Shown: positions 1 through 64,000 of the stretch, one piece after another | Numbering within the stretch: position 1 is the first letter of the stretch | How the letters are laid out: each line of letters opens with the position of its first letter | NCBI RefSeq assembly: GCF_027359595.1 | Contig: NZ_CP114783.1 | Coordinates: forward strand, 1,364,001 to 1,428,000 | Source: Prochlorococcus marinus str. MIT 0912 | GTDB lineage: Bacteria; Cyanobacteriota; Cyanobacteriia; PCC-6307; Cyanobiaceae | DNA length: 64,000 bases | Direction of reading: 5' to 3' | The notes under the pieces: generated by a model | Database searches by the model: none | Told to the model about the DNA's origin: nothing | What the model saw: the letters and a program-made list of their open reading frames with translations, nothing else | Made by a program: the position numbers and the translations under genes

Positions 1-931
1 AGAACAAGTAGGCGATAAAAAAGTTTTACTGGCTCTATCGGGTGGTGTTGATTCATCAACTCTTGCATTTTTATTAAACAAAGCAATAGGACCTCAGTTG
101 ACATGCATGTTCATTGATCAAGGATTTATGAGAAAAGGAGAGCCTGAATTTTTAATGTCTTTTTTCGATGAAAAGTTTAAAATTAATGTTGAATATATCA
201 ATGCAAGAGAAAGATTTATTTCAAAATTAATAGGAGTCACTGATCCTGAGCAAAAGCGTAAAATTATTGGTAGAGAATTTATTAGGGTTTTTGAAGAGGA
301 AAGTCTTCGATTGGGACCTTTTGATTATTTGGCTCAAGGTACGCTTTATCCAGATGTAATAGAAAGTTCTGGAACAAATATTGATCCAAAGACCGGTGAT
401 CGAATAGCGGTTAAAATAAAAAGTCACCACAATGTAGGAGGTTTACCTAAAGATTTACAATTTAAATTGGTAGAGCCTTTGAGACGTTTATTTAAAGATG
501 AAGTTAGAAAAGTTGGCAAATCACTTGGATTACCAGATGAGATTGTTAGAAGACATCCATTTCCAGGTCCAGGATTGGCTATAAGAATTTTAGGAGAGGT
601 TACTCATGAAAAGCTAAATTGTTTAAGGGATGCAGATTTAATTGTGCGAGAAGAGGTGAAAAAGGCAGGTTTGTATAACGAGATTTGGCAGGCTTTCGCT
701 GTCTTGTTGCCTGTTTATTCAGTTGGTGTAATGGGAGATCAAAGAACCTATGCATGGCCAATTGTTGTTCGATGTGTTTCAAGTGAAGATGGAATGACTG
801 CCGATTGGTCTCGTTTACCGTATGAAGTTCTAGAGAAAATGTCTAACCGTATAGTTAACGAAGTCGAGGGAGTTAATAGAGTTGTTTTGGATATAACAAG
901 CAAGCCTCCAGGAACTATTGAGTGGGAATAG
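1..931 (+). CDS. guaA: GMP synthase (glutamine-hydrolysing), C-terminal part, cut by window edge
   Basis: The reading frame is open from base 2, so the start and the glutaminase domain lie left of the window. What is present is the ATP-pyrophosphatase domain, with its PP-loop SGGVDSS near base 40, followed by the GMP-synthase dimerisation domain ([20 protein letters not shown]) and the usual C-terminus ending KPPGTIEWE. The enzyme converts XMP to GMP using ATP and glutamine. The last seven codons are repeated several times to the right, so the 3' end appears to be an integration target. Confidence 0.97.
911..931 (+). other. att-like core: 3' end of guaA (copy 0)
   Basis: The last seven codons of guaA (G-T-I-E-W-E-stop; core ACTATTGAGTGGGAAT) recur outside the gene at 7901-7921, 10487-10507 and 16813-16833, each still spelling the same C-terminal residues and a stop. 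This is the layout expected of an attachment site that reconstitutes its host gene. The 3' end of guaA is a known island hotspot in other bacteria; its use here is inferred from the repeats. Confidence 0.75.
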
Positions 932-1090
932 TATCGACTACTAGAACGTAGTTATAGACTAAAATGTATGTTCCCCTTGTCCCCTTCTCTACAGAGAAAT
1001 CGTAGATAGTTTGTTTTCTCTACACCGGTGATTGTTTTTGCAATGTTCAGTTGCTAAGAATTGATCTACGACTTCTCTACGTATGATCAA
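932..1090 (+). repeat. phased TTCTCTAC repeats next to att core 0 (arm-like region)
   Basis: Three direct copies of TTCTCTAC lie at 985-992, 1016-1023 and 1073-1080 (start-to-start spacing 31 and 57), the first 74 bases right of the guaA core. A related block follows the core at 10487 and, in degenerate form, the core at 16813; a core-less copy lies at 13377-13470. Fixed spacing relative to a core resembles arm-type binding sites of a tyrosine recombinase attachment site. No gene fits in 932-1160. Confidence 0.6.
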
Positions 1091-1160
1091 CACCATTTTG
1101 CATAATTACTTGAATTACAAAGTGCCTTTATTGAACAGGTTTTAATTGATAATTCTAATC

Positions 1161-3617
1161 TTATGTTTTCTTAAAATGAGTTTTGATATATGCAATTAGT
1201 TTTGCTCCCTGTAATAAATCTGTTGCTGGATTTGTACGTATATAAAAGTCTTTACCTTCTAGAAAACATTCTATGTCTGATTTAAGGCAATTAACTACTA
1301 AAATATCTTTATTACCTATGGATATAATTCTATGATGAATAAAATCGTAAAATTGTTCACCAATTTTTGATTTTAATTGGTTTTTAAAATGCAATAAAAA
1401 ATTGTCTTTTTTGCCTTTAAAGTTTATATCAATTTCTTGTTGTAATCCATTTATAGTTCCTTCATCATTAACTCCTATTAGAAGACAACCTCCTTCACTA
1501 TTCAAAAAAGCAACAATTGTTTTAAATACTGCTACTTCCATCCGGTCTTCTTTTTTTGGTTTATAGGATTTATTATTTTGAATTTGTTTCACATCTAAAC
1601 TTAAACTTTCTTTAAATTCTAAAGTTGCTGACTCTCCTTTGCGAATAAGAGAATTTATCTTTTCTCCTTCAGTAAGTTCTCCAATAACCTCTAACATATT
1701 CTCGACTTTTTCAAGCACAGTATTAGTGCTTAATGGACTAAGAGCGATACCATTTTCTAAATCTTCGACATGCTCTCTTAATTGGTCTAAGCGCTTACTT
1801 GCTTTGATAATCTGTTTTTGATCTTTAAGTTCTGGAACTGGTATCCTCATTGCAGATAGTGATCCTTCTTCAGAAATTCTTGATTGCCACTCTATTTTTT
1901 GCAACGAAACGCCAAAAGCAATATTTTTAAGCATTAATTTCCCTAGTGGTGATTTAAGAAATAAAGAGACGTACTCGTTAATAACTAATTTAGGGTCAAA
2001 TTTTATGTGTAATGGATTATTGAGTTTGTCTAATTTCTCGTAATCTGTCAGAGGATTTTGTGTTGGTTTTATTGGAATATAAATTGAGTTTTTTATATCT
2101 TTAATTTTTTTTTCTTCTCCTTTGATTTCAATTCCTAATTCTGAAAGTGGATAACTATTGTAGTCTGAATACTGTTTTAGTAATCTTTTTAATGCTTTTG
2201 TTTCTGGAGAATTATCTGCGTATCTTCTAACTGAAAGATTATATTTTTGCTTTTTTATAAACTCTACTGAGATAACATTTGAGTATGAGTCCATTTCTTT
2301 GAACGCCTCAAAGCAGGAGACTATTTTTGATATATTCTCATCTTCAAGAGTTTTTCCTCTTCGACTTTGTTTAAAATCATGACTGGCGTCAATGAAAAGA
2401 ATTTTTCCTTTATGATCATTGCTTTTGTTTTTATTGATGATTAGAAGTGCTATTGGAATTCCACTTCCTTGTAATAACCCAGGAGGAAGACCAATGACTG
2501 CCTCAATAATGTCTTCAGAGATAATTCTTTTTCTTATGTTTTCTTCTGCTCCTCCTCTAAAAAGAACGCCATGAGGAACGACTACTCCTAGAACACCTTT
2601 TTGATTTAGGGAAGCAATCATGTGTTGAATGAATGCCCAATCACCCATTGAGGATGATGGAATTCCATATTTGTAACGTTCATAATAATCATTTTCAGCA
2701 TATTCTCGACCCCAATTTCTTAGTGATAAAGGAGGGTTTGCTATCACACGATCAAATTGCATTATTTTTCCATTTTCGATATGTTGAGGATTTTTTAGTG
2801 TATCTCCGTTCCTAATGTCTAATTGATGAACACCATGTAACAGCATATTGAGTTTGCAAACCGTTAATGTTCTTAGATTGATTTCTTGACCAGATAACTT
2901 TAGGTTCGATGTTTTCTGTCCCGTTGCTTTTAAATAATTTCTTGCTTGTATTAACATTCCACCTGACCCACAAGTAGGGTCATAAATTGTCATGTCTGCT
3001 TTTGGTTTTAACAATTTAATCAATAAATTAACGATCTCAATAGTTGTGCAAAAATCCATCCCCCTTTTGCCTTGAGAGATTGCAAACTGTTCAATTAAAT
3101 ATTCAGTGGCAGTACCAAGTAAATCTGGTTGCTCAAAATTTGATTTGTTTAATCGCAAACTTGAGAAATGAGTGAGAAGATTCTTTAACCACCTTTCATC
3201 TAATCCTTTTTTGAATTTGAAATTAATAGAAACCAATGCTCCTTTTAGCGTGGAATTCTGCTCCTCTATTGCTTCTGTTGCCTTATTAAGTCTTTCTCCA
3301 ATGTCATAGGTTAAATGTTTTAGGTTGTCCCAGCGCGCATATTCAGGAATAAAAAAACTTTTAGTATATTGTTCTTTTTGAAGTGCAAATTTTTCCGCCT
3401 GTTTTTGTGTTTTGTCTTTGTCTAAGTAATATTTGACGATACTTTCCCTTTCTTCATTAAATTCATCAGAAAGGTGTTTGAGACAAAGTATTCCTAAGAT
3501 ATATTCAATAAATTCAAGAGGATCGTATCCTGGAAGTGTTTTCACACTTCCCCAGAGAAATGACTGAAGTTGTGGGAGTGTGAGTTTTTCCTCTGTCTGG
3601 AAAGTTGATTCGCCCAC
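1161..3617 (-). CDS. N6-adenine DNA methyltransferase fused to a specificity-like region and an AlbA_2 domain
   Basis: 818 aa, GTG start. Residues 1-190 resemble the HsdM N-terminal helical domain. Residues 200-400 are the methylase core, with the AdoMet motif DPTCGSGG at 213-220 and the catalytic NPPL at 294-297. Residues about 485-640 look like half of an HsdS specificity unit (RIPVPELKDQKQII followed by a coiled helix). Residues about 654-800 match the AlbA_2/Schlafen-like domain (LEFKESL, AFLNSEGGCLLIGVND). It probably methylates adenine at a specific site. The only large neighbour is a divergent SF2 helicase, suggesting a two-gene defence or modification module. No HsdR or separate HsdS is nearby. 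The domain calls are firm; the system-level role is inference. Confidence 0.85.
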   Translation of the reverse strand: MGESTFQTEEKLTLPQLQSFLWGSVKTLPGYDPLEFIEYILGILCLKHLSDEFNEERESIVKYYLDKDKTQKQAEKFALQKEQYTKSFFIPEYARWDNLKHLTYDIGERLNKATEAIEEQNSTLKGALVSINFKFKKGLDERWLKNLLTHFSSLRLNKSNFEQPDLLGTATEYLIEQFAISQGKRGMDFCTTIEIVNLLIKLLKPKADMTIYDPTCGSGGMLIQARNYLKATGQKTSNLKLSGQEINLRTLTVCKLNMLLHGVHQLDIRNGDTLKNPQHIENGKIMQFDRVIANPPLSLRNWGREYAENDYYERYKYGIPSSSMGDWAFIQHMIASLNQKGVLGVVVPHGVLFRGGAEENIRKRIISEDIIEAVIGLPPGLLQGSGIPIALLIINKNKSNDHKGKILFIDASHDFKQSRRGKTLEDENISKIVSCFEAFKEMDSYSNVISVEFIKKQKYNLSVRRYADNSPETKALKRLLKQYSDYNSYPLSELGIEIKGEEKKIKDIKNSIYIPIKPTQNPLTDYEKLDKLNNPLHIKFDPKLVINEYVSLFLKSPLGKLMLKNIAFGVSLQKIEWQSRISEEGSLSAMRIPVPELKDQKQIIKASKRLDQLREHVEDLENGIALSPLSTNTVLEKVENMLEVIGELTEGEKINSLIRKGESATLEFKESLSLDVKQIQNNKSYKPKKEDRMEVAVFKTIVAFLNSEGGCLLIGVNDEGTINGLQQEIDINFKGKKDNFLLHFKNQLKSKIGEQFYDFIHHRIISIGNKDILVVNCLKSDIECFLEGKDFYIRTNPATDLLQGAKLIAYIKTHFKKT

Positions 3618-3691
3618 TATTACTCAGAAGTTCCTATAAGTTTGATGAGAAAAAGTTGATCTTGCTTGTCAAAGTTAAAAAGGTAACAAAA

Positions 3692-3815
3692 CATCAAAAA
3701 AGTACCTTACTCACTGGCAATACGCAGATGCTTTATGAGTTAGGGCTGCTTGTATGAAGAGTGTTATAGCACAAGCGTACTATTATGCTTTTAATAGATC
3801 GTCAAGTATTTCTAT
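3692..3815 (-). promoter_or_regulatory. promoter/leader cassette, copy A2, upstream of the methyltransferase gene
   Basis: On the minus strand a -35 TTGACG, a 17-base spacer and a -10 TAGTAC (read from + 3777-3782) precede a leader with a degraded hairpin and a terminator-like stem (AAGCATCT/AGGTACTT, one mismatch) followed by T6. The methyltransferase starts 75 bases further on. The element is homologous to 11626-11745, though its loop has lost the CUCCUCACA motif. Regulation by attenuation is inferred. Confidence 0.55.
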
Positions 3816-3882
3816 CTTTAAAAATTTTATGGAATAATAGCAACGTCTTTCTTCAATCAAAGGGCAAGATGGAGATAATTTG

Positions 3883-6800
3883 ATGGCAGGAAAAAGAAAT
3901 TGGTTAAAACAGATAACACGATGGATATTTGAAAGTCCAACTCCTCAAGGTGAAAAGAAAAAAAATAAGAAAAAGAATATAGAAAAGAATATTGAACAAA
4001 TAGGAAGTATTCCAATATCAAACAAGAATAAAGAAACTCAAAAGATTAAATCAGAAAACTTGCTGAAAGAGGCATGGAAAAGATTTATTCAAGGATGGGA
4101 ATCGCAAGGTTATAATAGCGAATCATTCATTAAAGGTAATTTATTAGATCAAACTGTTAATTCCTTATCAAAAGATGAAAGTTTTAAAAATGAATTAATT
4201 GAAACTTTATTTAAAATTTCATCAGATCATAAGATATTAGAAAGTCTTGCTCAAATATTAAAGAGAGGAAGAGTTGCGGCAGGAGATGATATTAATGCGA
4301 TTAGGGCATTTGCATATATAAGTGCTTTAACTATTCCAGAAAAAAAATTAACAAAAGAGAGAGATATAGATAATAAATTATCAAATAGATTAGACATCTT
4401 AAAGACAAAAGAAAAACCAACAAAAGTAGATAAAAAAAATACTCAAGATTTAAAGGATAGTATATTATATATTGATAAAAAACAAGACAATATAAATGCG
4501 TTAAATGAATCAGAAGATCAAAATAATGATTTAATATCAAGTTTTAGGAAAGAAGCATCATTAATTGTTAATTCGGAATCAATATTGTCGAATTCTTATT
4601 CGCAAACGAAAAATAAAATTAAAACAGTTATTGAAAAATATAAAGTGTCAGGTTATATAAAAGATTCATTTGATAATACTATTGGCGCTATATCTAAAAT
4701 TTCATCTTACATAGATGCAGTTTCAAATAAAGAAATTCAAACTTTTGAATTAATTAAACAGGCAATTGTAAGAGAATATATTATTTCAGAATCTCACAAT
4801 GAATTAATAAAATGGAATAGAAATATGCAATTAATTAAAAGTATATCTGGTATTGGTAAATTTAAACAATTTTATTGGAACGCTCAAGGTATTTCTTTGG
4901 CATCAATTGCAAGAACAAGTCAAAGGAAGAAAGATCATATAACTAAAAATATAAATTCAGTAAAAAAAGTTTTAGGTTTTGATCCTATTTCTATAAAAGA
5001 ACAACTTGCTGAGAAATTATCTTATCTTGAAAAAATAGCAATACAAGAATGGATTGAAGAAATCGGACGACTTCCAATAAAAACTGATAAAAAAATTACA
5101 AATGAAAATAAAACTCTGATAGATAAGATTTTAAAAATGACATTAAAAGGAAGGCAAGACTTTCTTTTTAAGAATGATGTAGAAATTACAACTAAAGAGT
5201 ACGACTATCACTATAAATTCATTTCTAATCAAGAAGGAAAGGTAGGTAATGGATATTGGTTGATATTTAATAATTTAAAAGAGTTTTTACTTAGGCATTC
5301 TACCTCTTTAGGTAAATCAACATTGATGCCTAGGCAAAGTAATCTCCCTCTTTCAGTTAGAGCAGTTGTTACTAAGTTTGGGGGACAAAAGCGTGTTGCA
5401 GAAAAAGTTGGTCTTATATATCAAGGTAAATTACTAAGTGATTCCGAAGAAAAATATTTTTGGACAGAAGTCAGACTTATCAAATTATTGGATGATGCTG
5501 TGAGTTATCTAGGCATTCAACAAAATTTAATGCCCTCTAATACTCAAATATATGAATTTATTCAATCTCAAGTAACTGGGGAATATAAAGATAAAACGCC
5601 TGGTTCAATAATATATGCCCTAACAAAGCAAGGTTCATTACCTTGGGATGAGGTCGCAAAAAGATTTGGTAGAGTTTATACCGAGGGAGATTCTAAAAAA
5701 GAAATAACACTTTCATATATAAGGGCGTTTGTTAAAGATCTAGGGGAGCATATTGAATCACTTTCACCCGCTGAAATGTATGTCTTATTTCAATCACAAG
5801 GTATAAATCAAAAAGATAATGAAAAGTTTAGTAGAACATTTGATGTACTTGTTGATGCTATTCAGTCAGGAGTAGTTAGTAAAGAGGATTTAGGTGATTG
5901 GGCAAATGATAATGATGTTCCAAAAATTCAATCATTGATTGAGTTTGGGAGTGAATTAAAGGAGGAATCTTCAATAGAAGAAAAAGAATCAAAACTCTTA
6001 GAAGAGCGATCAAAGCAAATTATTGAGGAGTCAAATAATGGAAATCAGATTGAAGTCTTGTCTAAAGATGATCTTCCTAGTCTTGATCCTGAAAAAACTT
6101 TAAATGCATTAGACAAGGCAACAGCAGTTATTGAAAGTACCTCTTCAGATGCCGAGAAGGTTGAATTCCTTAAAGCAAAAGCAAGCGCAAAACTTTGGGA
6201 TTCTTGTTTTGAGGATGAAAAAGTGACTGTTGAGCAAGTTAAAAAACTTTCCCCTCCTCTTGATGCATACAGTCAGGAAGTGAAGGAAGAGTTTTTAGAA
6301 GAATATCAAGGAGCAAAAGAATTATTAGTTCCTAGTGCTTATAAATTTGTTGACCTGAAAGGTAGACAACGTGATCCAAAATTAATGCAGAGATTAGTCG
6401 CTTATCGTCTTAAACGAGATAAAAGACTATTAAATTTAAGTGGCACAGGAACAGGAAAGACTTTATCTGCAATTTTTGCTGCCCAGGTGTGCGGAGCAAA
6501 AAGAATTCTTATTTCATGTCCAAATGGTGCAATAGCAACTTGGGAAAAAGCATTTTCTTCTGCTTATCCTGATGCGAATTTACACGTTAAATTAGAAGGT
6601 TGGTCAGTTCCGATTTTAAACGACGGTATTCATGTCTACCTCTTAAATCATGAGAGATTCCAAGAACTTTATGCGGAGAGGATGTTCCAACATTGTGTTG
6701 ACTATCAAACTGATCTAATTGTTATAGATGAAATTCATCAATCGAAAAGAAGAACGAAAGAGAAGTCAAGTCAAAGAAGAAAATTACTGAATGAATATAT

Positions 6801-7698
6801 ATGTATCTCATCAAATATAAACCCGGAATTAAGAGTATTAGGGATGTCTGCAACACCAGTTATCAACAATCTTTATGAGGGAAGATCATTATTAGAACTT
6901 GTGACCCAAAAAACGATCGATGATGTAGATGAGAAGATTGATCTTAATTCGTGCATGAATCTTTATCAGCACTTTGTAAGAGAGGGGATAAGGATGAATC
7001 CTGGAGCAATGAGTAGAACCAAGATAATCCTTAAAGAAATAGACGCCACATCTACAATTACAGAAATCATACAAGCAACTAAACATGGAACTTATCATGA
7101 TGTTGAACAATTATTAGTCAAACCAAAACTAAATACTCTTTCTGAATGCCTAAAAAAAGGAGTCAAAACTATTATCTATATTTCATATATAAAAAATACA
7201 CTTCGTCCATTGTCAAATTGGTTAACTAATAACGGATTTTCTTATTGTGTTTATACAGGGAATGACAAAGAAGCGGCAGAGGAAGGATTTAATGATTCAC
7301 TTGACCAATTTATAAATGGTTCTACAGAAGTTTTAGTTGCTTCTATTAAATGTGTTGGTACAGGTGTAGATGGTTTGCAGTCAACTTGCAATAGGGCAAT
7401 TTTCTTTCAATTGCCTTGGACTTCTACTGAATTCGAACAAGCGGTTGGTCGTCTTGACAGAGATGGGACTGACTTTGAGTCAGTGGAGGTATTCTTACCA
7501 ATTACTGATATCAATCTTCCTAATGGTGAGAAATGGAGTTGGTGTAGATCTAAATTAGATCGAATCAACTCCAAAAGAGATATTGCAAAAGCAGCAGTTG
7601 ATGGAGAAGTTCCAGATGCTGCATCAATGATTAGTCCTACCGAGGCAAGCAAGTATTGGGTCAATTGGTTAGATCGCCTCAATAGAAAAACAGCATGA
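3883..7698 (+). CDS. large SF2 (SNF2-like) DEIH helicase of the island defence-like module
   Basis: 1271 aa from ATG 3883, preceded by GGAG at 3871; a TTG at 3880 is the alternative. The first 100 residues are extremely lysine-rich. Residues about 490-640 contain two FGG..VAE/VAKRFG-type small DNA-binding-like repeats. The helicase core has Walker A GTGTGKT near residue 854, DEIH near 948, SATP near 988 and motif VI QAVGRLDRDG near 1186. It is expected to translocate on or remodel DNA with ATP. No nuclease motif was recognised. It is divergent from the methyltransferase-AlbA gene across 265 bases. A DISARM- or type-I-like role is possible, but the partner set is not standard. Confidence 0.85.
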   Translation: MAGKRNWLKQITRWIFESPTPQGEKKKNKKKNIEKNIEQIGSIPISNKNKETQKIKSENLLKEAWKRFIQGWESQGYNSESFIKGNLLDQTVNSLSKDESFKNELIETLFKISSDHKILESLAQILKRGRVAAGDDINAIRAFAYISALTIPEKKLTKERDIDNKLSNRLDILKTKEKPTKVDKKNTQDLKDSILYIDKKQDNINALNESEDQNNDLISSFRKEASLIVNSESILSNSYSQTKNKIKTVIEKYKVSGYIKDSFDNTIGAISKISSYIDAVSNKEIQTFELIKQAIVREYIISESHNELIKWNRNMQLIKSISGIGKFKQFYWNAQGISLASIARTSQRKKDHITKNINSVKKVLGFDPISIKEQLAEKLSYLEKIAIQEWIEEIGRLPIKTDKKITNENKTLIDKILKMTLKGRQDFLFKNDVEITTKEYDYHYKFISNQEGKVGNGYWLIFNNLKEFLLRHSTSLGKSTLMPRQSNLPLSVRAVVTKFGGQKRVAEKVGLIYQGKLLSDSEEKYFWTEVRLIKLLDDAVSYLGIQQNLMPSNTQIYEFIQSQVTGEYKDKTPGSIIYALTKQGSLPWDEVAKRFGRVYTEGDSKKEITLSYIRAFVKDLGEHIESLSPAEMYVLFQSQGINQKDNEKFSRTFDVLVDAIQSGVVSKEDLGDWANDNDVPKIQSLIEFGSELKEESSIEEKESKLLEERSKQIIEESNNGNQIEVLSKDDLPSLDPEKTLNALDKATAVIESTSSDAEKVEFLKAKASAKLWDSCFEDEKVTVEQVKKLSPPLDAYSQEVKEEFLEEYQGAKELLVPSAYKFVDLKGRQRDPKLMQRLVAYRLKRDKRLLNLSGTGTGKTLSAIFAAQVCGAKRILISCPNGAIATWEKAFSSAYPDANLHVKLEGWSVPILNDGIHVYLLNHERFQELYAERMFQHCVDYQTDLIVIDEIHQSKRRTKEKSSQRRKLLNEYICISSNINPELRVLGMSATPVINNLYEGRSLLELVTQKTIDDVDEKIDLNSCMNLYQHFVREGIRMNPGAMSRTKIILKEIDATSTITEIIQATKHGTYHDVEQLLVKPKLNTLSECLKKGVKTIIYISYIKNTLRPLSNWLTNNGFSYCVYTGNDKEAAEEGFNDSLDQFINGSTEVLVASIKCVGTGVDGLQSTCNRAIFFQLPWTSTEFEQAVGRLDRDGTDFESVEVFLPITDINLPNGEKWSWCRSKLDRINSKRDIAKAAVDGEVPDAASMISPTEASKYWVNWLDRLNRKTA

Positions 7699-7921
7699 AC
7701 AGTAACTTTTAAATATTTTCACCTCCCATGAGGAGAGCGTCTTGATTTTACTGTCAGATTACTAAAGAAATAAACTCGGTCTTTGAATGTGTTTTCCCAC
7801 TCACTATTCGTTTTGAAAAACGTTCCCCGTATGTTCCCCGTGCTATATTATATTTAAGAAACCCAGTCACTTACTGCGTTTTTATACCCTATATATGGTA
7901 GGAACTATTGAGTGGGAATAA
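7699..7921 (+). repeat. att-like core copy 1 (7901-7921) with its left flank
   Basis: GGAACTATTGAGTGGGAAT plus a TAA stop at 7901-7921 repeats the end of guaA, with TAG changed to TAA. The 53 bases before it (7848-7900, TATATTTAAGAAACCCAGT to ATATATGGTA) are nearly the same as 16759-16812 before core 5, so these two cores share a left arm. GTTCCCCGT occurs twice at 7820-7842. No TTCTCTAC block follows this copy. The rest of 7699-7846 shows nothing else. Confidence 0.65.
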
Positions 7922-8022
7922 TTAGCTATAAAATGTAGTTATATAATAAATTAAAACTAATAATCTTATATATTATGGTAACTTGATGGATAAGTTGAGA
8001 ACTAATTTGCGATTGATTTGAT

Positions 8023-10191
8023 CTACATATTGGGTTCGGCTAGGTGATTCTCAAACAAAATAGATAGGCATTTAGGAGACAGGTGAGTTTTATCGCACAT
8101 ATGAAGGTTGTTATTTTCACCATCTATGGTTGATGTCAAAGCATAAACATCTAAGAAGTAGGAACCCTTAGATAAAACTTCCTTCTTTAAACATTCATTG
8201 TATAGTTTGATGATTTTAATTCTTTTTTTATCTACTTCATTGAGTAAGTCTTTTTCTCTTGTTGGTGCTGGAACACCAAAGTAATATCTTTTTGAGTAAT
8301 ATGGCGCGAGTTGAATTTCCATATAATCAAGATAAGCTTTTATGGTTTTTTCACAGACTTCTGAAATATCTTTATCTTTCTTGATTGAGTAAGTAAGTAT
8401 ACCTTGATCTTTTCTACAATCTATTTCTCCAAAAGAAATAAATATTTCATCACTATAATTATGTTTTTTTATCTGTTGAGTTAGCGAATCTTTCCATTGA
8501 TTATTTTTTTTATTAGCAAAATGCCACGCTTTCCCACCTGTTATTAAAACTGGTTGAATCGTTTTTATGTTTGATGATATAGATAGACTTTGATGAGCAA
8601 ATGAAAGACAATGACTTTCCCCAAAATGAGGAATTCTTTTTGAATCAGAATGTTTATTCTCTTTCTCAAGTAGAGGATAGAGAGAAGTAATAAATTTAAA
8701 GAAGGTAGATGTATGCTTTCTATTTTTTTCATTTTTTATTGTCTTGATGGCACCTTGACTTATTAATTCCTTACTTTTATTCAAGTTCAATAAGGTCTCT
8801 GCATAATCTCTTTGCAGTAAATTAGCGATTGTGATTCGTAATGAAGCGCGTAACTTATATCCTTGATTAATTGATTTTGAATCCAGTGTTGCTTTTGATA
8901 TAAGAATCAATTCATCTAAATAACCAAGATCATTCAATATATTTCCCAGATTGGAATGTGCTTCTGCGAAATCAGGATTGAGTTCAAGTGATTTGCGAGT
9001 AGATAATTCTGCGTCTTTTAATCTGCCAAGATCTTTCCATATGTTCCCTAGATTGAAATGCGCCTCTGCGAAGTCAGGATTCAGTTCAATTGATTTGCGA
9101 GTAGAAAATTCTGCGTCTTTTAATTTGCCAAGATCTCTTAATATGGTTCCCAGGTTTAGATGAGCAACAGCGGAATCAGGATTGTGTTCAATTGATTTGC
9201 GATATGATAATTCTGCGTCTTTTAATCTGCCAAGATCTTTCAATATGATTCCCAGATTGGAATGTGCTTCTGCGAAATCAGGACTGAGTTGAATTGATTT
9301 GCGAGTAGATAATTCTGCGTCTTTTAATCTGCCAAGATCTTTCAATATGATTCCCAGATTAGAATGTGCTTCTGCGAAATCAGGACTGAGTTGAATTGAT
9401 TTGCGAGTAGATAATTCTGCTTCTTGAAGTTTCTTTTGACTAAGGAGGATTGCTCCAAGAAGAAAATGAGAGTTAGAGAGACTGGGATTAAGTTCTATTG
9501 CTTTTCGTGTTGATATTTCCGCTTCTTTTAGTCGTCCAAGCTCCTTGAACACTACTCCAAGATTCAAATGAGCCTGGAAAAAATCCGATTTGAGTTCAAT
9601 TGTTTTGCGTAGTGGTTCTATTGACTCTTGAAGTTTCTCCTGCCTCAAGAGGATTGTTCCAAGTAGAAAATGAGAGTTAAAGAGATGGGGGTTGAGATCT
9701 ATAGATTTGCGGCAGGGTGCTTCAGCTTCTTGTGAATTTCCCAATTGTACATAACCATTAGCAAGATTCCTCCAAGCAGCAGCTAATTGAGGATCAGATT
9801 CAGTAGCTTTGATGAGTAAATATAATGCTTCCTTCTTATTACCTGTAGAAAGTGTAATGTAGCCTAGATTGGTTAATGCGGGAGCATAAGTAATATTGAT
9901 TTCTAAGGCTTTTTGATAATACTTTTTAGCATTATTAATATCACCTGTAGCTTGATATGTATTTCCTAGATCTTTGATCACTTCATAATCGTCAGGTTTT
10001 ATTTTCAGGGCTTGATTTAGATATAAACGGGCATTTTCTATTTTTCCTGTTGCTAAATAAGATTTTGCTAATAACTTTAAAGCTTCTATGGAGTTGCTAT
10101 CAGTCGCTAATATTTCCTCGCAAATACTAATTGTTGCTTGATATTTATTATGTTTAAAGACCGACTGAGCCGTTTCTATATTTGCTTCCAA
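8023..10191 (-). CDS. TPR-repeat protein with SGNH/GDSL-like C-terminal domain
   Basis: 722 aa. Residues 1 to about 440 are at least a dozen 34-residue tetratricopeptide repeats (pattern AEAHSNLGIILKDLGRLKDAE), several nearly identical at DNA level, implying recent tandem duplication. From about residue 520 the protein changes: HFGESHCLSF, FGEIDCR near 587 and HLSP near 707 resemble blocks of SGNH/GDSL-type hydrolases or glycan acyl-modifying enzymes. No signal peptide is obvious. It lies between att-like cores 1 and 2. The TPR call is certain; the SGNH call is moderately sure; the substrate is unknown. Confidence 0.85.
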   Translation of the reverse strand: MEANIETAQSVFKHNKYQATISICEEILATDSNSIEALKLLAKSYLATGKIENARLYLNQALKIKPDDYEVIKDLGNTYQATGDINNAKKYYQKALEINITYAPALTNLGYITLSTGNKKEALYLLIKATESDPQLAAAWRNLANGYVQLGNSQEAEAPCRKSIDLNPHLFNSHFLLGTILLRQEKLQESIEPLRKTIELKSDFFQAHLNLGVVFKELGRLKEAEISTRKAIELNPSLSNSHFLLGAILLSQKKLQEAELSTRKSIQLSPDFAEAHSNLGIILKDLGRLKDAELSTRKSIQLSPDFAEAHSNLGIILKDLGRLKDAELSYRKSIEHNPDSAVAHLNLGTILRDLGKLKDAEFSTRKSIELNPDFAEAHFNLGNIWKDLGRLKDAELSTRKSLELNPDFAEAHSNLGNILNDLGYLDELILISKATLDSKSINQGYKLRASLRITIANLLQRDYAETLLNLNKSKELISQGAIKTIKNEKNRKHTSTFFKFITSLYPLLEKENKHSDSKRIPHFGESHCLSFAHQSLSISSNIKTIQPVLITGGKAWHFANKKNNQWKDSLTQQIKKHNYSDEIFISFGEIDCRKDQGILTYSIKKDKDISEVCEKTIKAYLDYMEIQLAPYYSKRYYFGVPAPTREKDLLNEVDKKRIKIIKLYNECLKKEVLSKGSYFLDVYALTSTIDGENNNLHMCDKTHLSPKCLSILFENHLAEPNM
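8940..9430. repeat. 102-bp tandem coding repeats inside the TPR-SGNH gene
   Basis: Five consecutive 102-bp units, each encoding one TPR, are highly similar (GCGAAATCAGGA, AATTCTGCGTCTTTTAAT recur). They are coding repeats, not a CRISPR array, and suggest expansion by slippage or recombination. Confidence 0.85.
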
Positions 10192-10285
10192 GTCAAAAAA
10201 TCTTTCATTTAATTCATTTAATTTTAAACTATCTAAGCTAAGTTAAATATTTTTTTAATATATTTCTTTGAAGCTTAGGTTTTTA

Positions 10286-10507
10286 CTGTTTCTCTATGTA
10301 GAGAACATAGGACAAGGGGACAAAATCACCGAATTGAAACAGGATGTAATATGATTTACTTAATCTCTGTATGAATGTCTAAAACGGGAATATTAGAGAG
10401 TAGATATGTCTCCTATGCGTTTCACACGAGAATTGTAGAAAACATAGCTGAGTGAGGAACAGGGATTACAAGGAATATTTGGGGTAAGAACTATTGAGTG
10501 GGAATAG
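10286..10507. repeat. att-like core copy 2 (10487-10507) with left flank and inverted arm-like repeat
   Basis: The core at 10487-10507 reads R-T-I-E-W-E-stop, one codon different from guaA. GTAGAGAA, the reverse complement of TTCTCTAC, lies at 10298-10305 within TTCTCTATGTAGAGAA, so this core has inverted arms on both sides. The stretch 10336-10507 aligns along its length with 20155-20336 upstream of the second TPR gene, showing a shared boundary cassette. Confidence 0.65.
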
Positions 10508-10685
10508 TTTAGGGCAGTAAAATGTAGTCAGTCACTCAAAAATCTACTTCCACACGACTTCCACTTGTCACCTTGTCACCTTCTCTACAGAGAAATCGTA
10601 GATAGTTCATTTTCTCTACACTTGTTGTTTGAATATCTAGGATTTGTTGCTAAGAATCTATGAACGACTTCTCTACATATTTTTG
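10508..10685. repeat. phased TTCTCTAC repeats right of core 2
   Basis: TTCTCTAC occurs at 10581-10588, 10612-10619 and 10669-10676, with the same 31 and 57 spacing as right of guaA. The intervening ACAGAGAAATCGTAGATAGT is also conserved. The spacing supports an arm-site interpretation. Confidence 0.6.
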
Positions 10686-10699
10686 TATACTCAGTATTT

Positions 10700-10775
10700 A
10701 AAAAGGTACAACAAGACCTGCTCGAACGGAGGTCTTTTTTAAGATCATTCGCAAATGTTTTCTTACTCTAATTTT
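10700..10775 (-). pseudogene. decayed Yfr2-type RNA gene
   Basis: AAGACCTGCTCGAACGGAGGTCTTTTTT is a terminator-like hairpin followed by AGATCATTCGCAAATGTTTTCTTA. This resembles the Yfr2 copy at 17532-17625 (AGATCAGGCGCAAGTGTTTC), but the second GGAAACA and the 5' stem are lost. Confidence 0.4.
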
Positions 10776-10776
10776 T

Positions 10777-11094
10777 TTAATCATCAAAATAAGAGCATGT
10801 GTAGTTGACTAATTCTAAAACCTCTAAACAAAATGAAGAATTTTTGGGGACATTAAAATCCATACCCTCTGTTATTAATGTCCAATCTTGATCACCTTCA
10901 ATTTTGACGTTTAGTTTTCCAGAATGGATTTGCATGAGTTCTCTTGACGCAGTTTTAAATTCATATCCACCCTCCAACATCACTCCTAATGTTTTTTTTG
11001 AATCATCTTTTTAAAAGATGTTTCAACTAATAACTTTACCTTCAAAATAAATATTTGCTAATTTATCAACATCTACATTTTGATAGTTATCCAT
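10777..11094 (-). pseudogene. ppnP: PpnP-like cupin (pyrimidine/purine nucleoside phosphorylase), broken by two in-frame stops
   Basis: The last 68 codons match the small cupin PpnP (YaiE) well (VMLEGGYEFKTAS, SGKLNVKI, DWTLITEGMDFNVPKNSSF). Upstream in the same frame the N-terminus is also recognisable from ATG 11094 (MDNYQNVDVDKLANIYFEGKVIS). A TGA at 11023-11025 and a TAA four codons later interrupt the link to KDDSKKTLGVMLEGG. The intact family length is about 94 aa. A truncated product from the internal ATG at 10983 is possible, but it would lack the first strand of the barrel. Confidence 0.8.
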
Positions 11095-11142
11095 TTAGAA
11101 ATTCCTGAGTCTAATTTTCTAATCACTAATCATAATCTATAG

Positions 11143-11328
11143 ATGTTGAATTTCATTTATGCACTTGTTATCCCAGTATTGATCTTGGGATTGCTTTATC
11201 TATTCATTATTGAAAATAATGGTCTTCCAGATTGGATGGAACGTGTCTCAAGAAATAGTGGTTCCGTTTGGACTTATGGAATTATTGCCATCGCCCTAGT
11301 TGGAATTCTTAGATATCTGATTCGATGA
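11143..11328 (+). CDS. small two-segment membrane protein
   Basis: 61 aa with hydrophobic segments at about residues 3-23 and 44-60, separated by a polar stretch (LPDWMERVSRNSGS). The family is not recognised. It ends directly before the convergent DUF1651 gene, which ends at 11329. Confidence 0.6.
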   Translation: MLNFIYALVIPVLILGLLYLFIIENNGLPDWMERVSRNSGSVWTYGIIAIALVGILRYLIR

Positions 11329-11604
11329 CTAAGCAGCAGCATCACTTATCTGATGTTCCATTAGTTCCCAATCTTGAGTTAAGAGTTCATGCCAAGTTTC
11401 TATAGCAGATTCGAGATCAATTCTTCTTGTATTTTTTAATTTGGTTGGAGTGCCATCCTCAAGGCAATACCAGACTTGTGTATACACTCTCGGAAATGCC
11501 ATTTCGGATTTGGGATCACGAATAAAGAACATACAAAATTCTCTAGTGGGTGACACTAACCATCCTGTTGGAGTTGGCAATGTTTCTTTAATTGCTTGAT
11601 TCAT
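11329..11604 (-). CDS. DUF1651 family protein
   Basis: 91 aa from ATG 11604 (preceded by GAGAG); an upstream ATG at 11631 would run into the leader terminator. GWLVSPTREFCMFFIRDPKS and RRIDLESAIETWHELL are typical of DUF1651, a small soluble family abundant in Prochlorococcus and Synechococcus with no known function. A decayed copy at 21825-22008 starts at the equivalent ATG, supporting this start. It follows leader cassette A1, so it is probably controlled by that leader. Confidence 0.8.
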   Translation of the reverse strand: MNQAIKETLPTPTGWLVSPTREFCMFFIRDPKSEMAFPRVYTQVWYCLEDGTPTKLKNTRRIDLESAIETWHELLTQDWELMEHQISDAAA

Positions 11605-11625
11605 AATTCTCTCTTTAATTCGAGG

Positions 11626-11745
11626 CATCAAAAAAGCACCTTGCTCACTGGTATTACGCAGGTGCTTTATGAGTTAGGACTATTTGTGTGAGGAATGTCC
11701 TAGTACAGGTATACTATTAAGATTGTTTGGAGTCGTCAAGTGATT
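11626..11745 (-). promoter_or_regulatory. promoter/leader cassette A1: sigma70 promoter, Yfr1-motif hairpin, terminator hairpin
   Basis: Minus strand: -35 TTGACG (+ 11734-11739), 17-base spacer, -10 TAGTAT (+ 11711-11716). Then comes a hairpin with stem TAGGAC/GTCCTA whose loop reads ATTCCTCACACAAATA, and an intrinsic-terminator stem AAGCACCT/AGGTGCTT followed by T6. The DUF1651 start is about 25 bases beyond. The element could be a transcription attenuator or a free small RNA; the loop shares CCUCACACA with Yfr1. Confidence 0.6.
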
Positions 11746-11751
11746 TGCATT

Positions 11752-11792
11752 AAAAAAGGGGGGGCGAGATTTTGGTCGCCCCCTTTAAGTTC
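11752..11792. terminator. GC-rich hairpin H1 (GGGGGCGA/TCGCCCCC)
   Basis: A stem around loop GATTTTGG flanked by A-rich and T-rich sides can act as a terminator in both directions. It is a member of a repeated family (see 12268, 14184, 15178, 17014, 17765). Confidence 0.65.
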
Positions 11793-11860
11793 AGTACTTG
11801 TCTAATGGTTCATCAGACCAAAGTGAGTTAAAACAATAAGGAGTAAGTAGTTAATTGAAA

Positions 11861-12088
11861 ATGGATAGTAAAGAATATGATTGGATTTTTGTTTATAAGA
11901 TTCGTGATTCAGGTGATGTGATTTATAAAGTCACTATTCCATCAGAACGAAAAGAAGATGCAGTTGAAATATTTAAGAGAGAACATCCTGATGGATTGAT
12001 CTGTAGTGGTATCAGGAGAGGTGATTTTAAATTGATACCATTCAAGGAACTATCTTCACGTGATCCTTGGGAAGAGATTGCTTCGTAA
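11861..12088 (+). CDS. hypothetical 75-aa soluble protein
   Basis: ATG 11861 or TTG 11855, with AAGGAG at 11837. The sequence (DWIFVYKIRDSGDVIYKV, AVEIFKREHPDGLICSGIRRGDFKLI) has alternating strand-helix character. The next gene begins at the base after its stop, so the two are translationally coupled. The family is not recognised. Confidence 0.65.
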   Translation: MDSKEYDWIFVYKIRDSGDVIYKVTIPSERKEDAVEIFKREHPDGLICSGIRRGDFKLIPFKELSSRDPWEEIAS

Positions 12089-12259
12089 GTGATATTCAAA
12101 TCAAATCAAGGCAAATCCTTTACCAAAGAAGAAGCAATAGATCTAATGGTGTCATTGAGTGCAACTGATGCAAATTCCGAAAAGAAGTGGAGAGGTTTCT
12201 ACAACTCTTTATCGCAGACAGAACTTCAGGATGAATGGGATGAGTATTGGAAACCTTAA
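12089..12259 (+). CDS. 56-aa microprotein, paralogue of 22984-23154
   Basis: GTG start abutting the upstream TAA. The protein (FKSNQGKSFTKEEAIDLMVS, then WRGFYNSLSQTEL, DEWDEYW) is about 70 per cent identical to the protein at 22984-23154, and most differences at DNA level fall at third positions, so both look selected as protein. A third, broken copy lies at 23745-23905. Function unknown. Confidence 0.75.
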   Translation: MIFKSNQGKSFTKEEAIDLMVSLSATDANSEKKWRGFYNSLSQTELQDEWDEYWKP

Positions 12260-12267
12260 TTTCTTCC

Positions 12268-12446
12268 ATTAAAGAAGGGGGCAAGATTTTGGTTGCCCCC
12301 TTTAAGTTCAGCACTTTTGGATCCGTGTGAACAATCCATTTCCTTTACTAACCACTTCCCTGACCTACGGGAACAAAGTGCTAGAACTCCAACCCAGTTC
12401 TAATCAACCTGAATGATTGGAACATGAGAGAAAACACCTGTTTTAT
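12268..12446. repeat. hairpin repeat H2 with about 140 bp conserved tail
   Basis: CCATTAAAGAAGGGGGCAA, loop GATTTTGG, then the complementary stem, followed by GTTCAGCACTT, a middle part, and TGCTAGAACTCCAACC. The tail aligns with the tails at 14222-14356, 17047-17185 and 17804-17945. The stem changes from GGGGGCAA/TTGCCCCC here to GGGAGCGA/TCGCTCCC at 14190, a compensated change. Confidence 0.6.
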
Positions 12447-12450
12447 GGCA

Positions 12451-12535
12451 TTAAGAAAGGGACTCTGCTGCTTCAGCGACCTTGAGTCCCTCTCTTCATT
12501 TACAGAACTATGTGTGAGGAGTTGTTCTATTTTTA
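12451..12535 (-). ncRNA. candidate small RNA B1 with Yfr1-type loop motif
   Basis: On the minus strand, stem AGAAC/GTTCT encloses ACTCCTCACACA (+ 12511-12522), followed by a long terminator stem GAGGGACTC/GAGTCCCTTTC. A near copy lies at 15422-15515. ACUCCUCACAC is the hallmark single-stranded motif of the cyanobacterial RNA Yfr1; here it sits inside a hairpin loop. It could also be the 3' UTR of the gene at 12584. Confidence 0.6.
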
Positions 12536-12583
12536 CCTTTCTAATCAAATCTAGAAAGGGGAAGCATCAGAAATTATTCCTAA

Positions 12584-13066
12584 TTAGCAATCAGCGTTAG
12601 CAATGCCCATGCCGAGAACAGCACCTAAAGGAATTGACCATGCATAAGCATCTTTCTTGGAGATTGCAGCAGCAAGACCACCTCCAAGCAATCCACCTGT
12701 CGTTGCATTACTTGAACTACAACTTCCTCCACTAGTTCGATAACTCCGAGAAACTAATACTTGCTGATGAGTTGGTCTGTAATACCTGCGATGCGTGTGA
12801 GGGAAATAATGAACGTGATTATGGTGATGACGATATTTGCGAACTGGTGGATTCCAACTCAATGAAGAGCAAGGGACTTCGACTTTATCCAGATAGGACT
12901 TCACATAACCTTTTGATGATCTAGTTCCAGGAACATATTCCTCTTTATAGATTTCCTTGTAGCAAGTTCGTTGAGTTGTATATCCCCTCTGGTGATGATA
13001 TCCCTCTGCCATTGCTGCCATTGGAGAAAAAAGCATTGCAGTTAGAACTAATGGTTGGATTCTCAT
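12584..13066 (-). CDS. secreted His/Tyr-rich glycine-zipper protein
   Basis: 160 aa. Residues 1-20 are a signal peptide (MRIQPLVLTAMLFSPMAAMA). The middle is rich in His, Tyr and Arg (KYRHHHNHVHYFPHTHRRYY), and the C-terminus carries a glycine-zipper-like hydrophobic segment (TTGGLLGGGLAAAIS). Probably periplasmic or outer-membrane associated; the His clusters might bind metal, but this is conjecture. A frameshifted paralogue lies at 20398-20878. Confidence 0.7.
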   Translation of the reverse strand: MRIQPLVLTAMLFSPMAAMAEGYHHQRGYTTQRTCYKEIYKEEYVPGTRSSKGYVKSYLDKVEVPCSSLSWNPPVRKYRHHHNHVHYFPHTHRRYYRPTHQQVLVSRSYRTSGGSCSSSNATTGGLLGGGLAAAISKKDAYAWSIPLGAVLGMGIANADC

Positions 13067-13254
13067 CAGTCACCTTTACCACTAATAGAAACATAGGATT
13101 TTTTTGATCTAATGACCAGCAATTAAGACAGTATTAGAAGTGATTTGGGTGCATTTAGGTAAGAGATTTTTTACCCCTGAGGTGATCAGAACTTTTTCTC
13201 TCAAAATCACCTCCTCAGAACTTCCACACGATTATTTTGTGATATAATATCCTT

Positions 13255-13480
13255 GAAAACCCCTATTATCACTAAATTTTAGTTATAGATTAAAAGTTGT
13301 AGTTCCACGTGAGTCCAAAGTAAAAATTGACTAATCTAGTTCCAATGGTTTTGGGAGACGTGTTCCCTTGCCACCTTCTCTGTAATGACATCGTAGAAAG
13401 TTTGTTTTCTCTACAGTCGTGGTTTGTTTTGATGGACCAGTTTCCAAGAATCTTTTTACGAGTTCTCTACGCATTGAAAA
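13255..13480. repeat. arm-like repeat block without a clear guaA core
   Basis: TAGTTATAGATTAAAAGTTGT at 13280-13300 and GTTCCACGTG also occur near 16855. TTCTCTGT/TTCTCTAC copies at 13377, 13407 and 13463 keep the 30 and 56 spacing. The core position reads CCCTATTATCACTAAAT, too diverged to call. Probably a decayed element end. Confidence 0.5.
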
Positions 13481-13490
13481 ATTCTTAGTA

Positions 13491-13736
13491 TCAAAAATGT
13501 TTATTTTTTTCTATTACTAAATCGACTAATTGTTTTTTATTGAGTTTGGAAATTTTGTCTATACCAACCAGCATTGCCCTCAATTCGCTATTGGTCTTTT
13601 GCATCAGTACCGATTTCTGATCAACAAATATTCCTTTCTTTAGGATCGAAAGAAGAGTTGAGAAGGCATCAAAAATTGCAATTGAAGAGATGATGCAAAA
13701 CATCATCACAGAATCAGTGGTGGTAGTTAAATTCAT
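13491..13736 (-). CDS. small membrane protein with Rho-N/SAP-like tail
   Basis: ATG 13736 (81 aa) is preferred; the longer ORF to 13844 would overlap the Cys-rich gene. One membrane segment (VMMFCIISSIAIFDAFSTLL) is followed by KTNSELRAMLVGIDKISKLN, a helix pair like those found in many picocyanobacterial small proteins. Function unknown. Confidence 0.55.
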   Translation of the reverse strand: MNLTTTTDSVMMFCIISSIAIFDAFSTLLSILKKGIFVDQKSVLMQKTNSELRAMLVGIDKISKLNKKQLVDLVIEKNKHF

Positions 13737-13764
13737 TGGTTTTGAGGAAATAATTTTTGGTTTG

Positions 13765-14049
13765 CTAGGCAACTTCTGGACACCATCCAATTTGTAATAC
13801 CCTCTTCTTTTGCCAGTTAAGGCAACGCTTTGTGAGATGTTCACCTTGAGGGATAAGACGTTGGTGAAGACGACAAGTCAAAAGAGTGACGCATGATTTA
13901 TCGCACGTATAAGTGAAGTGTTCATACGTAAGACAAACAGAACTTCCTCTGGACTTCACCAGTTCCAGATTAGTGAAATAACACCACTCTTCTGGATTCT
14001 CCAGTGCTTCAACTGGACCAACAACTTTTGGTGTTTTAATTCGACCCAT
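13765..14049 (-). CDS. Cys/His-rich small protein, paralogue of 49733-50014
   Basis: 94 aa from ATG 14049, preceded by AAGGAGAACCAAG, a strong ribosome site; an upstream start at 14133 would lie inside the leader cassette. The C-terminal half has regularly placed cysteines and histidines (YTCDKSCVTLLTCRLHQRLI, C-LNW, IGWCPEVA), possibly a zinc-binding fold. The motif is shared with the protein at 49733-50014 in the other island. It has its own leader cassette at 14080-14175. Confidence 0.7.
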   Translation of the reverse strand: MGRIKTPKVVGPVEALENPEEWCYFTNLELVKSRGSSVCLTYEHFTYTCDKSCVTLLTCRLHQRLIPQGEHLTKRCLNWQKKRVLQIGWCPEVA

Positions 14050-14079
14050 CTTGGTTCTCCTTGTGAGAAGAGGCAAAAA

Positions 14080-14175
14080 AAGCACGATGCTCACTTCGTG
14101 CTTCCTTTGTCGGTTTAGTGATGGGGATAACACTAATACAAACGTACTATATTTGTCTATTAGGTCAAGTCACCT
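14080..14175 (-). promoter_or_regulatory. promoter/leader cassette A3 upstream of the Cys-rich gene
   Basis: Minus strand: TTGACC, a shortened spacer, TAGTAC (+ 14144-14149), hairpin TTAGTG/CACTAA with loop TTATCCCCAT, then a perfect terminator stem AAGCACGA/TCGTGCTT followed by T7, ending about 30 bases before ATG 14049. Compared with cassette A1 both stems have changed but still pair, which supports RNA-level selection. Confidence 0.6.
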
Positions 14176-14183
14176 ATTTTTTC

Positions 14184-14356
14184 CATTAAAGAAGGGAGCG
14201 AGATTTTGGTCGCTCCCTTTGAGTCAAGCACTCAACTGGCTGAACTAAATTTCCATCCTTTATTTAACTTTGACCCACAGAAGGTGCTGTGACTCCTAAT
14301 TCATTAATAACAAATGAAGATCCGTTGAACATGAGAAAAAACTCCTGTTTAACCAA
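14184..14356. repeat. hairpin repeat H3 with conserved tail
   Basis: GAAGGGAGCGA, loop GATTTTGG, TCGCTCCCTTT, then a tail with CAAGCACT, GTGCTGTGACTCCTAATTC and ACATGAGAAAAAACTCCTG that matches the tail of H2. Confidence 0.55.
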
Positions 14357-14419
14357 TCACCCAATAATCTTTGTATTTTCTGAGAATGAGTTTGAGAAGA
14401 TCGAGACATTCTTTTTATC

Positions 14420-14554
14420 TCAATATTTCAACTGAAAGTAATAAGGAACAAGGTGTGGAAGTGTTCCCAGTGAGATTAAAAGGACAGAAAACCAAAAAAA
14501 GATCGATGAAAGATTATTTGACCCATTGGATCTGAAACTACGTGTTACTTGCAT
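14420..14554 (-). CDS. 44-aa single-span membrane microprotein
   Basis: ATG 14554 is preceded by AGGAGGTCTAATT, an almost perfect ribosome site. After a polar N-terminus (MQVTRSFRSNGSNN), a hydrophobic segment (SSIFFWFSVLLISLGTL) spans the membrane. It is 29 bases downstream of the gene at 14584 with a near-identical ribosome site, so the two form an operon. Confidence 0.6.
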   Translation of the reverse strand: MQVTRSFRSNGSNNLSSIFFWFSVLLISLGTLPHLVPYYFQLKY

Positions 14555-14583
14555 AATTAGACCTCCTGTTAGTTCAATGTTTT

Positions 14584-14769
14584 TTAGTAGTCCATTGAGC
14601 AGTTACCAAACTGCAAGCATTTATTCTCGTAATCGACCTCATCAAAAACAGTTTCATAATTCGAAACCAGATCGCACCAATCGTTCCCTTGCATAGGAAC
14701 TCCACAAGATTTCGAGAATGTTTCCTTTACGTCTTCGATTGCATGTTTAAAAGAATTAACGCATGACAT
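14584..14769 (-). CDS. 61-aa cysteine-containing small protein
   Basis: ATG 14769 is preceded by AGGAGGTCTAACC. Five cysteines (MSCVNSF, KSCGVP, DWCDL, NKCLQFGNCS) in an acidic helix-rich sequence. First gene of a two-gene microoperon. TAGATATAAAGC about 30 bases upstream may hold the -10. Function unknown. Confidence 0.6.
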   Translation of the reverse strand: MSCVNSFKHAIEDVKETFSKSCGVPMQGNDWCDLVSNYETVFDEVDYENKCLQFGNCSMDY

Positions 14770-15177
14770 GGTTAGACCTCCTAATAGTTCCTTGCTTTAT
14801 ATCTACTCCTCCTAATTCAAAAAATCCATAGAACAAAAACCCTAAAGTATTAACTCTGAGTACCGCACACAGAAAGGCCCCTGAAACTAATCAGGGGTTT
14901 GGGTTGTCCCGACCATTGCAGAGACCGCACGAAAGGTGATTCTGTTCACATCAGGAGGTTTGAGATGCCTCCTTAGAGTCAATGCACATTTCCCCTTTTT
15001 AAATCTCTTCGAGAGTTCGATGACTCTTGATTTATGTCTACTCCCCTTATTAGAAAATATCTATACAGAGAACCCAAATGTAGAAATACTTTGGTGTTCT
15101 TACCCATAGCAATTTCCATTCAGTACTAGTAAAACAGTCTAAGGAGTCAACGCACTTCCTTAGGTCTGGAGTGATGG
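14770..15177. other. noncoding stretch with a minus-strand terminator hairpin and a duplicated promoter-like segment
   Basis: The segment at 14802-14848 (ATCTACTCCTCCTAATTC ... AACAAAAACCC) is repeated imperfectly at 15037-15080 (GTCTACTCCCCTTATTAG ... GAGAACCC). At 14876-14905 the minus strand forms AACCCCTGATTAGTTTCAGGGGCC, terminator-like. GGAGGCATCTCAAACCTCC at about 14953-14975 is another hairpin. An unrecognised small RNA may lie between 15080 and 14876; no ORF is convincing. Confidence 0.35.
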
Positions 15178-15214
15178 ACTCAAAGGGGGCGACCAAAATC
15201 TCGCCCCCTTACTT
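15178..15214. terminator. hairpin H4, inverted orientation
   Basis: AAAGGGGGCGACCAAAATCT continues into the complementary stem; it is the reverse complement of H1. It sits just before the gene at 15231. Confidence 0.6.
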
Positions 15215-15230
15215 AATTCGAGGTATCTCT

Positions 15231-15401
15231 ATGACTAGAAAAAGAGACAAGATCTGGACAGCAATTATTGCAACTAAGCAATGGTTCACCAAACTTTTTA
15301 CAAGTGAAGCAGATGCTTTAGTTGATGACTTCGGAAATAATCCACCACCAGAGATAGGAACTCAATCTTATTCAGGAGATATCCACGATAAAGGAGACTG
15401 A
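15231..15401 (+). CDS. hypothetical 56-aa protein
   Basis: ATG 15231 is preferred; the frame extends to 15171 but that part is hairpin H4. The sequence (MTRKRDKIWTAIIATKQWF, then an acidic tail with NNPPPEIGTQSY) has a basic amphipathic N-terminus and no membrane segment. GAGG lies at 15220. The family is not recognised. Confidence 0.5.
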   Translation: MTRKRDKIWTAIIATKQWFTKLFTSEADALVDDFGNNPPPEIGTQSYSGDIHDKGD

Positions 15402-15421
15402 TTTAATTAATTAACAATGGT

Positions 15422-15515
15422 ATTAAGAAAGGGACCCTGCTGCTTCAGCGACCTTGAGTCCCTCTCTTCATGTACAGAACGGATTGTGTGAGGAGTTGTT
15501 CTGCTTTTCCTTTTC
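15422..15515 (-). ncRNA. candidate small RNA B2 with Yfr1-type loop motif
   Basis: CAGAACAACTCCTCACACAA is followed by the pairing arm GTTCTG and the same terminator as B1 (GAGGGACTC ... GGGTCCCTTTC). The motif is at + 15485-15496. No gene follows it in the same direction, so it is free-standing. Confidence 0.6.
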
Positions 15516-15692
15516 TAATCAATTCCACCAAGGGTCTGCATCCGAAAAAATTCCTAATTAGATATCGTCCTCACTGTTTCCGAATGGGTTGTATCTGATA
15601 TCAAAAATCAAAACTAATGCTGTGCTTAAAAGCAGTAATCCTAAAACAACTTGGGGAAGTGGAAATATGATTAAACCATCCTAGAAAAGGAA
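15516..15692. other. no recognisable feature
   Basis: AT-rich stretch with no convincing ORF; the minus strand at about 15555-15640 has a short hydrophobic frame without a ribosome site. Confidence 0.3.
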
Positions 15693-15792
15693 CAAAAAAA
15701 CCGCCCAGTTCTGTTAGGGCGGTTTCTTTGTGAGATCAGGCGCAAGTGTTTCCTTGTTTCCACTGCGGAGGATCTCAACTCCTCACAAATTA
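15693..15792 (-). ncRNA. Yfr2-family small RNA, copy Y1
   Basis: On the minus strand two GGAAACA motifs (+ 15747-15753 and 15755-15761) sit in a loop closed by GCAGTG/CACTTGC and GAGATC/GATCTC. A perfect terminator AACCGCCC/GGGCGGTT with T7 follows. Tandem GGAAACA and this fold are typical of cyanobacterial Yfr2-5 RNAs. The 5' end carries TGTGAGGAGTT (+ 15777-15787), an exact 11-nt complement to the loop of the neighbouring B3 RNA. Known Yfr2 copies are abundant but of unclear function. Confidence 0.75.
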
Positions 15793-15879
15793 AACTTAAT
15801 CAACGTTTTTGATAAGAGGTAGGCTGAGTATTTGAGTTCTTCAACTGTCACATGTGCCAATTTTGTACAATCAACCATT

Positions 15880-15965
15880 AAAAAAGCACCCTACTTACGC
15901 GAAGTCGAGTGCCTTTTTACAACAGAACTATTGTGTGAGGAGTTGTTCTGTTATTTATTTTCTAC
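15880..15965 (-). ncRNA. candidate small RNA B3 with Yfr1-type loop motif
   Basis: Stem AACAGAAC/GTTCTGTT encloses AACTCCTCACACAATA; a terminator (GGCACTCGAC ... GGGTGCTTTTTT) follows. It lies directly upstream of Yfr2 copy Y1 on the same strand. The motif is at + 15932-15943. Confidence 0.65.
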
Positions 15966-16054
15966 TCCTATTTGCACCTTTTGTCACTACTAAAAAGACA
16001 AACTGATGAGAAACTACAAAATAGGAATAAGAACAAAGGATCCAAGAATAAAAA

Positions 16055-16132
16055 GTGGCGACCTTTCACGAGTTCTATCAATCATTAGATCCTGAATCAA
16101 ATAAACTTTCTGAGTGGATTCAGGAAAAATAG
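16055..16132 (+). pseudogene. 25-codon remnant resembling the N-terminus of a restriction-type helicase
   Basis: GTG start, ATFHEFYQSLDPESNKLSEW, then stop. From memory FYQSLDPD.N is the usual N-terminus of large type III-like helicases in picocyanobacteria. The rest of such a gene is absent, so this may be a stub left by deletion, or a coincidental short frame. Confidence 0.3.
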
Positions 16133-16138
16133 AAGATT

Positions 16139-16501
16139 ATGGATGAAACTTGGTTAAAAGAACTCAATCAAAGAAATCTTGAGTTGGAAGGAGAAGATAG
16201 TGCGAAATGGGATGGTGCAACTGTCTCTGTTTCCTCCTCAGTTTTAAACAAATTAAGTCAGGCAGAACAAGGAAAATTTGAGATTACTGAATTCAAAAGA
16301 GCAACGAATGAAATTGAGCATTGGGCACGAGTAGAAGAAATATGCGATTTCTTTGGAGTTGCAGACCCTGATCTAGCAGGAGATGTCTATGTCAGAAAGT
16401 TCAAAAACTTAACTGTAGATCAAGAGAGTAGATGGATGGATTTAAAAGATATTAATGATGAGATACCTGAGGGTTTTGGCGTAAAAATCGATCGGAGTTA
16501 A
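16139..16501 (+). CDS. hypothetical 120-aa acidic protein
   Basis: Starts at ATG 16139. Polar, helix-rich sequence with no membrane segment and no recognised motif (EITEFKRATNEIEHWARVEE, DPDLAGDVYVRKFKNLTVDQ). Its codon use is like the neighbours. Upstream GAAAAATAGAAG gives only a weak ribosome site. Confidence 0.6.
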   Translation: MDETWLKELNQRNLELEGEDSAKWDGATVSVSSSVLNKLSQAEQGKFEITEFKRATNEIEHWARVEEICDFFGVADPDLAGDVYVRKFKNLTVDQESRWMDLKDINDEIPEGFGVKIDRS

Positions 16502-16554
16502 GGAAAGGCAAAGAATTCTTTGCTCCTTTGCCAATGAAAAAATTTGCTAATTGA

Positions 16555-16700
16555 TGGTTCCACGTGAGTTCCACGTGGTAAAATAAGTGGGCAAATCCTT
16601 GTCCATTACTCAATAATTTAAGCAAGTGCTATTGACTGCGAATAGCATTGACTACTATAAAATAGTTATAAATCAAAAGACATACTTCATCGTGGAATCT
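16555..16700. repeat. decayed att-like core copy 4 with GTTCCACGTG repeats
   Basis: TTCCACGTGAGTTCCACGTGG at 16559-16579 contains two copies of a CACGTG palindrome. The core at 16626-16645 (GTGCTATTGACTGCGAATAG) and the following TTGACTACTATAAAATAGTT align with guaA's end and its downstream ATCGACTACTAGAACGTAGT. Confidence 0.45.
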
Positions 16701-16756
16701 GTTTTATTTGGTAGTGACAGAGTGACAAGGGATCTCAAGTAGGTACTTCACCGTTT

Positions 16757-16985
16757 AACTTATATTTAAGAAACCCAGTTAATCACTACGTTTTAGCACC
16801 CCATATATGGTAGGTACTATTGAGTGGGAGTGAATGTAACTACTCAAAGTTAGTTATAGATTAAAAGTTGTGTTCCACGTTTCACCTTCTCTGTAAAGAA
16901 ATCGAATATAGTTTGCTTTCTCTGCACTTATGTTTTTTTTAGATTGATTTTCTCAGAATCTATTAACGACTTCTTTACGCATTAA
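16757..16985. repeat. att-like core copy 5 (16813-16833) with both flanks
   Basis: The core reads GGT ACT ATT GAG TGG GAG TGA, which is G-T-I-E-W-E-stop with only synonymous changes from guaA (GGA to GGT, GAA to GAG, TAG to TGA). The left flank matches that of core 1. Right of it TTCTCTGT at 16887, TTCTCTGC at 16918 and TTCTTTAC at 16971 keep the arm-like spacing. Confidence 0.65.
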
Positions 16986-17013
16986 ATATTTATGATTTCA
17001 ACAAACATATTGA

Positions 17014-17185
17014 ATGAAAAAGGGGGCTAGATTTTTGTCGCTCCCTTTTAGTTCAGAAATGATATTTCAACTGAACTTTTCTATCAGTACTAACCAATTG
17101 CGACCGACTGGAACGAAAGTGCGAGAACTCCTGATTTATTTCTAATTCTTCTATGATTCATACTCAAAGGTTAGAAATGCCTGAT
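17014..17185. repeat. hairpin repeat H5 with conserved tail (degenerate)
   Basis: AAAAGGGGGCTAGATTTTTG and TCGCTCCCTTTT form an imperfect stem; the tail has GTTCAGAAATGATATTTC, ACCGACTGGAACGAAAGTGC and GAACTCCTG as in H2. Confidence 0.5.
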
Positions 17186-17193
17186 TAGCTCTT

Positions 17194-17289
17194 ATGGCAA
17201 AAACTGATAATGATCTTTATATTTACTACGCAGCTGGTCTAATACGTATGCGCAGGAAACTGAGATCGGAGAAATTATTAAAAAACTAA
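17194..17289 (+). CDS. possible 31-aa basic microprotein
   Basis: MAKTDNDLYIYYAAGLIRMR then a basic tail. There is no clear ribosome site. It may be a remnant of a longer gene; evidence is weak. Confidence 0.25.
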   Translation: MAKTDNDLYIYYAAGLIRMRRKLRSEKLLKN

Positions 17290-17382
17290 ATTCACTGTGA
17301 TGGAAATTAGTCTCTATCTGTACTGATGTTGTTGATACGTCTAATCAATTTTCTAATTTGTATCTCTTTTGGAAAAAACATT

Positions 17383-17529
17383 ATGAGCAAGGAAAAAGAT
17401 AAATTCAACGTGACACAGGGTATGATTCTTTTGCTGCTAAAAAAACTTTCTTTGCCTGCAAACGTAGTTTTTCTAATGATTCTCTTTATTACTAACCCAG
17501 CCAACAAGATTGGCTATGAGGATGAGTAG
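17383..17529 (+). CDS. possible 48-aa small membrane protein
   Basis: ATG 17383 with GGAAAAAA 6 bases upstream; MSKEKDKFNVTQGMILLLLK then a second hydrophobic part (ANVVFLMILFITNP). It ends just before Yfr2 copy Y2. Unrecognised; the opposite frame at 17307-17507 is equally open. Confidence 0.35.
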   Translation: MSKEKDKFNVTQGMILLLLKKLSLPANVVFLMILFITNPANKIGYEDE

Positions 17530-17531
17530 GT

Positions 17532-17628
17532 ACAAAAAAACCTGCTCTAAAGCAGGTCTTTTTGTAGATCAGGCGCAAGTGTTTCCTTGTTTCCACTGCG
17601 GAGGATCTCAACTCCTCACAAATTTAAT
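17532..17628 (-). ncRNA. Yfr2-family small RNA, copy Y2
   Basis: Same core as Y1 (two GGAAACA, GAGATC side, CACTTGCGCC), but the terminator is a different stem, ACCTGCT/AGCAGGT, followed by T7. The swapped but still paired terminator supports a real RNA gene. The 5' TGTGAGGAGTT segment is kept. Confidence 0.75.
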
Positions 17629-17629
17629 T

Positions 17630-17764
17630 TAATCAACGTCACGAAAAGAGAAATGCTGAGTATTCGAGTTCTTTAACTGTCACATGTGCCAATTCTTTAA
17701 GATAAAGAATTAAACAAAACTTACTTACGCGAAGTTGAGTGATTGTTTACCTCAATTATTTTTT
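17630..17764 (-). pseudogene. decayed B-type small RNA upstream of Y2
   Basis: The sequence aligns with the promoter region between B3 and Y1 (ACTGTCACATGTGCCAATT) and with the B3 terminator (ACTTACGCGAAGT), but the CTCCTCACAC loop is lost. Confidence 0.4.
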
Positions 17765-17945
17765 CTCCCTTAAAGAATTTGACGAGATTTTTGTCGTCCC
17801 CTTTGAGTCGGCACTTGTTTATCTTTGCTAAACAATCTACATCTAGAACTAACAATCCTTTGAACTATGGAAAATAAGTGCTAGAACTTCAATCCATTTC
17901 TAACTAACTTTAATTATTAGTACATACAAGAAAACATTTGTTTAT
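17765..17945. repeat. hairpin repeat H6 with conserved tail (degenerate)
   Basis: TTGACGAGATTTTTGTCGTC keeps part of the stem; the tail has GGCACTTGTTTATC, AAGTGCTAGAACTTCAATCC and AAGAAAACATTTGTTTATC, closest to H2. Confidence 0.5.
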
Positions 17946-17981
17946 CTACCAAAAAGAAAAACCTTTTGCCAAATAGTTGCA

Positions 17982-20099
17982 CTAAGAATCTTTCTCTACT
18001 GCAGAAATTAAGTTTCGATATTTATAAGTATTGCCAATAATTTTAATAGCTGGTTTTAACATATCCTTGTAGTTCTTCCATCCATCAATTGATTGTGAAT
18101 TGATTGGGAAGCGTACTTGAACACTACTTGCTGTTACAACCGATCGTTTATTTAGATGAGGTGATAGGTACGAATCGTTCCATTGCCAACCTAACCAATT
18201 GATTAATGATTTAATTTCTATATTTGGATTTTTTACTAAAAAATCATAATTCAAGTCATATATACTTGATCGAAATTTATTTTTATATTCTTGCATTATT
18301 TTTTCTTGATCTAAATAAACTCTTGCGCAATCAATTAAGGAAGAGGAATATTCATTGCCTTTTGCAAAGTAAGTTCTATAAATTGAAAGAATGTTGTCTA
18401 AAGGATTTCTATAGCAATGAATGATTTTCGCGTTAGGTATTTGTTTAATAATTAGGCCTACATATTGATAATTATAAAGGTTCTTATTGGTTGTTATCTT
18501 GTACTCTCTTGTTAAATATTTAATTTTTTCCCAATATAATTCAGAAAGAGTTGATTTTTGATTAATTGTTACCCACTTTTTGAATGATTCTTCTAGGATA
18601 TTAGTCTCTCCCAAATCATATACATTGGTATTCATACTTAAAATAGACTCTAAAAGTGTAGAGCCACTTCTAGGCATTCCCACAATAAAAATACTTTCAA
18701 AGCATTTTGTGTCTTCTATGTTCTTAAATTCATTTTCATTTGATTTAATCAGCAGAGATTTAGATTTATTTATTAAAATATCAGAATTAGATTTTTTAAT
18801 ATTAAGTTTGGTTTGATTAGCTTTTTCTAGAGATTTAGCACTGTCTTGATAATTTTTTTCTTTATGGAAAAAATTTGCCCTTGCGAAATAAATATCAACT
18901 TTTTCTTTCGGTAGCTTATTATTTAAAATAGTTTCGCTAAAGAGTTTATCAAGCAGTTTTTTATTACTATTAGAGGGTATAATATAGGAGAGTGAAAAGT
19001 AAGCTCTAGTTAGATTAGGATTTATTTCAAGTGCTTTTTGAATTGATAATTCAGCTTCTTTTAATCGTCCAAGATCTGTGAAAATATGTCCTAGATTGCA
19101 ATGTGAATTTGCATTATTAGGATTTAGTTCAATAGATTTACGGGTATATAATTCAGCATCTTTTAATTTTCCAGTATCTTTTAATATGTTACCTAGATTA
19201 CAATGTGCATTTGCGTTATTAGGATTTAGTTCAATAGCTTTACGAATACATAATTCAGCATCTTTTATTTTACCGAGATCTATTAAAATTGTTCCTAGAG
19301 TAGAATAGGCATTAGAGTAATTGGGATTTAGTTTAATCGCTTTATTTGCATGTAATATAGCATCTTTTAATTTTCCAAGATCTTTTAAAATGCTTCCTAG
19401 ATTATTATGCGCTATTGCTAAATTAGGATTTAGTTCAACAGCTTTCCTGGTGGATAATTCTGCCTCTTCTAATTTACCAAGTTTTTTTAAAATGATTCCT
19501 AGATTAGAATGATAACTTGCTTGTTTTGGACTCAGTTCAATAGCTTTATTTGCATGTAATCCAGCATCTTTTAATTTTCCAAGATCTTTTAAAATACTCC
19601 CTAGATTAGAATGAGCATTTGCGTTATTAGGATTTAGTTCAATAGCTTTACGAGTATATAATTCAGCTTCTTTTAATTTGCCGAGATCTATTAAAATGTT
19701 TCCTAGATTAGAATGAGCATTTGCGTGATTAGGATTTAGTTCAATAGCTTTACGGGTATATAATTCAGCTTCTTTTAATTTGCCAAGATCTATTAAAATG
19801 TTTCCTAGATTAGAATGAGCATTTGCGTGATTAGGATTTAGTTCAATAGCTTTACGGGTATATAATTCAGCTTCTTTTAATTTGCCAATGTCCTTTAGTA
19901 AGGCTCCATAATTAGAGAGGATTCTGTGATCTATAAATCCTTGATTTAACAGGTATTGATAATATTTTAATGCTTCGGTAAAATTTCCTTGTAGATGAAA
20001 ATTAATTCCCTGATTAATTATTTGCTCTTTCGAAGATTTGTTGGTATTGATCTTACCCTTTATCTTTTTAGATTTTCTCTGTTCTCCAAAACCTTTCAT
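17982..20099 (-). CDS. TPR-repeat protein with C-terminal sulfotransferase domain
   Basis: 705 aa. A lysine-rich N-terminus (1-30), then about eleven TPRs (LRKAIELNPNNANAHSNLG type) to about residue 385, a helical linker, and a sulfotransferase domain starting FIVGMPRSGSTLLESIL near 468 (PAPS 5'-phosphosulfate loop) and continuing with IHCYRNPLDNILSIYRTYF (3'-phosphate site). It probably transfers sulfate to a glycan or protein. TPR-sulfotransferases of this type are common in marine picocyanobacteria. Its upstream DNA matches that of the TPR-SGNH gene, so the two are sister cassettes with different catalytic ends. Confidence 0.88.
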   Translation of the reverse strand: MKGFGEQRKSKKIKGKINTNKSSKEQIINQGINFHLQGNFTEALKYYQYLLNQGFIDHRILSNYGALLKDIGKLKEAELYTRKAIELNPNHANAHSNLGNILIDLGKLKEAELYTRKAIELNPNHANAHSNLGNILIDLGKLKEAELYTRKAIELNPNNANAHSNLGSILKDLGKLKDAGLHANKAIELSPKQASYHSNLGIILKKLGKLEEAELSTRKAVELNPNLAIAHNNLGSILKDLGKLKDAILHANKAIKLNPNYSNAYSTLGTILIDLGKIKDAELCIRKAIELNPNNANAHCNLGNILKDTGKLKDAELYTRKSIELNPNNANSHCNLGHIFTDLGRLKEAELSIQKALEINPNLTRAYFSLSYIIPSNSNKKLLDKLFSETILNNKLPKEKVDIYFARANFFHKEKNYQDSAKSLEKANQTKLNIKKSNSDILINKSKSLLIKSNENEFKNIEDTKCFESIFIVGMPRSGSTLLESILSMNTNVYDLGETNILEESFKKWVTINQKSTLSELYWEKIKYLTREYKITTNKNLYNYQYVGLIIKQIPNAKIIHCYRNPLDNILSIYRTYFAKGNEYSSSLIDCARVYLDQEKIMQEYKNKFRSSIYDLNYDFLVKNPNIEIKSLINWLGWQWNDSYLSPHLNKRSVVTASSVQVRFPINSQSIDGWKNYKDMLKPAIKIIGNTYKYRNLISAVEKDS
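19580..19890. repeat. near-identical 102-bp tandem repeats in the TPR-sulfotransferase gene
   Basis: Three successive TPR units differ by only a few bases (TTGCGTGATTAGGATTTAG recurs), indicating recent duplication or gene conversion. Confidence 0.85.
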
Positions 20100-20149
20100 A
20101 TTAAGTTTTGAAATTTATTCTTATTTTAAGTATTTAAAGTGTAACATAT

Positions 20150-20345
20150 TTCTCCTGAAATAGGATGTAGTATGATTTATACCATCTATAAATAAATGTC
20201 TAAAATTGAAATATAAAAGGTTTAAAACTTCTCATAGAGGCTTTTTATATATTTTTCACAAGAATCGAAGGAATTATTTAAGTGGGGTCGCCGATTATAA
20301 GGAATAATTTGGGTATGAAGTGATGAGGATAAATATTATTAGCTA
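20150..20345. repeat. boundary cassette with decayed att-like core 6
   Basis: Aligns with 10336-10507 through AGGATGTAGTATGATTTA, AAATGTCTAAAA, TTTTTCACAAGAATCGAAGG and ATTATAAGGAATAATTTGGG. The core position reads TGAAGTGATGAGGATAAAT at 20316-20336, decayed. It marks the outer edge of the second TPR unit. Confidence 0.5.
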
Positions 20346-20397
20346 TCAAAATAACGAGAAAAATCTGATATAACTTTTAATCTAAGATTGTTATGGA

Positions 20398-20878
20398 TCA
20401 GCAATCAATATTAGCGATTCCTATACCCAGCAAAGTCCCTAAAGGAATTGACCATGCATAAGCATCTTTTTTGGAGATTGCGGTAGCAAGACCCCCTCCA
20501 ATGAATCCTCCAGTAGTTGCATTACCTGAATTATAAACTCTTCCACTGGTTCGATAACAGCTAGACACTAATACTTGTTTACGTGGTGGTTTGTAATGTC
20601 TTCGATGGGTGTGATTGAAATAATGAATGTGATTATCTAGATGATGATACTCGCGTATAGGTGAATGCCAACTTAATGAAGAACAAGGAACTTCAACTTT
20701 ATCTAAATACGATTTAAATATCCTTTGGATGATTTTTCTACAGCGACATATTCCTCTCTATAAATTTCCTTTTAGCAAGTTCGTTGGGTTGAATATCTCC
20801 TTTATGTTGATATCCATCTGCCATTATTGCTATTGGAGAGAGAAGCATTGCAGTTAGGACTAATGGTTGGATACTCAT
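20398..20878 (-). pseudogene. frameshifted copy of the secreted glycine-zipper protein
   Basis: Aligns along its whole length with 12584-13066, including the signal peptide (MSIQPLVLTAMLLSPIAIMA). Frameshifts after codon 26 and near 20725 break the frame, and the original ending is out of phase. The upstream DNA also matches, so the whole locus was duplicated. Confidence 0.8.
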
Positions 20879-21082
20879 TAATCACCTGTAGCTCTAATAG
20901 AAACATAGAATTTTTCTAATCCATTGACCAGATAATGAGACACTCTTAGAAGTGCTGGGGGAACATAACAAGTATTTTCTATTCATTTGGCAATAAGAAA
21001 TTTTTTCTCTAACAAAATGGACTAATTATGGCGAGGCATTGAAAAAGGGGTGATCATTTCAATAAGAGATAGTGAGGTTCTA

Positions 21083-21811
21083 ATGCCATTTGAAATTACT
21101 TACAACGGAGATATTCAATTCATTAAGGTTTTCTACTCAACTGAGAAAACCAGAGCTGGAAAATACTATGGCGAGTTCTACAGAAAAATGGATGCACTCG
21201 CGAGTGACTTAAAACGTCTGCAACAGGAACTTGATGAAGATAGCGCAAAGGCAGCAAAGATTGCTAAAGATGCAGCAAACAAGGCGCTTTCTGAACGATT
21301 TGGTTCACTCAGATACATTGTTGATGAGCATCACTGGGACGAAGATATGGTCATCAGCAAGATTCTTGTTGATAGAAAAGAGGAGATGTTGGCTCTAGCA
21401 CAGAAGACTTTCAATAGCGAAGTTCTTCTCGAAGAGGACGGTGCAGAGGAATATAAAATCCACTTGGATGAAGGAAGAATAGAAGTTGATGGTGAGGGTG
21501 TTGAGACTTCCATAGGAGAGTTCTTTGATTCTGACGACTACCATGACTTGAATGAGACAAAACTAGAAAAATTGGACAAGCTTGATTGGTTTATTATCTG
21601 GTCGAGAACAGAGGCGGGTGAGTTTAAGACAGAGGGTGGACAACATGATGGAAATTATTCATCGAATGAATTAAACATGGAAAATTGTTTGCTAACTTAC
21701 AGAGGTTTGCCCCTAGTTATCCCCTCTAATGGAACGGATATATTTAGTAATGAACTTGAAATTCATTTTGTAGATGAAACCAGAGCATCACTTGAGATGT
21801 GTGACGTTTAA
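21083..21811 (+). CDS. hypothetical 242-aa acidic protein
   Basis: ATG 21083 is preferred because GAGG stands five bases before it; GTG 21050 is the alternative. The N-terminal part has a long charged helix (YYGEFYRKMDALASDLKRLQ) that may be a coiled coil. The middle is very acidic (LEEDGAEEYKIHLDEGRIEV). No known family was recognised. GC is slightly higher than in the neighbours. Confidence 0.65.
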   Translation: MPFEITYNGDIQFIKVFYSTEKTRAGKYYGEFYRKMDALASDLKRLQQELDEDSAKAAKIAKDAANKALSERFGSLRYIVDEHHWDEDMVISKILVDRKEEMLALAQKTFNSEVLLEEDGAEEYKIHLDEGRIEVDGEGVETSIGEFFDSDDYHDLNETKLEKLDKLDWFIIWSRTEAGEFKTEGGQHDGNYSSNELNMENCLLTYRGLPLVIPSNGTDIFSNELEIHFVDETRASLEMCDV

Positions 21812-21824
21812 GCCCATTCTTATT

Positions 21825-22008
21825 AATTGGATGCTCAACTAATTTCCAACTACCACAAACTAGTTTTCTCTATATCTCTTTTGAATTATCTAATCCTTTC
21901 GATATGTGATTTTTTAATTTTGCTTCACGCATAAAGAATAAACAGAAATCTTTTGTTGGAGTAAATTTACTGTAAGTAAGTGTAGGTAATGCTTTTCATA
22001 TTGCTTCC
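21825..22008 (-). pseudogene. decayed DUF1651 gene
   Basis: The start (AAGGAAGCAATATGAAAAGC at 22008) corresponds to the start chosen for 11329-11604, and ACAAAAGATTTCTGTTTATT matches its FCMFFI codons, but an early TAA and several shifts destroy the frame. Confidence 0.6.
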
Positions 22009-22019
22009 TTCACACATCT

Positions 22020-22160
22020 TTTGGATAATTGAGAGAAATAAGACGTACCTTACTACTTATGAATATGTAGCTGCTGTTAGGTAGGACTTCCTCCACTAGG
22101 AGCATTTTTATACTGAAGTACTATTCTTGGTATTTGGGGCCCTCAAGAGATTAGAGGAAA
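22020..22160 (-). promoter_or_regulatory. decayed promoter/leader cassette A4
   Basis: Minus strand: TTGAGG, 17 bases, TAGTAC (+ 22119-22124) keeps the promoter of cassette A1. The following leader aligns with A1 (ATATGTAGCTGCT, AAGACGTACCTTACT) but its hairpins no longer pair well. It precedes the decayed DUF1651 gene exactly as A1 precedes the intact one. Confidence 0.45.
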
Positions 22161-22214
22161 AATCGGAAAGATTTGCTTAACTTATATGCATTCCTTTTCA
22201 GTCTTTTTGCAGCG

Positions 22215-22994
22215 ATGAATGAACTACGTTTAAGAATCTATGAGCAGATAATCAATGATTCATCAGGTGGGAGAATATCTTTATTCAATCAAATCTGTGG
22301 AGTTACTATTTTTATTTCGATTTTTTTCGCAGTCGTTATTACTGAAAACTCAATCGATTATAAGTTTGGAGATCAAATAGATTTTTTGGATTGGATTATT
22401 GGAGGTTTGTTTTGTATTGAATATTTTTGCCGCTTATGGGTAGCACCACTTGAAAAAAAATATGGAAAAGGTTTAAAAGGCGTTTTGCGTTATATGTTCT
22501 CACCAATGGCAATTATTGATGTTATTGCAATCGTCCCATCTTTTATTGGCGTTCGTGCTGAATTAAAAATTCTTAGGATTATTCGCCTTTTAAGAATATT
22601 AAAGATTGGAAGAAGTGAAAAATTTAAGGAAAGTATTTATCATTTTAATTACGCACTTCGATTAAAGAGTCAAGAATTACAAATTTCGATTTTTTATACA
22701 GTTTTACTGTTGTTGATCAGTAGTACTTTTATGTATCTTGCTGAATCTTCTATACAGCCAGTATTGTTAGGGTCAATTCCAAGATGTCTCTGGTGGTCAA
22801 TTACAACTGTCAGTGCTGTTGGTTATGGAGATTCAATACCAGTTACAGCTGTTGGAAAAACAATTGCATCGATAACCTCTCTTTTGGGTATTGCTGCAAT
22901 CGCAATACCTACTGGAATACTCGCCTCTGGATTCAGTGAATCAATTGGAGTAATAGATAAAAATCAAAATTTTTCGAATAAAAATGAAATTTAA
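22215..22994 (+). CDS. voltage-gated potassium channel (Kv/VIC type)
   Basis: 259 aa from ATG 22215; a TTG at 22173 would add 14 residues. Six membrane segments: S1 near 28-48, S2-S3 near 60-110 (DWIIGGLFCIEYFCRLW; AIIDVIAIVPSF), S4 with regularly spaced arginines near 117-135 (LKILRIIRLLRILKIGR), S5, and a pore loop with selectivity filter TVSAVGYGD near 199-207, then S6. It has no RCK/TrkA domain. The 56-aa gene at 22984 overlaps its end. Confidence 0.9.
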   Translation: MNELRLRIYEQIINDSSGGRISLFNQICGVTIFISIFFAVVITENSIDYKFGDQIDFLDWIIGGLFCIEYFCRLWVAPLEKKYGKGLKGVLRYMFSPMAIIDVIAIVPSFIGVRAELKILRIIRLLRILKIGRSEKFKESIYHFNYALRLKSQELQISIFYTVLLLLISSTFMYLAESSIQPVLLGSIPRCLWWSITTVSAVGYGDSIPVTAVGKTIASITSLLGIAAIAIPTGILASGFSESIGVIDKNQNFSNKNEI

Positions 22995-23154
22995 ATCAAA
23001 TAAAGGAAAAACTTTTAGTCAAGAAGAAGCAATAGATCTTATGGTCTCATTGAGTGCAACTGATATCAATTCAGAAAGGAAGTGGAAAGGTTTCTATAAC
23101 TCATTATCAAAGGCTGAACTAGAAGTTGAGTGGAATGAGTATTGGGAAAATTAA
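22984..23154 (+). CDS. 56-aa microprotein, paralogue of 12089-12259
   Basis: ATG overlaps the end of the potassium channel gene by 11 bases in another frame. MKFKSNKGKTFSQEEAIDLM, WKGFYNSLSKAEL and NEYWEN match the paralogue. Translational coupling to the channel gene is likely. Function unknown. Confidence 0.75.
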   Translation: MKFKSNKGKTFSQEEAIDLMVSLSATDINSERKWKGFYNSLSKAELEVEWNEYWEN

Positions 23155-23250
23155 TTGAATCAAATAAAGTCTCTAAATTGATTGGAATAGAATTTCAAGA
23201 TTAGTCTTAAATTAATTTAGTAGTTTAAAACCTAATATCTATTTTAAGAA

Positions 23251-23643
23251 CTAATTGATGTGAGTACAAACCTGATCGATCACACTCAAAATCAATTTAT
23301 CTCCATTGGGATCTTTCCAATTTGAATCTTTATTCTCGAACTCATTAAACTCTTTCGCTCCTACTGCAATATCTCTGAATAATTTTTTAGAACAGTTGAT
23401 ATCCATCGTATAAAGAATGTCTTGAGTAATTGCATTAGTGGTTTTAGGAATAAATTTACTTAACACCCTTATAGATCCATCTTCATTTTTCTCAACGCTG
23501 CTCTTATCCCATAATTGCTCTCCATATTGACTCTCAGGAACTGCAACCCAATCATCAGATAAAGCATTTATTTCTGGTGGATAGAAAAAAATTAGAAGTG
23601 CTAAAAAACCAAAATAAATATTTTTAATTTTTTTGAGGTTCAT
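23251..23643 (-). CDS. secreted protein resembling surface-adhesin E family
   Basis: 130 aa with a signal peptide (residues 1-28, hydrophobic FGFLALLIFFYPPEINA). The mature part begins DDWVAVPESQYGEQLWDKSS and has DINC and VCTH cysteines likely to pair, as in small Adhesin_E-like proteins. Probably periplasmic. Confidence 0.65.
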   Translation of the reverse strand: MNLKKIKNIYFGFLALLIFFYPPEINALSDDWVAVPESQYGEQLWDKSSVEKNEDGSIRVLSKFIPKTTNAITQDILYTMDINCSKKLFRDIAVGAKEFNEFENKDSNWKDPNGDKLILSVIDQVCTHIN

Positions 23644-23744
23644 TGGATAAGAAAGATTATCGTTGATCGAGAGTTGATATCAATATCAAATCAATACATT
23701 AATTTTATGAACAGAGTGCTCTCAAGTAAATGATTTAAATCGTA

Positions 23745-23905
23745 TTCAAATTACAAACAAAAAATCCTGATCAATAGGAAGAAATAGATTTAATCATGAA
23801 ATTGAGTGGGTTTGACGTGAATTGAGAAAAGAATTAGAGAGGTTTCCATAACAACATGTTTATCGCAGAGAGAATTTGAGGGTATTTGGGAGGAAAATTT
23901 AAAAA
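23745..23905 (+). pseudogene. decayed third copy of the 56-aa microprotein gene
   Basis: GGAAGAAATAGATTTAATC, AAATTGAGTGGGTTTGA and TTAGAGAGGTTTCCATAAC align with the EEAIDLMVSLS and RGFYN codons of 12089-12259, with several shifts and stops. Confidence 0.6.
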
Positions 23906-23942
23906 ATAAAAATGAGGTGAGATTTACACACCTCATTTTTGT
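23906..23942. terminator. bidirectional terminator
   Basis: AAAAATGAGGTG (23908-23919) pairs with CACCTCATTTTT (23929-23940); A-rich on the left and T-rich on the right, it ends the minus-strand gene at 23989. Confidence 0.75.
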
Positions 23943-23988
23943 TAATCGATGATTCTTGGAATAATGCTTTTACTTTGTTTACTGATGA

Positions 23989-24228
23989 TTACTTACCACC
24001 GTTGCAAAAGCGAACTGCATTTGAAGAACTCTGGCCGGATGCTTTCACCTCTTCAACACATTCGTTGAATATGTTTGATTCTTGTTTCAAAGAACAAAAA
24101 CTTAAAGCAATTGCAGCAAGAGCAATAGCAGAAATGACACTAGAACCGAGTTGAATCATGCCATAGGCAAGCATCGCTTTGTTTTTTCCACCACACTTAT
24201 TTTTGTGCATTTTATTTTCTTCAGTCAT
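23989..24228 (-). CDS. small membrane protein, 79 aa
   Basis: A polar Lys/Cys N-terminus (KMHKNKCGGKNK), a membrane segment (GSSVISAIALAAIALSFC) and a tail with two cysteines (FNECVEEVKAS, VRFCNGGK). The opposite-strand frame at 23939-24154 is a shadow. Function unknown. Confidence 0.6.
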   Translation of the reverse strand: MTEENKMHKNKCGGKNKAMLAYGMIQLGSSVISAIALAAIALSFCSLKQESNIFNECVEEVKASGQSSSNAVRFCNGGK

Positions 24229-24353
24229 GGAGTAATTAATTAATTAATTATCTAAACTAATTTATTCTTTGATCAATTTGCCTAATAAATTGTAGAAAAT
24301 ACCGTTCTTATTACTAATTTGGGATGCCATTTTTTCTAATTCAAACTTATTAT

Positions 24354-24455
24354 AAAAAACCGCCCAGTTCTAAACAGGGCGGTTTTTTTGGAGATCAAGC
24401 GCAAGTGTTTCCTTGTTTCCACTGCAGAGGATCTCAACTCCTCACAAATACACAT
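24354..24455 (-). ncRNA. Yfr2-family small RNA, copy Y3
   Basis: Two GGAAACA motifs, GCAGTG/CACTTGC pairing, and terminator AACCGCCC/GGGCGGTT with U-tract. The 5' TGTGAGGAGTT segment is kept. The promoter region diverges from Y1 and Y2 but the RNA body does not. Confidence 0.75.
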
Positions 24456-24531
24456 ATGTGCATTTGATAGGAAACTCAAATACAAGCAGGTTGGTTTATT
24501 GACTGTCACATTCGAGAATTACCGAAATTAG

Positions 24532-24618
24532 TCATTAAAAAACACCCTGCTTAAAAGAAGTTGGGTGCTTTTTTACAACAGAACTATTGTGTGAGGAGTT
24601 GTTCTGTTAATTCATTTT
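24532..24618 (-). ncRNA. candidate small RNA B4 with Yfr1-type loop motif
   Basis: AACAGAAC/GTTCTGTT stem with AACTCCTCACACAATA loop (motif + 24588-24599), then terminator AAGCACCCAACTTC ... GGGTGTTTTTT. It stands upstream of Y3 exactly as B3 stands upstream of Y1. Confidence 0.65.
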
Positions 24619-24705
24619 TACTCTTATGAGGAGTTTTTGTCACTATTAAAAAACAAAATGACTTAGATTATGACTCTAAATTGATTGATAGCTTGCAAGA
24701 CTCAT

Positions 24706-25023
24706 CTAATCCTCTGCATTCTCAAACTGTTTTGCTAATCTAAAACCTTTTCTTAGAATTAAATATATCCCGTATAAACCAGCAATTAACGGAAGAACTA
24801 TTAAAGGGTTTGGACTGTAGCTGGAATAATCTTTTACACCATCAACGTATTCGATACCTGAGCATTTCAAGTATAGAAAACTAGTGAAAACAATTCCCCA
24901 GCCAATAATTGATAGAATTCCGCCTTTTTTGTCGCCTTCATAAAATCTATCCAAACCCCATCCCCAGCCAATAGCAAGGATTACTCCTCTTGTTAGAGCA
25001 TTTTTTTCTTGCTTTCTTAGCAT
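24706..25023 (-). CDS. TM2-domain membrane protein
   Basis: 105 aa. GWGWGLDRFYEGDKKGGILS is the conserved loop of the TM2 domain between two membrane segments; a third segment (LIVLPLIAGLYGIYLIL) follows. Role unknown in bacteria. Confidence 0.75.
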   Translation of the reverse strand: MLRKQEKNALTRGVILAIGWGWGLDRFYEGDKKGGILSIIGWGIVFTSFLYLKCSGIEYVDGVKDYSSYSPNPLIVLPLIAGLYGIYLILRKGFRLAKQFENAED

Positions 25024-25201
25024 TTCTTGAGTTTGATTATGTTCTTAATGAACATAACGGAATAATTGTTATTTTGCATTAGCTCATTAATACGAACATA
25101 CTTGTTCTATAAAAATTTGGATATGCCTAAGTTGAGAAACCTTCTTGGGGGGTGGTCTACTTCAAAAAAAAAAGATAACTTAGTGCAATAGCTGATTACT
25201 T

Positions 25202-25813
25202 TTGACAGTTGCACAACAGACTGATTTGCATTTAAGCCGACGGCTTCAGAAGGATAGTATCACTATCTCGGGAAAGGTTATTTACATTAATCCTTTTCTA
25301 TATTGGCGACGCTTTGACAACAATACTGATAGATGGTTAAGAGAGCCAGGTCAATTAACAGAGGAGCAGATTAATCTCAACAGAGCTCGTTTTTATCCTG
25401 AAGTTGATTGGACTTTCCTGAGAGAAGAAGAGCGAGTTATTAAGGATGCGGCAGTTGAAATGTTTTTAAAAACGCTTGACTTGATAAGTACTTTTCATCC
25501 TCAACTTACTGCAGGACAACTGTTAGAAGTAGAGAGAAAAATGGCGGTCACTAAGAAAAAGTCCTTTGAGCGTTGGGTAGAAAAATCGTTTAGAAAAAAA
25601 ATTAATCAAGCTTCAAAAGAGCGTAATAGATTTGCTAGAGAACGTTTTGTAAGAAGCTGGAGAGAATGGTTAACTCTTGAAACTACCCATCAAGCTTTTC
25701 TTCCATTCGCAACAATAATTGTGATGTCAATCTTTGCTGGTTGGTCCATAGGTATTTCAAATAATAGTTGTACTCCTTACTTTCCAACCTCAGAAACAGG
25801 TATTCTAAAGTAG
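25202..25813 (+). CDS. conserved hypothetical protein with C-terminal membrane segment
   Basis: 203 aa, TTG start assumed because no ATG is available. Strongly basic middle (KKSFERWVEKSFRKKINQ, ERFVRSWREWL), then one membrane segment near 165-185 (FATIIVMSIFAGWSIGIS). First gene of the core block, so the island ends between 25024 and 25200. Confidence 0.75.
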   Translation: MTVAQQTDLHLSRRLQKDSITISGKVIYINPFLYWRRFDNNTDRWLREPGQLTEEQINLNRARFYPEVDWTFLREEERVIKDAAVEMFLKTLDLISTFHPQLTAGQLLEVERKMAVTKKKSFERWVEKSFRKKINQASKERNRFARERFVRSWREWLTLETTHQAFLPFATIIVMSIFAGWSIGISNNSCTPYFPTSETGILK

Positions 25814-25829
25814 AATTTATCATGCCATT

Positions 25830-26207
25830 ATGGCTAAAGATCAGTTAAGGGATTTTCATTTATTTGCAATGGAGTCTGCTTTGCCTTTTGGTCTGGGCAT
25901 TATTAATAATGCTAAAAGTGGTGGATTTCAAAAAATAATGGATGTATTCAAGACAAAAGATCCATTTTCCGAATTCCAAGTTGATGGCGAAACCTCTGCA
26001 AAGACAGTGAGGGACAAGATTGATCAATTGATTCCTGGCTTAGGTTATCCAGTTGTTTCAGTTGACGTAACTGTTGAAGAGAATTATCCGGATTATGAAA
26101 GTAATGATCAAGATTCCTTAGTTTTAACTTTAAATAGAATTGATAGTGAACTAGATCAATTGAGGAGTTTTCTCAATGATGACTCATTAAAGATAGATGA
26201 TCAATAA
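25830..26207 (+). CDS. conserved hypothetical 125-aa protein
   Basis: ATG 25830, 16 bases after the upstream gene and 19 bases before mrdA, so probably one operon. Soluble, acidic C-terminal helix (LTLNRIDSELDQLRSFLN). It may serve the cell-wall gene next to it, but nothing in the sequence shows how. Confidence 0.75.
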   Translation: MAKDQLRDFHLFAMESALPFGLGIINNAKSGGFQKIMDVFKTKDPFSEFQVDGETSAKTVRDKIDQLIPGLGYPVVSVDVTVEENYPDYESNDQDSLVLTLNRIDSELDQLRSFLNDDSLKIDDQ

Positions 26208-26226
26208 ATATTTTTGACTTTTAGAG

Positions 26227-28056
26227 ATGAAGAAAAAAGAGAAATTATATCTCAGTTCTAAAAAGCACGTAGGTGCATTCAATCAACCCCTCATTTTCTT
26301 TTTGTTTATTTGTTTAATTTTTTCAGTAACAAGTGTGCGTCTTTTTTGGATACAAATACTTAATGGGTCCTATTATAAAAAAATCTCAGAAGAAAATAGA
26401 ATTAAGTTAATAGCTAATCCACCAATAAGAGGAAGATTATTAGATCGTAATGGTGTAGTTCTTGCTGATAATAAACTCTTTTACTCATTATCTATTCAAC
26501 CTAGACTTCTAAATAATATTGAATGGATTGATCTTAGACAGTCTTTATCTGATTTGTTAAATGTTTCTACTGATGAACTAGATACGGCATTTAATAGAAG
26601 TAACTCCAATACCCCATATAAAAAAGTATTATTAACTGATTTATCAGAGGAGCAAGTTATTCGTTTTAAAGAACAAGAGAATAACTTATACGGTGCTCAA
26701 ATAGATATTGGTTTAGTGAGACATTATCCTTATAAGTCTTTGGCTGCTCATACTTTAGGTTATACGCAGTTGATAACTCAAAATGAGTTTTCTAAGCTTT
26801 CAGAAAGAGGTTATAAATTATCTGATCGAATTGGACGTAAAGGTATAGAAGCTGCGTTTGAATCTCAATTGAGAGGTCAATGGGGAGGTGAAATGCTTGA
26901 GATTGATTCAATGGGTACGGTTCAACGAAGCCTTGGGTTAAAGCTGCCAAAAGCTGGTAAGGATATAAAATTGACTCTTGATTTAGAACTACAACGCACT
27001 GCAGAAAAAGTGTTGTCCGATAAAATTGGTGGAGCAATAGTAGCGATTGATCCACGTACAGGTGCAATCAGAGCAATTGCTAGTCAACCCACTTTTGACC
27101 TTAATTTTTTTTCTCAGCCTTTTACAAAAAAGCAATATGACAATCTTTTTTTGTCATCGAACCTTCCTCTTTTAAGTAGAGCATTTAATGCATACGATCC
27201 AGGTAGTACATGGAAGCCTGTAACTGCTATAGCTGGTATGGAAAGTGGTAAATTTCCTGCTACTAAAAAATTAAATACGGTTCCTTGTATTACATATGGG
27301 AGTCATTGCTTCCCAGAATATAATAAAAGAGGTTTTGGTTGGATTGGATATGAAGATGCATTCAGAGTTTCTAGTAATACTTTCTTTTACCAAGTTGGGG
27401 TTGGGTCTGGTTCGAATGCTTTATATGATGCGGCAATCAAGCTTGGCTTCGACAATTACACTGGGATAGAAACTTCTCTTGATGAAAATAAAGGCTTAGT
27501 AGGGACTAAGAAATGGGCCGATGAAGGTCGAGGCTTGGGGAAACCTGGAGAAACACCATGGATCGTAGAGGATATGGCTAGTGCATCTATTGGTCAATCT
27601 GTTGTTCTAGTTACTCCATTGCAATTAGCACGAGCATATGCAGTGTTTGCAAATGGTGGTTATTTGATTACTCCTCATTTAGTTGATGCTAATAAAAACT
27701 GGCGATCAGAAAAATATCTACAAAAAGTAGATATTAATGATACTACACTTGATACAATTCGTCGTGGACTTCGAAAGGTCGTAACTAGTGGTACTGGTGT
27801 GGGCATAAATTTAGATACCTCTATTCTCCCTCCAGTCGCTGGTAAAACTGGAACGGCTGAAGATAGTAGTGGTGGAAGGGATCATGCATGGTTTGCTTGC
27901 TTTGCACCATATGATTTGGGAGAAATAGTTATTGTTGCATTCGCTCAAAATACTCCTGGTGGAGGTTCTGTGCATGCTCTACCTATGGCAAAAAAAATGT
28001 TGCAGACGTGGTATGAGCAAAAATCTGATAATGAGTTAACTAGCAGTAAAGATTAG
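26227..28056 (+). CDS. mrdA: penicillin-binding protein 2 (elongation transpeptidase)
   Basis: 609 aa. An N-terminal membrane anchor (about 20-40) is followed by a PBP dimerisation domain (RGRLLDRNGVVLADN) and the transpeptidase domain, with SxxK motif STWK at 327-330, SSN near 385 and KTG at 540-542 (AGKTGTAEDSSG). It cross-links lateral-wall peptidoglycan with RodA in the periplasm. Ends 9 bases before the convergent FMN reductase gene. Confidence 0.95.
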   Translation: MKKKEKLYLSSKKHVGAFNQPLIFFLFICLIFSVTSVRLFWIQILNGSYYKKISEENRIKLIANPPIRGRLLDRNGVVLADNKLFYSLSIQPRLLNNIEWIDLRQSLSDLLNVSTDELDTAFNRSNSNTPYKKVLLTDLSEEQVIRFKEQENNLYGAQIDIGLVRHYPYKSLAAHTLGYTQLITQNEFSKLSERGYKLSDRIGRKGIEAAFESQLRGQWGGEMLEIDSMGTVQRSLGLKLPKAGKDIKLTLDLELQRTAEKVLSDKIGGAIVAIDPRTGAIRAIASQPTFDLNFFSQPFTKKQYDNLFLSSNLPLLSRAFNAYDPGSTWKPVTAIAGMESGKFPATKKLNTVPCITYGSHCFPEYNKRGFGWIGYEDAFRVSSNTFFYQVGVGSGSNALYDAAIKLGFDNYTGIETSLDENKGLVGTKKWADEGRGLGKPGETPWIVEDMASASIGQSVVLVTPLQLARAYAVFANGGYLITPHLVDANKNWRSEKYLQKVDINDTTLDTIRRGLRKVVTSGTGVGINLDTSILPPVAGKTGTAEDSSGGRDHAWFACFAPYDLGEIVIVAFAQNTPGGGSVHALPMAKKMLQTWYEQKSDNELTSSKD

Positions 28057-28064
28057 ATATTGAA

Positions 28065-28589
28065 TCAATGAGAATGATTTAGTTTTAGTAGTTGATTTAT
28101 AATTGCGTTGATTGATTTATCCTCAGCTATTTTTGATTTATTCGTCGCTAATTGACGACCTAAGACCAAAGCTCCAAGATGAGTTAATTGAATGCGCATC
28201 GAAAGTAATAACTCCATACATCCTCCTCCTGAAAAACTTGCAATTGCAATTGGCCGATTGTTAAATAAACTACGAAAGTCTGTTCCTTGCACAGACAGCC
28301 AAGCGATTGCATTTGTAAGAATTGGAGGAATTGAGCCGTTATATTCAGGCGCACAAATGACCCAGTGTGAGTGACTCTCCATTTGAGTATTGATCGACTT
28401 AAGATTTTCTGGTGCTTTATCTTTTGAATTATGACGTGGATTAAATATAGGTAAATCATTTTTTGATTCTGTCAAATCAAGCAATTCGGATGAGTAATTT
28501 AGTGCCTTGCCTGCGACTAGAAATCTTTTGGCTAGTTTGAGATTTTCTCCATTACTAGCAGCTATAACAAGAAGCTTTTTATTTGACAT
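28065..28589 (-). CDS. NAD(P)H-dependent FMN reductase family protein
   Basis: 174 aa flavodoxin-like fold: VIAASNGENLKLAKR at the N-terminus binds FMN phosphate, APEYNGSIPPILTNAIAWLS is the typical YNGS loop, and FSGGGCMELL is near the dimer interface. Substrate not determinable (quinone, chromate or azo family). It lies downstream of the flavodiiron genes on the same strand and could share redox regulation. Confidence 0.88.
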   Translation of the reverse strand: MSNKKLLVIAASNGENLKLAKRFLVAGKALNYSSELLDLTESKNDLPIFNPRHNSKDKAPENLKSINTQMESHSHWVICAPEYNGSIPPILTNAIAWLSVQGTDFRSLFNNRPIAIASFSGGGCMELLLSMRIQLTHLGALVLGRQLATNKSKIAEDKSINAIINQLLKLNHSH

Positions 28590-28639
28590 TGTGAATCAAA
28601 AGGGAAGTGTGAATGGATGATGTCGTTTTTGAAATGGAT

Positions 28640-30490
28640 CTAGTAGTTCGCTCCGGTTTTTCGATGATGAACTGCTGTTACTCCATCTTTTTTAATGACT
28701 TTTCCATGTTTAATCTCAGCATATATCAGCCAATGATCCCCACACTCCATTCGTTGACTAACTGTACCCTCTAGCCAGGCTAAAGCTTCGTTTAATAATG
28801 GCTGATTGCTTGGACTTAATTTAATCTCTAGATCGGTAAATCTATTATCTCCAGGTTTGAATGATTGGAGAAATTGTTTAAGGAGGCTTTGGTGATTGTT
28901 TTGCTCTAAAATGTTTAGAGCAAAGTTATCTCCTGTATGAAGTAAGTTTTCTACAGCTCTTTCTTTAGCGACTGCAATCGTAATACCAGGTGGAGAGAAG
29001 CTTGCTTGACTAACCCAACTTGCAACCATAGCTCCGCTAATCAGATTATTTTCATCTCCTTTTTGAGCAGTCAATATACATAGTGACCCTACGACTCTTC
29101 CTAGTGCATTAATTGTTGGATCACTTTTACTTGTATTTAAACCTACATTAGCCTTTCTTTGTTGACGTAATTTTGCATTAATTAATTTTTTACCAAATTG
29201 GATACCTGTTTCTTCAAGTTTTTTAATCATTAAAGGATCAGGACTAAATTTGATTTTGATAGGTTCGAATCCAAATTTAAAGCCTCCATCTTTTAATTTT
29301 TTTTCAAGTAAATCAAGAGCTTCCCCACTCCATCCATAACTTCCAAATACTCCAGCCGGCTTTCCTCTATCTCCCTCAGCCAAAAGCGAGCCAAGTGCTG
29401 AAACAATCGGGGTGGGTGCATGACCTCCTAATGTTGGCGATCCAATTAAATATCCATCTGCTTTACGAATTTCAGTGACTAAGCTATCTGATGCGGTGAA
29501 TTCACAATTAATAATCTTAACTTTGACCCCTGTTTTACTAATTCCTCTAGCAATGGCATCAGCAATAGCAGCAGTATTTCCATATGCACTTGCAAATAAT
29601 AGAGCAACTCTTAAGTTGCTGTATTTTTGGCTTTCTCCCCAGCTTTGGTAGTTGTTTAATAAACTCCTCCAACTACCGCTGATTGCAGGTCCATGTCCGG
29701 GTACTATCGTATCAATCTCAAAGTCTTCAAATTTTTCGATAATACTATTGACTTGGGTAGACATTGGTGCCATTAGACAATCGAAGTAATGTCTTCTCTC
29801 TTCTTCAGTGCTACTACTGTTTAATTCAGCCCATTTTTCTTCATAAACATGCGCACCAAACAATTTATCACTCATCAATAAACCAGTTTGCTTTTCAAAA
29901 ACAATTAGTCCACCAGGCCAGCGAGCAGTTGGCGCGGGAATGAACGTAACCTCAAAATTACTGTCGAGTGACAGAGTTTCTAATTGTTTAATGACTTGTA
30001 TATTTGGAAGAACTTCAACTGTCTCCAATGCTTCTTTAGGATTTGTGTTTTGCGAGGGTTTTCGTAAATTCCAAATCTCTTTGAATAATTTTGCACCTGG
30101 ATTAGAACAAATAACCGTCAAATTTTTATATTTCACATTCATTCTTTTCACAAAAGCTACTTTATTGGGATTGATATGACCCATGACTAACTTTATTGCA
30201 GACGAATCACTGCTAATTAATGTCTCAAACTTGTCTAAAAATTCTTTTTCAAATGTTAAACCAGGAGGGTGAATTAAAATATAATCTTGTGATTTAGAAT
30301 ATTCATCTTGAGAAGACTTAATTAAAAAAGAATTAGTGCAACTACCTTTTTCAAGAGAATATTCAACTTCAAATCTTGCTCTTTTTGGATTTAGGCTTCT
30401 TAAGCAAATGAAGTTCTCCTCAATGGGAATCTGAATGGTTTGTTTGATGAAAGTATTTAAATTTGGCGAAGAAATATTTTCTACTTTCAT
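28640..30490 (-). CDS. flv1: A-type flavodiiron protein Flv1
   Basis: 616 aa with metallo-beta-lactamase, flavodoxin (about 300-440) and flavin-reductase (about 450-616) domains in cyanobacterial order. The iron-ligand motif is non-canonical: GHINPNK near 104-110 replaces HxExDH, which is the mark of Flv1 rather than Flv3. With Flv3 it forms the heteromer that passes electrons from photosystem I side reactions to O2. Stop-to-start gap to flv3 is 2 bases, so one operon with flv3 first. Confidence 0.93.
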   Translation of the reverse strand: MKVENISSPNLNTFIKQTIQIPIEENFICLRSLNPKRARFEVEYSLEKGSCTNSFLIKSSQDEYSKSQDYILIHPPGLTFEKEFLDKFETLISSDSSAIKLVMGHINPNKVAFVKRMNVKYKNLTVICSNPGAKLFKEIWNLRKPSQNTNPKEALETVEVLPNIQVIKQLETLSLDSNFEVTFIPAPTARWPGGLIVFEKQTGLLMSDKLFGAHVYEEKWAELNSSSTEEERRHYFDCLMAPMSTQVNSIIEKFEDFEIDTIVPGHGPAISGSWRSLLNNYQSWGESQKYSNLRVALLFASAYGNTAAIADAIARGISKTGVKVKIINCEFTASDSLVTEIRKADGYLIGSPTLGGHAPTPIVSALGSLLAEGDRGKPAGVFGSYGWSGEALDLLEKKLKDGGFKFGFEPIKIKFSPDPLMIKKLEETGIQFGKKLINAKLRQQRKANVGLNTSKSDPTINALGRVVGSLCILTAQKGDENNLISGAMVASWVSQASFSPPGITIAVAKERAVENLLHTGDNFALNILEQNNHQSLLKQFLQSFKPGDNRFTDLEIKLSPSNQPLLNEALAWLEGTVSQRMECGDHWLIYAEIKHGKVIKKDGVTAVHHRKTGANY

Positions 30491-30492
30491 TG

Positions 30493-32268
30493 TTAATAAT
30501 TACTACCAACTCTTCTGTGATGAACTGCTGTTTTACTTTGAGGATTAGATAAATTACCTTTTTCAACTGATGAATAAATGATCCAATGATCTGTTGTCTC
30601 CATTCTTTGAATAACTTTACAGGAAAGGAACGCTAACGCATCAGATAGAACTGGTCCTCCAGCTGCAAGATCATTCATTAATTCAACTCCTTCAAATCGA
30701 TTTGCACCTGGTGGAAAACGTTTTAAAAAGTGTCTGAAGAGGTGCAAATAGTTATTTTCTTGAAGGATATTGAGAACAAAACGATCATTGACTTGTAATA
30801 GTGATTCAATGGCTCTATCTTTAGCCACCGCTACGGTTATTCCAGGGGGTTCAAAACTTGCTTGACTAACCCAACTTGCAACCATCGCACCGTCTCGACT
30901 GTCAGGACCTTCACTATCTTTCGCTGTAACAATGTAGAGTCCACCGCTTAAGCAACCAAGTGCTTTATTTAAGTCTCCATCAAGGTTTTTAGTAGCAGCT
31001 AAATTTTTCTTTCTAGTAAGAATTTGACCTAAATCTGTACCAGCTTCTTCAAATTGTTGATAAACACTTTTGTTTGGTTCGTCACGAACTCGAAGTGGTT
31101 TAAAAGCTTCTTTTTGCCCAAGCTTTCTTAATTGGTTGGTAATAAAGTCAATAGGCTCTTCATTTCCGCCATAGGAGTCATAAGTTGCTACCCATTGTTT
31201 TTGTTTTAAGGATGCAAGGAGGGTTCCAATATTACTTTGTAATTCTGAATCAGATTTGATGGGCCAAGTTGGTACAACTACTGCACTTGCGTCACTAATT
31301 AAAGCACTTAACTCTTGAGTGTCTGAAGCAATAAGATCAACTAATTGGACTGGAGCATTGGCCTTGCCTATGCCATGAGCAATTGCTTGACTAAGCCGAT
31401 CACAAAAACCATATTGGCTGAGATAGCAAACCACAGCGTAATTTTCGCCTGTACTTCTTTGCTTACTCCATTCTCTATAATGATTAAGCCATAACTGCGT
31501 ATTAAAATTAAGGATTGGTCCATGTCCAACACCAATAGTTTTGATAGTTGGCAATGCATCAATTTTTTTTAATGCCTGAACTACGCTGCGGGCATTAGGA
31601 CCCATGAGGCAGTCGTAATAAAATCGAAAATCTTCATTTAATAAGCTTGGATTTTCGTCATACAATTTTTCTGAGCAATAATGCAAACCAAACGCATCAC
31701 AAGTATATAAAACTTGTGTACCGTGATCAAAAGAAAAAATAGTATCGGGCCAGTGTAGATTTGGTGCACTAATAAATTCAATTTTATGCTCGATTCCGCT
31801 GATTGAATTAATTTCTAAATTGAGTTCTTCTCCACTTTTGACTGCTCGTGACCTTAAAGGTTGGTGAATTTGATCTTCAAGGAATTTTATAGCTACTTTA
31901 GATGCGACGATTTCAATACTTGGGTTTAATTCAATTAAGTATTTTATGAGTCCTGAATGATCCGGCTCCGTATGACTGACTATTAAATAATCAATTTTTG
32001 TTGGATTGATTTCTTGTCTTAGCTTTTCAAACCAAATATCTTTAAACTTTAAATGACTTGTATCTATAAGAGCAGTTTTTTTGCCTTTTATTAAAAAGCT
32101 ATTATATGTTGTACCATTTCGAAGGCCAAATTCAATATCAAACCTGCTTCGATCCCAATCCAATGACCTTAAAGTGTGTGTATCTGCAGCAATTTGTTCA
32201 TATTGCAGTGAAAGTTTAGGAGTGTCACTTTTCTGATCTTCTAAAGTTGTCGATTCAGTAAAAATCAT
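30493..32268 (-). CDS. flv3: A-type flavodiiron protein Flv3
   Basis: 591 aa with the same three domains as its neighbour but the canonical diiron motif H99-x-E101-x-D103-H104 (SHTEPDHSG) and a later HGPILN-type ligand. Together with Flv1 it catalyses NADPH-dependent O2 reduction to water without making reactive oxygen, protecting photosystem I under fluctuating light. Confidence 0.94.
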   Translation of the reverse strand: MIFTESTTLEDQKSDTPKLSLQYEQIAADTHTLRSLDWDRSRFDIEFGLRNGTTYNSFLIKGKKTALIDTSHLKFKDIWFEKLRQEINPTKIDYLIVSHTEPDHSGLIKYLIELNPSIEIVASKVAIKFLEDQIHQPLRSRAVKSGEELNLEINSISGIEHKIEFISAPNLHWPDTIFSFDHGTQVLYTCDAFGLHYCSEKLYDENPSLLNEDFRFYYDCLMGPNARSVVQALKKIDALPTIKTIGVGHGPILNFNTQLWLNHYREWSKQRSTGENYAVVCYLSQYGFCDRLSQAIAHGIGKANAPVQLVDLIASDTQELSALISDASAVVVPTWPIKSDSELQSNIGTLLASLKQKQWVATYDSYGGNEEPIDFITNQLRKLGQKEAFKPLRVRDEPNKSVYQQFEEAGTDLGQILTRKKNLAATKNLDGDLNKALGCLSGGLYIVTAKDSEGPDSRDGAMVASWVSQASFEPPGITVAVAKDRAIESLLQVNDRFVLNILQENNYLHLFRHFLKRFPPGANRFEGVELMNDLAAGGPVLSDALAFLSCKVIQRMETTDHWIIYSSVEKGNLSNPQSKTAVHHRRVGSNY

Positions 32269-32559
32269 TTTCCTAAAGCCATTAATTAGAGGAAGCCTGA
32301 AGGCTGCAATAAATCAGGTTGCTAAGTGAAAATACCTAGTTCACTCTAACTATATTAGGATATTGAGGTTTGTAAGTGTGATACTGCTTCCCGTAAATAG
32401 TATTTGTTTGCAAAAAGCAAACTTATCGAATGATTTTTTTGAATATTTTGTCTTTCGAAGTCTCACGGGTTTCCATTTTGTTATTGTTTAGGGTGAGTTG
32501 AGCACATTTGACGTTTTTGTGATTGTTTTCAAAAACCTTCTTAGAGATAATTTTTAGGT

Positions 32560-35220
32560 ATGCAAAAAAATTCTTCCTCCTCAATGAATCCGCCATATCT
32601 TTCAGGAGATGAGATAAGAGAAGCATTTATAAATTTTTTTATCCAACATAATCATAAGAAACTTGCAAGTTCTTCTTTGATTCCAGAGGATCCAACAGTT
32701 TTATTGACAATTGCGGGGATGTTACCTTTTAAGCCTATCTTCTTAGGATTAAAAGAGTCTTCGACTCCTAGAGCAACATCCAGTCAAAAATGTATAAGAA
32801 CAAATGATATTGAAAATGTAGGGAAAACTGCGAGGCATCATACTTTTTTTGAGATGCTAGGTAATTTTTCTTTTGGTGATTATTTTAAAAAAGAGGCGAT
32901 TCAATGGGCCTGGGAATTAACTACTGAGGTTTTTCGACTAAATCCACAGAATATAGTTATTAGCGTTTTTGAAGAAGACTCAGAAGCAGAGAAAATATGG
33001 AAAGAGATTGAAGGGGTTGATTCAAAAAGAATCATCAGAATGGGTGCTTCTGATAATTTTTGGTCATCTGGTGCTACTGGACCTTGTGGTCCATGTTCGG
33101 AACTTTATTTTGATTTTAAACCGGAATTAGGGAGTGATGGAATAGATCTTGAAGACGATAGTCGATTTATAGAATTTTATAATTTGGTTTTTATGCAATA
33201 CAATCGCGACTTAAAGGGCAATCTCGAACCATTGGCAAATTGTCATATTGATACAGGAATGGGCTTAGAAAGAATGGCTCAAATCTTGCAAAAAAAATCT
33301 AACAATTACGAAACGGATCTTATTTTTCCTCTTATTGAGGCAGCGGCTTTATTAGCTCACATTACTTATGAAACTACAAATAAAAAAAATAAAACATCCT
33401 TAAAAATTATTGGAGATCATTGCAGAGCTGTCACTCATTTAATTTGTGATGGTGTAAGTGCTAGTAATCTAGGTCGAGGCTATATTCTTCGTCGTCTCAT
33501 ACGGCGGATGATTCGACATGGTCGACTGGTAGGTATTAATCAGCCGTTTTTACCACAGCTGGCTCAAGTTGCTATTGAGTTGATGAAAAATGCTTATCCT
33601 CAATTACTTGAGAAAAAGAAAATTATTCTTAATGAGTTAAAAATAGAAGAATCTCGTTTTCTTGAAACGCTTGAACGGGGAGAGAAACTTTTGGCAGAGA
33701 TAACAGCTCATGAATGTGATCTTATCTCTGGTGCGCAGGCATTTGAGCTTTATGATACTTATGGTTTTCCTTTGGAATTAACAGAAGAGATCGCGAACGA
33801 AAAAGGTATTTCTGTTGATATTAATGGTTTTGAGAGGGAGATGGCAAAGCAACGCAAACGTGCAAAAGATGCCTCTGTCAGTATTGATTTAACTGAAGAA
33901 GGTTCAATTGAAAGAGAAATTTCTTTATTTGATGAAACAAGATTTGAGGGCTATGAAAAATTAGAAACCACTTCAACTGTGATAGGCATCTTTAAAAATA
34001 ATGAATTAGTAAAACAAGCTGTTCAGGGTGATTTAGTCAAGATTATTGTTGATAGAACGCCTTTTTATGCTGAGTCGGGTGGTCAAATCGGAGATAAAGG
34101 CTTAATAACGTCTCAAGATCTTGAGGTGTCTATAGAAAATGTTCGAAAAAAGAAGAATATTTTTATTCATTCCGGAATTGTTAATACTGGAGTTCTAAAA
34201 GTTAACTCATCTGTTCAGATGAATGTTACTCCATCTTTTCGTCAACGAACTACATCAAATCACACGGCTACACATCTATTGCAATCAGCTTTAAAGTTAT
34301 CGATTGACTCAAGTGTAAGTCAAAGAGGCTCGTTGGTTTCAACTGATCGATTGAGATTTGATTTTAATACTCCCAAACCTTTGACAATAAAAGAACTTGA
34401 AGATATGGAAATACGAATTAATCAATGGATTACTGAAGATCATCCAATTCAAATTAAAACAATGCCAATTAAGGAGGCTATGGCTGCTGGTGCTTTAGCA
34501 ATGTTTGGTGAGAAATATGGCGATGTGGTACGTGTTGTGGATGTTCCAGGTGTTTCTATGGAGTTATGTGGAGGAACCCATGTAACTCGCACGTCACAAC
34601 TAGGTTCGTTTAAGATTATTAATGAGACAGGTATTGCTTCTGGTATCAGACGAATAGAGGCCATAGCTGGTCCATCAGTTTTGGATTATTTTAATGAACG
34701 TGATTTGGTAGTTAAGGAGTTAAGTAAATCATTCAAAGTTCAATCATATGAAATTGTTGAGAGAGTCTCATCTCTTCAACAGGAATTGAAAGATAAAACA
34801 AAAGAACTTATCAAAGTAAAAAATGAACTAGCTTTGGCAAAGGCATTGGGTTTGGCAAGTTATGCAAAATCTGTTGGTAAGAGTAAAATATTAATTAGAC
34901 GTTTAGATGGAGTTGACGGGTCTGGATTGCAATCTGCGGCTTCAAGTTTAATAGATCATTTAGGCAAGTATTCTGCTGTTGTTTTTGGAGGCATTCCAAA
35001 TCAGGTGATCGATAATAAATTAGTTTTTGTTGCTGCATTTTCTTCTGATTTAGTCTCAGATGGTTTACATGCAGGCAAATTTATAAGTGGGGTTGCAAAA
35101 ATGTGTGGCGGCGGCGGTGGCGGTCGTCCAAATCTTGCTCAAGCTGGTGGTAGTCAACCTCAATCGTTGGATCTAGCTTTAGAACAAGCTAATGAGGATT
35201 TGACTCAACAATTGTCTTAA
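32560..35220 (+). CDS. alaS: alanyl-tRNA synthetase
   Basis: 886 aa. N-terminal class II catalytic domain (TPRATSSQKCIRTNDIENVG), an editing domain with zinc-binding HTATH at 568-572 and CGGTH at 670-674, and a C-terminal domain with the glycine-rich GGGGGGRPNLAQAGG. Charges tRNA-Ala and hydrolyses mischarged Ser/Gly-tRNA. Divergent from flv3. Confidence 0.97.
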   Translation: MQKNSSSSMNPPYLSGDEIREAFINFFIQHNHKKLASSSLIPEDPTVLLTIAGMLPFKPIFLGLKESSTPRATSSQKCIRTNDIENVGKTARHHTFFEMLGNFSFGDYFKKEAIQWAWELTTEVFRLNPQNIVISVFEEDSEAEKIWKEIEGVDSKRIIRMGASDNFWSSGATGPCGPCSELYFDFKPELGSDGIDLEDDSRFIEFYNLVFMQYNRDLKGNLEPLANCHIDTGMGLERMAQILQKKSNNYETDLIFPLIEAAALLAHITYETTNKKNKTSLKIIGDHCRAVTHLICDGVSASNLGRGYILRRLIRRMIRHGRLVGINQPFLPQLAQVAIELMKNAYPQLLEKKKIILNELKIEESRFLETLERGEKLLAEITAHECDLISGAQAFELYDTYGFPLELTEEIANEKGISVDINGFEREMAKQRKRAKDASVSIDLTEEGSIEREISLFDETRFEGYEKLETTSTVIGIFKNNELVKQAVQGDLVKIIVDRTPFYAESGGQIGDKGLITSQDLEVSIENVRKKKNIFIHSGIVNTGVLKVNSSVQMNVTPSFRQRTTSNHTATHLLQSALKLSIDSSVSQRGSLVSTDRLRFDFNTPKPLTIKELEDMEIRINQWITEDHPIQIKTMPIKEAMAAGALAMFGEKYGDVVRVVDVPGVSMELCGGTHVTRTSQLGSFKIINETGIASGIRRIEAIAGPSVLDYFNERDLVVKELSKSFKVQSYEIVERVSSLQQELKDKTKELIKVKNELALAKALGLASYAKSVGKSKILIRRLDGVDGSGLQSAASSLIDHLGKYSAVVFGGIPNQVIDNKLVFVAAFSSDLVSDGLHAGKFISGVAKMCGGGGGGRPNLAQAGGSQPQSLDLALEQANEDLTQQLS

Positions 35221-35221
35221 T

Positions 35222-37165
35222 TTAGCTCTGTAGGTAAGTGCTTTGGCGAAGGCTGGCTTCTACATGCTCTATTAGTTTTTGCGCATCATGGATTTTCAGA
35301 TGCCCGGCTTGAATAGCTAATTCACTTGATTTTCGTAATCGCTCTAATAAAATTTCTGGATCATGTTCCAAATATTCAAGAACATTTGATTTTGTATTCC
35401 CACGAATGACATGCTCAACTTTATATTTACCTTTTTCTGAGAATCTTATATGGACTGCATTAGTACTCCCAAATAAATTATGTAGATTTCCCATTACCTC
35501 TTGATAGGCGCCACCTAAGAAAAGACCAATTAGATATTTTTCGTCTTGATTAAATTCATGAAGAGGTAGCAAATTTTTAATTTTTCCATTATCAATAAAT
35601 TGGTCAAGCTTTCCATCTGAATCGCATGTTAAATCTGCAAAGTGACCCAGTTTGTTCGGTTCTTTGTTAAGCCGATGGATTGGCATAATTGGAAAAACTT
35701 GATCAATGGCCCAAGTGTCCGGAGCCGATCTAAATACGGAAACATTTGCGTAATACGTTACGGCTAAGCTTTCACTTAATTTCTTTAGCTCTTTCGGTAG
35801 AAGTATATTTTTTGGTAAATGATTAACTATTGTTTTTGCACAGGCCCATGTTAACTGCTCAGCTTTTGCACGTTCAACTAAATCTATATAACCGAGTCGA
35901 AAAGCCGCTAGTGCATCTGCTTTAAATTTAAGAGAATCATTCCATGCTTCTTGTAGTTTAGCTAAATCTTCTTCTTGCTTAAGTTCTAGAGAATTTAGAT
36001 GGAATAATGTTTCACGTAAATTTCTGACAGAGAGACATTCTTTTTCATCTTCTTTAGGAATGTCAGAAGGCAACGAATTTTTGCCTAAAATATTGAAAAT
36101 TAAGATTGAAAAGTGACTAGCAATAGCTCTTCCACTCTCTGTAATTAAAGTGGGTACTGGTATCTTTTTTGATTCACAACATTCTTTAATTGTTGCTACT
36201 ACATCATTTGCATAGTTTTGAAGTGAATAGTTAGTAGATGCTATTGAGGCAGTTTGACTTCCATCGTAATCAATTCCTAAACCACCTCCGACATCTAAGT
36301 ATCCCATGGGTGCCCCAAGATTAATTAATTCGGCATAAATTTGTCCTGCTTCTTGTAAGGCATCTTTTAAAACACCTATATCGTTAATTTGACTCCCTAG
36401 ATGAAAATGTAAAAGCTTTAATTCATTGAGAAGATTTGCTTCTTTTAGCCTTTTGATTGCTTTCAATATTTCTGGAATTGAAAGTCCAAATTTCGACTTG
36501 TCACCAATCGAGCTACTCCATCTTCCACTGCTTTGACTTGATAGTTTGGCTCGTATTCCTATGAGTGGAGATGCTCCGAGTAAATTGCTAGATTTGATTA
36601 TAAGATCAACATCACTTGCTTGTTCTATAACTACTATAGGTTGACGTCCAAGCTGACGTGCTAAAATAGCTGTTTCAATATAACGTTGATCTTTATAGCC
36701 ATTACATATGAGTAAGGCTTTAGGATTTTCTAGGCTTGATAAAGCAATTAGTAACTCTGGCTTGCTTCCGGCTTCTAAGCCAAAATTCCATTTAGAACCA
36801 CAGGTGATTAATTTTTCAACTACGTGACGCTGTTGATTACATTTGATTGGAAATACACCTTGGTATGTTCCTTGATATTGATAGTCATTAATTGCTTTTT
36901 CAAAAGCTTTATGTAAGTTTTTTAAGCAGTCTTCGAGAATATCGTCAAATCTTATTAACAGAGGGAATTTTAGTTTTCGACTTTCGAGTTCATCTAAGAG
37001 TTCCATCAAATCATGAGATTTATTTTTGGAGCCGTTAGGACAAATACTAATATTCCCTTTTTCATTAATTGTGAAATAACCCTTGCCCCATCGATCAATC
37101 CCATAGAGGTCTGAGCTATTTTGGATAGTCCAAGAGAGAGATTGATTAGTATGTTTCACAGCCAT
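35222..37165 (-). CDS. speA: biosynthetic arginine decarboxylase
   Basis: 647 aa, the usual length. PLP-binding lysine in FPIKCNQQRHVVEKL, barrel motif HFHLGSQ, GGGLGIDYDGS, and VFQ..PD-type C-terminal domain (FRSAPDTWAIDQVFPIMPIH). Converts arginine to agmatine, the first step of polyamine synthesis. Ends 1 base after convergent alaS. Confidence 0.95.
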   Translation of the reverse strand: MAVKHTNQSLSWTIQNSSDLYGIDRWGKGYFTINEKGNISICPNGSKNKSHDLMELLDELESRKLKFPLLIRFDDILEDCLKNLHKAFEKAINDYQYQGTYQGVFPIKCNQQRHVVEKLITCGSKWNFGLEAGSKPELLIALSSLENPKALLICNGYKDQRYIETAILARQLGRQPIVVIEQASDVDLIIKSSNLLGASPLIGIRAKLSSQSSGRWSSSIGDKSKFGLSIPEILKAIKRLKEANLLNELKLLHFHLGSQINDIGVLKDALQEAGQIYAELINLGAPMGYLDVGGGLGIDYDGSQTASIASTNYSLQNYANDVVATIKECCESKKIPVPTLITESGRAIASHFSILIFNILGKNSLPSDIPKEDEKECLSVRNLRETLFHLNSLELKQEEDLAKLQEAWNDSLKFKADALAAFRLGYIDLVERAKAEQLTWACAKTIVNHLPKNILLPKELKKLSESLAVTYYANVSVFRSAPDTWAIDQVFPIMPIHRLNKEPNKLGHFADLTCDSDGKLDQFIDNGKIKNLLPLHEFNQDEKYLIGLFLGGAYQEVMGNLHNLFGSTNAVHIRFSEKGKYKVEHVIRGNTKSNVLEYLEHDPEILLERLRKSSELAIQAGHLKIHDAQKLIEHVEASLRQSTYLQS

Positions 37166-37307
37166 TTATGCGATAACAAAGTTGTCAAGTTTTGATCATT
37201 CACGATTAATACAATTAAATCTAAGAACAGTTTTATTAAGTGTCATGTTTTACTTGCCAAGAGGGTGGTTTTAGGAAGACTATGGCTTCATATTATTCAA
37301 TATCGCA

Positions 37308-37763
37308 ATGACTTTGGAAAGAACCTTTGTTGCTATCAAACCAGATGGTGTGCAAAGAGGTTTAATCGCTGAGATTCTTGGTCGTTTTGAAACGAAAGGA
37401 TTCAAATTAGTAGGTCTAAAGCAACTAACCCCAAGCAAAGAACTTGCTGAAAAACACTACGGTGTTCACAAAGATCGTCCTTTCTTTTCAGGTTTAGTTG
37501 ATTTCATAACAAGTGGGCCTGTTGTAGCGATGGTTTGGGAGGGTGAAGGTGTTATTGCAAGTGCAAGAAAATTGATTGGAGCAACAAAGCCACTTGAGGC
37601 TGAACCGGGAACTATTAGAGGTGATTTAGCTGTGAACATTGGTCGTAATGTCATTCATGGTTCTGATGGTTCTGATACAGCAGCTTTTGAAATCGATCTA
37701 TGGTTCCAGGAAAATGAACTTGTTGATTGGACACCATCAGATCAATCATGGAGAGTTGAATAA
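37308..37763 (+). CDS. ndk: nucleoside diphosphate kinase
   Basis: 151 aa. [15 protein letters not shown], the catalytic H117 in NVIHGSD, and a C-terminal WTP. Transfers phosphate from ATP to other NDPs via phosphohistidine. Confidence 0.97.
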
Positions 37764-37800
37764 ATTATTGTTTAACTCCACAATCTTTTTTGAGTGGTTT

Positions 37801-38904
37801 TTAAAATCTGTCCCATCTGAATTGGGACAAAAAACTACTTTCCTCATTACTTAAAGTGGTCGAGCAAATTGATTTTCCAATTAATTCTGCAGTTATCGCC
37901 GCTAATAGAACACCATTGCGATGATGTCCAGTAGCAAGCCAGAGCCCATTAATTGATGACATTCCAAGTAAAGGTCCTTCGTCAGGTGTGCATGGACGAA
38001 AACCCCACCATCTTTCCATATGAGGTAGTTGATTAAGCTCAGGAATAAGAGATTGAATTCCTTTTTGTAGTTCGCTTTGCCCTTTTGGAGTAAGTCCTTT
38101 CTGGAAGCCTGCCTCACGCTCACTAGTTGCCCCTACGATTATCAGACCGTCATCTCTTGGAACTAAGTAAATGCCAGGGCCAAAAATAATCCTTTTTAGA
38201 ATCTGTTTAGGTCCCTGAATAGATAACATCTGGCCTTTAACAGGAAAAATAGGGAGTGTTTTGAAAATTTGTTTACTCCAGGCTCCACAGCAGAGAACTG
38301 CCTCTTCGCTTTTTAAATGATTGATATTTCCATTAATGTCTTTAATTTTGACTCCATGAAATTTATTTGAATCTTTCATTATTTCAATAACTTCAACTCC
38401 TTCTTGAAAGTGAACACCTAATTCAACACAAGCTTTTTCAAGTGCTCTCATTAATAGTCTTCGATTGTCGATTTGACCGTCTTGCCTAAAAAGTAAACCT
38501 AATTTCCATTTTTCTGACAGTCCTGGAACTTCTTGAATGAGCTCATTCCTGTTTAGCTTGTCACCAAATTTATACGTTGGGTAGGACTCACAGTCTTTGA
38601 GTCTTTCAAATGGAACAACAATTCCACAAGTTTTCAGACCACATGACATGTTGCTATTGGTCTCAATGCTTTCTATCCAACTCGGGTGGCTTTGAAGACT
38701 ACTTTGACCAAGATTTAATAGATTACCTTGAAGCCCTTCAGCGTGGGGGGCTAGCATTCCTGCAGCAACAAAACCTGCTGCTTCACTTCTGCTTCTACTT
38801 AAAATTTCTACGCGTTTGCCTTTTTGAGCAAGTTCATGGGCGATTGCAAGACCCATTAATCCTCCTCCGAGGATTAACAATGGTTTTTCTTTTAAGACAC
38901 CCAT
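37801..38904 (-). CDS. thiO: glycine/D-amino-acid oxidase family FAD enzyme (ThiO-like)
   Basis: 367 aa. Dinucleotide-binding LILGGGLMGLAIAHELA at the N-terminus, substrate-domain motifs (GFVAAGMLAPHAE, RWWGFRPCTPD, LATGHHRNGVLLA). Probably makes iminoglycine for the thiazole of thiamine, as ThiO does; a general D-amino-acid oxidase role is not excluded. Confidence 0.88.
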   Translation of the reverse strand: MGVLKEKPLLILGGGLMGLAIAHELAQKGKRVEILSRSRSEAAGFVAAGMLAPHAEGLQGNLLNLGQSSLQSHPSWIESIETNSNMSCGLKTCGIVVPFERLKDCESYPTYKFGDKLNRNELIQEVPGLSEKWKLGLLFRQDGQIDNRRLLMRALEKACVELGVHFQEGVEVIEIMKDSNKFHGVKIKDINGNINHLKSEEAVLCCGAWSKQIFKTLPIFPVKGQMLSIQGPKQILKRIIFGPGIYLVPRDDGLIIVGATSEREAGFQKGLTPKGQSELQKGIQSLIPELNQLPHMERWWGFRPCTPDEGPLLGMSSINGLWLATGHHRNGVLLAAITAELIGKSICSTTLSNEESSFLSQFRWDRF

Positions 38905-39003
38905 TGCTTCAATTTGGAAAATGTTATTTTCAATGTTTTAGATTACGTTAGTTTCCATGACTGAGCTTTTCTTTCATAAGATTCCTATATCTAGGTCAAA
39001 TTA

Positions 39004-40479
39004 ATGTCAGAATCAAATGTTTCTTGGGAAGTTGTAATCGGATTAGAGACCCATGTTCAGTTGGGGACTAAGAGCAAAATATTTACTAGCGCATCAACCA
39101 ACTTTGGTGACGATCCAAATACTCATATCGATCCAGTGGTATGTGGATTACCAGGTACTTTGCCAGTTCTAAATAAAAAGGTTCTGGAATATGCAGTTAA
39201 AGCAGCGATGGCTTTAAATCTAAATATTGCCTCTCATAGTAAATTTGATAGAAAGCAATATTTTTATCCAGACTTGCCTAAAAATTATCAAATCTCTCAA
39301 TTTGATGAACCCATTGCAGAAGATGGTTGGATAGAGGTAGAAGTAGCCGAAAAAGGAAAAGAAACTTATATCAAAAAAATAGGTATTGAAAGACTACATA
39401 TGGAGGAGGATGCTGGAAAACTTGTTCACGCAGGTAGTGATCAATTGTCAGGCTCCACCCATTCTTTAGTTGATTACAACAGAGCAGGGGTAGCACTTGC
39501 CGAAATAGTGAGTAAACCTGATTTAAGAACAGGTAGAGAGGCTGCGGAGTACGCAGCTGAAATTAGAAGAATAATGCGTTATTTGGGAGTATCTGATGGG
39601 AATATGCAGGAGGGATCTTTGCGATGTGATGTGAATATTTCAGTTAGACCAACTGTTAATGATCCATTTGGTACAAAAGTAGAAATAAAAAATATGAATT
39701 CATTTTCAGCTATTCAAAAAGCTTGTGAATATGAAATTAAACGGCAAATTAAAGCTTATGAATCTGGAGAAGAAGTAAAACAAGAAACGAGGTTATGGGA
39801 TGAAGCTAAGCAACTTACTAAAAGTATGAGATCAAAAGAAGGTAGTAGCGATTATCGTTATTTTCCTGATCCTGATTTAGGTCCGATTGAAGTAAGTCAT
39901 GATTTAAAAGAAAAATGGCGCTCAGAATTACCAGAATTGCCAGCTGCAAAAAGACATAGATACGCATCAGAACTTGGCCTTTCTATTTATGATGCAAGAG
40001 TTTTAACTGACGAATCTTCAATGGCTAAATATTTTGAAAAAGTTGTTAATGCAGGTGGAGCAGCGAAATCTTCAGCAAATTGGATAACTGGAGATATAGC
40101 AGCATTTATTAAATCTAATAGATTATCATTTGATCAATTATCTTTTAAGCCGAATGAATTAGCAGAAATGTTGAAAATGATTGATTTAGGAGAAATAAGT
40201 GGAAAAATTGCTAAAGAAATATTGCCTGAACTTCTAAGTAAAGGTGGTTCTCCAAAGCAATTAGTCAAAGAACGCGGTTTAGGTATGATTGGTGATCCTC
40301 AAGTTATTGAGGAAATTATTGATAAATTGATCCTTAATCATCCTAATGAGGTTGAATCTTTTAGAGCCGGGAAGACGAAATTGTTAGGTTTTTTTGTGGG
40401 TCAATTAATGAAGGAAACAAAAGGGAAAGCGGATCCAAAACTCGCTAATCAAATATTAAATAAAAAGTTACTAGGCTAG
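39004..40479 (+). CDS. gatB: Asp-tRNA(Asn)/Glu-tRNA(Gln) amidotransferase subunit B
   Basis: 491 aa. GLETHVQLGTKSKIFTSAS, a PEP112 motif (YFPDLPKNYQISQFD), and a C-terminal GatB/YqeY domain. With GatA and GatC it amidates misacylated tRNAs; these partners are elsewhere. Overlaps the end of convergent coaE by 4 bases. Confidence 0.97.
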   Translation: MSESNVSWEVVIGLETHVQLGTKSKIFTSASTNFGDDPNTHIDPVVCGLPGTLPVLNKKVLEYAVKAAMALNLNIASHSKFDRKQYFYPDLPKNYQISQFDEPIAEDGWIEVEVAEKGKETYIKKIGIERLHMEEDAGKLVHAGSDQLSGSTHSLVDYNRAGVALAEIVSKPDLRTGREAAEYAAEIRRIMRYLGVSDGNMQEGSLRCDVNISVRPTVNDPFGTKVEIKNMNSFSAIQKACEYEIKRQIKAYESGEEVKQETRLWDEAKQLTKSMRSKEGSSDYRYFPDPDLGPIEVSHDLKEKWRSELPELPAAKRHRYASELGLSIYDARVLTDESSMAKYFEKVVNAGGAAKSSANWITGDIAAFIKSNRLSFDQLSFKPNELAEMLKMIDLGEISGKIAKEILPELLSKGGSPKQLVKERGLGMIGDPQVIEEIIDKLILNHPNEVESFRAGKTKLLGFFVGQLMKETKGKADPKLANQILNKKLLG

Positions 40480-41120
40480 AAATTATATAATGTTTTTAAC
40501 TGCATTTTCCATGTCTCATCATTATTAGCATTAGTAATAATATGATCTGAAAATTGTTTTTTTAAAGTGTTTTCCCATTGCGAATCAATTCTTTGATTAG
40601 CTTCTTCAAGACTTAACTTATCTCTTGACTGGAGTCGTTGTAATTGCATGTCTCTAGGACAATCTATGTAACAAATTTCAGTACATAAACCTGTATAATT
40701 TTTTTCAAATAGGAGTGGAATAATCAAGATTACTATTGAATTTGATTTCAACTTTTCCAATTCTTCTTCAATTCTTTTGTTTACGAATGGATGTATTATC
40801 CCCTCAAGCCATTTTTTTTCAAAATCATTTTGAAAAATTATTTTGGCTAATGCTTTGCGATTAATAATTTGATCATTTTTCCTTGAATTTTGAATTATTT
40901 TACTTCCATATCTCAATAAGACTTTTTTGGCTATTTGACTTTCAGCTCTTAATGCTTCATGAGCAAATAAGTCAGCGTCTAAAATAGGCCATTGCTTGGC
41001 TTGAAATAGAAAATCTCCAATGATTGTTTTTCCACTGGCAATACCTCCGGTGATACCTATTCTTCTTTGCTTGCCTTTCCATCTAAGACAAAGTTTGTTT
41101 GTTTGTTTTTGGTCAATCAT
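40476..41120 (-). CDS. coaE: dephospho-CoA kinase
   Basis: 214 aa. P-loop GITGGIASGKT at about 23-33, DADLFAHEAL, IPLLFE..Y, and C-terminal D..I.N. Last step of coenzyme A synthesis. Confidence 0.95.
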   Translation of the reverse strand: MIDQKQTNKLCLRWKGKQRRIGITGGIASGKTIIGDFLFQAKQWPILDADLFAHEALRAESQIAKKVLLRYGSKIIQNSRKNDQIINRKALAKIIFQNDFEKKWLEGIIHPFVNKRIEEELEKLKSNSIVILIIPLLFEKNYTGLCTEICYIDCPRDMQLQRLQSRDKLSLEEANQRIDSQWENTLKKQFSDHIITNANNDETWKMQLKTLYNF

Positions 41121-41135
41121 TAATATTGATAGTAA

Positions 41136-42398
41136 GTGAAAAATGCTCTTCTGAATTTGAGTCTTTTGACATCTTCTCTATGGTCTCCAATATCTGGTGG
41201 TATTACCACCCCTGATGGTTTTTTAGCAGCTGGCATTGCTGCAGGATTAAAGCCTTCTGGGAAGAAAGATCTTGCTTTGTTATATGCATCTGATGGTGCT
41301 TGTTGCAGTGGGACATTTACTCAATCAGTCACTCGTGCTTATTGTGTGGATCTATGTATTGATCGAATCAAGGCATCTAAGGGAAAAATACGTGCTGTAG
41401 TTATCAACTCTGGACACGCAAATGCTTGTACAGGTAGTCGAGGCAAAATTGATAGTGAAATTATTACAAATGAGCTTGCTCAACGCTTGGGATTATCTAA
41501 TGAAGAAGTTTTGATATGTTCCACGGGTGTAATTGGTGAGCCTATACCTGTTGAAAGGGTTAGTAGTCACTTGGATAATCTTATAAACAGTTTAGATAAG
41601 GAGGCGTATCTGGATGCGGCGAATGCAATTTTGACAACCGATCTGAAAGTAAAGCAAATTGCATATCAAGCAGTTGTAGGAGGAAGACGAATATCTATTG
41701 GAGGAATGGCTAAAGGCTCAGGCATGATTCATCCTTCAATGGCAACAATGTTGAGCTATATTACGTGTGATGTAGGCGTAGATTATACTTTATGGTCGGA
41801 GATGATAAAGCGAGTTGCAGAATCATCTTTTAACGCCATTACAGTTGATGGAGATACGAGTACAAATGATACTTTTTTAGCGTTTTCTTCCGGACCAAAA
41901 TTAGATCCAAGATATTTATCAACCCTTGAGGAGGGACTTCATCTAACAGCTCAATACTTGGCTAAAGCAATTGCAAGGGATGGAGAAGGGGCTAATTGTT
42001 TGCTTGAGATAAAGGTTGAGGGCGCTCCAAGTGATTTAGATGCTCATGCTATTGCTCGTACAATTGCTTCATCTTCTTTGGTTAAAACAGCAGTTCATGG
42101 TTCCGACCCTAATTGGGGAAGAATTATTGCTGCACTTGGTCGAGCAGGTACTTCTTTTAATTTTAATGATGTCAAATTATGGATTGGACCCTATGAAATA
42201 TTCGCTAATGGAACACCTCAGGATTTTGATAGACAAAAAGTGAGCAAATTTATGAAAGCAAGATTAACAGGGAAATATTTGATCGATGATCTTATCTGTA
42301 TCAGATTAAGGATAGGTTTTGGAGAAGGCTCTGCTACTGCTTGGGGATGTGATTTATCTGATCAATATGTTCGTATCAATGCCGATTACACCACTTAG
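41136..42398 (+). CDS. argJ: bifunctional glutamate N-acetyltransferase/amino-acid acetyltransferase
   Basis: 420 aa, GTG start; divergent from coaE. The self-cleavage site is at A203-T204 in KGSGMIHPSMATML; T204 becomes the nucleophile of the beta chain. It recycles acetyl groups in arginine synthesis. The last seven codons (N-A-D-Y-T-T-stop) are repeated 6.4 kb downstream, so the gene end seems to be an insertion target. Confidence 0.96.
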   Translation: MKNALLNLSLLTSSLWSPISGGITTPDGFLAAGIAAGLKPSGKKDLALLYASDGACCSGTFTQSVTRAYCVDLCIDRIKASKGKIRAVVINSGHANACTGSRGKIDSEIITNELAQRLGLSNEEVLICSTGVIGEPIPVERVSSHLDNLINSLDKEAYLDAANAILTTDLKVKQIAYQAVVGGRRISIGGMAKGSGMIHPSMATMLSYITCDVGVDYTLWSEMIKRVAESSFNAITVDGDTSTNDTFLAFSSGPKLDPRYLSTLEEGLHLTAQYLAKAIARDGEGANCLLEIKVEGAPSDLDAHAIARTIASSSLVKTAVHGSDPNWGRIIAALGRAGTSFNFNDVKLWIGPYEIFANGTPQDFDRQKVSKFMKARLTGKYLIDDLICIRLRIGFGEGSATAWGCDLSDQYVRINADYTT

Positions 42399-42560
42399 GC
42401 TGAAAAGTCAGTTATAGCAGCTATTTATAGAGATAAGAAAAGATTGGTAATCTTATGGTAATCATGCTAAACGACATATTCAAGCCTATCTTCTGATCTT
42501 ATGGGACCCCATGGGGGGGAAGCTAGTCCTCGCTCTATACGTAATCACCTTTCAGACATT
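42378..42560. repeat. att-like 3' end of argJ and its downstream conserved block (copy 0)
   Basis: AATGCCGATTAC plus the last codons at 42378-42398, followed by TATAGCAGC, GGTAATCTTATGG and TCCTCGCTCTATACGTAAT (42537-42555), align with 48778-48950 over about 170 bases. Short direct repeats at both ends of a segment, one being the end of a housekeeping gene, mirror the guaA arrangement. Confidence 0.65.
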
Positions 42561-42593
42561 TGTTTCGGATTTTATGTGTTGTTTGGATTGGTT

Positions 42594-42782
42594 TCATGCT
42601 GCGATCTCTTCTCTAAAGCCTCGATCCCTACTTCCTTTAAACCATGTAGGTCTTGGAAGAAGTCTATTCTCTTGATGTAAGTGACCTGTTTCTGAATAAG
42701 GCTTCGCAACACTTGAACTTTCTGCAAGAACAGCTTTATAGTCGTTTATTGAAAGAACACTCTGAGAAGATTGAGAAGACAT
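42594..42782 (-). CDS. hypothetical 62-aa protein
   Basis: ATG 42782 (MSSQSSQSVLSINDYKAVLA) is more credible than TTG 42800. Ser-rich N-terminus, Arg-rich C-terminus (RPTWFKGSRDRGF). Family not recognised; no strong ribosome site. Confidence 0.4.
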   Translation of the reverse strand: MSSQSSQSVLSINDYKAVLAESSSVAKPYSETGHLHQENRLLPRPTWFKGSRDRGFREEIAA

Positions 42783-42929
42783 AGTTCTTAGCTGTTTCAA
42801 AAATGATGAACTAACTAATTAAAGATCGGCGTTCAGTACGAACTTTTATATAGGAATATCTTGAAGATCAGTTTTTTAGAGGACTAGAAGTGCAGTGCTT
42901 AAAGCAAGTAATAAAAGGTAGTTCATGAA

Positions 42930-45900
42930 TCAACTCAATCCAGTCATTTCAGTAAAGAGAGCATCATTTTCATTTGAGATAGCAAAATTCATGAGAACGT
43001 CTGATCTGCTCTGTTCTTCTTTATTTAAACTTCCCACCCAATAGTTAAAACCATCTTCATCTGGTAAACGGTCAAACACATTGCGATACAAGGTCGTGAC
43101 ATATTCTTCAGTGGTCACGTTCTCTCCATAACGACTTTTAAATTCAGCTGATCGAACAAATGATGCAGCAACAACTTTCTTTGTATTAATCCCAGAACTA
43201 TAGACATTAATCCAATATTTCAAACCTTCGGCATCAGGGAATCGTTTAAAGGCAGCGTTATAGAGTTGGAACATTTCACCAGAGGGATCAGTTAATCCAG
43301 TGACTTGATCAAAGGTCGCTTTAATATCAGCAATGGCACTGACATCACGTAAGGCACTTGTTGTGTCTTCTCCAGAAAATCTCAATAAGGGATAGCCAGT
43401 AATATCGTCATAACCAGAGTCTGTTTTAATTTCATATGTTCCATTGCCTCTGTTATAGAACTTGTATTCATGATATTGACCGGTATAGGTCTTAACGACG
43501 TCTACTTTTGATTCCTCTACGGTTTGATCTGAAAATTGAATGTATTCAATATTTTTAAGAGTATCAGTGCCGTCAGTTGTTCCTGTTGTCCTTTGGTCGG
43601 CGATTTCCAGAGTATTTGTTCCACGGGTAAAGGCGTAGTCTGAAAACTTTCCTGAATAGACTGACGTGTCAGAGCCTGTCCCTCCGTCTAAAAAGTCAGT
43701 CTTTGAGGTGCTTGTTATCGTATCTTTCCCTGTGGTTCCGATGAGTTCATTTAAATCGTTAACAGTGAGTGTTTTAGTAAATGTTGATTGACTTGGAACA
43801 GAATAATCTCCGTTAGGCAGAATAGTTGGTAATTTATATTGAGAATCTGTTAAGAGTGAATAGAGCTTCGTATCAGTTGCTTGAACTTTTTCAAGTGTAT
43901 TTAAAGTCCACTCATCTTTGATCGAATCTAGTCGGCCATTGAAATCCTGACCGCCTAATATAGAAGTTAAACCCCAATAAAGATACTCAGTTGCTTGAGT
44001 GGCATAATCACTGGTTGTGTCGTAATAGGTGTACCAAGCACCAGATGGATATGTCGATGGAATCTCTTGGAAATTACCACCACGAGCGACATCCATTGCT
44101 TCAGTCAAAAGTGAAGAGCTCAGGCCAAAAGCGGCTGGATAAGCCTTGACATAACCATAATCAGTAATCAAATGTAAAACTTCTTCTAGCGATGCATCAA
44201 ACTGGCCAGATGCTGCTCCATTTGGAATTGTTTCTGCACCCCAAAGGTTTTGAAAATTTAATTCTGAACCTTCTAAAGCACTTAGATTACTAGATTCTTG
44301 TTCAGCCTCATCTTTGAACATCACCAAAGTTGCTTTGTTTTGTACCATCGCATTAATGACAGCCGAATCATCAACCTTTCCATCGCCATTGTTATCTAAA
44401 TATTCGGCCATCACACTCGCAGCATGCTGAATATCACTATCTAAAGTTGTAGACGTTGCATATATCTTGACCCCAAACACCTCCGTTTCTTTCGAGAAAA
44501 TAGTTGATACTCCAGATGGAGCATCATTAGAGAGACTTCCAATTGCAAATTCTTTGACTTGTTTTTCTCCACTATCTGTTGTTTGTAGTCGAATGCTGTA
44601 AGAAGATTTTGTCTCGTAATCAGGAGAAGCTTTAATTTTTAAAGATGACCCATCAATGGTGAACGAGTTGTTATCGGTATCACCTGATCCGCTGATAAAT
44701 GAGTAAGTATGAGTATCGGAAGAATCAGGATCAGAAGAAGATAGTACGGCAACGGTTGAACCACTGTTAATGTTTTCGTTAAAGGAAGAAGAGGAGAGAC
44801 TGAGATTAGATGGTGTTTCATTAACATCGCTAACTGAGATGGTGAGAGTTTGATCCGATGTATTACCAATTGAATCGGTTGCCCTGACAACAACGACATA
44901 GTCGTTACCTGAATTGCTATCGGTGGGAGATTCGTAATCAGGAGCGGAACTAAAAGTTAAAGCACCAGTTGAACTATTGATGGAGAACTTAGAAGCATCG
45001 GCTCCACCATTGAGAGACCAAGTAACGGATTCATTAGCAGTAAAGGTATGGATTGCAGTTGTATTTTCATTGATTGATTTTGAAGAGGATGAATCACCTG
45101 CACTACCAGAAGGACCAGTAATTGATGGAGAAGTATCATCCACATCGTTAACTGAGATGGTGAGAGTTTGATCCGATGTATTACCAATTGAATCGGTTGC
45201 CCTGACAACAACGACATAGTCGTTACCTGAATTGCTATCGGTGGGAGATTCGTAATCAGGAGCGGAACTAAAAGTTAAAGCACCAGTTGAACTATTGATG
45301 GAGAACTTAGAAGCATCGGCTCCACCATTGAGAGACCAAGTAACGGATTCATTAGCAGTAAAGGTATGGATTGCAGTTGTATTTTCATTGATTGATTTTA
45401 AAGAGGATGAATCACCTGCACTACCAGAAGGACCAGTAATCGATGGAGAAGTATCATCCACATCGTTAACTGAGATGGTGAGAGTTTGATCCGATATATG
45501 ACCAGTTGAATCGGTTGCTCTGACAACAACGACATAGTCGTTACCTGAATTGCTATCGGTGGGAGATTCGTAATCAGGAGCGGAACTAAAAGTTAAAGCA
45601 CCAGTTGAACTATTGATGGAGAACTTAGAAGCATCAGCTCCACCATTGAGAGACCAAGTAACGGATTCATTAGCAGTAAAGGTATGGATTGCAGTTGTAT
45701 TTTCATTGATTGATTTTAAAGAGGATGAATCACCTGCACTACCTGATGGACCTCTGATGGTGGGTTTAATATTTATAACATCGATAGAATTGCTAGTGAG
45801 ATCTTCGATGTTGATTGCTGCATCAGCCCCAAGTACCCAGTTATCTGCAGCAGCAATGTTATATGTCGTACCTTGACTGGATGAAGTGCCGTTTTTATTA

Positions 45901-46886
45901 AGTAAAGAAACGAGATTAGTTTGATCGCTGGTGTTGAGGGTAATGCTGGCTGATGTATTTGAAGTTAACTCAACATCGGTTGAGGTAAGGGTGTAAGTGC
46001 TGCCGCCATTACCAGTGATGGTTAGCTTTGAAACATCAATGTCGTTGCTGGTACCAGGATAGGCGGGTAGATTGTTGCCGATTAAGGAGAGAATACCAGT
46101 TGCAGTATCAAAGGTGGCGGAAGTGAGAGTTGGTGATAAGACGTTAGAGACGGTGATGGCGTTTCCATTTAAGTCTGAGATGTCGGTGGATGTATCAGCA
46201 CCTGGTGCCCAGTCATCTACCGCTGCAATGTTATAAGTCGTTCCTGTTCCAGAGGAGGTGCCGTTTTTATTGAGAAGACCAGCAAGTTGGAGTTGATCTG
46301 CAGCATTCAACGTAATAGAAAATTCAGTTGAAGAGGTGATCTCAACATCATCAGAAGTTAGAACATAAGTGCTGCCGCCATTACCAGTGATGGTTAGCTT
46401 TAAAACATCAATGTCGTTGCTGGTACCAGGATAGGCGGGTAGATTGTTGCCGATTAAGGAGAGAATACCAGTTGCAGTATCAAAGGTGGCGGAAGTGAGA
46501 GTTGGTGATAAGACGTTAGAGACGGTGATGGCGTTTCCATTTAAGTCTGAGATGTCGGTGGATGTATCAGCACCTGGTGCCCAGTCATCTAACGCTGCAA
46601 TGTTATAAGTCGTTCCTGTTCCAGAGGAGGTGCCGTTTTTATTGAGAAGACCAGCAAGTTGGAGTTGATCTGCAGCATTCAACGTAATAGAAAATTCAGT
46701 TGAAGAGGTGATCTCAACATCATCAGAAGTTAGAACATAAGTGCTGCCGCCATTACCAGTGATGGTGAGTTTGGAGATATCGATATCATTTGTTGATCCT
46801 GTGTAAGCCGAAAAATTATTACCCGTGATTTCTAATGTGCCGGTGGAGGCGTTGTAGGAGGCAGATGAGATTGTTGGTAATGTCAT
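42930..46886 (-). CDS. giant repeat adhesin-like protein with cadherin repeats, RTX-like region and DUF4214
   Basis: 1318 aa with no N-terminal signal. Order: three repeats of about 120 aa (ITGNGGSTYVLTSDDVEITS) to residue 375; three almost identical 106-aa cadherin-like repeats (TSPSITGPSGSAGDSSS, SINENTTAIHTFTANESVTW) to about 690; one further cadherin domain; a globular domain at 795-1020 with DNNGDGKVDDSAV and EEVLHLITDYG; a haemolysin-type region (LNELIGTTGKDTI, FLDGGTGSD); and two DUF4214 units from about 1195. Lack of a signal plus an RTX-like region suggests type I secretion to the cell surface. No transporter genes are nearby. Confidence 0.85.
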   Translation of the reverse strand: MTLPTISSASYNASTGTLEITGNNFSAYTGSTNDIDISKLTITGNGGSTYVLTSDDVEITSSTEFSITLNAADQLQLAGLLNKNGTSSGTGTTYNIAALDDWAPGADTSTDISDLNGNAITVSNVLSPTLTSATFDTATGILSLIGNNLPAYPGTSNDIDVLKLTITGNGGSTYVLTSDDVEITSSTEFSITLNAADQLQLAGLLNKNGTSSGTGTTYNIAAVDDWAPGADTSTDISDLNGNAITVSNVLSPTLTSATFDTATGILSLIGNNLPAYPGTSNDIDVSKLTITGNGGSTYTLTSTDVELTSNTSASITLNTSDQTNLVSLLNKNGTSSSQGTTYNIAAADNWVLGADAAINIEDLTSNSIDVINIKPTIRGPSGSAGDSSSLKSINENTTAIHTFTANESVTWSLNGGADASKFSINSSTGALTFSSAPDYESPTDSNSGNDYVVVVRATDSTGHISDQTLTISVNDVDDTSPSITGPSGSAGDSSSLKSINENTTAIHTFTANESVTWSLNGGADASKFSINSSTGALTFSSAPDYESPTDSNSGNDYVVVVRATDSIGNTSDQTLTISVNDVDDTSPSITGPSGSAGDSSSSKSINENTTAIHTFTANESVTWSLNGGADASKFSINSSTGALTFSSAPDYESPTDSNSGNDYVVVVRATDSIGNTSDQTLTISVSDVNETPSNLSLSSSSFNENINSGSTVAVLSSSDPDSSDTHTYSFISGSGDTDNNSFTIDGSSLKIKASPDYETKSSYSIRLQTTDSGEKQVKEFAIGSLSNDAPSGVSTIFSKETEVFGVKIYATSTTLDSDIQHAASVMAEYLDNNGDGKVDDSAVINAMVQNKATLVMFKDEAEQESSNLSALEGSELNFQNLWGAETIPNGAASGQFDASLEEVLHLITDYGYVKAYPAAFGLSSSLLTEAMDVARGGNFQEIPSTYPSGAWYTYYDTTSDYATQATEYLYWGLTSILGGQDFNGRLDSIKDEWTLNTLEKVQATDTKLYSLLTDSQYKLPTILPNGDYSVPSQSTFTKTLTVNDLNELIGTTGKDTITSTSKTDFLDGGTGSDTSVYSGKFSDYAFTRGTNTLEIADQRTTGTTDGTDTLKNIEYIQFSDQTVEESKVDVVKTYTGQYHEYKFYNRGNGTYEIKTDSGYDDITGYPLLRFSGEDTTSALRDVSAIADIKATFDQVTGLTDPSGEMFQLYNAAFKRFPDAEGLKYWINVYSSGINTKKVVAASFVRSAEFKSRYGENVTTEEYVTTLYRNVFDRLPDEDGFNYWVGSLNKEEQSRSDVLMNFAISNENDALFTEMTGLS
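44810..45780. repeat. 318-bp tandem repeats in the adhesin gene
   Basis: Three copies are over 97 per cent identical by eye (GCACCAGTTGAACTATTGAT recurs at exact 318-bp steps), encoding the cadherin-like units. A second tandem pair of about 366 bp lies at 46010-46760. Such identity implies ongoing homogenisation or copy-number change. Confidence 0.9.
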
Positions 46887-47193
46887 ATGAGGATATTGCT
46901 TTGCAAGACTTTCACTTATTAAAACCTAATAAATTTATTTATCCTTTATAGGATGTTACAGATTGTTCAGCATAGGTATTGTATTAAGAAAAGAATTTGA
47001 TACCTAAATATTTGGTTTTCTATTAAACCTTTTAAACGGAGATCCATTGCCTTGCAATCGATCTGGAAGTTTTGTTTTCTAAGATACCACTTTTATACCA
47101 GTCTATACTAACTTTGCTTTTGATTCTTAAGGACATCCGTAAACGGTGCATCCTTTCATTTTTTTATTGACTACAAAGACACCCGATTTTCTC
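46887..47193. other. intergenic, nothing firm
   Basis: AT-rich; contains a possible hairpin GGACATCCGTAAACGGTGC at 47130-47148 and, on the minus strand, a ten-codon frame (MKGCTVYGCP). No supported gene. Confidence 0.3.
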
Positions 47194-47636
47194 TTACCAT
47201 TTCTTGTAGGGTAAAAATTTACCACACATTGAGACCTTTACTCTGTCACCTTTCGGATCTTCGACTTTATCTACATTGATTGTAAAATCTATTGCACTCA
47301 TTATCCCATCACCAAATTTTTCTTGAATAACGTCTTTCATTGGCATGCCATAGACTTGCATGATTTCATAAAAACGATATATCAACGGATCAGTTGGAAT
47401 TACTGGATCTAACGATCCTTTTACTGGTGGAGTTGTTAATATCTCTTTAAGCTCTGTACCAAGTCCTAAAGTAGTTAATAATTTATCAGATTCTTCATCA
47501 CTGGCAGTTGATTGTCCATAAAAAAGACTAGCAACCCAGACTTCATCCAGTCCTAATAGATTGCCAATATCTGCAAAAGTTAGTCCTTTTTCTTTTTTGC
47601 TTTTAATAATAAATGCGTTGATTCAGGAAATGACAT
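47194..47636 (-). CDS. cynS: cyanase, frame interrupted at a dnaX-type slippery heptamer
   Basis: Zero frame from ATG 47636 reads [15 protein letters not shown] then KKD-stop (TAA at 47580-47582). After a -1 shift at A AAA AAG (47598-47592) the protein continues [20 protein letters not shown] to the end, colinear with cyanase and with catalytic Arg/Glu ([11 protein letters not shown]) and Ser (IMSAIDF) intact, about 147 aa. Cyanase turns cyanate and bicarbonate into CO2 and ammonia. Either a fresh one-base deletion or programmed -1 frameshifting or slippage on the A tract; no other damage is visible in the rest of the gene. Confidence 0.85.
47592..47598 (-). promoter_or_regulatory. candidate -1 frameshift site A AAA AAG in cynS
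   Basis: The heptamer is in the correct phase (GCA AAA AAG) and is the one used by E. coli dnaX. A second A5 run follows, so transcriptional slippage is also possible. No strong downstream hairpin is visible (only TTGC/GCAA), which weakens the programmed-shift reading. Confidence 0.4.
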
Positions 47637-47890
47637 AGAAAAAAGTTAATAACGTAAATGACTTATCTAATGAGAATGATTTATTAGATAGGTGGTTAAT
47701 TAATATGATTATAATTAGATTATTTCAGCTAAAATAGTTACAAAATTGTATGATAAATATGTACTCAAATTAACAATAAAAAATATATTAATATGCATTG
47801 ATGTTATTGCTTCAATAGCTAAAATTTTAAATATTAGTTGACAATTCTAGTCTTTGAAGATTTGTAAATGTTTTAGCCTTCTTTAAATTT
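47637..47890. other. intergenic, nothing recognised
   Basis: Very AT-rich with a possible cynS promoter near 47700; no ORF with a ribosome site. Confidence 0.3.
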
Positions 47891-48046
47891 TTATAATAAA
47901 TCATATTTTGCATCCTCTTTTATCTCTCTCCAAAGGTCTTTTAATGATTGATTGAAACCATTGGATCTAAGAAAAATTCTAGATTGATCAACTCTATCTT
48001 GAATAATTCTTTCCTGAGGAGTCATTTCACCAGAGGAATCAGACAT
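47891..48046 (-). CDS. 51-aa charged microprotein
   Basis: ATG 48046; MSDSSGEMTPQERIIQDRVD then LRSNGFNQSLKDLWREIKED, a continuous charged amphipathic helix. No membrane segment. Unrecognised. Confidence 0.55.
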   Translation of the reverse strand: MSDSSGEMTPQERIIQDRVDQSRIFLRSNGFNQSLKDLWREIKEDAKYDLL

Positions 48047-48313
48047 GTGTTTAAACCTAATAATATTAATAATGAATATTTTTGAATATCATGAGAAGTG
48101 ATGGTGGTTACAATATAAGTTCTTTAAATATAATGTTGAAAATTATCTTGATTCTGGAAAGCGCCTTCTCAAAGCGAGAACTTGGTTGAAGCCCCATTTC
48201 GGTTAAGGGCTGTGTAATTTATTGCTTAATGTTTAATAGTATTTCCATAAGTATTTATTATCTGGTTTTGTATCCACATATACGATAAACAAGCTTAGTA
48301 GAAGATATTTAAG

Positions 48314-48736
48314 ATGCCTGTGGCCACGTATCTGAAGGATAAGCAAAAGAAAATTGAATCAAAATATCATCAAGTTGCCAAACAATTTGAAACGAAATAT
48401 GAGCTAATTCATCGGAAGCTAACCTCAAGGTTTCATCGAGAAGTACCTGAAATAGAACTCGTTCGTTCAAGCCTTAATGATTTCATCACAAAATCTATTG
48501 CATCTGTTGAAAGGGAAAGAAAATCAAAAAGTAAAATATCTAGTTTCTCTAAAACGTCTACTAAAAAAGGAGCTAATTCTTATCAAGAAAATATTGATTG
48601 GACACGAGGTAGATTCTCAGGACAAACAATACAAATTGTTGTAAGGGATGGCAAAATAATGGAGAAGGTTTTCTTAACTCCTAAAGGAAATAAGATTTCT
48701 GTTAAGAGAAGCGAATTAGGACTACTGTTGAGATGA
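48314..48736 (+). CDS. hypothetical 140-aa basic protein
   Basis: N-terminal charged helix likely coiled (KDKQKKIESKYHQVAKQF), a Ser/Lys-rich linker, and a small C-terminal strand-rich part (RFSGQTIQIVVRDGKIMEKVF). Last gene before the argJ-like repeat at 48778. Function unknown. Confidence 0.65.
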   Translation: MPVATYLKDKQKKIESKYHQVAKQFETKYELIHRKLTSRFHREVPEIELVRSSLNDFITKSIASVERERKSKSKISSFSKTSTKKGANSYQENIDWTRGRFSGQTIQIVVRDGKIMEKVFLTPKGNKISVKRSELGLLLR

Positions 48737-48777
48737 ATTCTAATTTATAAACACGGTCATATTATTACATCTATTTT

Positions 48778-48960
48778 AATGCCGATTACGCAACGTAGAT
48801 CAAGATTATAATCATAGCAGTGGATTTAAAGAGTATAGACTAAAGGGGTAATACTAAGGTAACAGTATTATAAGACGTATTATCTTTCTATTTGAAGGGG
48901 GTATGGGGGACTCTCGATCCTCGCTCTATACGTAATACGCTTTCAAGCATTTTTGTCAAA
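48778..48960. repeat. att-like copy of the argJ 3' end (copy 1)
   Basis: 48778-48798 matches the last 21 bases of argJ at 18 positions and still reads N-A-D-Y-A-T-stop. CATAGCAGTGG, GGTAATACTAAGGTAA and TCCTCGCTCTATACGTAAT (48918-48936) also match the DNA behind argJ. Right boundary of the 6.4-kb adhesin/cynS segment. Confidence 0.65.
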
Positions 48961-49028
48961 ATTTGAGTAGCTATTAGACAACTGTTTCTATTAGGATCTA
49001 AAAAAGAAGTCCACTATGTTTTTATCTC

Positions 49029-49304
49029 TTGTCTATATCAGTAACTTCTCCTTGTCCTGAGAGCACCATTGATGAACTAGGAATTAAAAACTGGCCAATC
49101 TGGACGTGTGAAGCAAGCTCTTTTGATTGGACATATGACGACAAGGAGACTTGCTTATTGCTTGAGGGTGAAGTCACAGTTACTCCTGATGGAGGAGAAC
49201 CTGTGAAGTTTGGAGCAGGAGATTTAGTTGTTTTTCCGGCTGGTATGGGCTGTAGATGGGATGTTCATAAGGCGGTCCGCAAGCATTATCGATTTGGTCA
49301 TTGA
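49029..49304 (+). CDS. cupin domain protein (DUF861/EutQ-like)
   Basis: 91 aa, TTG start likely. WTYDDKETCLLLEGEVTVTP is followed by DGGEPVKFGAGDLVVFPAGM, and CRWDVHKAVRKHYRFGH closes the barrel. Such single-barrel cupins have been linked to ureidoglycine-type chemistry, but the substrate is open. A decayed copy lies at 59900-60275. Confidence 0.85.
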   Translation: MSISVTSPCPESTIDELGIKNWPIWTCEASSFDWTYDDKETCLLLEGEVTVTPDGGEPVKFGAGDLVVFPAGMGCRWDVHKAVRKHYRFGH

Positions 49305-49519
49305 TTGATCTGTTGAGAAGTTAGATGAATAATCTTCCCTTTTATGCCTTAAGCCGATTAATACTTTTCTGTGTTGTTGGCGTGGTTATTAGGCAGATGC
49401 TGGTTGTCTCTGGGGTGCTTTGAATCTCTCAAGTATGTAGAACATAATCTCATCTAATATTTCATGTCTGCTTTTCATTGAGTTTTAAGAGTTCAATTTC
49501 TTTTATTATCTCTTCTATG
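49305..49519. other. intergenic, nothing recognised
   Basis: Contains AGAGTTCAATTTCTTTTATT before the next gene, repeated at 51422-51441 before its paralogue, so it may hold the shared promoter. Confidence 0.35.
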
Positions 49520-49681
49520 GAATCATCTAAGTGGAAACCTACAGAAGAAGAACGGGAAGTGATGGAAGCAGTTTGGATGCAAGTTAAAGGTGCATGTGAG
49601 AAATTAAAAGAAGAAACTAATGCCAAAGACGAGCACATCAGAAAAATGCTCAATGAGTTGTCTGATCGTTATTACTCATGA
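49520..49681 (+). CDS. 53-aa helical microprotein, paralogue of 51452-51686
   Basis: ATG 49520; MESSKWKPTEEEREVMEAVW, then CEKLKEETNAKDEHIRKMLN. All-helical, no membrane segment. The copy at 51498 conserves the protein far better than the flanks, supporting a real gene. The antisense frame is rejected. Confidence 0.65.
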   Translation, partial: ESSKWKPTEEEREVMEAVWMQVKGACEKLKEETNAKDEHIRKMLNELSDRYYS

Positions 49682-49732
49682 ATATTCTTGAAGACCCAAA
49701 TAAGACATAAAAAGCTATTAAATGTCAGAGGT

Positions 49733-50014
49733 CTATGCCGCCTCTGGACACCATCCAATCTTTTTCTCTAGTCGCTGCATCCAACACTGACACTTTGAAG
49801 TCAAATGACCTCCATGAGGAATTAGACGTTGATGGAGATGACAAGTAAGAATCGTTCTGCAATGCCTGTCGCAGCAATAATTGAAATGTTGACATGTCAT
49901 GCAAAAGCTAGCTGAACGTGTGTGTTTAAGAGTGTCTTCTTTGAGATAGTCCCACTCCTGTGCTGGGTTGTAACGCTTCTGGGGTAGAACTTTTTGGGTG
50001 CGATACGAAGACAT
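49733..50014 (-). CDS. Cys/His-rich small protein, paralogue of 13765-14049
   Basis: 93 aa from ATG 50014. FCMTCQHFNYCCDRHCRTIL and TCHLHQRLIPHGGHLTSKCQ, then IGWCPEAA: same cysteine/histidine spacing as the protein in the guaA island. Probably zinc-binding. The promoter element TTGACA-N18-TAGTAC upstream (about 50115-50145) matches the cassette used by its paralogue. Confidence 0.7.
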   Translation of the reverse strand: MSSYRTQKVLPQKRYNPAQEWDYLKEDTLKHTRSASFCMTCQHFNYCCDRHCRTILTCHLHQRLIPHGGHLTSKCQCWMQRLEKKIGWCPEAA

Positions 50015-50104
50015 TGCCTTAATCCAATAGGTTCTGCTACTACTGAATTCCAATCTGATGCACGAAAAACGGCATAGGGTGAGGACGTTGGAGCCATATG
50101 TCTG

Positions 50105-50150
50105 TAGCAGTACACATGTACTAGCAACGGTAAGGAGGTGTTGTCAAGTG
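50105..50150 (-). promoter_or_regulatory. promoter related to cassette A, without the leader hairpins
   Basis: Minus strand CACTTGACAACACCTCC, then TAGTACATGTGTACTG. It shares TTGACA, the spacing and TAGTAC with cassettes A1-A4 and keeps GTCAAGTGATT on the + strand. Confidence 0.45.
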
Positions 50151-50328
50151 ATTCTGAAGAAAGTTACTTCTCTCTATTATTTGCTTTAGATATAATTAAT
50201 CGAGTTTTGGAAAGAGGTTAATAGTCATCTATCTTTGATTTGCAATGATGCTTTCTGCTCTCTTGAAGAGATCAATATAGATGCTGGATTAGAAAGAGTC
50301 TTCTTTTAACTTCCCTAATCTATAAACC

Positions 50329-50373
50329 TTAGAAGACGACAGCAAAAAAAATCGCTGTTAAAACTACTTTCAT
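50329..50373 (-). CDS. possible 14-aa hydrophobic microprotein
   Basis: MKVVLTAIFFAVVF, overlapping the upstream gene's stop by ATGA, with AGGGACAATAA before it. Too short to be sure, but the coupling and hydrophobicity are suggestive. Confidence 0.3.
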   Translation of the reverse strand: MKVVLTAIFFAVVF

Positions 50374-50705
50374 TTATTGTCCCTCATTATTTTGATTTGA
50401 TTTCCTGCATCACTGAATTTCATCAACTTCTTTGCATCCTGATCAGTAAAGGTTTCAACTCTTCTTGCATATACGGCATCTGCATTTAAGTCCTCAATCA
50501 TTTCGTATCCAAAGAACTCCAATAATTCCTCTTGATTTGTAAAGCATCTATCACTCCACTCATAATTTTTGTTCCCCTTCGCATTTTCATACTCATAGCA
50601 CTCATAAAAATAATCAGTTCTATATCGCTCTACTAATGCAAACTCCTTTTGCTCTTCTTCTGGAAGTTTGTCATACACACTCCAACCAATTATCAAGACT
50701 GGCAT
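50370..50705 (-). CDS. hypothetical 111-aa protein
   Basis: Tyrosine- and acid-rich (VERYRTDYFYECYEYENAKG). Its start overlaps the end of the next gene by 13 bases. Third of a chain of small minus-strand genes running from 51260 to here. No recognised motif. Confidence 0.65.
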   Translation of the reverse strand: MPVLIIGWSVYDKLPEEEQKEFALVERYRTDYFYECYEYENAKGNKNYEWSDRCFTNQEELLEFFGYEMIEDLNADAVYARRVETFTDQDAKKLMKFSDAGNQIKIMRDNK

Positions 50706-50929
50706 TTTTCAACATCTTTAACCTTCTTACTCCACTCTTGGAAACTACTACTGCAATCAGGCACAGTTTTTTTTCTAATATCTTTTAACTTTTTCCATCT
50801 GGTGTAGAGCACGCCAAACAACCAAGAATTTGTTAATGACTTTGCACCCTTTTTTAACAGGTTCTCATGTTTCGTGTTGAACTTTGTTGAATCAATAATT
50901 TCTTGTTTCCAATCAATTTTTTCAGTCAT
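50693..50929 (-). CDS. hypothetical 78-aa protein
   Basis: Basic, helical (KHENLLKKGAKSLTNSWLFG, YTRWKKLKDIRKKTV), with two C-terminal cysteines. Overlaps the following gene, so co-translated. Unrecognised. Confidence 0.65.
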   Translation of the reverse strand: MTEKIDWKQEIIDSTKFNTKHENLLKKGAKSLTNSWLFGVLYTRWKKLKDIRKKTVPDCSSSFQEWSKKVKDVEKCQS

Positions 50930-50987
50930 TGACTTTTGCTCTCAACTTGTAGAAGGTTTCTTGACATCGACAAGAAATACTTTTTAT

Positions 50988-51104
50988 TCATCTGGGTAAG
51001 ATTTTTATCCAAGTGGCAATTCTCATCGTCACGGGAGAACCACCTTTGATGTGAAAGACAACCTCTTTCTTTTTTGCGTCTATGAAATGCGGAGGAAGAC
51101 TCAT
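50988..51104 (-). CDS. hypothetical 38-aa protein
   Basis: MSLPPHFIDAKKKEVVFHIK then GGSPVTMRIATW. 12 bases after the preceding gene. It may be a small strand-rich domain; unrecognised. Confidence 0.5.
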   Translation of the reverse strand: MSLPPHFIDAKKKEVVFHIKGGSPVTMRIATWIKILPR

Positions 51105-51116
51105 GCTGCTATCTAT

Positions 51117-51260
51117 TCATTTCATCAATACCTTTCTATTAACTACTCTACAAAAGGGATTTCTTGATTTTGCGACCTTATCTGCATCCTCAAATTTGTC
51201 TACATGAACTATTTCTTTGATGACCATCCCTCCAACGAAACAAGAAACTTCCACTTTCAT
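51117..51260 (-). CDS. hypothetical 47-aa protein
   Basis: ATG 51260 is preceded by GGGAGGAGGTCAACA, a strong ribosome site. MKVEVSCFVGGMVIKEIVHV then KFEDADKVAKSRNPFCRVV. First gene of the microoperon 51260 to 50329. Confidence 0.6.
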   Translation of the reverse strand: MKVEVSCFVGGMVIKEIVHVDKFEDADKVAKSRNPFCRVVNRKVLMK

Positions 51261-51424
51261 TGTTGACCTCCTCCCACATGGGAATGAAGAGTTCATTTGT
51301 CATTGATATGTCCATGAAAACCCACTCACCCAATTCAAGCAACAGATAGAGTTTTTTTATCAGATTTTCTTTTCTTTATTTCTAATCACTGAATAAGGAT
51401 ACCCAGACTTTTCTATTACTCTAA

Positions 51425-51686
51425 GAGTTCAATTTCTTTTATTATCTCTTATGTGGAATCATCTAAGTGAAACCCTATAGCAGATGAAAGGGAAGGTATG
51501 GAAGTAGTTTGGATGCAAGTTAAAGATGCATGCGAGATATTAAAAGAAGAAACTAATGCCAAAGATGAACACATCAGAAAAATGCTCAAAGAGATGGCTC
51601 ATCGTTATTACTCATCTGTAATATTGGCAAGTTTAGAATCAATAGAAAAAAGCACCCAATCAATGAGTGCTTTTAGAAGAATATAA
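51425..51686 (+). pseudogene. damaged paralogue of the 53-aa helical microprotein
   Basis: The original start region has lost one base (AAGTGAAACC against AAGTGGAAACC at 49532), giving an early TGA. From ATG 51498 the rest is intact (VWMQVKDACEILKEETNAKD), but the original stop is lost and the frame runs through a terminator (AAAAAAGCACCC ... GAGTGCTTTT, 51648-51675) to 51686. A product of 62 aa from ATG 51498 is possible. Confidence 0.6.
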
Positions 51687-51708
51687 TGATTAAAAAAGTA
51701 ATTTCAAT

Positions 51709-51918
51709 TTACTTTTCAATTGCCTTAAATATGCCATCTTTTTGAAACCGATTTTTCAAAGTAGTTGTACTACCTGATGTCCAAATACTTGTAGTGCCTC
51801 CACTTGTCCAAATATTTGGTTTTCTGTTTGGATTTTTAGTTCTGTACCATGTAGTGATATGAGGAGCACCACCAGCAATTTCAGATAGTTGATCAAGAGT
51901 GACTTCAGTGTTTTTCAT
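51709..51918 (-). CDS. double-glycine-leader peptide, bacteriocin-like (1)
   Basis: 69 aa. The leader MKNTEVTLDQLSEIAGG ends in a GG cleavage motif; the core (TWYRTKNPNRKPNIWTSGGT) has repeated WTSG/TTT units. The 5' leader DNA is shared with the next two genes. Expected to be exported by a peptidase-containing ABC transporter, not present here. Confidence 0.65.
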   Translation of the reverse strand: MKNTEVTLDQLSEIAGGAPHITTWYRTKNPNRKPNIWTSGGTTSIWTSGSTTTLKNRFQKDGIFKAIEK

Positions 51919-52030
51919 TGTCTTAGATAGTTGTGAGGGTTGAATCCCTTCGATGTACTTAGTATCTCTCCAATTAATGATTGAGGTGTTGATCTAGTCC
52001 TGATGAATCTGTGAGGTTGGTCACAAGTAA
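51919..52030 (-). repeat. shared 5' leader, copy 1
   Basis: Minus strand contains GATCAACACCTCAATCATTA, GAGAGATACTAAGTACATCG and GAAGGGATTCAACCCTCACA, also found before the other two peptide genes. GGGATTCAACCC can form a small hairpin. Confidence 0.75.
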
Positions 52031-52031
52031 T

Positions 52032-52078
52032 AACAATTAAAAAGGGAGTTAATTATTATTAAATGACTCCCTTTTATG
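52032..52078. terminator. hairpin terminator between peptide genes 1 and 2
   Basis: AAAAAGGGAGTTAATT pairs with AAATGACTCCCTTTT around an AT loop; it ends the minus-strand gene at 52090. Confidence 0.6.
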
Positions 52079-52089
52079 AATTGAAACTT

Positions 52090-52299
52090 CTAATCAACAA
52101 TTCCTGCATTCTTGCCTGCTTCATGTGCAGCTTTTTCGAAATCCTCTCCTGCAGCTAATCCCCCAGCCAATCCTGCATAGAATGCCACTGCTGTTGGAGC
52201 ATTTCTAGCAATGAAGCGAATTGCTTGAGCGTGCCATGCTCCATTTATATGAGAAAGATCATCAATTGAAATTTCTTGATCAAAGTTGTCGTTGTTCAT
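52090..52299 (-). CDS. double-glycine-type leader peptide, bacteriocin-like (2)
   Basis: 69 aa from ATG 52299. Leader MNNDNFDQEISIDDLSHING with a G-A cleavage pair, then a small-residue-rich core (APTAVAFYAGLAGGLAAGED) like class II two-peptide bacteriocins with GxxxG. The longer frame upstream is the shared leader DNA and is not used as protein here. Confidence 0.65.
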   Translation of the reverse strand: MNNDNFDQEISIDDLSHINGAWHAQAIRFIARNAPTAVAFYAGLAGGLAAGEDFEKAAHEAGKNAGIVD

Positions 52300-52412
52300 T
52301 GTTTTAAAAAAGTTGTGAGGGTTGAATCCCTTCGATGTACTTACTATCTCTCTAATTAATGATTGAGGTGTTGATCTACTTCTGCTTAATCTGTGAGTTT
52401 GGTCACAGATGA
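52300..52412 (-). repeat. shared 5' leader, copy 2
   Basis: Nearly identical over 110 bases to 52657-52768, while the genes they precede differ in their mature parts. Confidence 0.8.
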
Positions 52413-52426
52413 AAACACACATAAAA

Positions 52427-52452
52427 AAGCCACGCATAAAGCGTGGCTGATA
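52427..52452 (-). terminator. terminator of peptide gene 3
   Basis: Minus strand AGCCACGC, loop TTTAT, GCGTGGCTTTTTT: an 8-bp stem with U tail, 25 bases after the gene at 52477. Confidence 0.75.
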
Positions 52453-52476
52453 TACATTCATATCAAAGATAATTTC

Positions 52477-52656
52477 CTATCTTTTTACATCGTTGTTTTC
52501 AGGGCTTTCTGGAAATGTTGGAGATGGTTTTGGCCAAATAATTGGTGGGAATGGGAATTGAATTGGAGGCCATATACATCCTCCACGTTTTACTCCTCCA
52601 TTAATACTTTGAAGTTCGTCAACACTAAGCATTTGATCAAAGTTTTCGTTGTTCAT
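52477..52656 (-). CDS. double-glycine-leader peptide, Pro/Trp-rich core (3)
   Basis: 59 aa from ATG 52656. Leader MNNENFDQMLSVDELQSING-G, cleavage after GG, then a core VKRGGCIWPPIQFPFPPIIW and PKPSPTFPESPEN. The leader resembles that of peptide 2, the core does not. Proline/tryptophan-rich cores suggest an antimicrobial or signalling peptide; not tested. Confidence 0.65.
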   Translation of the reverse strand: MNNENFDQMLSVDELQSINGGVKRGGCIWPPIQFPFPPIIWPKPSPTFPESPENNDVKR

Positions 52657-52768
52657 TGTTTTAAAAAAGTTGTGAGGGTTGAATCCCTTCGATGTACTTA
52701 CTATCTCTCTAATTAATGATTGAGGTGTTGATCTACTTCTGCTTAATCTGTGAGTTTGGTCACAAGTG
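52657..52768 (-). repeat. shared 5' leader, copy 3
   Basis: Same block as copies 1 and 2 directly before ATG; probably carries promoter and untranslated leader. The frame is open in copies 2 and 3, but copy 1 differs non-synonymously and ends, so protein coding is unlikely. Confidence 0.8.
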
Positions 52769-52969
52769 AAAGGAAAACCGTACTGGTTCACTAACTCAAT
52801 AGCTAAGTCGTTTAGCCAAAATATTAAATAAGTTGTGTAGGTCAGTCAATCACCTGCATGTGCTCCAAAAGGTTTTGCAAAGCGCCTTTTGACACTCAAC
52901 TAGAGCGAGGGCAATTGTTCTGCAAAGCAATTTCCCTCTCTCGCCAAGAAGTTATTCAGATTCACTCTA

Positions 52970-53188
52970 ATGAGCCACCACAATGCCTCTTTAAACTTTT
53001 CGCACGCACCTAATAAACATAATGCTGCACTAAGTGAGAAGTCTCTTCACGAAATACAAATGCAGCTCATGAATAAACAAGAACTAAGGCTTAGATATAT
53101 ACAGTTGATGAATGATGCACAAAAGTTACTTGGTAGAGATGAGGCGATTGACTTGATCAAAGAATCGGGTGATCTGGGAAAAACTTAG
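52970..53188 (+). CDS. hypothetical 72-aa helical protein
   Basis: His/Asn-rich N-terminus, then EIQMQLMNKQELRLRYIQLM and GRDEAIDLIKESGDLGKT, strongly helical. No membrane segment; unrecognised. Confidence 0.55.
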   Translation: MSHHNASLNFSHAPNKHNAALSEKSLHEIQMQLMNKQELRLRYIQLMNDAQKLLGRDEAIDLIKESGDLGKT

Positions 53189-53495
53189 TACTTAATAGTT
53201 GTCTTTGTATAACTCTTGTTTTTCAAATAATTTTTTTTTTGAGTTCATCTTTTTTGACTATCTCGCTATTAGCACAACTAGTTAGCTCTTTTAGCAATTC
53301 GCATCAAGAATTGATAGCTCCCAAGATTTCTCTGATTTCGATAAGTGGTTCATCAGTGAATTGGAAGTTACTTTTATCAAGACTCGTTTATTTATAAATA
53401 GTTTCTATTCCTATTCGCTTTAAGTAGCTAACCGAACATTGAAACCTCACAGTTGGTAATCAGGTGGTAGATGATTAGAGAAATTCCAAAGCTTT
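53189..53495. other. intergenic, nothing recognised
   Basis: T-rich (TTTTTTTTT at 53228) with no ORF supported by a ribosome site. Confidence 0.3.
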
Positions 53496-53669
53496 ATGAA
53501 AAAGTTCATTCCCTTCCTTCTTTTTTCGGCAACTACTCTACACACAGTTCTTGGTGTTTCACCAGTGATTGCAATAGGTTGTAGCGCACACTCAGACAAA
53601 GCTGAGGTTGTCTGTGCAGAAGAAGATACTGATTGTGAAGAGAAAATTTCTGCTTCAACAATCAACTAA
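53496..53669 (+). CDS. 57-aa secreted cysteine-containing peptide
   Basis: MKKFIPFLLFSATTLHTVLG is a signal peptide; the mature part (GCSAHSDKAEVVCAEEDTDC) has three spaced cysteines and acidic residues. The antisense frame at 53447-53665 is rejected because this one has a signal peptide. Confidence 0.6.
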   Translation: MKKFIPFLLFSATTLHTVLGVSPVIAIGCSAHSDKAEVVCAEEDTDCEEKISASTIN

Positions 53670-53673
53670 AACA

Positions 53674-53751
53674 ATGTCAAATGAAATTCCAGAATTTTAT
53701 AGATCCATTTTAGAATCTTCTGAACGAGGTGATTTATTTCTTAGCTCTTAA
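53674..53751 (+). CDS. possible 25-aa microprotein
   Basis: MSNEIPEFYRSILESSERGD begins 4 bases after the previous stop. Short and unsupported apart from position. Confidence 0.3.
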   Translation: MSNEIPEFYRSILESSERGDLFLSS

Positions 53752-53938
53752 AGGTATCTCGTTATTACCTAGGTCTAGTTCGATAACTCATCGTGCATCA
53801 AAGTGATTCATCTGGTCAACTCATCCCAGTTATGATTGACGCTAATTATTATTTGAACTTGATTGGTTGAAGTAATTCAAATTAATATCGATGATTATAT
53901 ATAATAACTAGATTAACTATGTGTTTTTTCAATATCAA

Positions 53939-54550
53939 ATGGAAAAGCTTTATACAGTTATTTTACTGATCTCAATAAGTATATCTCTGAGACTGATCTT
54001 GCAGTGCTTTGGACAGAGGTGGATTATGACGACATCACATACATCTACTTTAACTATTCTTCCAATAATCACATATGTTATTACAAATGTGATTGCTGGT
54101 AATATTGCATTATCACTAGGAATGGTCGGTGCTTTATCTATTGTTAGATTTAGGAACCCAGTCAGATCCCCTCTGGAATTAACTGTCTACTTCTCTTCAA
54201 TAACAATGGGCATTGCTGCTGCTGTAAATATTTATTGGGCTATTGAACTTTTTTTATTTATTCTATTATCAATATTAATTCTATATGTTGTATCTAAAGT
54301 ATCAAGGCAATATTTAAATAAGGAATTCTTCTCAGCTTCATTTTCAGAGGGGAATTCATTAAGTACACTTGAGCTTATTACAGAAGATGAGATTAATGAA
54401 ATCAATAAAAGTGTTTATTTAAAATCAAAGCAAGTAGAGAGAGGACAAATTAAATATTTATTTGTAGCTTCTAAACATGATCCACTTAAAAATATAGCAG
54501 AATCAGTTCAAAATAATCAATTACTTATTAGCTATCAACTAAATTTATGA
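53939..54550 (+). CDS. DUF4956 family membrane protein
   Basis: 203 aa from ATG 53939. Four membrane segments; the signature SLGMVGALSIVRFRNPVRSP lies between segments 2 and 3. The C-terminus is a soluble domain. DUF4956 genes are often adjacent to VTC-domain genes, as here. First gene of a three-gene operon, overlapping the next by ATGA. Confidence 0.8.
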   Translation: MEKLYTVILLISISISLRLILQCFGQRWIMTTSHTSTLTILPIITYVITNVIAGNIALSLGMVGALSIVRFRNPVRSPLELTVYFSSITMGIAAAVNIYWAIELFLFILLSILILYVVSKVSRQYLNKEFFSASFSEGNSLSTLELITEDEINEINKSVYLKSKQVERGQIKYLFVASKHDPLKNIAESVQNNQLLISYQLNL

Positions 54551-56802
54551 TCAAACTGAATAAAAGAATTATATTAAAATTATTTTTTTTCCTTCTAATA
54601 ACAAATCATCAAGAAGCTTTAAGTGATTGTAACTTTAAATCTGGTAAATATATTACTCAGCTAGAAAAGCCCAATTCAGTAAAAAAGATAATTGTTAATG
54701 TACCAAAAAGCAAAAGTTACTTTGTAAATTTGTTAAAGATTGATATGAACACTAGTGAGCATAGTCATATTAATCCAAAATATAAAAAAAAATTCAATGC
54801 TGATATTAAAGTTTTATATGACTTTGGAACTTGTAACTATAAAGCTAAAATATGGCAAAATGGCGACTGGAAAGATCATATTGATGCAAGTAAATTTCTA
54901 AGATCATTGAATGTTAGGTTAAAAGATGGGAATATAATAAATTCAGTAAAATTTAAATTATTATTACCTAAAACACGAAATAATTATAATGAGATACTTG
55001 GCTCATTAATATTAAGAGAATTAGGCTTTATCTCACCTGAAACGTTTGAAGTTGATGTTGTAGTTAACGGTATAAAATCAAGAATGCTTTTTCAGGAAGA
55101 TTCTAATAAAGAATTACTTGAGAGAAATCTAAGACGAGAAGGACCAATATTTGAGGGTGATGAAACCATTATGTTTTATACTAATAGTGGATATATATCC
55201 TCAGATATAGAGATTGATACAGACCAAATTCAACTTGCAAGGTTAATAAACAATAATTGGTTTAGCAAAGGAATAATTTCACAAAATATCGTTATTAAGT
55301 CATTTTTTGATTTACAAAATGCATATCTAGAGTATGCATTTAATCATAATAAAACACCTAATATAATTAAACCAAACATGTCAAAATCTAACGAATTTGA
55401 AGATTTCTATTTTATGATGATGGCAATGAATGGTTGGCACGCAACAAGACCTCATAATAGAAAATATTATTATAATTCATTTCAAGCTAAATTCGAACCA
55501 ATTTATTATGATGGCATGCTTCATTTAACACATCAAATAAATCTTGATTTAGAGAATAAAAAGAAATCTTATAAAACTGGATATTTTGGATATAGAAATG
55601 CATTTAAAAATAACTATAAATTTCCTTATATTGATAAAATAAATCAGCCAAGTTTTAATTCTAAAATTACTCGTAAATTCAAAGATCGAGTCATTTCTTA
55701 TGATTCTAATTTAGATTCTTTTAACAAGACAAGTATATCTACAATTAGTAAGAATATATTATATCTACAAAAAATTATTAATAATATAGAATCATCTATT
55801 ACTCCTAAAGAATCAAAAGAAAATCTCAGAAAATTATTTTTAAGTAATTTAAATGATTTAGGCTTTTATCAAGAATATATAGAAAATATATCTATTATTG
55901 ATAAAAATTATAAAATAACCACGAATATGAGAAGCTTTATTGTTGATCAAATGCAACTCTCAAATATATTTAAAACTAATAAATATAAAGATAAAAGGTT
56001 GATTTTCTTATTAAATAGCTTGCCAGATTTTATAACAAGAAATAATAATTATTCAGCATATGAAATACCTATTCTAAATACGAAAGTTATTCAATCACCT
56101 GGAATTACGGTAGATATACTTGAAGATAAAAAAACTATAAATATCTCTCAAAGAAATGCTAAAGACTGGATATTATTTTCATCAGGAGAGGCAAATGATT
56201 GGATTTTTAATTTTACAAGTTTAGGAGTAACCTCTCGCGATCAAAATGATCAACAAAGTTATAATGCTTATGGATTAACTGGGTGCCTTAATTTTTATGA
56301 TTATAAATTTACTAATGTCTCTTTTAATATTAAAGGAGGTGGATGTGAAGATAGTTTAAATATGGTTAGATCAAAAGGTAATATTGATAAAATCAAAATA
56401 TCTAATGCATATTCAGATGCATTAGATATTGATTTTTCAGACTTAAGTCTAAATCTAGTTAAGATTTTAAAAGCAGGAAATGATTGCATAGATTTAAGTG
56501 GAGGTGATTACTATATTGATAAATTAGAAGTTTCTAAATGTTTTGATAAAGGAGTATCTATAGGTGAGAAGTCTAAAGTAACTCTCATAGATGCAAAAGT
56601 GGACTTATCAAATATAGGTTTTTCTGTAAAAGATTTATCAATACTGTCAGCAAAGAAGATTGATAGCAATGCGTTTATGACATGCCTTGAATCATTTCAA
56701 AAGAAGCAAGAATTTGGAGGAGGAAATGTCAAAATTGATATATTAAAATGTCCTTCAGGAGTAAAAATTGATCAAAATTCTTTTGTTGTATATCCAAATT
56801 AA
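54547..56802 (+). CDS. CotH-kinase-like protein with C-terminal beta-helix
   Basis: 751 aa with a signal peptide (LKLFFFLLITNHQEALS). Residues about 120-310 resemble the CotH protein-kinase fold (FKLLLPKTRNNYNEILGSLI, RELGFISPETFEVDVVVNG, MLFQEDSNKELLERNLRREG). From about 540 repeated short turns (FNIKGGGCEDSLNM, NDCIDLSGGDYYIDKL) look like a right-handed parallel beta-helix. Export and the kinase-like fold suggest an envelope or surface modification enzyme. Its stop overlaps the VTC start by one base. Confidence 0.75.
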   Translation: MIKLNKRIILKLFFFLLITNHQEALSDCNFKSGKYITQLEKPNSVKKIIVNVPKSKSYFVNLLKIDMNTSEHSHINPKYKKKFNADIKVLYDFGTCNYKAKIWQNGDWKDHIDASKFLRSLNVRLKDGNIINSVKFKLLLPKTRNNYNEILGSLILRELGFISPETFEVDVVVNGIKSRMLFQEDSNKELLERNLRREGPIFEGDETIMFYTNSGYISSDIEIDTDQIQLARLINNNWFSKGIISQNIVIKSFFDLQNAYLEYAFNHNKTPNIIKPNMSKSNEFEDFYFMMMAMNGWHATRPHNRKYYYNSFQAKFEPIYYDGMLHLTHQINLDLENKKKSYKTGYFGYRNAFKNNYKFPYIDKINQPSFNSKITRKFKDRVISYDSNLDSFNKTSISTISKNILYLQKIINNIESSITPKESKENLRKLFLSNLNDLGFYQEYIENISIIDKNYKITTNMRSFIVDQMQLSNIFKTNKYKDKRLIFLLNSLPDFITRNNNYSAYEIPILNTKVIQSPGITVDILEDKKTINISQRNAKDWILFSSGEANDWIFNFTSLGVTSRDQNDQQSYNAYGLTGCLNFYDYKFTNVSFNIKGGGCEDSLNMVRSKGNIDKIKISNAYSDALDIDFSDLSLNLVKILKAGNDCIDLSGGDYYIDKLEVSKCFDKGVSIGEKSKVTLIDAKVDLSNIGFSVKDLSILSAKKIDSNAFMTCLESFQKKQEFGGGNVKIDILKCPSGVKIDQNSFVVYPN

Positions 56803-57392
56803 TGAGTTTCAGGAAAGAGATAAAATTTAAACTATCATCTAGTGATTCGATTTCATTAAAGTCACATCTTTTAGATTGTGGAATGAAGGTAATTTATCCA
56901 ACGAGACAAGTTAATAGCTGTTATTTTGACAATTATGATTATTTATTTCTATACCAATCACTTGATGGTATCGTTCCCAGAAAAAAAATAAGACTTCGTT
57001 GGTACAATGATAATTATTTAATCAAAAAAGAAACAAAAATAACTTCCATAGAGGGTCGTTTCAAAACCGCAGAGGATTATAAAATAAATCAATTGCCAAA
57101 TTTTTCTAAGTTGAACCTTTTTGATGAGATTTATGGAAATTTAACACCTTCTATTTTAATTAAATATTCGAGAGAATATTATAATTATAAGGGCTTAAGA
57201 GTTACTTTTGATGGAAATATTTTATATCAGAATTTACGATCTATACTAAGTAATGAATATAAGGATAATGAAAGAGTTATGGAGATAAAGACATCGATTG
57301 ATACTCCAGATGATTTTATTAATAAATATATTTCTTTCCCCTCGACTGAATTCTCTAAATATGTTCGTGGTTGTTCGTTTTTGTTCAACTAG
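56802..57392 (+). CDS. VTC-domain protein (polyphosphate polymerase-like)
   Basis: 196 aa. EIKFKLSS at the start, VNSCYFDNYDYLFLYQSLDG, KIRLRWYNDNYLIKKETK, SREYY and VMEIKTS give the basic and acidic residues lining a VTC tunnel domain. Yeast Vtc4 makes polyphosphate from ATP; whether this short bacterial version does is unknown. Third gene of the operon. Confidence 0.8.
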   Translation: MSFRKEIKFKLSSSDSISLKSHLLDCGMKVIYPTRQVNSCYFDNYDYLFLYQSLDGIVPRKKIRLRWYNDNYLIKKETKITSIEGRFKTAEDYKINQLPNFSKLNLFDEIYGNLTPSILIKYSREYYNYKGLRVTFDGNILYQNLRSILSNEYKDNERVMEIKTSIDTPDDFINKYISFPSTEFSKYVRGCSFLFN

Positions 57393-57800
57393 TTCTCATT
57401 TAGACCAATCATTGATCTAAGTGCTTTACTTGATTGATGATCTAACTTAGCCTTTTGATCAAGTTTAATACTCGTAATTGCTAAAACTTTTAGATGAATA
57501 ACCTTTCCTTCTAATTATAGATACATGACTACGTTTTTTCTGTAGGAGATATTAATACAAAAGTTTTATAACTTGAGAATTAATTGATTGTGTGAGTCTG
57601 TAATTTTTTTGGTTTTTTCCCAACTCTTGTTTACCCCAAGACAGTTTTCAGATTAAATCATTCTGATTTTCTTTCTATCAGAAACCCAGTTTACTTTAAG
57701 AATTTATATTTCTCTAGTCTTCTCTAACCTCTAAAAATTATTCACCAGTAAATAGTATATGACTCATTTTTCTTGACTTTTTTAATAGGTACTTTTCTCT
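57393..57800. other. intergenic 400 bases, nothing firm
   Basis: AT-rich. CTCTTTAAAAAGAG at 57796-57810 is a small palindrome that may terminate the minus-strand gene. No supported ORF. Confidence 0.3.
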
Positions 57801-58391
57801 TTAAAAAGAGAAAAAATCGTCTGTTTCGCTTCCTTTAAACTGGTAAAATCTTTCTTTCTTGGAATTATTATTTACTGATAATAATGGATCATCATAGTTG
57901 ACATATTTAATTTTTGTCTTTGATTTATCTAATGATTTTAATTTAGGTATTGATATAAATGTTTTTGCGGATAGATTTTTTGTCTTGATATTTTTTTGAC
58001 TGGTGTTCAGTGCTTGATATGAATTTTGCATAGCTTGTATCCCTAAAAGACTTGCTCCTCCAATGGTCGCAACTGCCATGCTACTCATCCCCAGTACTTT
58101 TAAAGGTGTTAAGTTTTTTAGCTTATTAATTCTTGGCTTCTCTACGCTTTCTTGATTTACTGTTGATGAGACAATAATTAATTGATCTGTGAGTTTTTCT
58201 TTGGATAATTTGAGATTTAAATTATCTTTTAATTTCTCATTAAATTTATTTGTATGAGTATTGAATATCTTATGAAAAAAATAACCTAGTAATCCAAAGA
58301 TAATTAATAGAGAGAGTATAAATATTGCATCTGTAGGGATTGAAATCGTATTAACGTCGGTTAACTCAAGTTCAGTGGTTGCAAGCGACAT
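57801..58391 (-). CDS. hypothetical 196-aa membrane protein
   Basis: Two membrane segments: about 24-42 (AIFILSLLIIFGLLGYFF) and about 100-120 (VLGMSSMAVATIGGASLLGI), with a charged loop between and a polar C-terminus. The arrangement resembles core picocyanobacterial hypotheticals; no name. Confidence 0.65.
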   Translation of the reverse strand: MSLATTELELTDVNTISIPTDAIFILSLLIIFGLLGYFFHKIFNTHTNKFNEKLKDNLNLKLSKEKLTDQLIIVSSTVNQESVEKPRINKLKNLTPLKVLGMSSMAVATIGGASLLGIQAMQNSYQALNTSQKNIKTKNLSAKTFISIPKLKSLDKSKTKIKYVNYDDPLLSVNNNSKKERFYQFKGSETDDFFSF

Positions 58392-58483
58392 TTCACTTAT
58401 ATAACTCTATTTATTAAAACCTCTATAATAGATAAGGCTAGATTTCTTTACTTATCTATTTAATTTTATTTTTTTGCTTTTTT

Positions 58484-58690
58484 TCAGACTTTTACTTCAT
58501 CTAGTTCTGGAAAAAGCATGTTGATATAGGCCATTATTATCACAACTAATGGAGGCATATTTGTTTTGTCTTCTTTTGTGAGTCGTTTAATTTCTGATAA
58601 GAAACCTTTAGCTTCTTGTTCGCTAATTTTGTATTCTGGGTTCTTTTCTACTTGGTCAACGAGCGATTGGATTTGATTAGCAGAATCCAT
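58484..58690 (-). CDS. 68-aa small protein
   Basis: MDSANQIQSLVDQVEKNPEY then LSEIKRLTKEDKTNMPPLVV and a hydrophobic IIMAYINMLFPEL. Possibly membrane-peripheral. Unrecognised. Confidence 0.55.
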   Translation of the reverse strand: MDSANQIQSLVDQVEKNPEYKISEQEAKGFLSEIKRLTKEDKTNMPPLVVIIMAYINMLFPELDEVKV

Positions 58691-58901
58691 TAATTACTGT
58701 ATTGTTCTATACCAATAAAACGAATGAGATATTTGACTACAAGCATAGATTAAGAAAACTTATTATCTATTTAAGTCAGGCCTTAGGCTTGGGAGATATG
58801 ACTACGAGTCATATCTTAAATGAATTTTTATGAATTCCTTGAATTTTAAAGGGTTTATTGGATACCTTGTTCAAGGTTTTGTTCTCGTTCGTGTTTAGCG
58901 C

Positions 58902-59324
58902 TCAATAATCTATTTTGGATTGTCTGTTCCTTTTGATTTCACCTCGTTTTTTCTTTGACTCAATTCTTTTCTTCTGAGATGAGCGTGTAGGAATGGTTTC
59001 CTGTCTTTTCTTAGAAGGTGATTTTAAAAGCTCTCGTAAGGTTAAAGCAAGTCTATTTAAAGCTAATTGTCTGTTCTGGTATTGCCCTCTCTTCTCCTGA
59101 ACAGCTATACAAATTGAACCATTGATTAGCTTTACCTCACCATGAATTGAGATCCTATGTTTTTGGTATGGCGTTAAAGTTTTTGATTCAAATACGTTAA
59201 ATACAATTTCAACTCGACTTTCTGTCTTATTTACGTTCTGTCCACCAGCTCCTGATGATCTAGAGAATCTCCACTGTATTTCGTTGGCTGGTATTTCAAG
59301 TTTAGTATTAATTCTTAGATTCAT
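58902..59324 (-). CDS. arfB: peptidyl-tRNA hydrolase ArfB-like (RF-1 domain)
   Basis: 140 aa. RFSRSSGAGGQNVNKTESRV carries the GGQ catalytic tripeptide; the C-terminus is a basic tail (SSQKKRIESKKKRGEIKRNR) expected to enter the empty mRNA channel. It rescues stalled ribosomes. Length matches the family. Confidence 0.92.
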   Translation of the reverse strand: MNLRINTKLEIPANEIQWRFSRSSGAGGQNVNKTESRVEIVFNVFESKTLTPYQKHRISIHGEVKLINGSICIAVQEKRGQYQNRQLALNRLALTLRELLKSPSKKRQETIPTRSSQKKRIESKKKRGEIKRNRQSKIDY

Positions 59325-59333
59325 TTGTTTTCT

Positions 59334-59822
59334 TTATCCAGCCAATCGAAGTGAGCTCATTTCTAAAGGATTCTGCTTTTTTGGTTTTGTTATCTCATTG
59401 GGAGAGAAGAACATGAATGAAGCAGTATTGGTGACCTCTGGACATTTTTTATTAGGACCACATACAAATAAATATGTTTCACCATTAAGGCTTTCATCCG
59501 GAAGTTTTATACAAATAGCTCCGAGATTCTTTTCAAGTAATGTCCATACTTTCTTTTTATCTATACATTCTTGAAAGAGATCATTGAGTTTATTTTCACT
59601 ACTAACTCCTTTCATATTTAGCGAAAAATAATGATTAATGAAAATTTCTCTTGCATTGGTTTCAGACTCTTTGCTAACTATTCGTGCCATGTAATGGCAG
59701 TCATCAAGAATATATTCTTGACTATCTAATTTAGATAGTACCCATCCAATATCTTTCTCACTCACCCCTCGATCTCTAAGAATAAATTCGAAGGTTCGCC
59801 CTTGAGTAAGACCTTTCCCCAT
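59334..59822 (-). CDS. hypothetical 162-aa protein
   Basis: Starts MGKGLTQGRTFEFILRDRGV. Soluble, with VCGPNKKCPEVTN near the end. Lies 9 bases before arfB on the same strand, so probably co-transcribed. Family not recognised. Confidence 0.65.
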   Translation of the reverse strand: MGKGLTQGRTFEFILRDRGVSEKDIGWVLSKLDSQEYILDDCHYMARIVSKESETNAREIFINHYFSLNMKGVSSENKLNDLFQECIDKKKVWTLLEKNLGAICIKLPDESLNGETYLFVCGPNKKCPEVTNTASFMFFSPNEITKPKKQNPLEMSSLRLAG

Positions 59823-59894
59823 CTAAAAGGTTCCATAAATTTGTAATCGATTATGACATATAAAACTATTCTTTGTGTCTTTTCAATCTTCTTA

Positions 59895-60275
59895 CTCTGA
59901 AGGTAAAATGTCTTCAAAAATTTTTGTCAAAAATGTAAGTAGCCATTAGACAATGAATTTGATTATGAGCTAAAAGAAGTCCATGATGTTTTTTGATCTC
60001 TTGGCTAAATCAGTTAGTTCTCCCACTACTGAAAGCACAGTTGAAGAACTATGAATTAAAAAATGATCAATTTGGATTGGTGAAATAATTTATATTGATT
60101 GGACTTATGAAGATAAAAAGATTTGCTTTTTTATTTAAGGTATATTGAGGGATTTATGATAGATGATAACCTATGAAATCTTATGAAGACTACTTACTTA
60201 TGTTCGCAGCAGGAATGAAGTGTAAGTGGGATGTGCATAAAACAGTCCGTACGCATTATCTTTTTGTAATTAAAT
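59895..60275 (+). pseudogene. decayed copy of the cupin gene and its upstream DNA
   Basis: TTTTTGTCAAAAATGTAAGTAG, AGCCATTAGACAAT, AGAAGTCCATGATG and ACTGAAAGCACAGTTGAAG align with 48940-49090. GCAGCAGGAATGAAGTG and TGGGATGTGCATAAAACAGT align with the PAGMGCRWDVHK codons. Stops and shifts interrupt the frame. The duplication includes upstream DNA, so an element end was copied. Confidence 0.8.
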
Positions 60276-60297
60276 TATGTACCTAATTAAAAATCAG

Positions 60298-60396
60298 ATG
60301 AAAAACATTTCTAAAATCATTGCAATTAGTATCGTTGCTATCTTTGTCCTTTCTGCTTTTGGAGGATTGTTTGGAACACTTTTATCAAGCAAATAG
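60298..60396 (+). CDS. 32-aa single-span membrane microprotein
   Basis: MKNISKIIAISIVAIFVLSA then FGGLFGTLLSSK. First of six small genes read in one direction to 61281. Unrecognised. Confidence 0.5.
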   Translation: MKNISKIIAISIVAIFVLSAFGGLFGTLLSSK

Positions 60397-60404
60397 ATTT
60401 TCTC

Positions 60405-60578
60405 ATGACTTATAAAATCATCAGGCATGATAAAGAAGCTGATGATATTACTGAGCAGTCATTTAATAGCTATGACGAGGCTTACGATTTATTAGAGCAA
60501 ATATATGCTGATGTTTGTTGTTCTGACGCTGATTATGGGGACCGTCCCTATTATGAAATTATTGAGGAAGAAGAATGA
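60405..60578 (+). CDS. 57-aa acidic microprotein
   Basis: MTYKIIRHDKEADDITEQSF, YDEAYDLLEQIYADVCCSDA, DRPYYEIIEEEE. The pattern of short strand then helix is seen in several picocyanobacterial small proteins. Overlaps the next gene by ATGA. Confidence 0.65.
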   Translation: MTYKIIRHDKEADDITEQSFNSYDEAYDLLEQIYADVCCSDADYGDRPYYEIIEEEE

Positions 60579-60715
60579 AACTGATAGACAATCATAAGCG
60601 GCTAATTGTTTGGTATCAAAATAAGTTGGGTCTTAGCGACTATGGATTACTTTGGCTTGTTTTTTTTAAAGGAGTCTTCGTTGCTCTGATATTTGAAAGA
60701 CTAATTTTATCTTAG
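60575..60715 (+). CDS. 46-aa membrane microprotein
   Basis: ATGA overlap with the gene before; MKLIDNHKRLIVWYQNKLGL then YGLLWLVFFKGVFVALIF. The stop TAG is followed at once by the next ATG at 60716. Confidence 0.6.
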   Translation: MKLIDNHKRLIVWYQNKLGLSDYGLLWLVFFKGVFVALIFERLILS

Positions 60716-60922
60716 ATGTTTGATCAAGAAGCTCTATTGGAATATTTGAGTTCACCTGAGGGAATAAATAAAATTATTGTTGGAATTATTTTAGTAGGAG
60801 CTATTAATGCGATTTTTATAACTTATAGTGTTAGGACTACTTATGGTGCTGCAAAAAAAGAAAGAGAAAAACTAAACATTCAAAAAGCTAAAATCGATAA
60901 ATTATCTCCTAAGAAGGAATAG
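60716..60922 (+). CDS. 68-aa membrane microprotein
   Basis: One membrane segment (KIIVGIILVGAINAIFITYS) followed by a charged helix (AAKKEREKLNIQKAKIDKLS). In the operon. Confidence 0.6.
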   Translation: MFDQEALLEYLSSPEGINKIIVGIILVGAINAIFITYSVRTTYGAAKKEREKLNIQKAKIDKLSPKKE

Positions 60923-60927
60923 AATAT

Positions 60928-61113
60928 ATGCTTCTTTTAGAACTATGGACTAAAGCATCGAGGGGTAGACGTCTCAATATTAAACGTGTCATTTTCTTTC
61001 CAGTAATCATTTATGCAGCATATGTTGTTATAGATAGCTTTATGCCTTTGTGTATGGTTGGATTTGTAGTCTGGTTGTTGTATAACTGGAGTGGTAAAAG
61101 AAGATTCTGGTGA
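60928..61113 (+). CDS. 61-aa membrane microprotein
   Basis: Basic start (ASRGRRLNIKRV), then VIFFPVIIYAAYVVIDSFMP and CMVGFVVWLLYNW, two spans. In the operon. Confidence 0.6.
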   Translation: MLLLELWTKASRGRRLNIKRVIFFPVIIYAAYVVIDSFMPLCMVGFVVWLLYNWSGKRRFW

Positions 61114-61143
61114 CCAACCAACGATATGTATAAGGATGCATAA

Positions 61144-61281
61144 GTGAAAATAATCTTTTTGATTGCTATTGTTTGTTGTCTGACTTTTCCAAGTGTGCGT
61201 ATAAGCTTTGCCGCTTTATTAGAAGCTACATTTAATTATCTATATAGATTCAGTCAAGAGAGAAAAAACTTTCCTTCCTGA
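61144..61281 (+). CDS. 45-aa secreted or membrane microprotein
   Basis: GTG start; MKIIFLIAIVCCLTFPSVRI is a signal-anchor. Last gene of the run; convergent with the TPR gene ending at 61306. Confidence 0.5.
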   Translation: MKIIFLIAIVCCLTFPSVRISFAALLEATFNYLYRFSQERKNFPS

Positions 61282-61305
61282 TTGGTTAAAGCAAGTTAGA
61301 AATTA

Positions 61306-61929
61306 CTAATCATTATTGCAAAAGCGTTTTAATGAGTCAGTAGCTTCTTCATCGCCAAGATCTGCTGCTTTTCTCCAGTCTTCGCATGCACCTTGAATAT
61401 CTCCAACTTCTTGTTTTACATTGGCACGATTAAAAAATGCATCGGAATCTTTTGGGTTGATTGTTATGACTTGTGAATAGTCCTCAATTGCGCCATCAAA
61501 ATCACCCTTTTGAAATTTGGCACTACTTCTATTGAAATATGCATCTGCATATAAAGGATCAAAATTTAATGCCTTATTTTGATCAGAGATTGCGCCATCA
61601 AAATCACCTAAATTACGTTTTGCATTGCCACGCATTGAGTAGACAAGACAAATCTCAGTAGGTGAAAGTTCTAATGCTTTGTTGTAATCGAGTATTGCCT
61701 CTTCATAATCTGCAAGTTCAAATTTATCTTGTGCTCTATTAAAAAAATATTCATAATCTATTGCTTTTGTATTTAGATCGTTCTTTTCTTTTAAAGCAAT
61801 CATCATTCCTGCACCTATAACAATAGCAGTGGATCCAATAACAAGATCCTTATTAATTTTCAGCAACGATAAACCAGCAGCAGTCGCAGCACCAATCCCT
61901 AAAGCAATTGCAGAATTAAGTAGTTTCAT
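61306..61929 (-). CDS. TPR protein with N-terminal membrane segments
   Basis: 207 aa. Two hydrophobic stretches (1-50) are followed by four TPRs from about 60 (YEEAILDYNKALELSPTEIC, DFDGAISDQNKALNFDPLYA) and a Sel1-like end (GACEDWRKAADLGDEEATDS). Overlaps the nuclease gene by 4 bases, so co-translated. Confidence 0.8.
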   Translation of the reverse strand: MKLLNSAIALGIGAATAAGLSLLKINKDLVIGSTAIVIGAGMMIALKEKNDLNTKAIDYEYFFNRAQDKFELADYEEAILDYNKALELSPTEICLVYSMRGNAKRNLGDFDGAISDQNKALNFDPLYADAYFNRSSAKFQKGDFDGAIEDYSQVITINPKDSDAFFNRANVKQEVGDIQGACEDWRKAADLGDEEATDSLKRFCNND

Positions 61930-62399
61930 ATTTTATTCTTGCTCCAATCACATTGACTTGAATACCTTTCATAAATACTCGCAAAGTCTTTTTCAACTAG
62001 GTGTTCTTGAATGTTCATAACACCTTTGTATAACTCAGCGACTGTTCTTCCGTATCGATCTTTAGTTATCCGCCTAATTGAAACTGTTGAGCCAGCAATT
62101 AATTCATTAAGGTAATCTCTGGCTGCTTTTGCAGGAATTGGATTAGCTGTTAAACCCTTTAACTCTGGAGTATCAATACAAGCAAGTCGAATCTTTTCTC
62201 CTTTAGTAGTTGTGCAATTGTCCCCGTCGTAGCAATTGTGAATCGCGACGGTTGGTAGTTCAAGAGCGCTTGGATAAGAAACCAGTGTTTGAAAGAGCGC
62301 AATCATCGCTAATACAAAGACAATAAATAATGCTGAGAAAAATCCAATCAGTAAATTTTTGATAAATCGTTGTTTAGAGTTAAGCCTATTTATTGGCAT
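61926..62399 (-). CDS. membrane-anchored thermonuclease (SNase-like)
   Basis: 157 aa. Membrane segment at about 13-37 (LLIGFFSALFIVFVLAMIAL), then an SNase domain: VAIHNCYDGDNCTTTKGEKI, IRLACIDTPELKG (catalytic Arg and Asp/Glu), KDRYGRTVAEL. Calcium-dependent DNA/RNA cleavage outside the membrane is expected. Confidence 0.88.
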   Translation of the reverse strand: MPINRLNSKQRFIKNLLIGFFSALFIVFVLAMIALFQTLVSYPSALELPTVAIHNCYDGDNCTTTKGEKIRLACIDTPELKGLTANPIPAKAARDYLNELIAGSTVSIRRITKDRYGRTVAELYKGVMNIQEHLVEKDFASIYERYSSQCDWSKNKI

Positions 62400-62496
62400 T
62401 TTTATTTATTTAGTTTGTTTTTTCCTTTTTCTTGGAGATTGAATTCCTTTTAACTTACTTGATTAATCTATTGGAGGCTAAATAATCTAAGAGATG

Positions 62497-62793
62497 ATGG
62501 AAGTTCGTAAGATCAATTATCAGCTAAATAATTGTGATGGGTGTTCATATCAAGTTGTGGATGAGTTGATTTTTAAAACTCAGGTTAAGGTTGTTGAAAT
62601 TTTTCAAATAATACAAGTGAGTCATATCCAAGATATTGAAGAATTAATAGCTGATTCAATGACGGGTCTTATGATCCGAGCTGAAAGCCTTGATGAATTC
62701 GATCAATTAGCTATTAGTGAAGAGTTTAGAGAGTGGTTGAATGAGGGTGTAAGGCTCGAGGATGTCTTGAAATTAGTGACTATTAAAACATAA
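62497..62793 (+). CDS. hypothetical 98-aa acidic protein
   Basis: ATG 62497 or 62494. Starts VRKINYQLNNCDGCSYQVVD with a CxxC, then helical (DIEELIADSMTGLMIRAESL, FREWLNEGVRLEDVLKLV). No known family. Confidence 0.55.
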   Translation: MEVRKINYQLNNCDGCSYQVVDELIFKTQVKVVEIFQIIQVSHIQDIEELIADSMTGLMIRAESLDEFDQLAISEEFREWLNEGVRLEDVLKLVTIKT

Positions 62794-62814
62794 TCAAAAA
62801 TTGGGAGGAGAACT

Positions 62815-63024
62815 TTATGCAGCAATTTTATTAATGTCTAATAGGTCAGCGATGTCACTATCTACAAAATCTCCTTCTTGTTTACGCTTGACGAATTTAT
62901 CAAAGTCAACAACATTGCAACTTTTTCGCTTGAGTTCTGCACTTCTATTTAAATAATCGAGTGAGACTAGTAATACAGGAATAACGCAGAATGGAATAAC
63001 TAAGATGTAGTACTCAACAGACAT
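62815..63024 (-). CDS. 69-aa membrane protein
   Basis: One N-terminal membrane segment (YYILVIPFCVIPVLLVSLDY) and a charged tail (DFDKFVKRKQEGDFVDSDIA). Unrecognised. Confidence 0.55.
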   Translation of the reverse strand: MSVEYYILVIPFCVIPVLLVSLDYLNRSAELKRKSCNVVDFDKFVKRKQEGDFVDSDIADLLDINKIAA

Positions 63025-63224
63025 TTGAATTAATAATGATAAATTAAGCTTTACTTAATTAGTCAATGATTGCAATAGAGGTAAAAGTATTTTGCTGCTT
63101 TCCTTATAACTTATTAGTTTTAAGGAATTTAATAATTAATAAAGATATCTATTCCTAGGTGAGTTGATTTATCTGAAATAGAACTCAACCTGTGCACTTA
63201 GTTGATTATTGGTTTCTGATTCTT

Positions 63225-63371
63225 TTATGCAGCTTGATCTTTCAGTCGACCATACCGATATCTCATTATGTCTATTACTTGATCTTTTGTACTCCAGTTT
63301 TTAATTCGATCCTTTATGGTAAGTAGCTGTGATTCAGTGAGTTCAAGACGTGATTTTTCTAAACTTGTCAT
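63225..63371 (-). CDS. 48-aa helical microprotein
   Basis: ATG 63371; MTSLEKSRLELTESQLLTIK then WSTKDQVIDIMRYRYGRLKD. Two amphipathic helices, no membrane segment. Unrecognised. Confidence 0.55.
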   Translation of the reverse strand: MTSLEKSRLELTESQLLTIKDRIKNWSTKDQVIDIMRYRYGRLKDQAA

Positions 63372-63628
63372 TTAGTTAAATACTCGTTGCAGTGATTATG
63401 ATGATTTGCAAGCAAAGCAAACAGCAAAGGGTGACCATGAAGGTAGAAACATTATGGTTGATGAATTAATTCTCTCATGTCTGTATAGCTTGTCAATTCC
63501 CTTGCTGAAGTAAACAAAAACTTAGACGTAATGTCATAGATAATCCTTAACTTCGTCAGCTCTAGCATCATATTGTTCTGACTTAATGTAATTGTTTGCT
63601 TCAACTTTTTTCTTGATAGCAATTTATT
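63372..63628. other. intergenic, nothing firm
   Basis: Includes a plus-strand 22-codon frame (MICKQSKQQRVTMKVETLWL, from 63401) and a minus-strand 27-codon frame ending near 63532 that has only an ATT start; neither is supported. Confidence 0.25.
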
Positions 63629-63964
63629 TTATGCAACTTTTGAATCTTCCTTTTCATATAATTCTTTCTTGATCTTTGAATACTTCCTGCCGATTTTGTA
63701 TTGCCTATGGAATAAATCTAACTGGTTACTATCATCATTTGCAGCTTTAGTTTCTATCTCTGCTATTGGTTTAGTCATTTGACTCCATACAAAAAGCATT
63801 GCAAGTGCAGACACAAGTAATGGAAGATACGCTTTAATTAAACTAACGACTACGAGAGTTGTTATAAAACAAAGAGAAAAGAGAGTCCATTTATGTAGTT
63901 TACTATTTTCTAGCTTTTTCTTCTTTGATTTTGAAGAAGGAATGATTGGTAGATCAGGAGTCAT
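63629..63964 (-). CDS. 111-aa membrane protein
   Basis: Lys-rich start (SSKSKKKKLENSKLHKW), then LFSLCFITTLVVVSLIKAYL and LVSALAMLFVWSQM, two spans, and a charged C-terminus (FHRQYKIGRKYSKIKKELYE). Unrecognised. Confidence 0.6.
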   Translation of the reverse strand: MTPDLPIIPSSKSKKKKLENSKLHKWTLFSLCFITTLVVVSLIKAYLPLLVSALAMLFVWSQMTKPIAEIETKAANDDSNQLDLFHRQYKIGRKYSKIKKELYEKEDSKVA

Positions 63965-64000
63965 TCGTTATTGAGTTGCAGGTGTATTGGATTAGAGGAT

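Follow-up and report, generated by a model that had tools for sequence, protein, structure and literature searches.

Biofilm formation by S. elongatus PCC 7942 requires the EbfG1-4/PteB system, which comprises four small GG proteins and a C39 peptidase transporter; until that work, no study had addressed what cyanobacterial GG-motif small proteins do, as the sections considered here state (PMC4997328). Group V bacteriocin clusters are characterized, in the part of the description used here, by a short-type C39 ABC transporter, a peptidase-less ABC transporter, an HlyD protein and a two-CAP_ED protein (Wang et al. 2011, PMC3140520); the portion of the table available to us has NATL1A and NATL2A under group I only. 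Prochlorosins, known from MIT9313, combine a conserved front with many cores, and the CCRG-2 RiPPs (NF033456) have a short leader ending in GG; the literature searched yielded nothing on how CCRG-2 genes are regulated or on mosaic cores among them. A paper by Aharonovich and Sher (2016) reportedly deals with co-cultures of Prochlorococcus and Alteromonas. This paper is cited on where CCRG-2 and prochlorosins occur in an excerpt of PMC8120280. With regard to regulation, Synechocystis SYCRP1 binds E. coli CRP consensus sites, according to an excerpt of PMC4284465, and one review describes, in the part considered, marine picocyanobacteria as lacking cAMP receptors. In marine Synechococcus, the Syn_GI122 island module contains adenylate cyclases near CRP as well as secreted and surface proteins; GG peptides, an operator and mosaic cores are unmentioned in the passage concerned (PMC7522525).

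The locus described here lies in the Prochlorococcus marinus str. MIT 0912 genome, which comprises 1,898,947 bases in a single contig (C1), and a stretch of 64,000 nucleotides, called the window in the following, was analyzed. On its minus strand, three small genes encode GG-type precursors. Gene 1 (51709..51918, 69 aa) has the leader MKNTEVTLDQLSEIAGG and a mosaic core with the modules PHITTW, NIWTSGGTTSIWTSG and GIFKAIEK, gene 2 (52090..52299, 69 aa) has the leader MNNDNFDQEISIDDLSHINGA and an Ala-Gly-rich core, and gene 3 (52477..52656, 59 aa) has the leader MNNENFDQMLSVDELQSINGG and a Pro-Trp-rich core. Two leader types can be distinguished, MKNTEVTLDQLSEIAGG versus MNND/ENFDQ...INGG/A. 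Terminator-like hairpins are located 3' of gene 3 (52428..52448) and 3' of gene 1 (51648..51674), both on the minus strand. The first-pass annotation had described a nearly invariant front of 110 bp before three GG-leader genes with unrelated cores. The front is real: the upstream 111 nt are identical for genes 2 and 3, and gene 1 shares 90% identity. The cores, with the WTSGGTTSIWTSG repeat in one, Ala and Gly in the second, and Pro and Trp in the third, are as unrelated as had been stated. The designation as GG-type precursor genes stands as well, except that the leader of gene 2 ends in Gly-Ala and not in Gly-Gly.

The invariant front opens with a perfect CRP-type palindrome, TGTGA-N6-TCACA, which is present on the minus strand at 52749..52764 for gene 3 (TGTGACCAAACTCACA), at 52392..52407 for gene 2, and at 52010..52025 for gene 1 (TGTGACCAACCTCACA). 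Three such palindromes were observed in the window versus 0.07 expected, and three or more were found in 0 of 100 shuffles. A second, degenerate CRP-like site follows 22 bp downstream, with the sequence AGA-N6-TCA for gene 3 (52729..52740) and for gene 2 (52372..52383), and in the more degenerate form AGG-N6-TCA for gene 1 (51990..52001), again on the minus strand. Alignment of 29 of 32 blocks from four genomes revealed that both half-sites of the palindrome are invariant; the invariant columns are TGTGA..AA..TCACA, G26, TCA at 34-36, GAGA at 58-61, T65, A72 and G75. The three blocks left out stem from the genome under study, namely the degraded copy at 534131 and the copies at 534509 and 599933, which have another UTR. 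The exact palindrome was also found in 21 of 25 further loci from other genomes, and TGA-N6-TCA was present exactly 22 bp downstream in 24 of the 25 and at none of the other offsets tested; none of the 25 had contributed to the model, but it was the model that detected them, and since it favored G26, A27 and TCA, they are not fully independent.

Conservation and spacing point to a putative -10 element on the minus strand, GATAGT at 52700..52705 for gene 3 and at 52343..52348 for gene 2, and GATACT at 51961..51966 for gene 1. With GATAGT or GATGGT at alignment positions 60-65, transcription would start near position 72, and the two CRP-like sites would be centered at -63.5 and -41.5. For gene 3 the start would be at about 52693, and if so, its second site would have its center at about -41.5, which we take to be the class II position. 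The corresponding predicted starts, about 63 bp from the palindrome center, are 52336 for gene 2 and 51954 for gene 1. A scan with the sigma-70 consensus did not have the putative -10 elements among its sites, and promoter-like sites were no commoner than in shuffled sequences.

Directly downstream, a 5'UTR stem-loop, AGGG-ATTCAA-CCCT in gene 3, is found on the minus strand at 52675..52688 (gene 3), 52318..52331 (gene 2) and 51936..51949 (gene 1). When distinct UTR segments were taken from the presumed transcription start (counted with the rows of genome G218 excluded except L149), 30 of 35 beat 95% of their letter shuffles in folding, compared with 5 of 42, 0 of 43 and 1 of 44 control segments. 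Covariation on fixed columns was no better than in shuffles, and the refolding results support a stem-loop with a drifting register. The stem-loop is well supported, and in most copies of this genome the UTR is conserved as well as the operator, as would be expected if the 110 bp were mainly an RNA element, a 5'UTR regulator or an sRNA, with an incidental palindrome. However, Rfam 15 gave no match above the gathering score at 51709-52768, and the operator half-sites are kept from genus to genus, but the sequence and the register of the stem drift. In addition, the copies at 534509 and 599933 have the same operator in front of an entirely different UTR, which shows that operator and UTR are separable. 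We regard an RNA element as quite improbable. Instead, the conserved 110 bp have the appearance of a block made up of operator, promoter and 5'UTR that belongs to a CRP-type regulon.

A genome-wide search with the front yielded 17 matches at E <= 8e-6, and the next best match had E = 0.34. Three of the matches are in the window and 14 are located at 534-600 kb, so the front is not a three-copy local repeat. Each of the 17 copies is followed by a GG-leader ORF, in agreement with the earlier view of the genes behind the front; the ORF at C1:566105 lacks a start codon and is broken, and the copy at 534131 has a degraded operator. The exact palindrome occurs 22 times in the genome, versus twice for the reversed pattern. 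Sixteen of the 22 sites are 5' of GG-peptide genes, the broken gene included, and the 17th gene has a site with one mismatch. Of the others, one at 517196 precedes the gene for a 635-aa calpain-like protein, one at 565695 precedes the gene for a 389-aa RTX protein, and one at 525859 (TGTGATCTAGATCACA) lies 8 bp beyond the 3' end of a gene for a CRP-type regulator; the sites at C1:587885, 1144253 and 1613010 were regarded as fortuitous, and the context of 587885 was inspected. Together, the window and C1:505-615 kb contain 19 blocks, which lead to 17 GG-peptide genes (one broken), the RTX protein and the calpain-like protein. Outside the window, the GG genes are single or in short groups, interspersed with other genes.

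The first-pass annotation had named the presence of the segment upstream of non-peptide genes as a refutation, and the block does front the calpain-like and RTX proteins and, in other genera, several kinds of proteins. We read this as a widening of the earlier claim rather than its overturning: with non-GG proteins behind it as well, the block is not a leader of peptide genes only but would be the promoter of a regulon. The calpain-like protein (C1:517301-519208, L117:12301-14208; also L030:1249-2889) has a PPC domain, and a gene for a TpsB/ShlB-like outer-membrane transporter is located near its gene.

Some distant copies are linked by cassette-sized duplications (513 bp at 97% and 493 bp at 94.5% identity), which would also be produced by a selfish repeat that sits before small ORFs by chance. 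Yet the ATG follows the block at a stereotyped distance in several genera, at +105 to +121 in nearly all cases and otherwise at +90, +132, +133 or +140, and no copies were found in viral contigs, searched with an exact 23-base pattern, or in phage records. A selfish repeat is thus very improbable.

The gene for the CRP-type regulator (C1:525883-526569, 228 aa) encodes a protein with the domains PF00027, PF13545 and PF00325, i.e. cNMP-binding and Crp HTH domains, all above cut-off. Its score with the NCBIfam equivalog for E. coli-type CRP was 61.6 bits, far under the cut-off of 266. In an alignment with an E. coli CRP chain, the nucleotide pocket retains GE...RSA and the recognition helix retains SRET..R, the residues of which presumably read TGTGA. 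The genome thus has both a CRP-type regulator with the SRET..R helix and palindromic operators whose distance to the gene is fixed. TGTGA-N6-TCACA sites and the kept recognition helix are shared with the regulons of E. coli CRP and Synechocystis SYCRP1; unlike in those regulons, most sites (the 16 of 22 mentioned above) are found before GG-peptide genes, and the operators form a pair of fixed geometry. The gene taken for NtcA was also considered as encoding the binder, which is unlikely, as five genomes of the same genus with 1-4 palindromes contain counterparts of this CRP-family gene. The other CRP-family genes of the genome likewise have counterparts in those five palindrome-poor genomes.

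Near the regulator gene, a CHASE2/class III nucleotide cyclase is encoded (C1:522988-524733). In the aligned segment it has Ala where CyaC and CyaB carry Thr, at a position that we assume to touch the base. Owing to this replacement cGMP is possible, and the nucleotide is uncertain.

Divergent from the regulator gene are genes for a two-cNMP-domain protein, an ABC ATPase, an HlyD protein and a C39 ABC exporter. In this operon (526.7-533.9 kb), TIGR03796, TIGR03794 and TIGR03896 scored above cut-off, and the second ABC protein reached 612 bits with TIGR03797, under the cut-off of 709. The C39 peptidase transporter that the first-pass annotation had suggested looking for in the genome is thus present; the C39 peptidase family PF03412 matched at C1:531712 with 129 bits and at C1:1195156 with 28.7 bits. 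With a C39 ABC protein, a second ABC protein, HlyD and a two-CAP_ED protein, the locus has the composition of NHLP export and of the group V clusters. In contrast to those clusters, the precursor genes are scattered across some 65 kb, with a further locus at a distance of 0.8 Mb, and share one promoter cassette. A genome-contig search for relatives of the exporter revealed 27 loci with 27-42% identity. The interval that separates the exporter operon from the regulator gene contains no palindrome with zero or one mismatch, which makes the exporter an unlikely member of the regulon.

Leader positions -12, -7 and -4 are contacts for a C39 protease, as stated in a section of PMC6363468. Hydrophobic residues at these positions before the GG-type end were found in 15 of the 16 intact peptides of the genome, including all three of the window, and in 30 of 32 short products overall, the cleavage site having been picked by best fit in this scoring. 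One sibling leader ends in Ala-Gly. A scan for CCRG-2 (NF033456, cut-off 24 bits) covered 13 of the 16 intact GG peptides, i.e. the three of the window and 10 siblings. Four of the 13 passed, all of them siblings (33, 29.8, 27.9 and 25.8 bits), whereas the window peptides fell short of the cut-off, with 19.5 bits for gene 1, no hit for gene 2 and 21.1 bits for gene 3. Similar results were obtained with the model for class IIb bacteriocins of the lactobin A/cerein 7B type (TIGR03949, cut-off 21.5): two of the 10 siblings passed with 27.1 and 24.1 bits (at 555 kb and 559 kb), gene 3 had 12.4 bits, and genes 1 and 2 had no hit. The copy at 573936 encodes the same protein sequence as the copy at 559 kb. 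Pro1404, tried as a name for a family of secreted peptides, was rejected, as it is actually a glucose transporter gene.

One front with many cores would also fit a prochlorosin-like RiPP pathway, in which a distant, promiscuous enzyme modifies the cores after translation. The four of 10 siblings above the CCRG-2 cut-off are in line with such a pathway, given that CCRG-2 is called structurally related to prochlorosins in the excerpt of PMC8120280. However, Pfam gave no Nif11 match in the three window peptides, which confirms the earlier statement that a Nif11 leader is absent, and on this point membership of the window peptides in the prochlorosins fails. Furthermore, Cys is present in nine of the 16 intact cores and two Cys are present in only one, which would allow few thioether rings. 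We consider a RiPP pathway of this kind improbable. The likeness to prochlorosins that had been proposed is thus retained for the plan of one front and many cores, but not for the origin of the cores, several of which are mosaics that arise here by module shuffling.

These mosaics consist of modules that, by eye, recur in varied order and company: GVFAKLDGFK, I-I/V-HP-Q/E-F and PH-I/Y-TTW, and further WTSGGTTSVWT and its relative NVWTNGSATSFED, RGF-x-VGPI-x-RRG, GLHDSVHC and II-V/L-PTDGDDI. In local alignments of the 16 cores with foreign products, six cores scored higher than the best of 60 shuffled cores, namely 577186 (84 vs 52), 594221 (83 vs 47), 600066 (59 vs 40), 578347 (52 vs 44), 577943 (52 vs 49) and 554826 (173 vs 60), the last by a match that is a whole-core relative in a genome of another genus (G222) and not a module. 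Three further cores came no higher than the 95th percentile of the shuffles: that of window gene 1 (53, with the percentile at 41 and the best shuffle at 54), the copy at 534131 (42 vs 41) and, marginally, 559497 (41 vs 41); a twin protein identical to 559497 failed when compared with shuffles of itself. For the other two window genes, 2 and 3, this comparison gave no significant foreign module match. Some modules are common to leaderless proteins of other genera. Pfam, with which five proteins were scanned, had no family covering the three mosaic proteins among them. Descriptions of the operator or of mosaic cores were not found in the titles and abstract openings searched, with most subscription papers lying outside that search.

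The distribution of the block was analyzed in the genus and in the family. In the family survey, the genus is represented by 23 further genomes, each of which has 0-4 exact palindromes. Among the 40 other genomes of the genus sample (n = 41 with the one studied here; 17 of 41 are at least 90% complete), only G038 contains close full-length relatives of the regulator (39% identity) and of the exporter (64% identity). A class III cyclase domain is present in three of the 41, i.e. the genome studied here, G038 (L118, L119) and G013 (L089). G013 has the cyclase, but neither the block nor, at E <= 1e-20, the regulator was detected in it.

With a covariance model, the block was detected in 53 of 400 family genomes and in seven of 59 genera; no more than 10 candidates per genome were scored in this survey and stricter filters were used, such that the counts per genome are minimum values and weak blocks may have been missed. 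The regulator was found in 74 of the 400 at E <= 1e-20. If both surveys drew the same 400 genomes, as is assumed here from the genome handles they have in common, block and regulator co-occur in 41, the block alone is present in 12, the regulator alone in 33, and neither in 314, which corresponds to an odds ratio of 32.5 and a p of 6e-25 in a statistic that ignores shared descent. Five of the 12 genomes with the block alone are near-complete. CRP-family HTH genes are present in each of these five, but they are also present in block-free genomes, and thus the exception stands. Of 31 regulator loci, only three have a strong block at a distance of up to about 1.5 kb from the regulator gene, and the locus studied here has a 20-bit match only.

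The genes behind the block were inspected in 30 loci fetched with the model, which include one copy each from this genome, G222, G218 and G038 that had been used in the model. Seven encode GG-leader peptides, nine encode mosaic proteins without a GG leader, eight encode larger proteins of at least 133 aa, several with RTX-like repeats as judged by eye, three encode small proteins with N-termini that look signal-like by eye, and three (L166, L175 and L176) have no assigned ORF. In G222, 10 of 11 blocks in the fetched stretches precede GG-type peptides. In G218, seven of 16 palindromes were fetched with their surroundings, the block was present at five of the seven, and none of these five is 5' of a GG-type peptide. 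Another genus is represented by G160, in which at least six block copies of the same direction are present about 870-990 bp apart (G160:C1:2279388-2283946); one of them (L168) precedes a 204-aa Gln-rich protein with a start that looks signal-like by eye.

A CRP-type regulon combined with C39 export of small peptides is the best explanation, and we consider it probable. The three window genes would be members of this regulon that share one promoter cassette. The cyclic nucleotide produced by the CHASE2/class III cyclase, presumably cAMP, probably charges the regulator, which would bind to TGTGA-N6-TCACA at about -63.5 and to the weaker site 22 bp closer at about -41.5, and would thereby activate the GATAGT-type -10 element, such that the mRNA would start just 5' of the small stem-loop. 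The leader, with its hydrophobic residues at -12, -7 and -4, is predicted to dock the precursor on the C39 domain of an NHLP-type exporter, most plausibly that at 526.7-533.9 kb; the C39 domain would cut after GG or GA, and the core would be exported. Some cores look like class IIb bacteriocins; others appear to be mosaics of 10-20-residue modules that may have been shuffled by recombination and cassette duplication. The peptides probably serve in antagonism toward, or recognition of, close relatives.

Because siblings pass the cut-offs for CCRG-2 and for class IIb bacteriocins, the peptides are referred to here as bacteriocin-like GG peptides of a CRP-type regulon. The main rival shares the regulon and the export steps and differs only in the role of the peptides, which would be exported matrix, biofilm or cell-recognition proteins like those of the EbfG1-4/PteB system, such that the switch would lead to an attached or aggregated state. 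The involvement of several small GG proteins and one C39 transporter in biofilm formation in that system is a precedent, the regulon also includes the RTX protein and the calpain-like protein encoded near the TpsB-like gene, and SYCRP1 is described, in the excerpt of PMC4284465, as affecting pili and controlling cell surface proteins. On the other hand, two of 10 siblings reach the curated class IIb bacteriocin cut-off, and the peptides exceed the four EbfG proteins in number and in variety. Mature EbfG1-4 are without homology to other cyanobacterial proteins, and the EbfG genes are cotranscribed, as stated in the sections of PMC4997328 considered, whereas here modules cross genera and each of the 17 genes has a CRP-type block of its own. 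We consider a matrix role less likely.

We tentatively propose that marine picocyanobacteria contain an island-borne CRP-type regulon, in which one cassette might drive a combinatorial arsenal, with modules shuffled between GG peptides and larger leaderless mosaic proteins across genera, resulting in strain-specific secreted sets for antagonism or kin recognition. The shared operator points to a candidate regulator and a candidate second messenger, through which all the peptide genes might be switched on or off together and their products sought in the medium. Islands of the Syn_GI122 kind, which are similar in having cyclases near CRP, would be supplied with a target set by such a regulon. 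Module shuffling would be a further route to peptide diversity beside the core variation of the prochlorosin type.

Several other repeats were observed in the genome. One of about 730-825 bp and 94-98% identity is present at four places: in the window at 42885-43652, where it overlaps the C-terminal end of a 1318-aa ORF (42930-46886), and at C1:534642-535466, 542956-543780 and 592363-593162. One of its copies overlaps the DUF4214 end of an ORF at 534.7-537.9 kb, near the exporter. A second repeat of about 1.1-1.3 kb is present three times with 89-92% identity (C1:601634-602984, 550110-551287 and 509788-511050), and an ORF that looks psbA-like by eye is located at C1:604180-605262 (L034:4180-5262). 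The only Rfam matches in the window are three Cyano-1 RNAs (RF01701), all above the gathering score, which are encoded within 9 kb on the minus strand at 15728-15792, 17561-17625 and 24387-24451.
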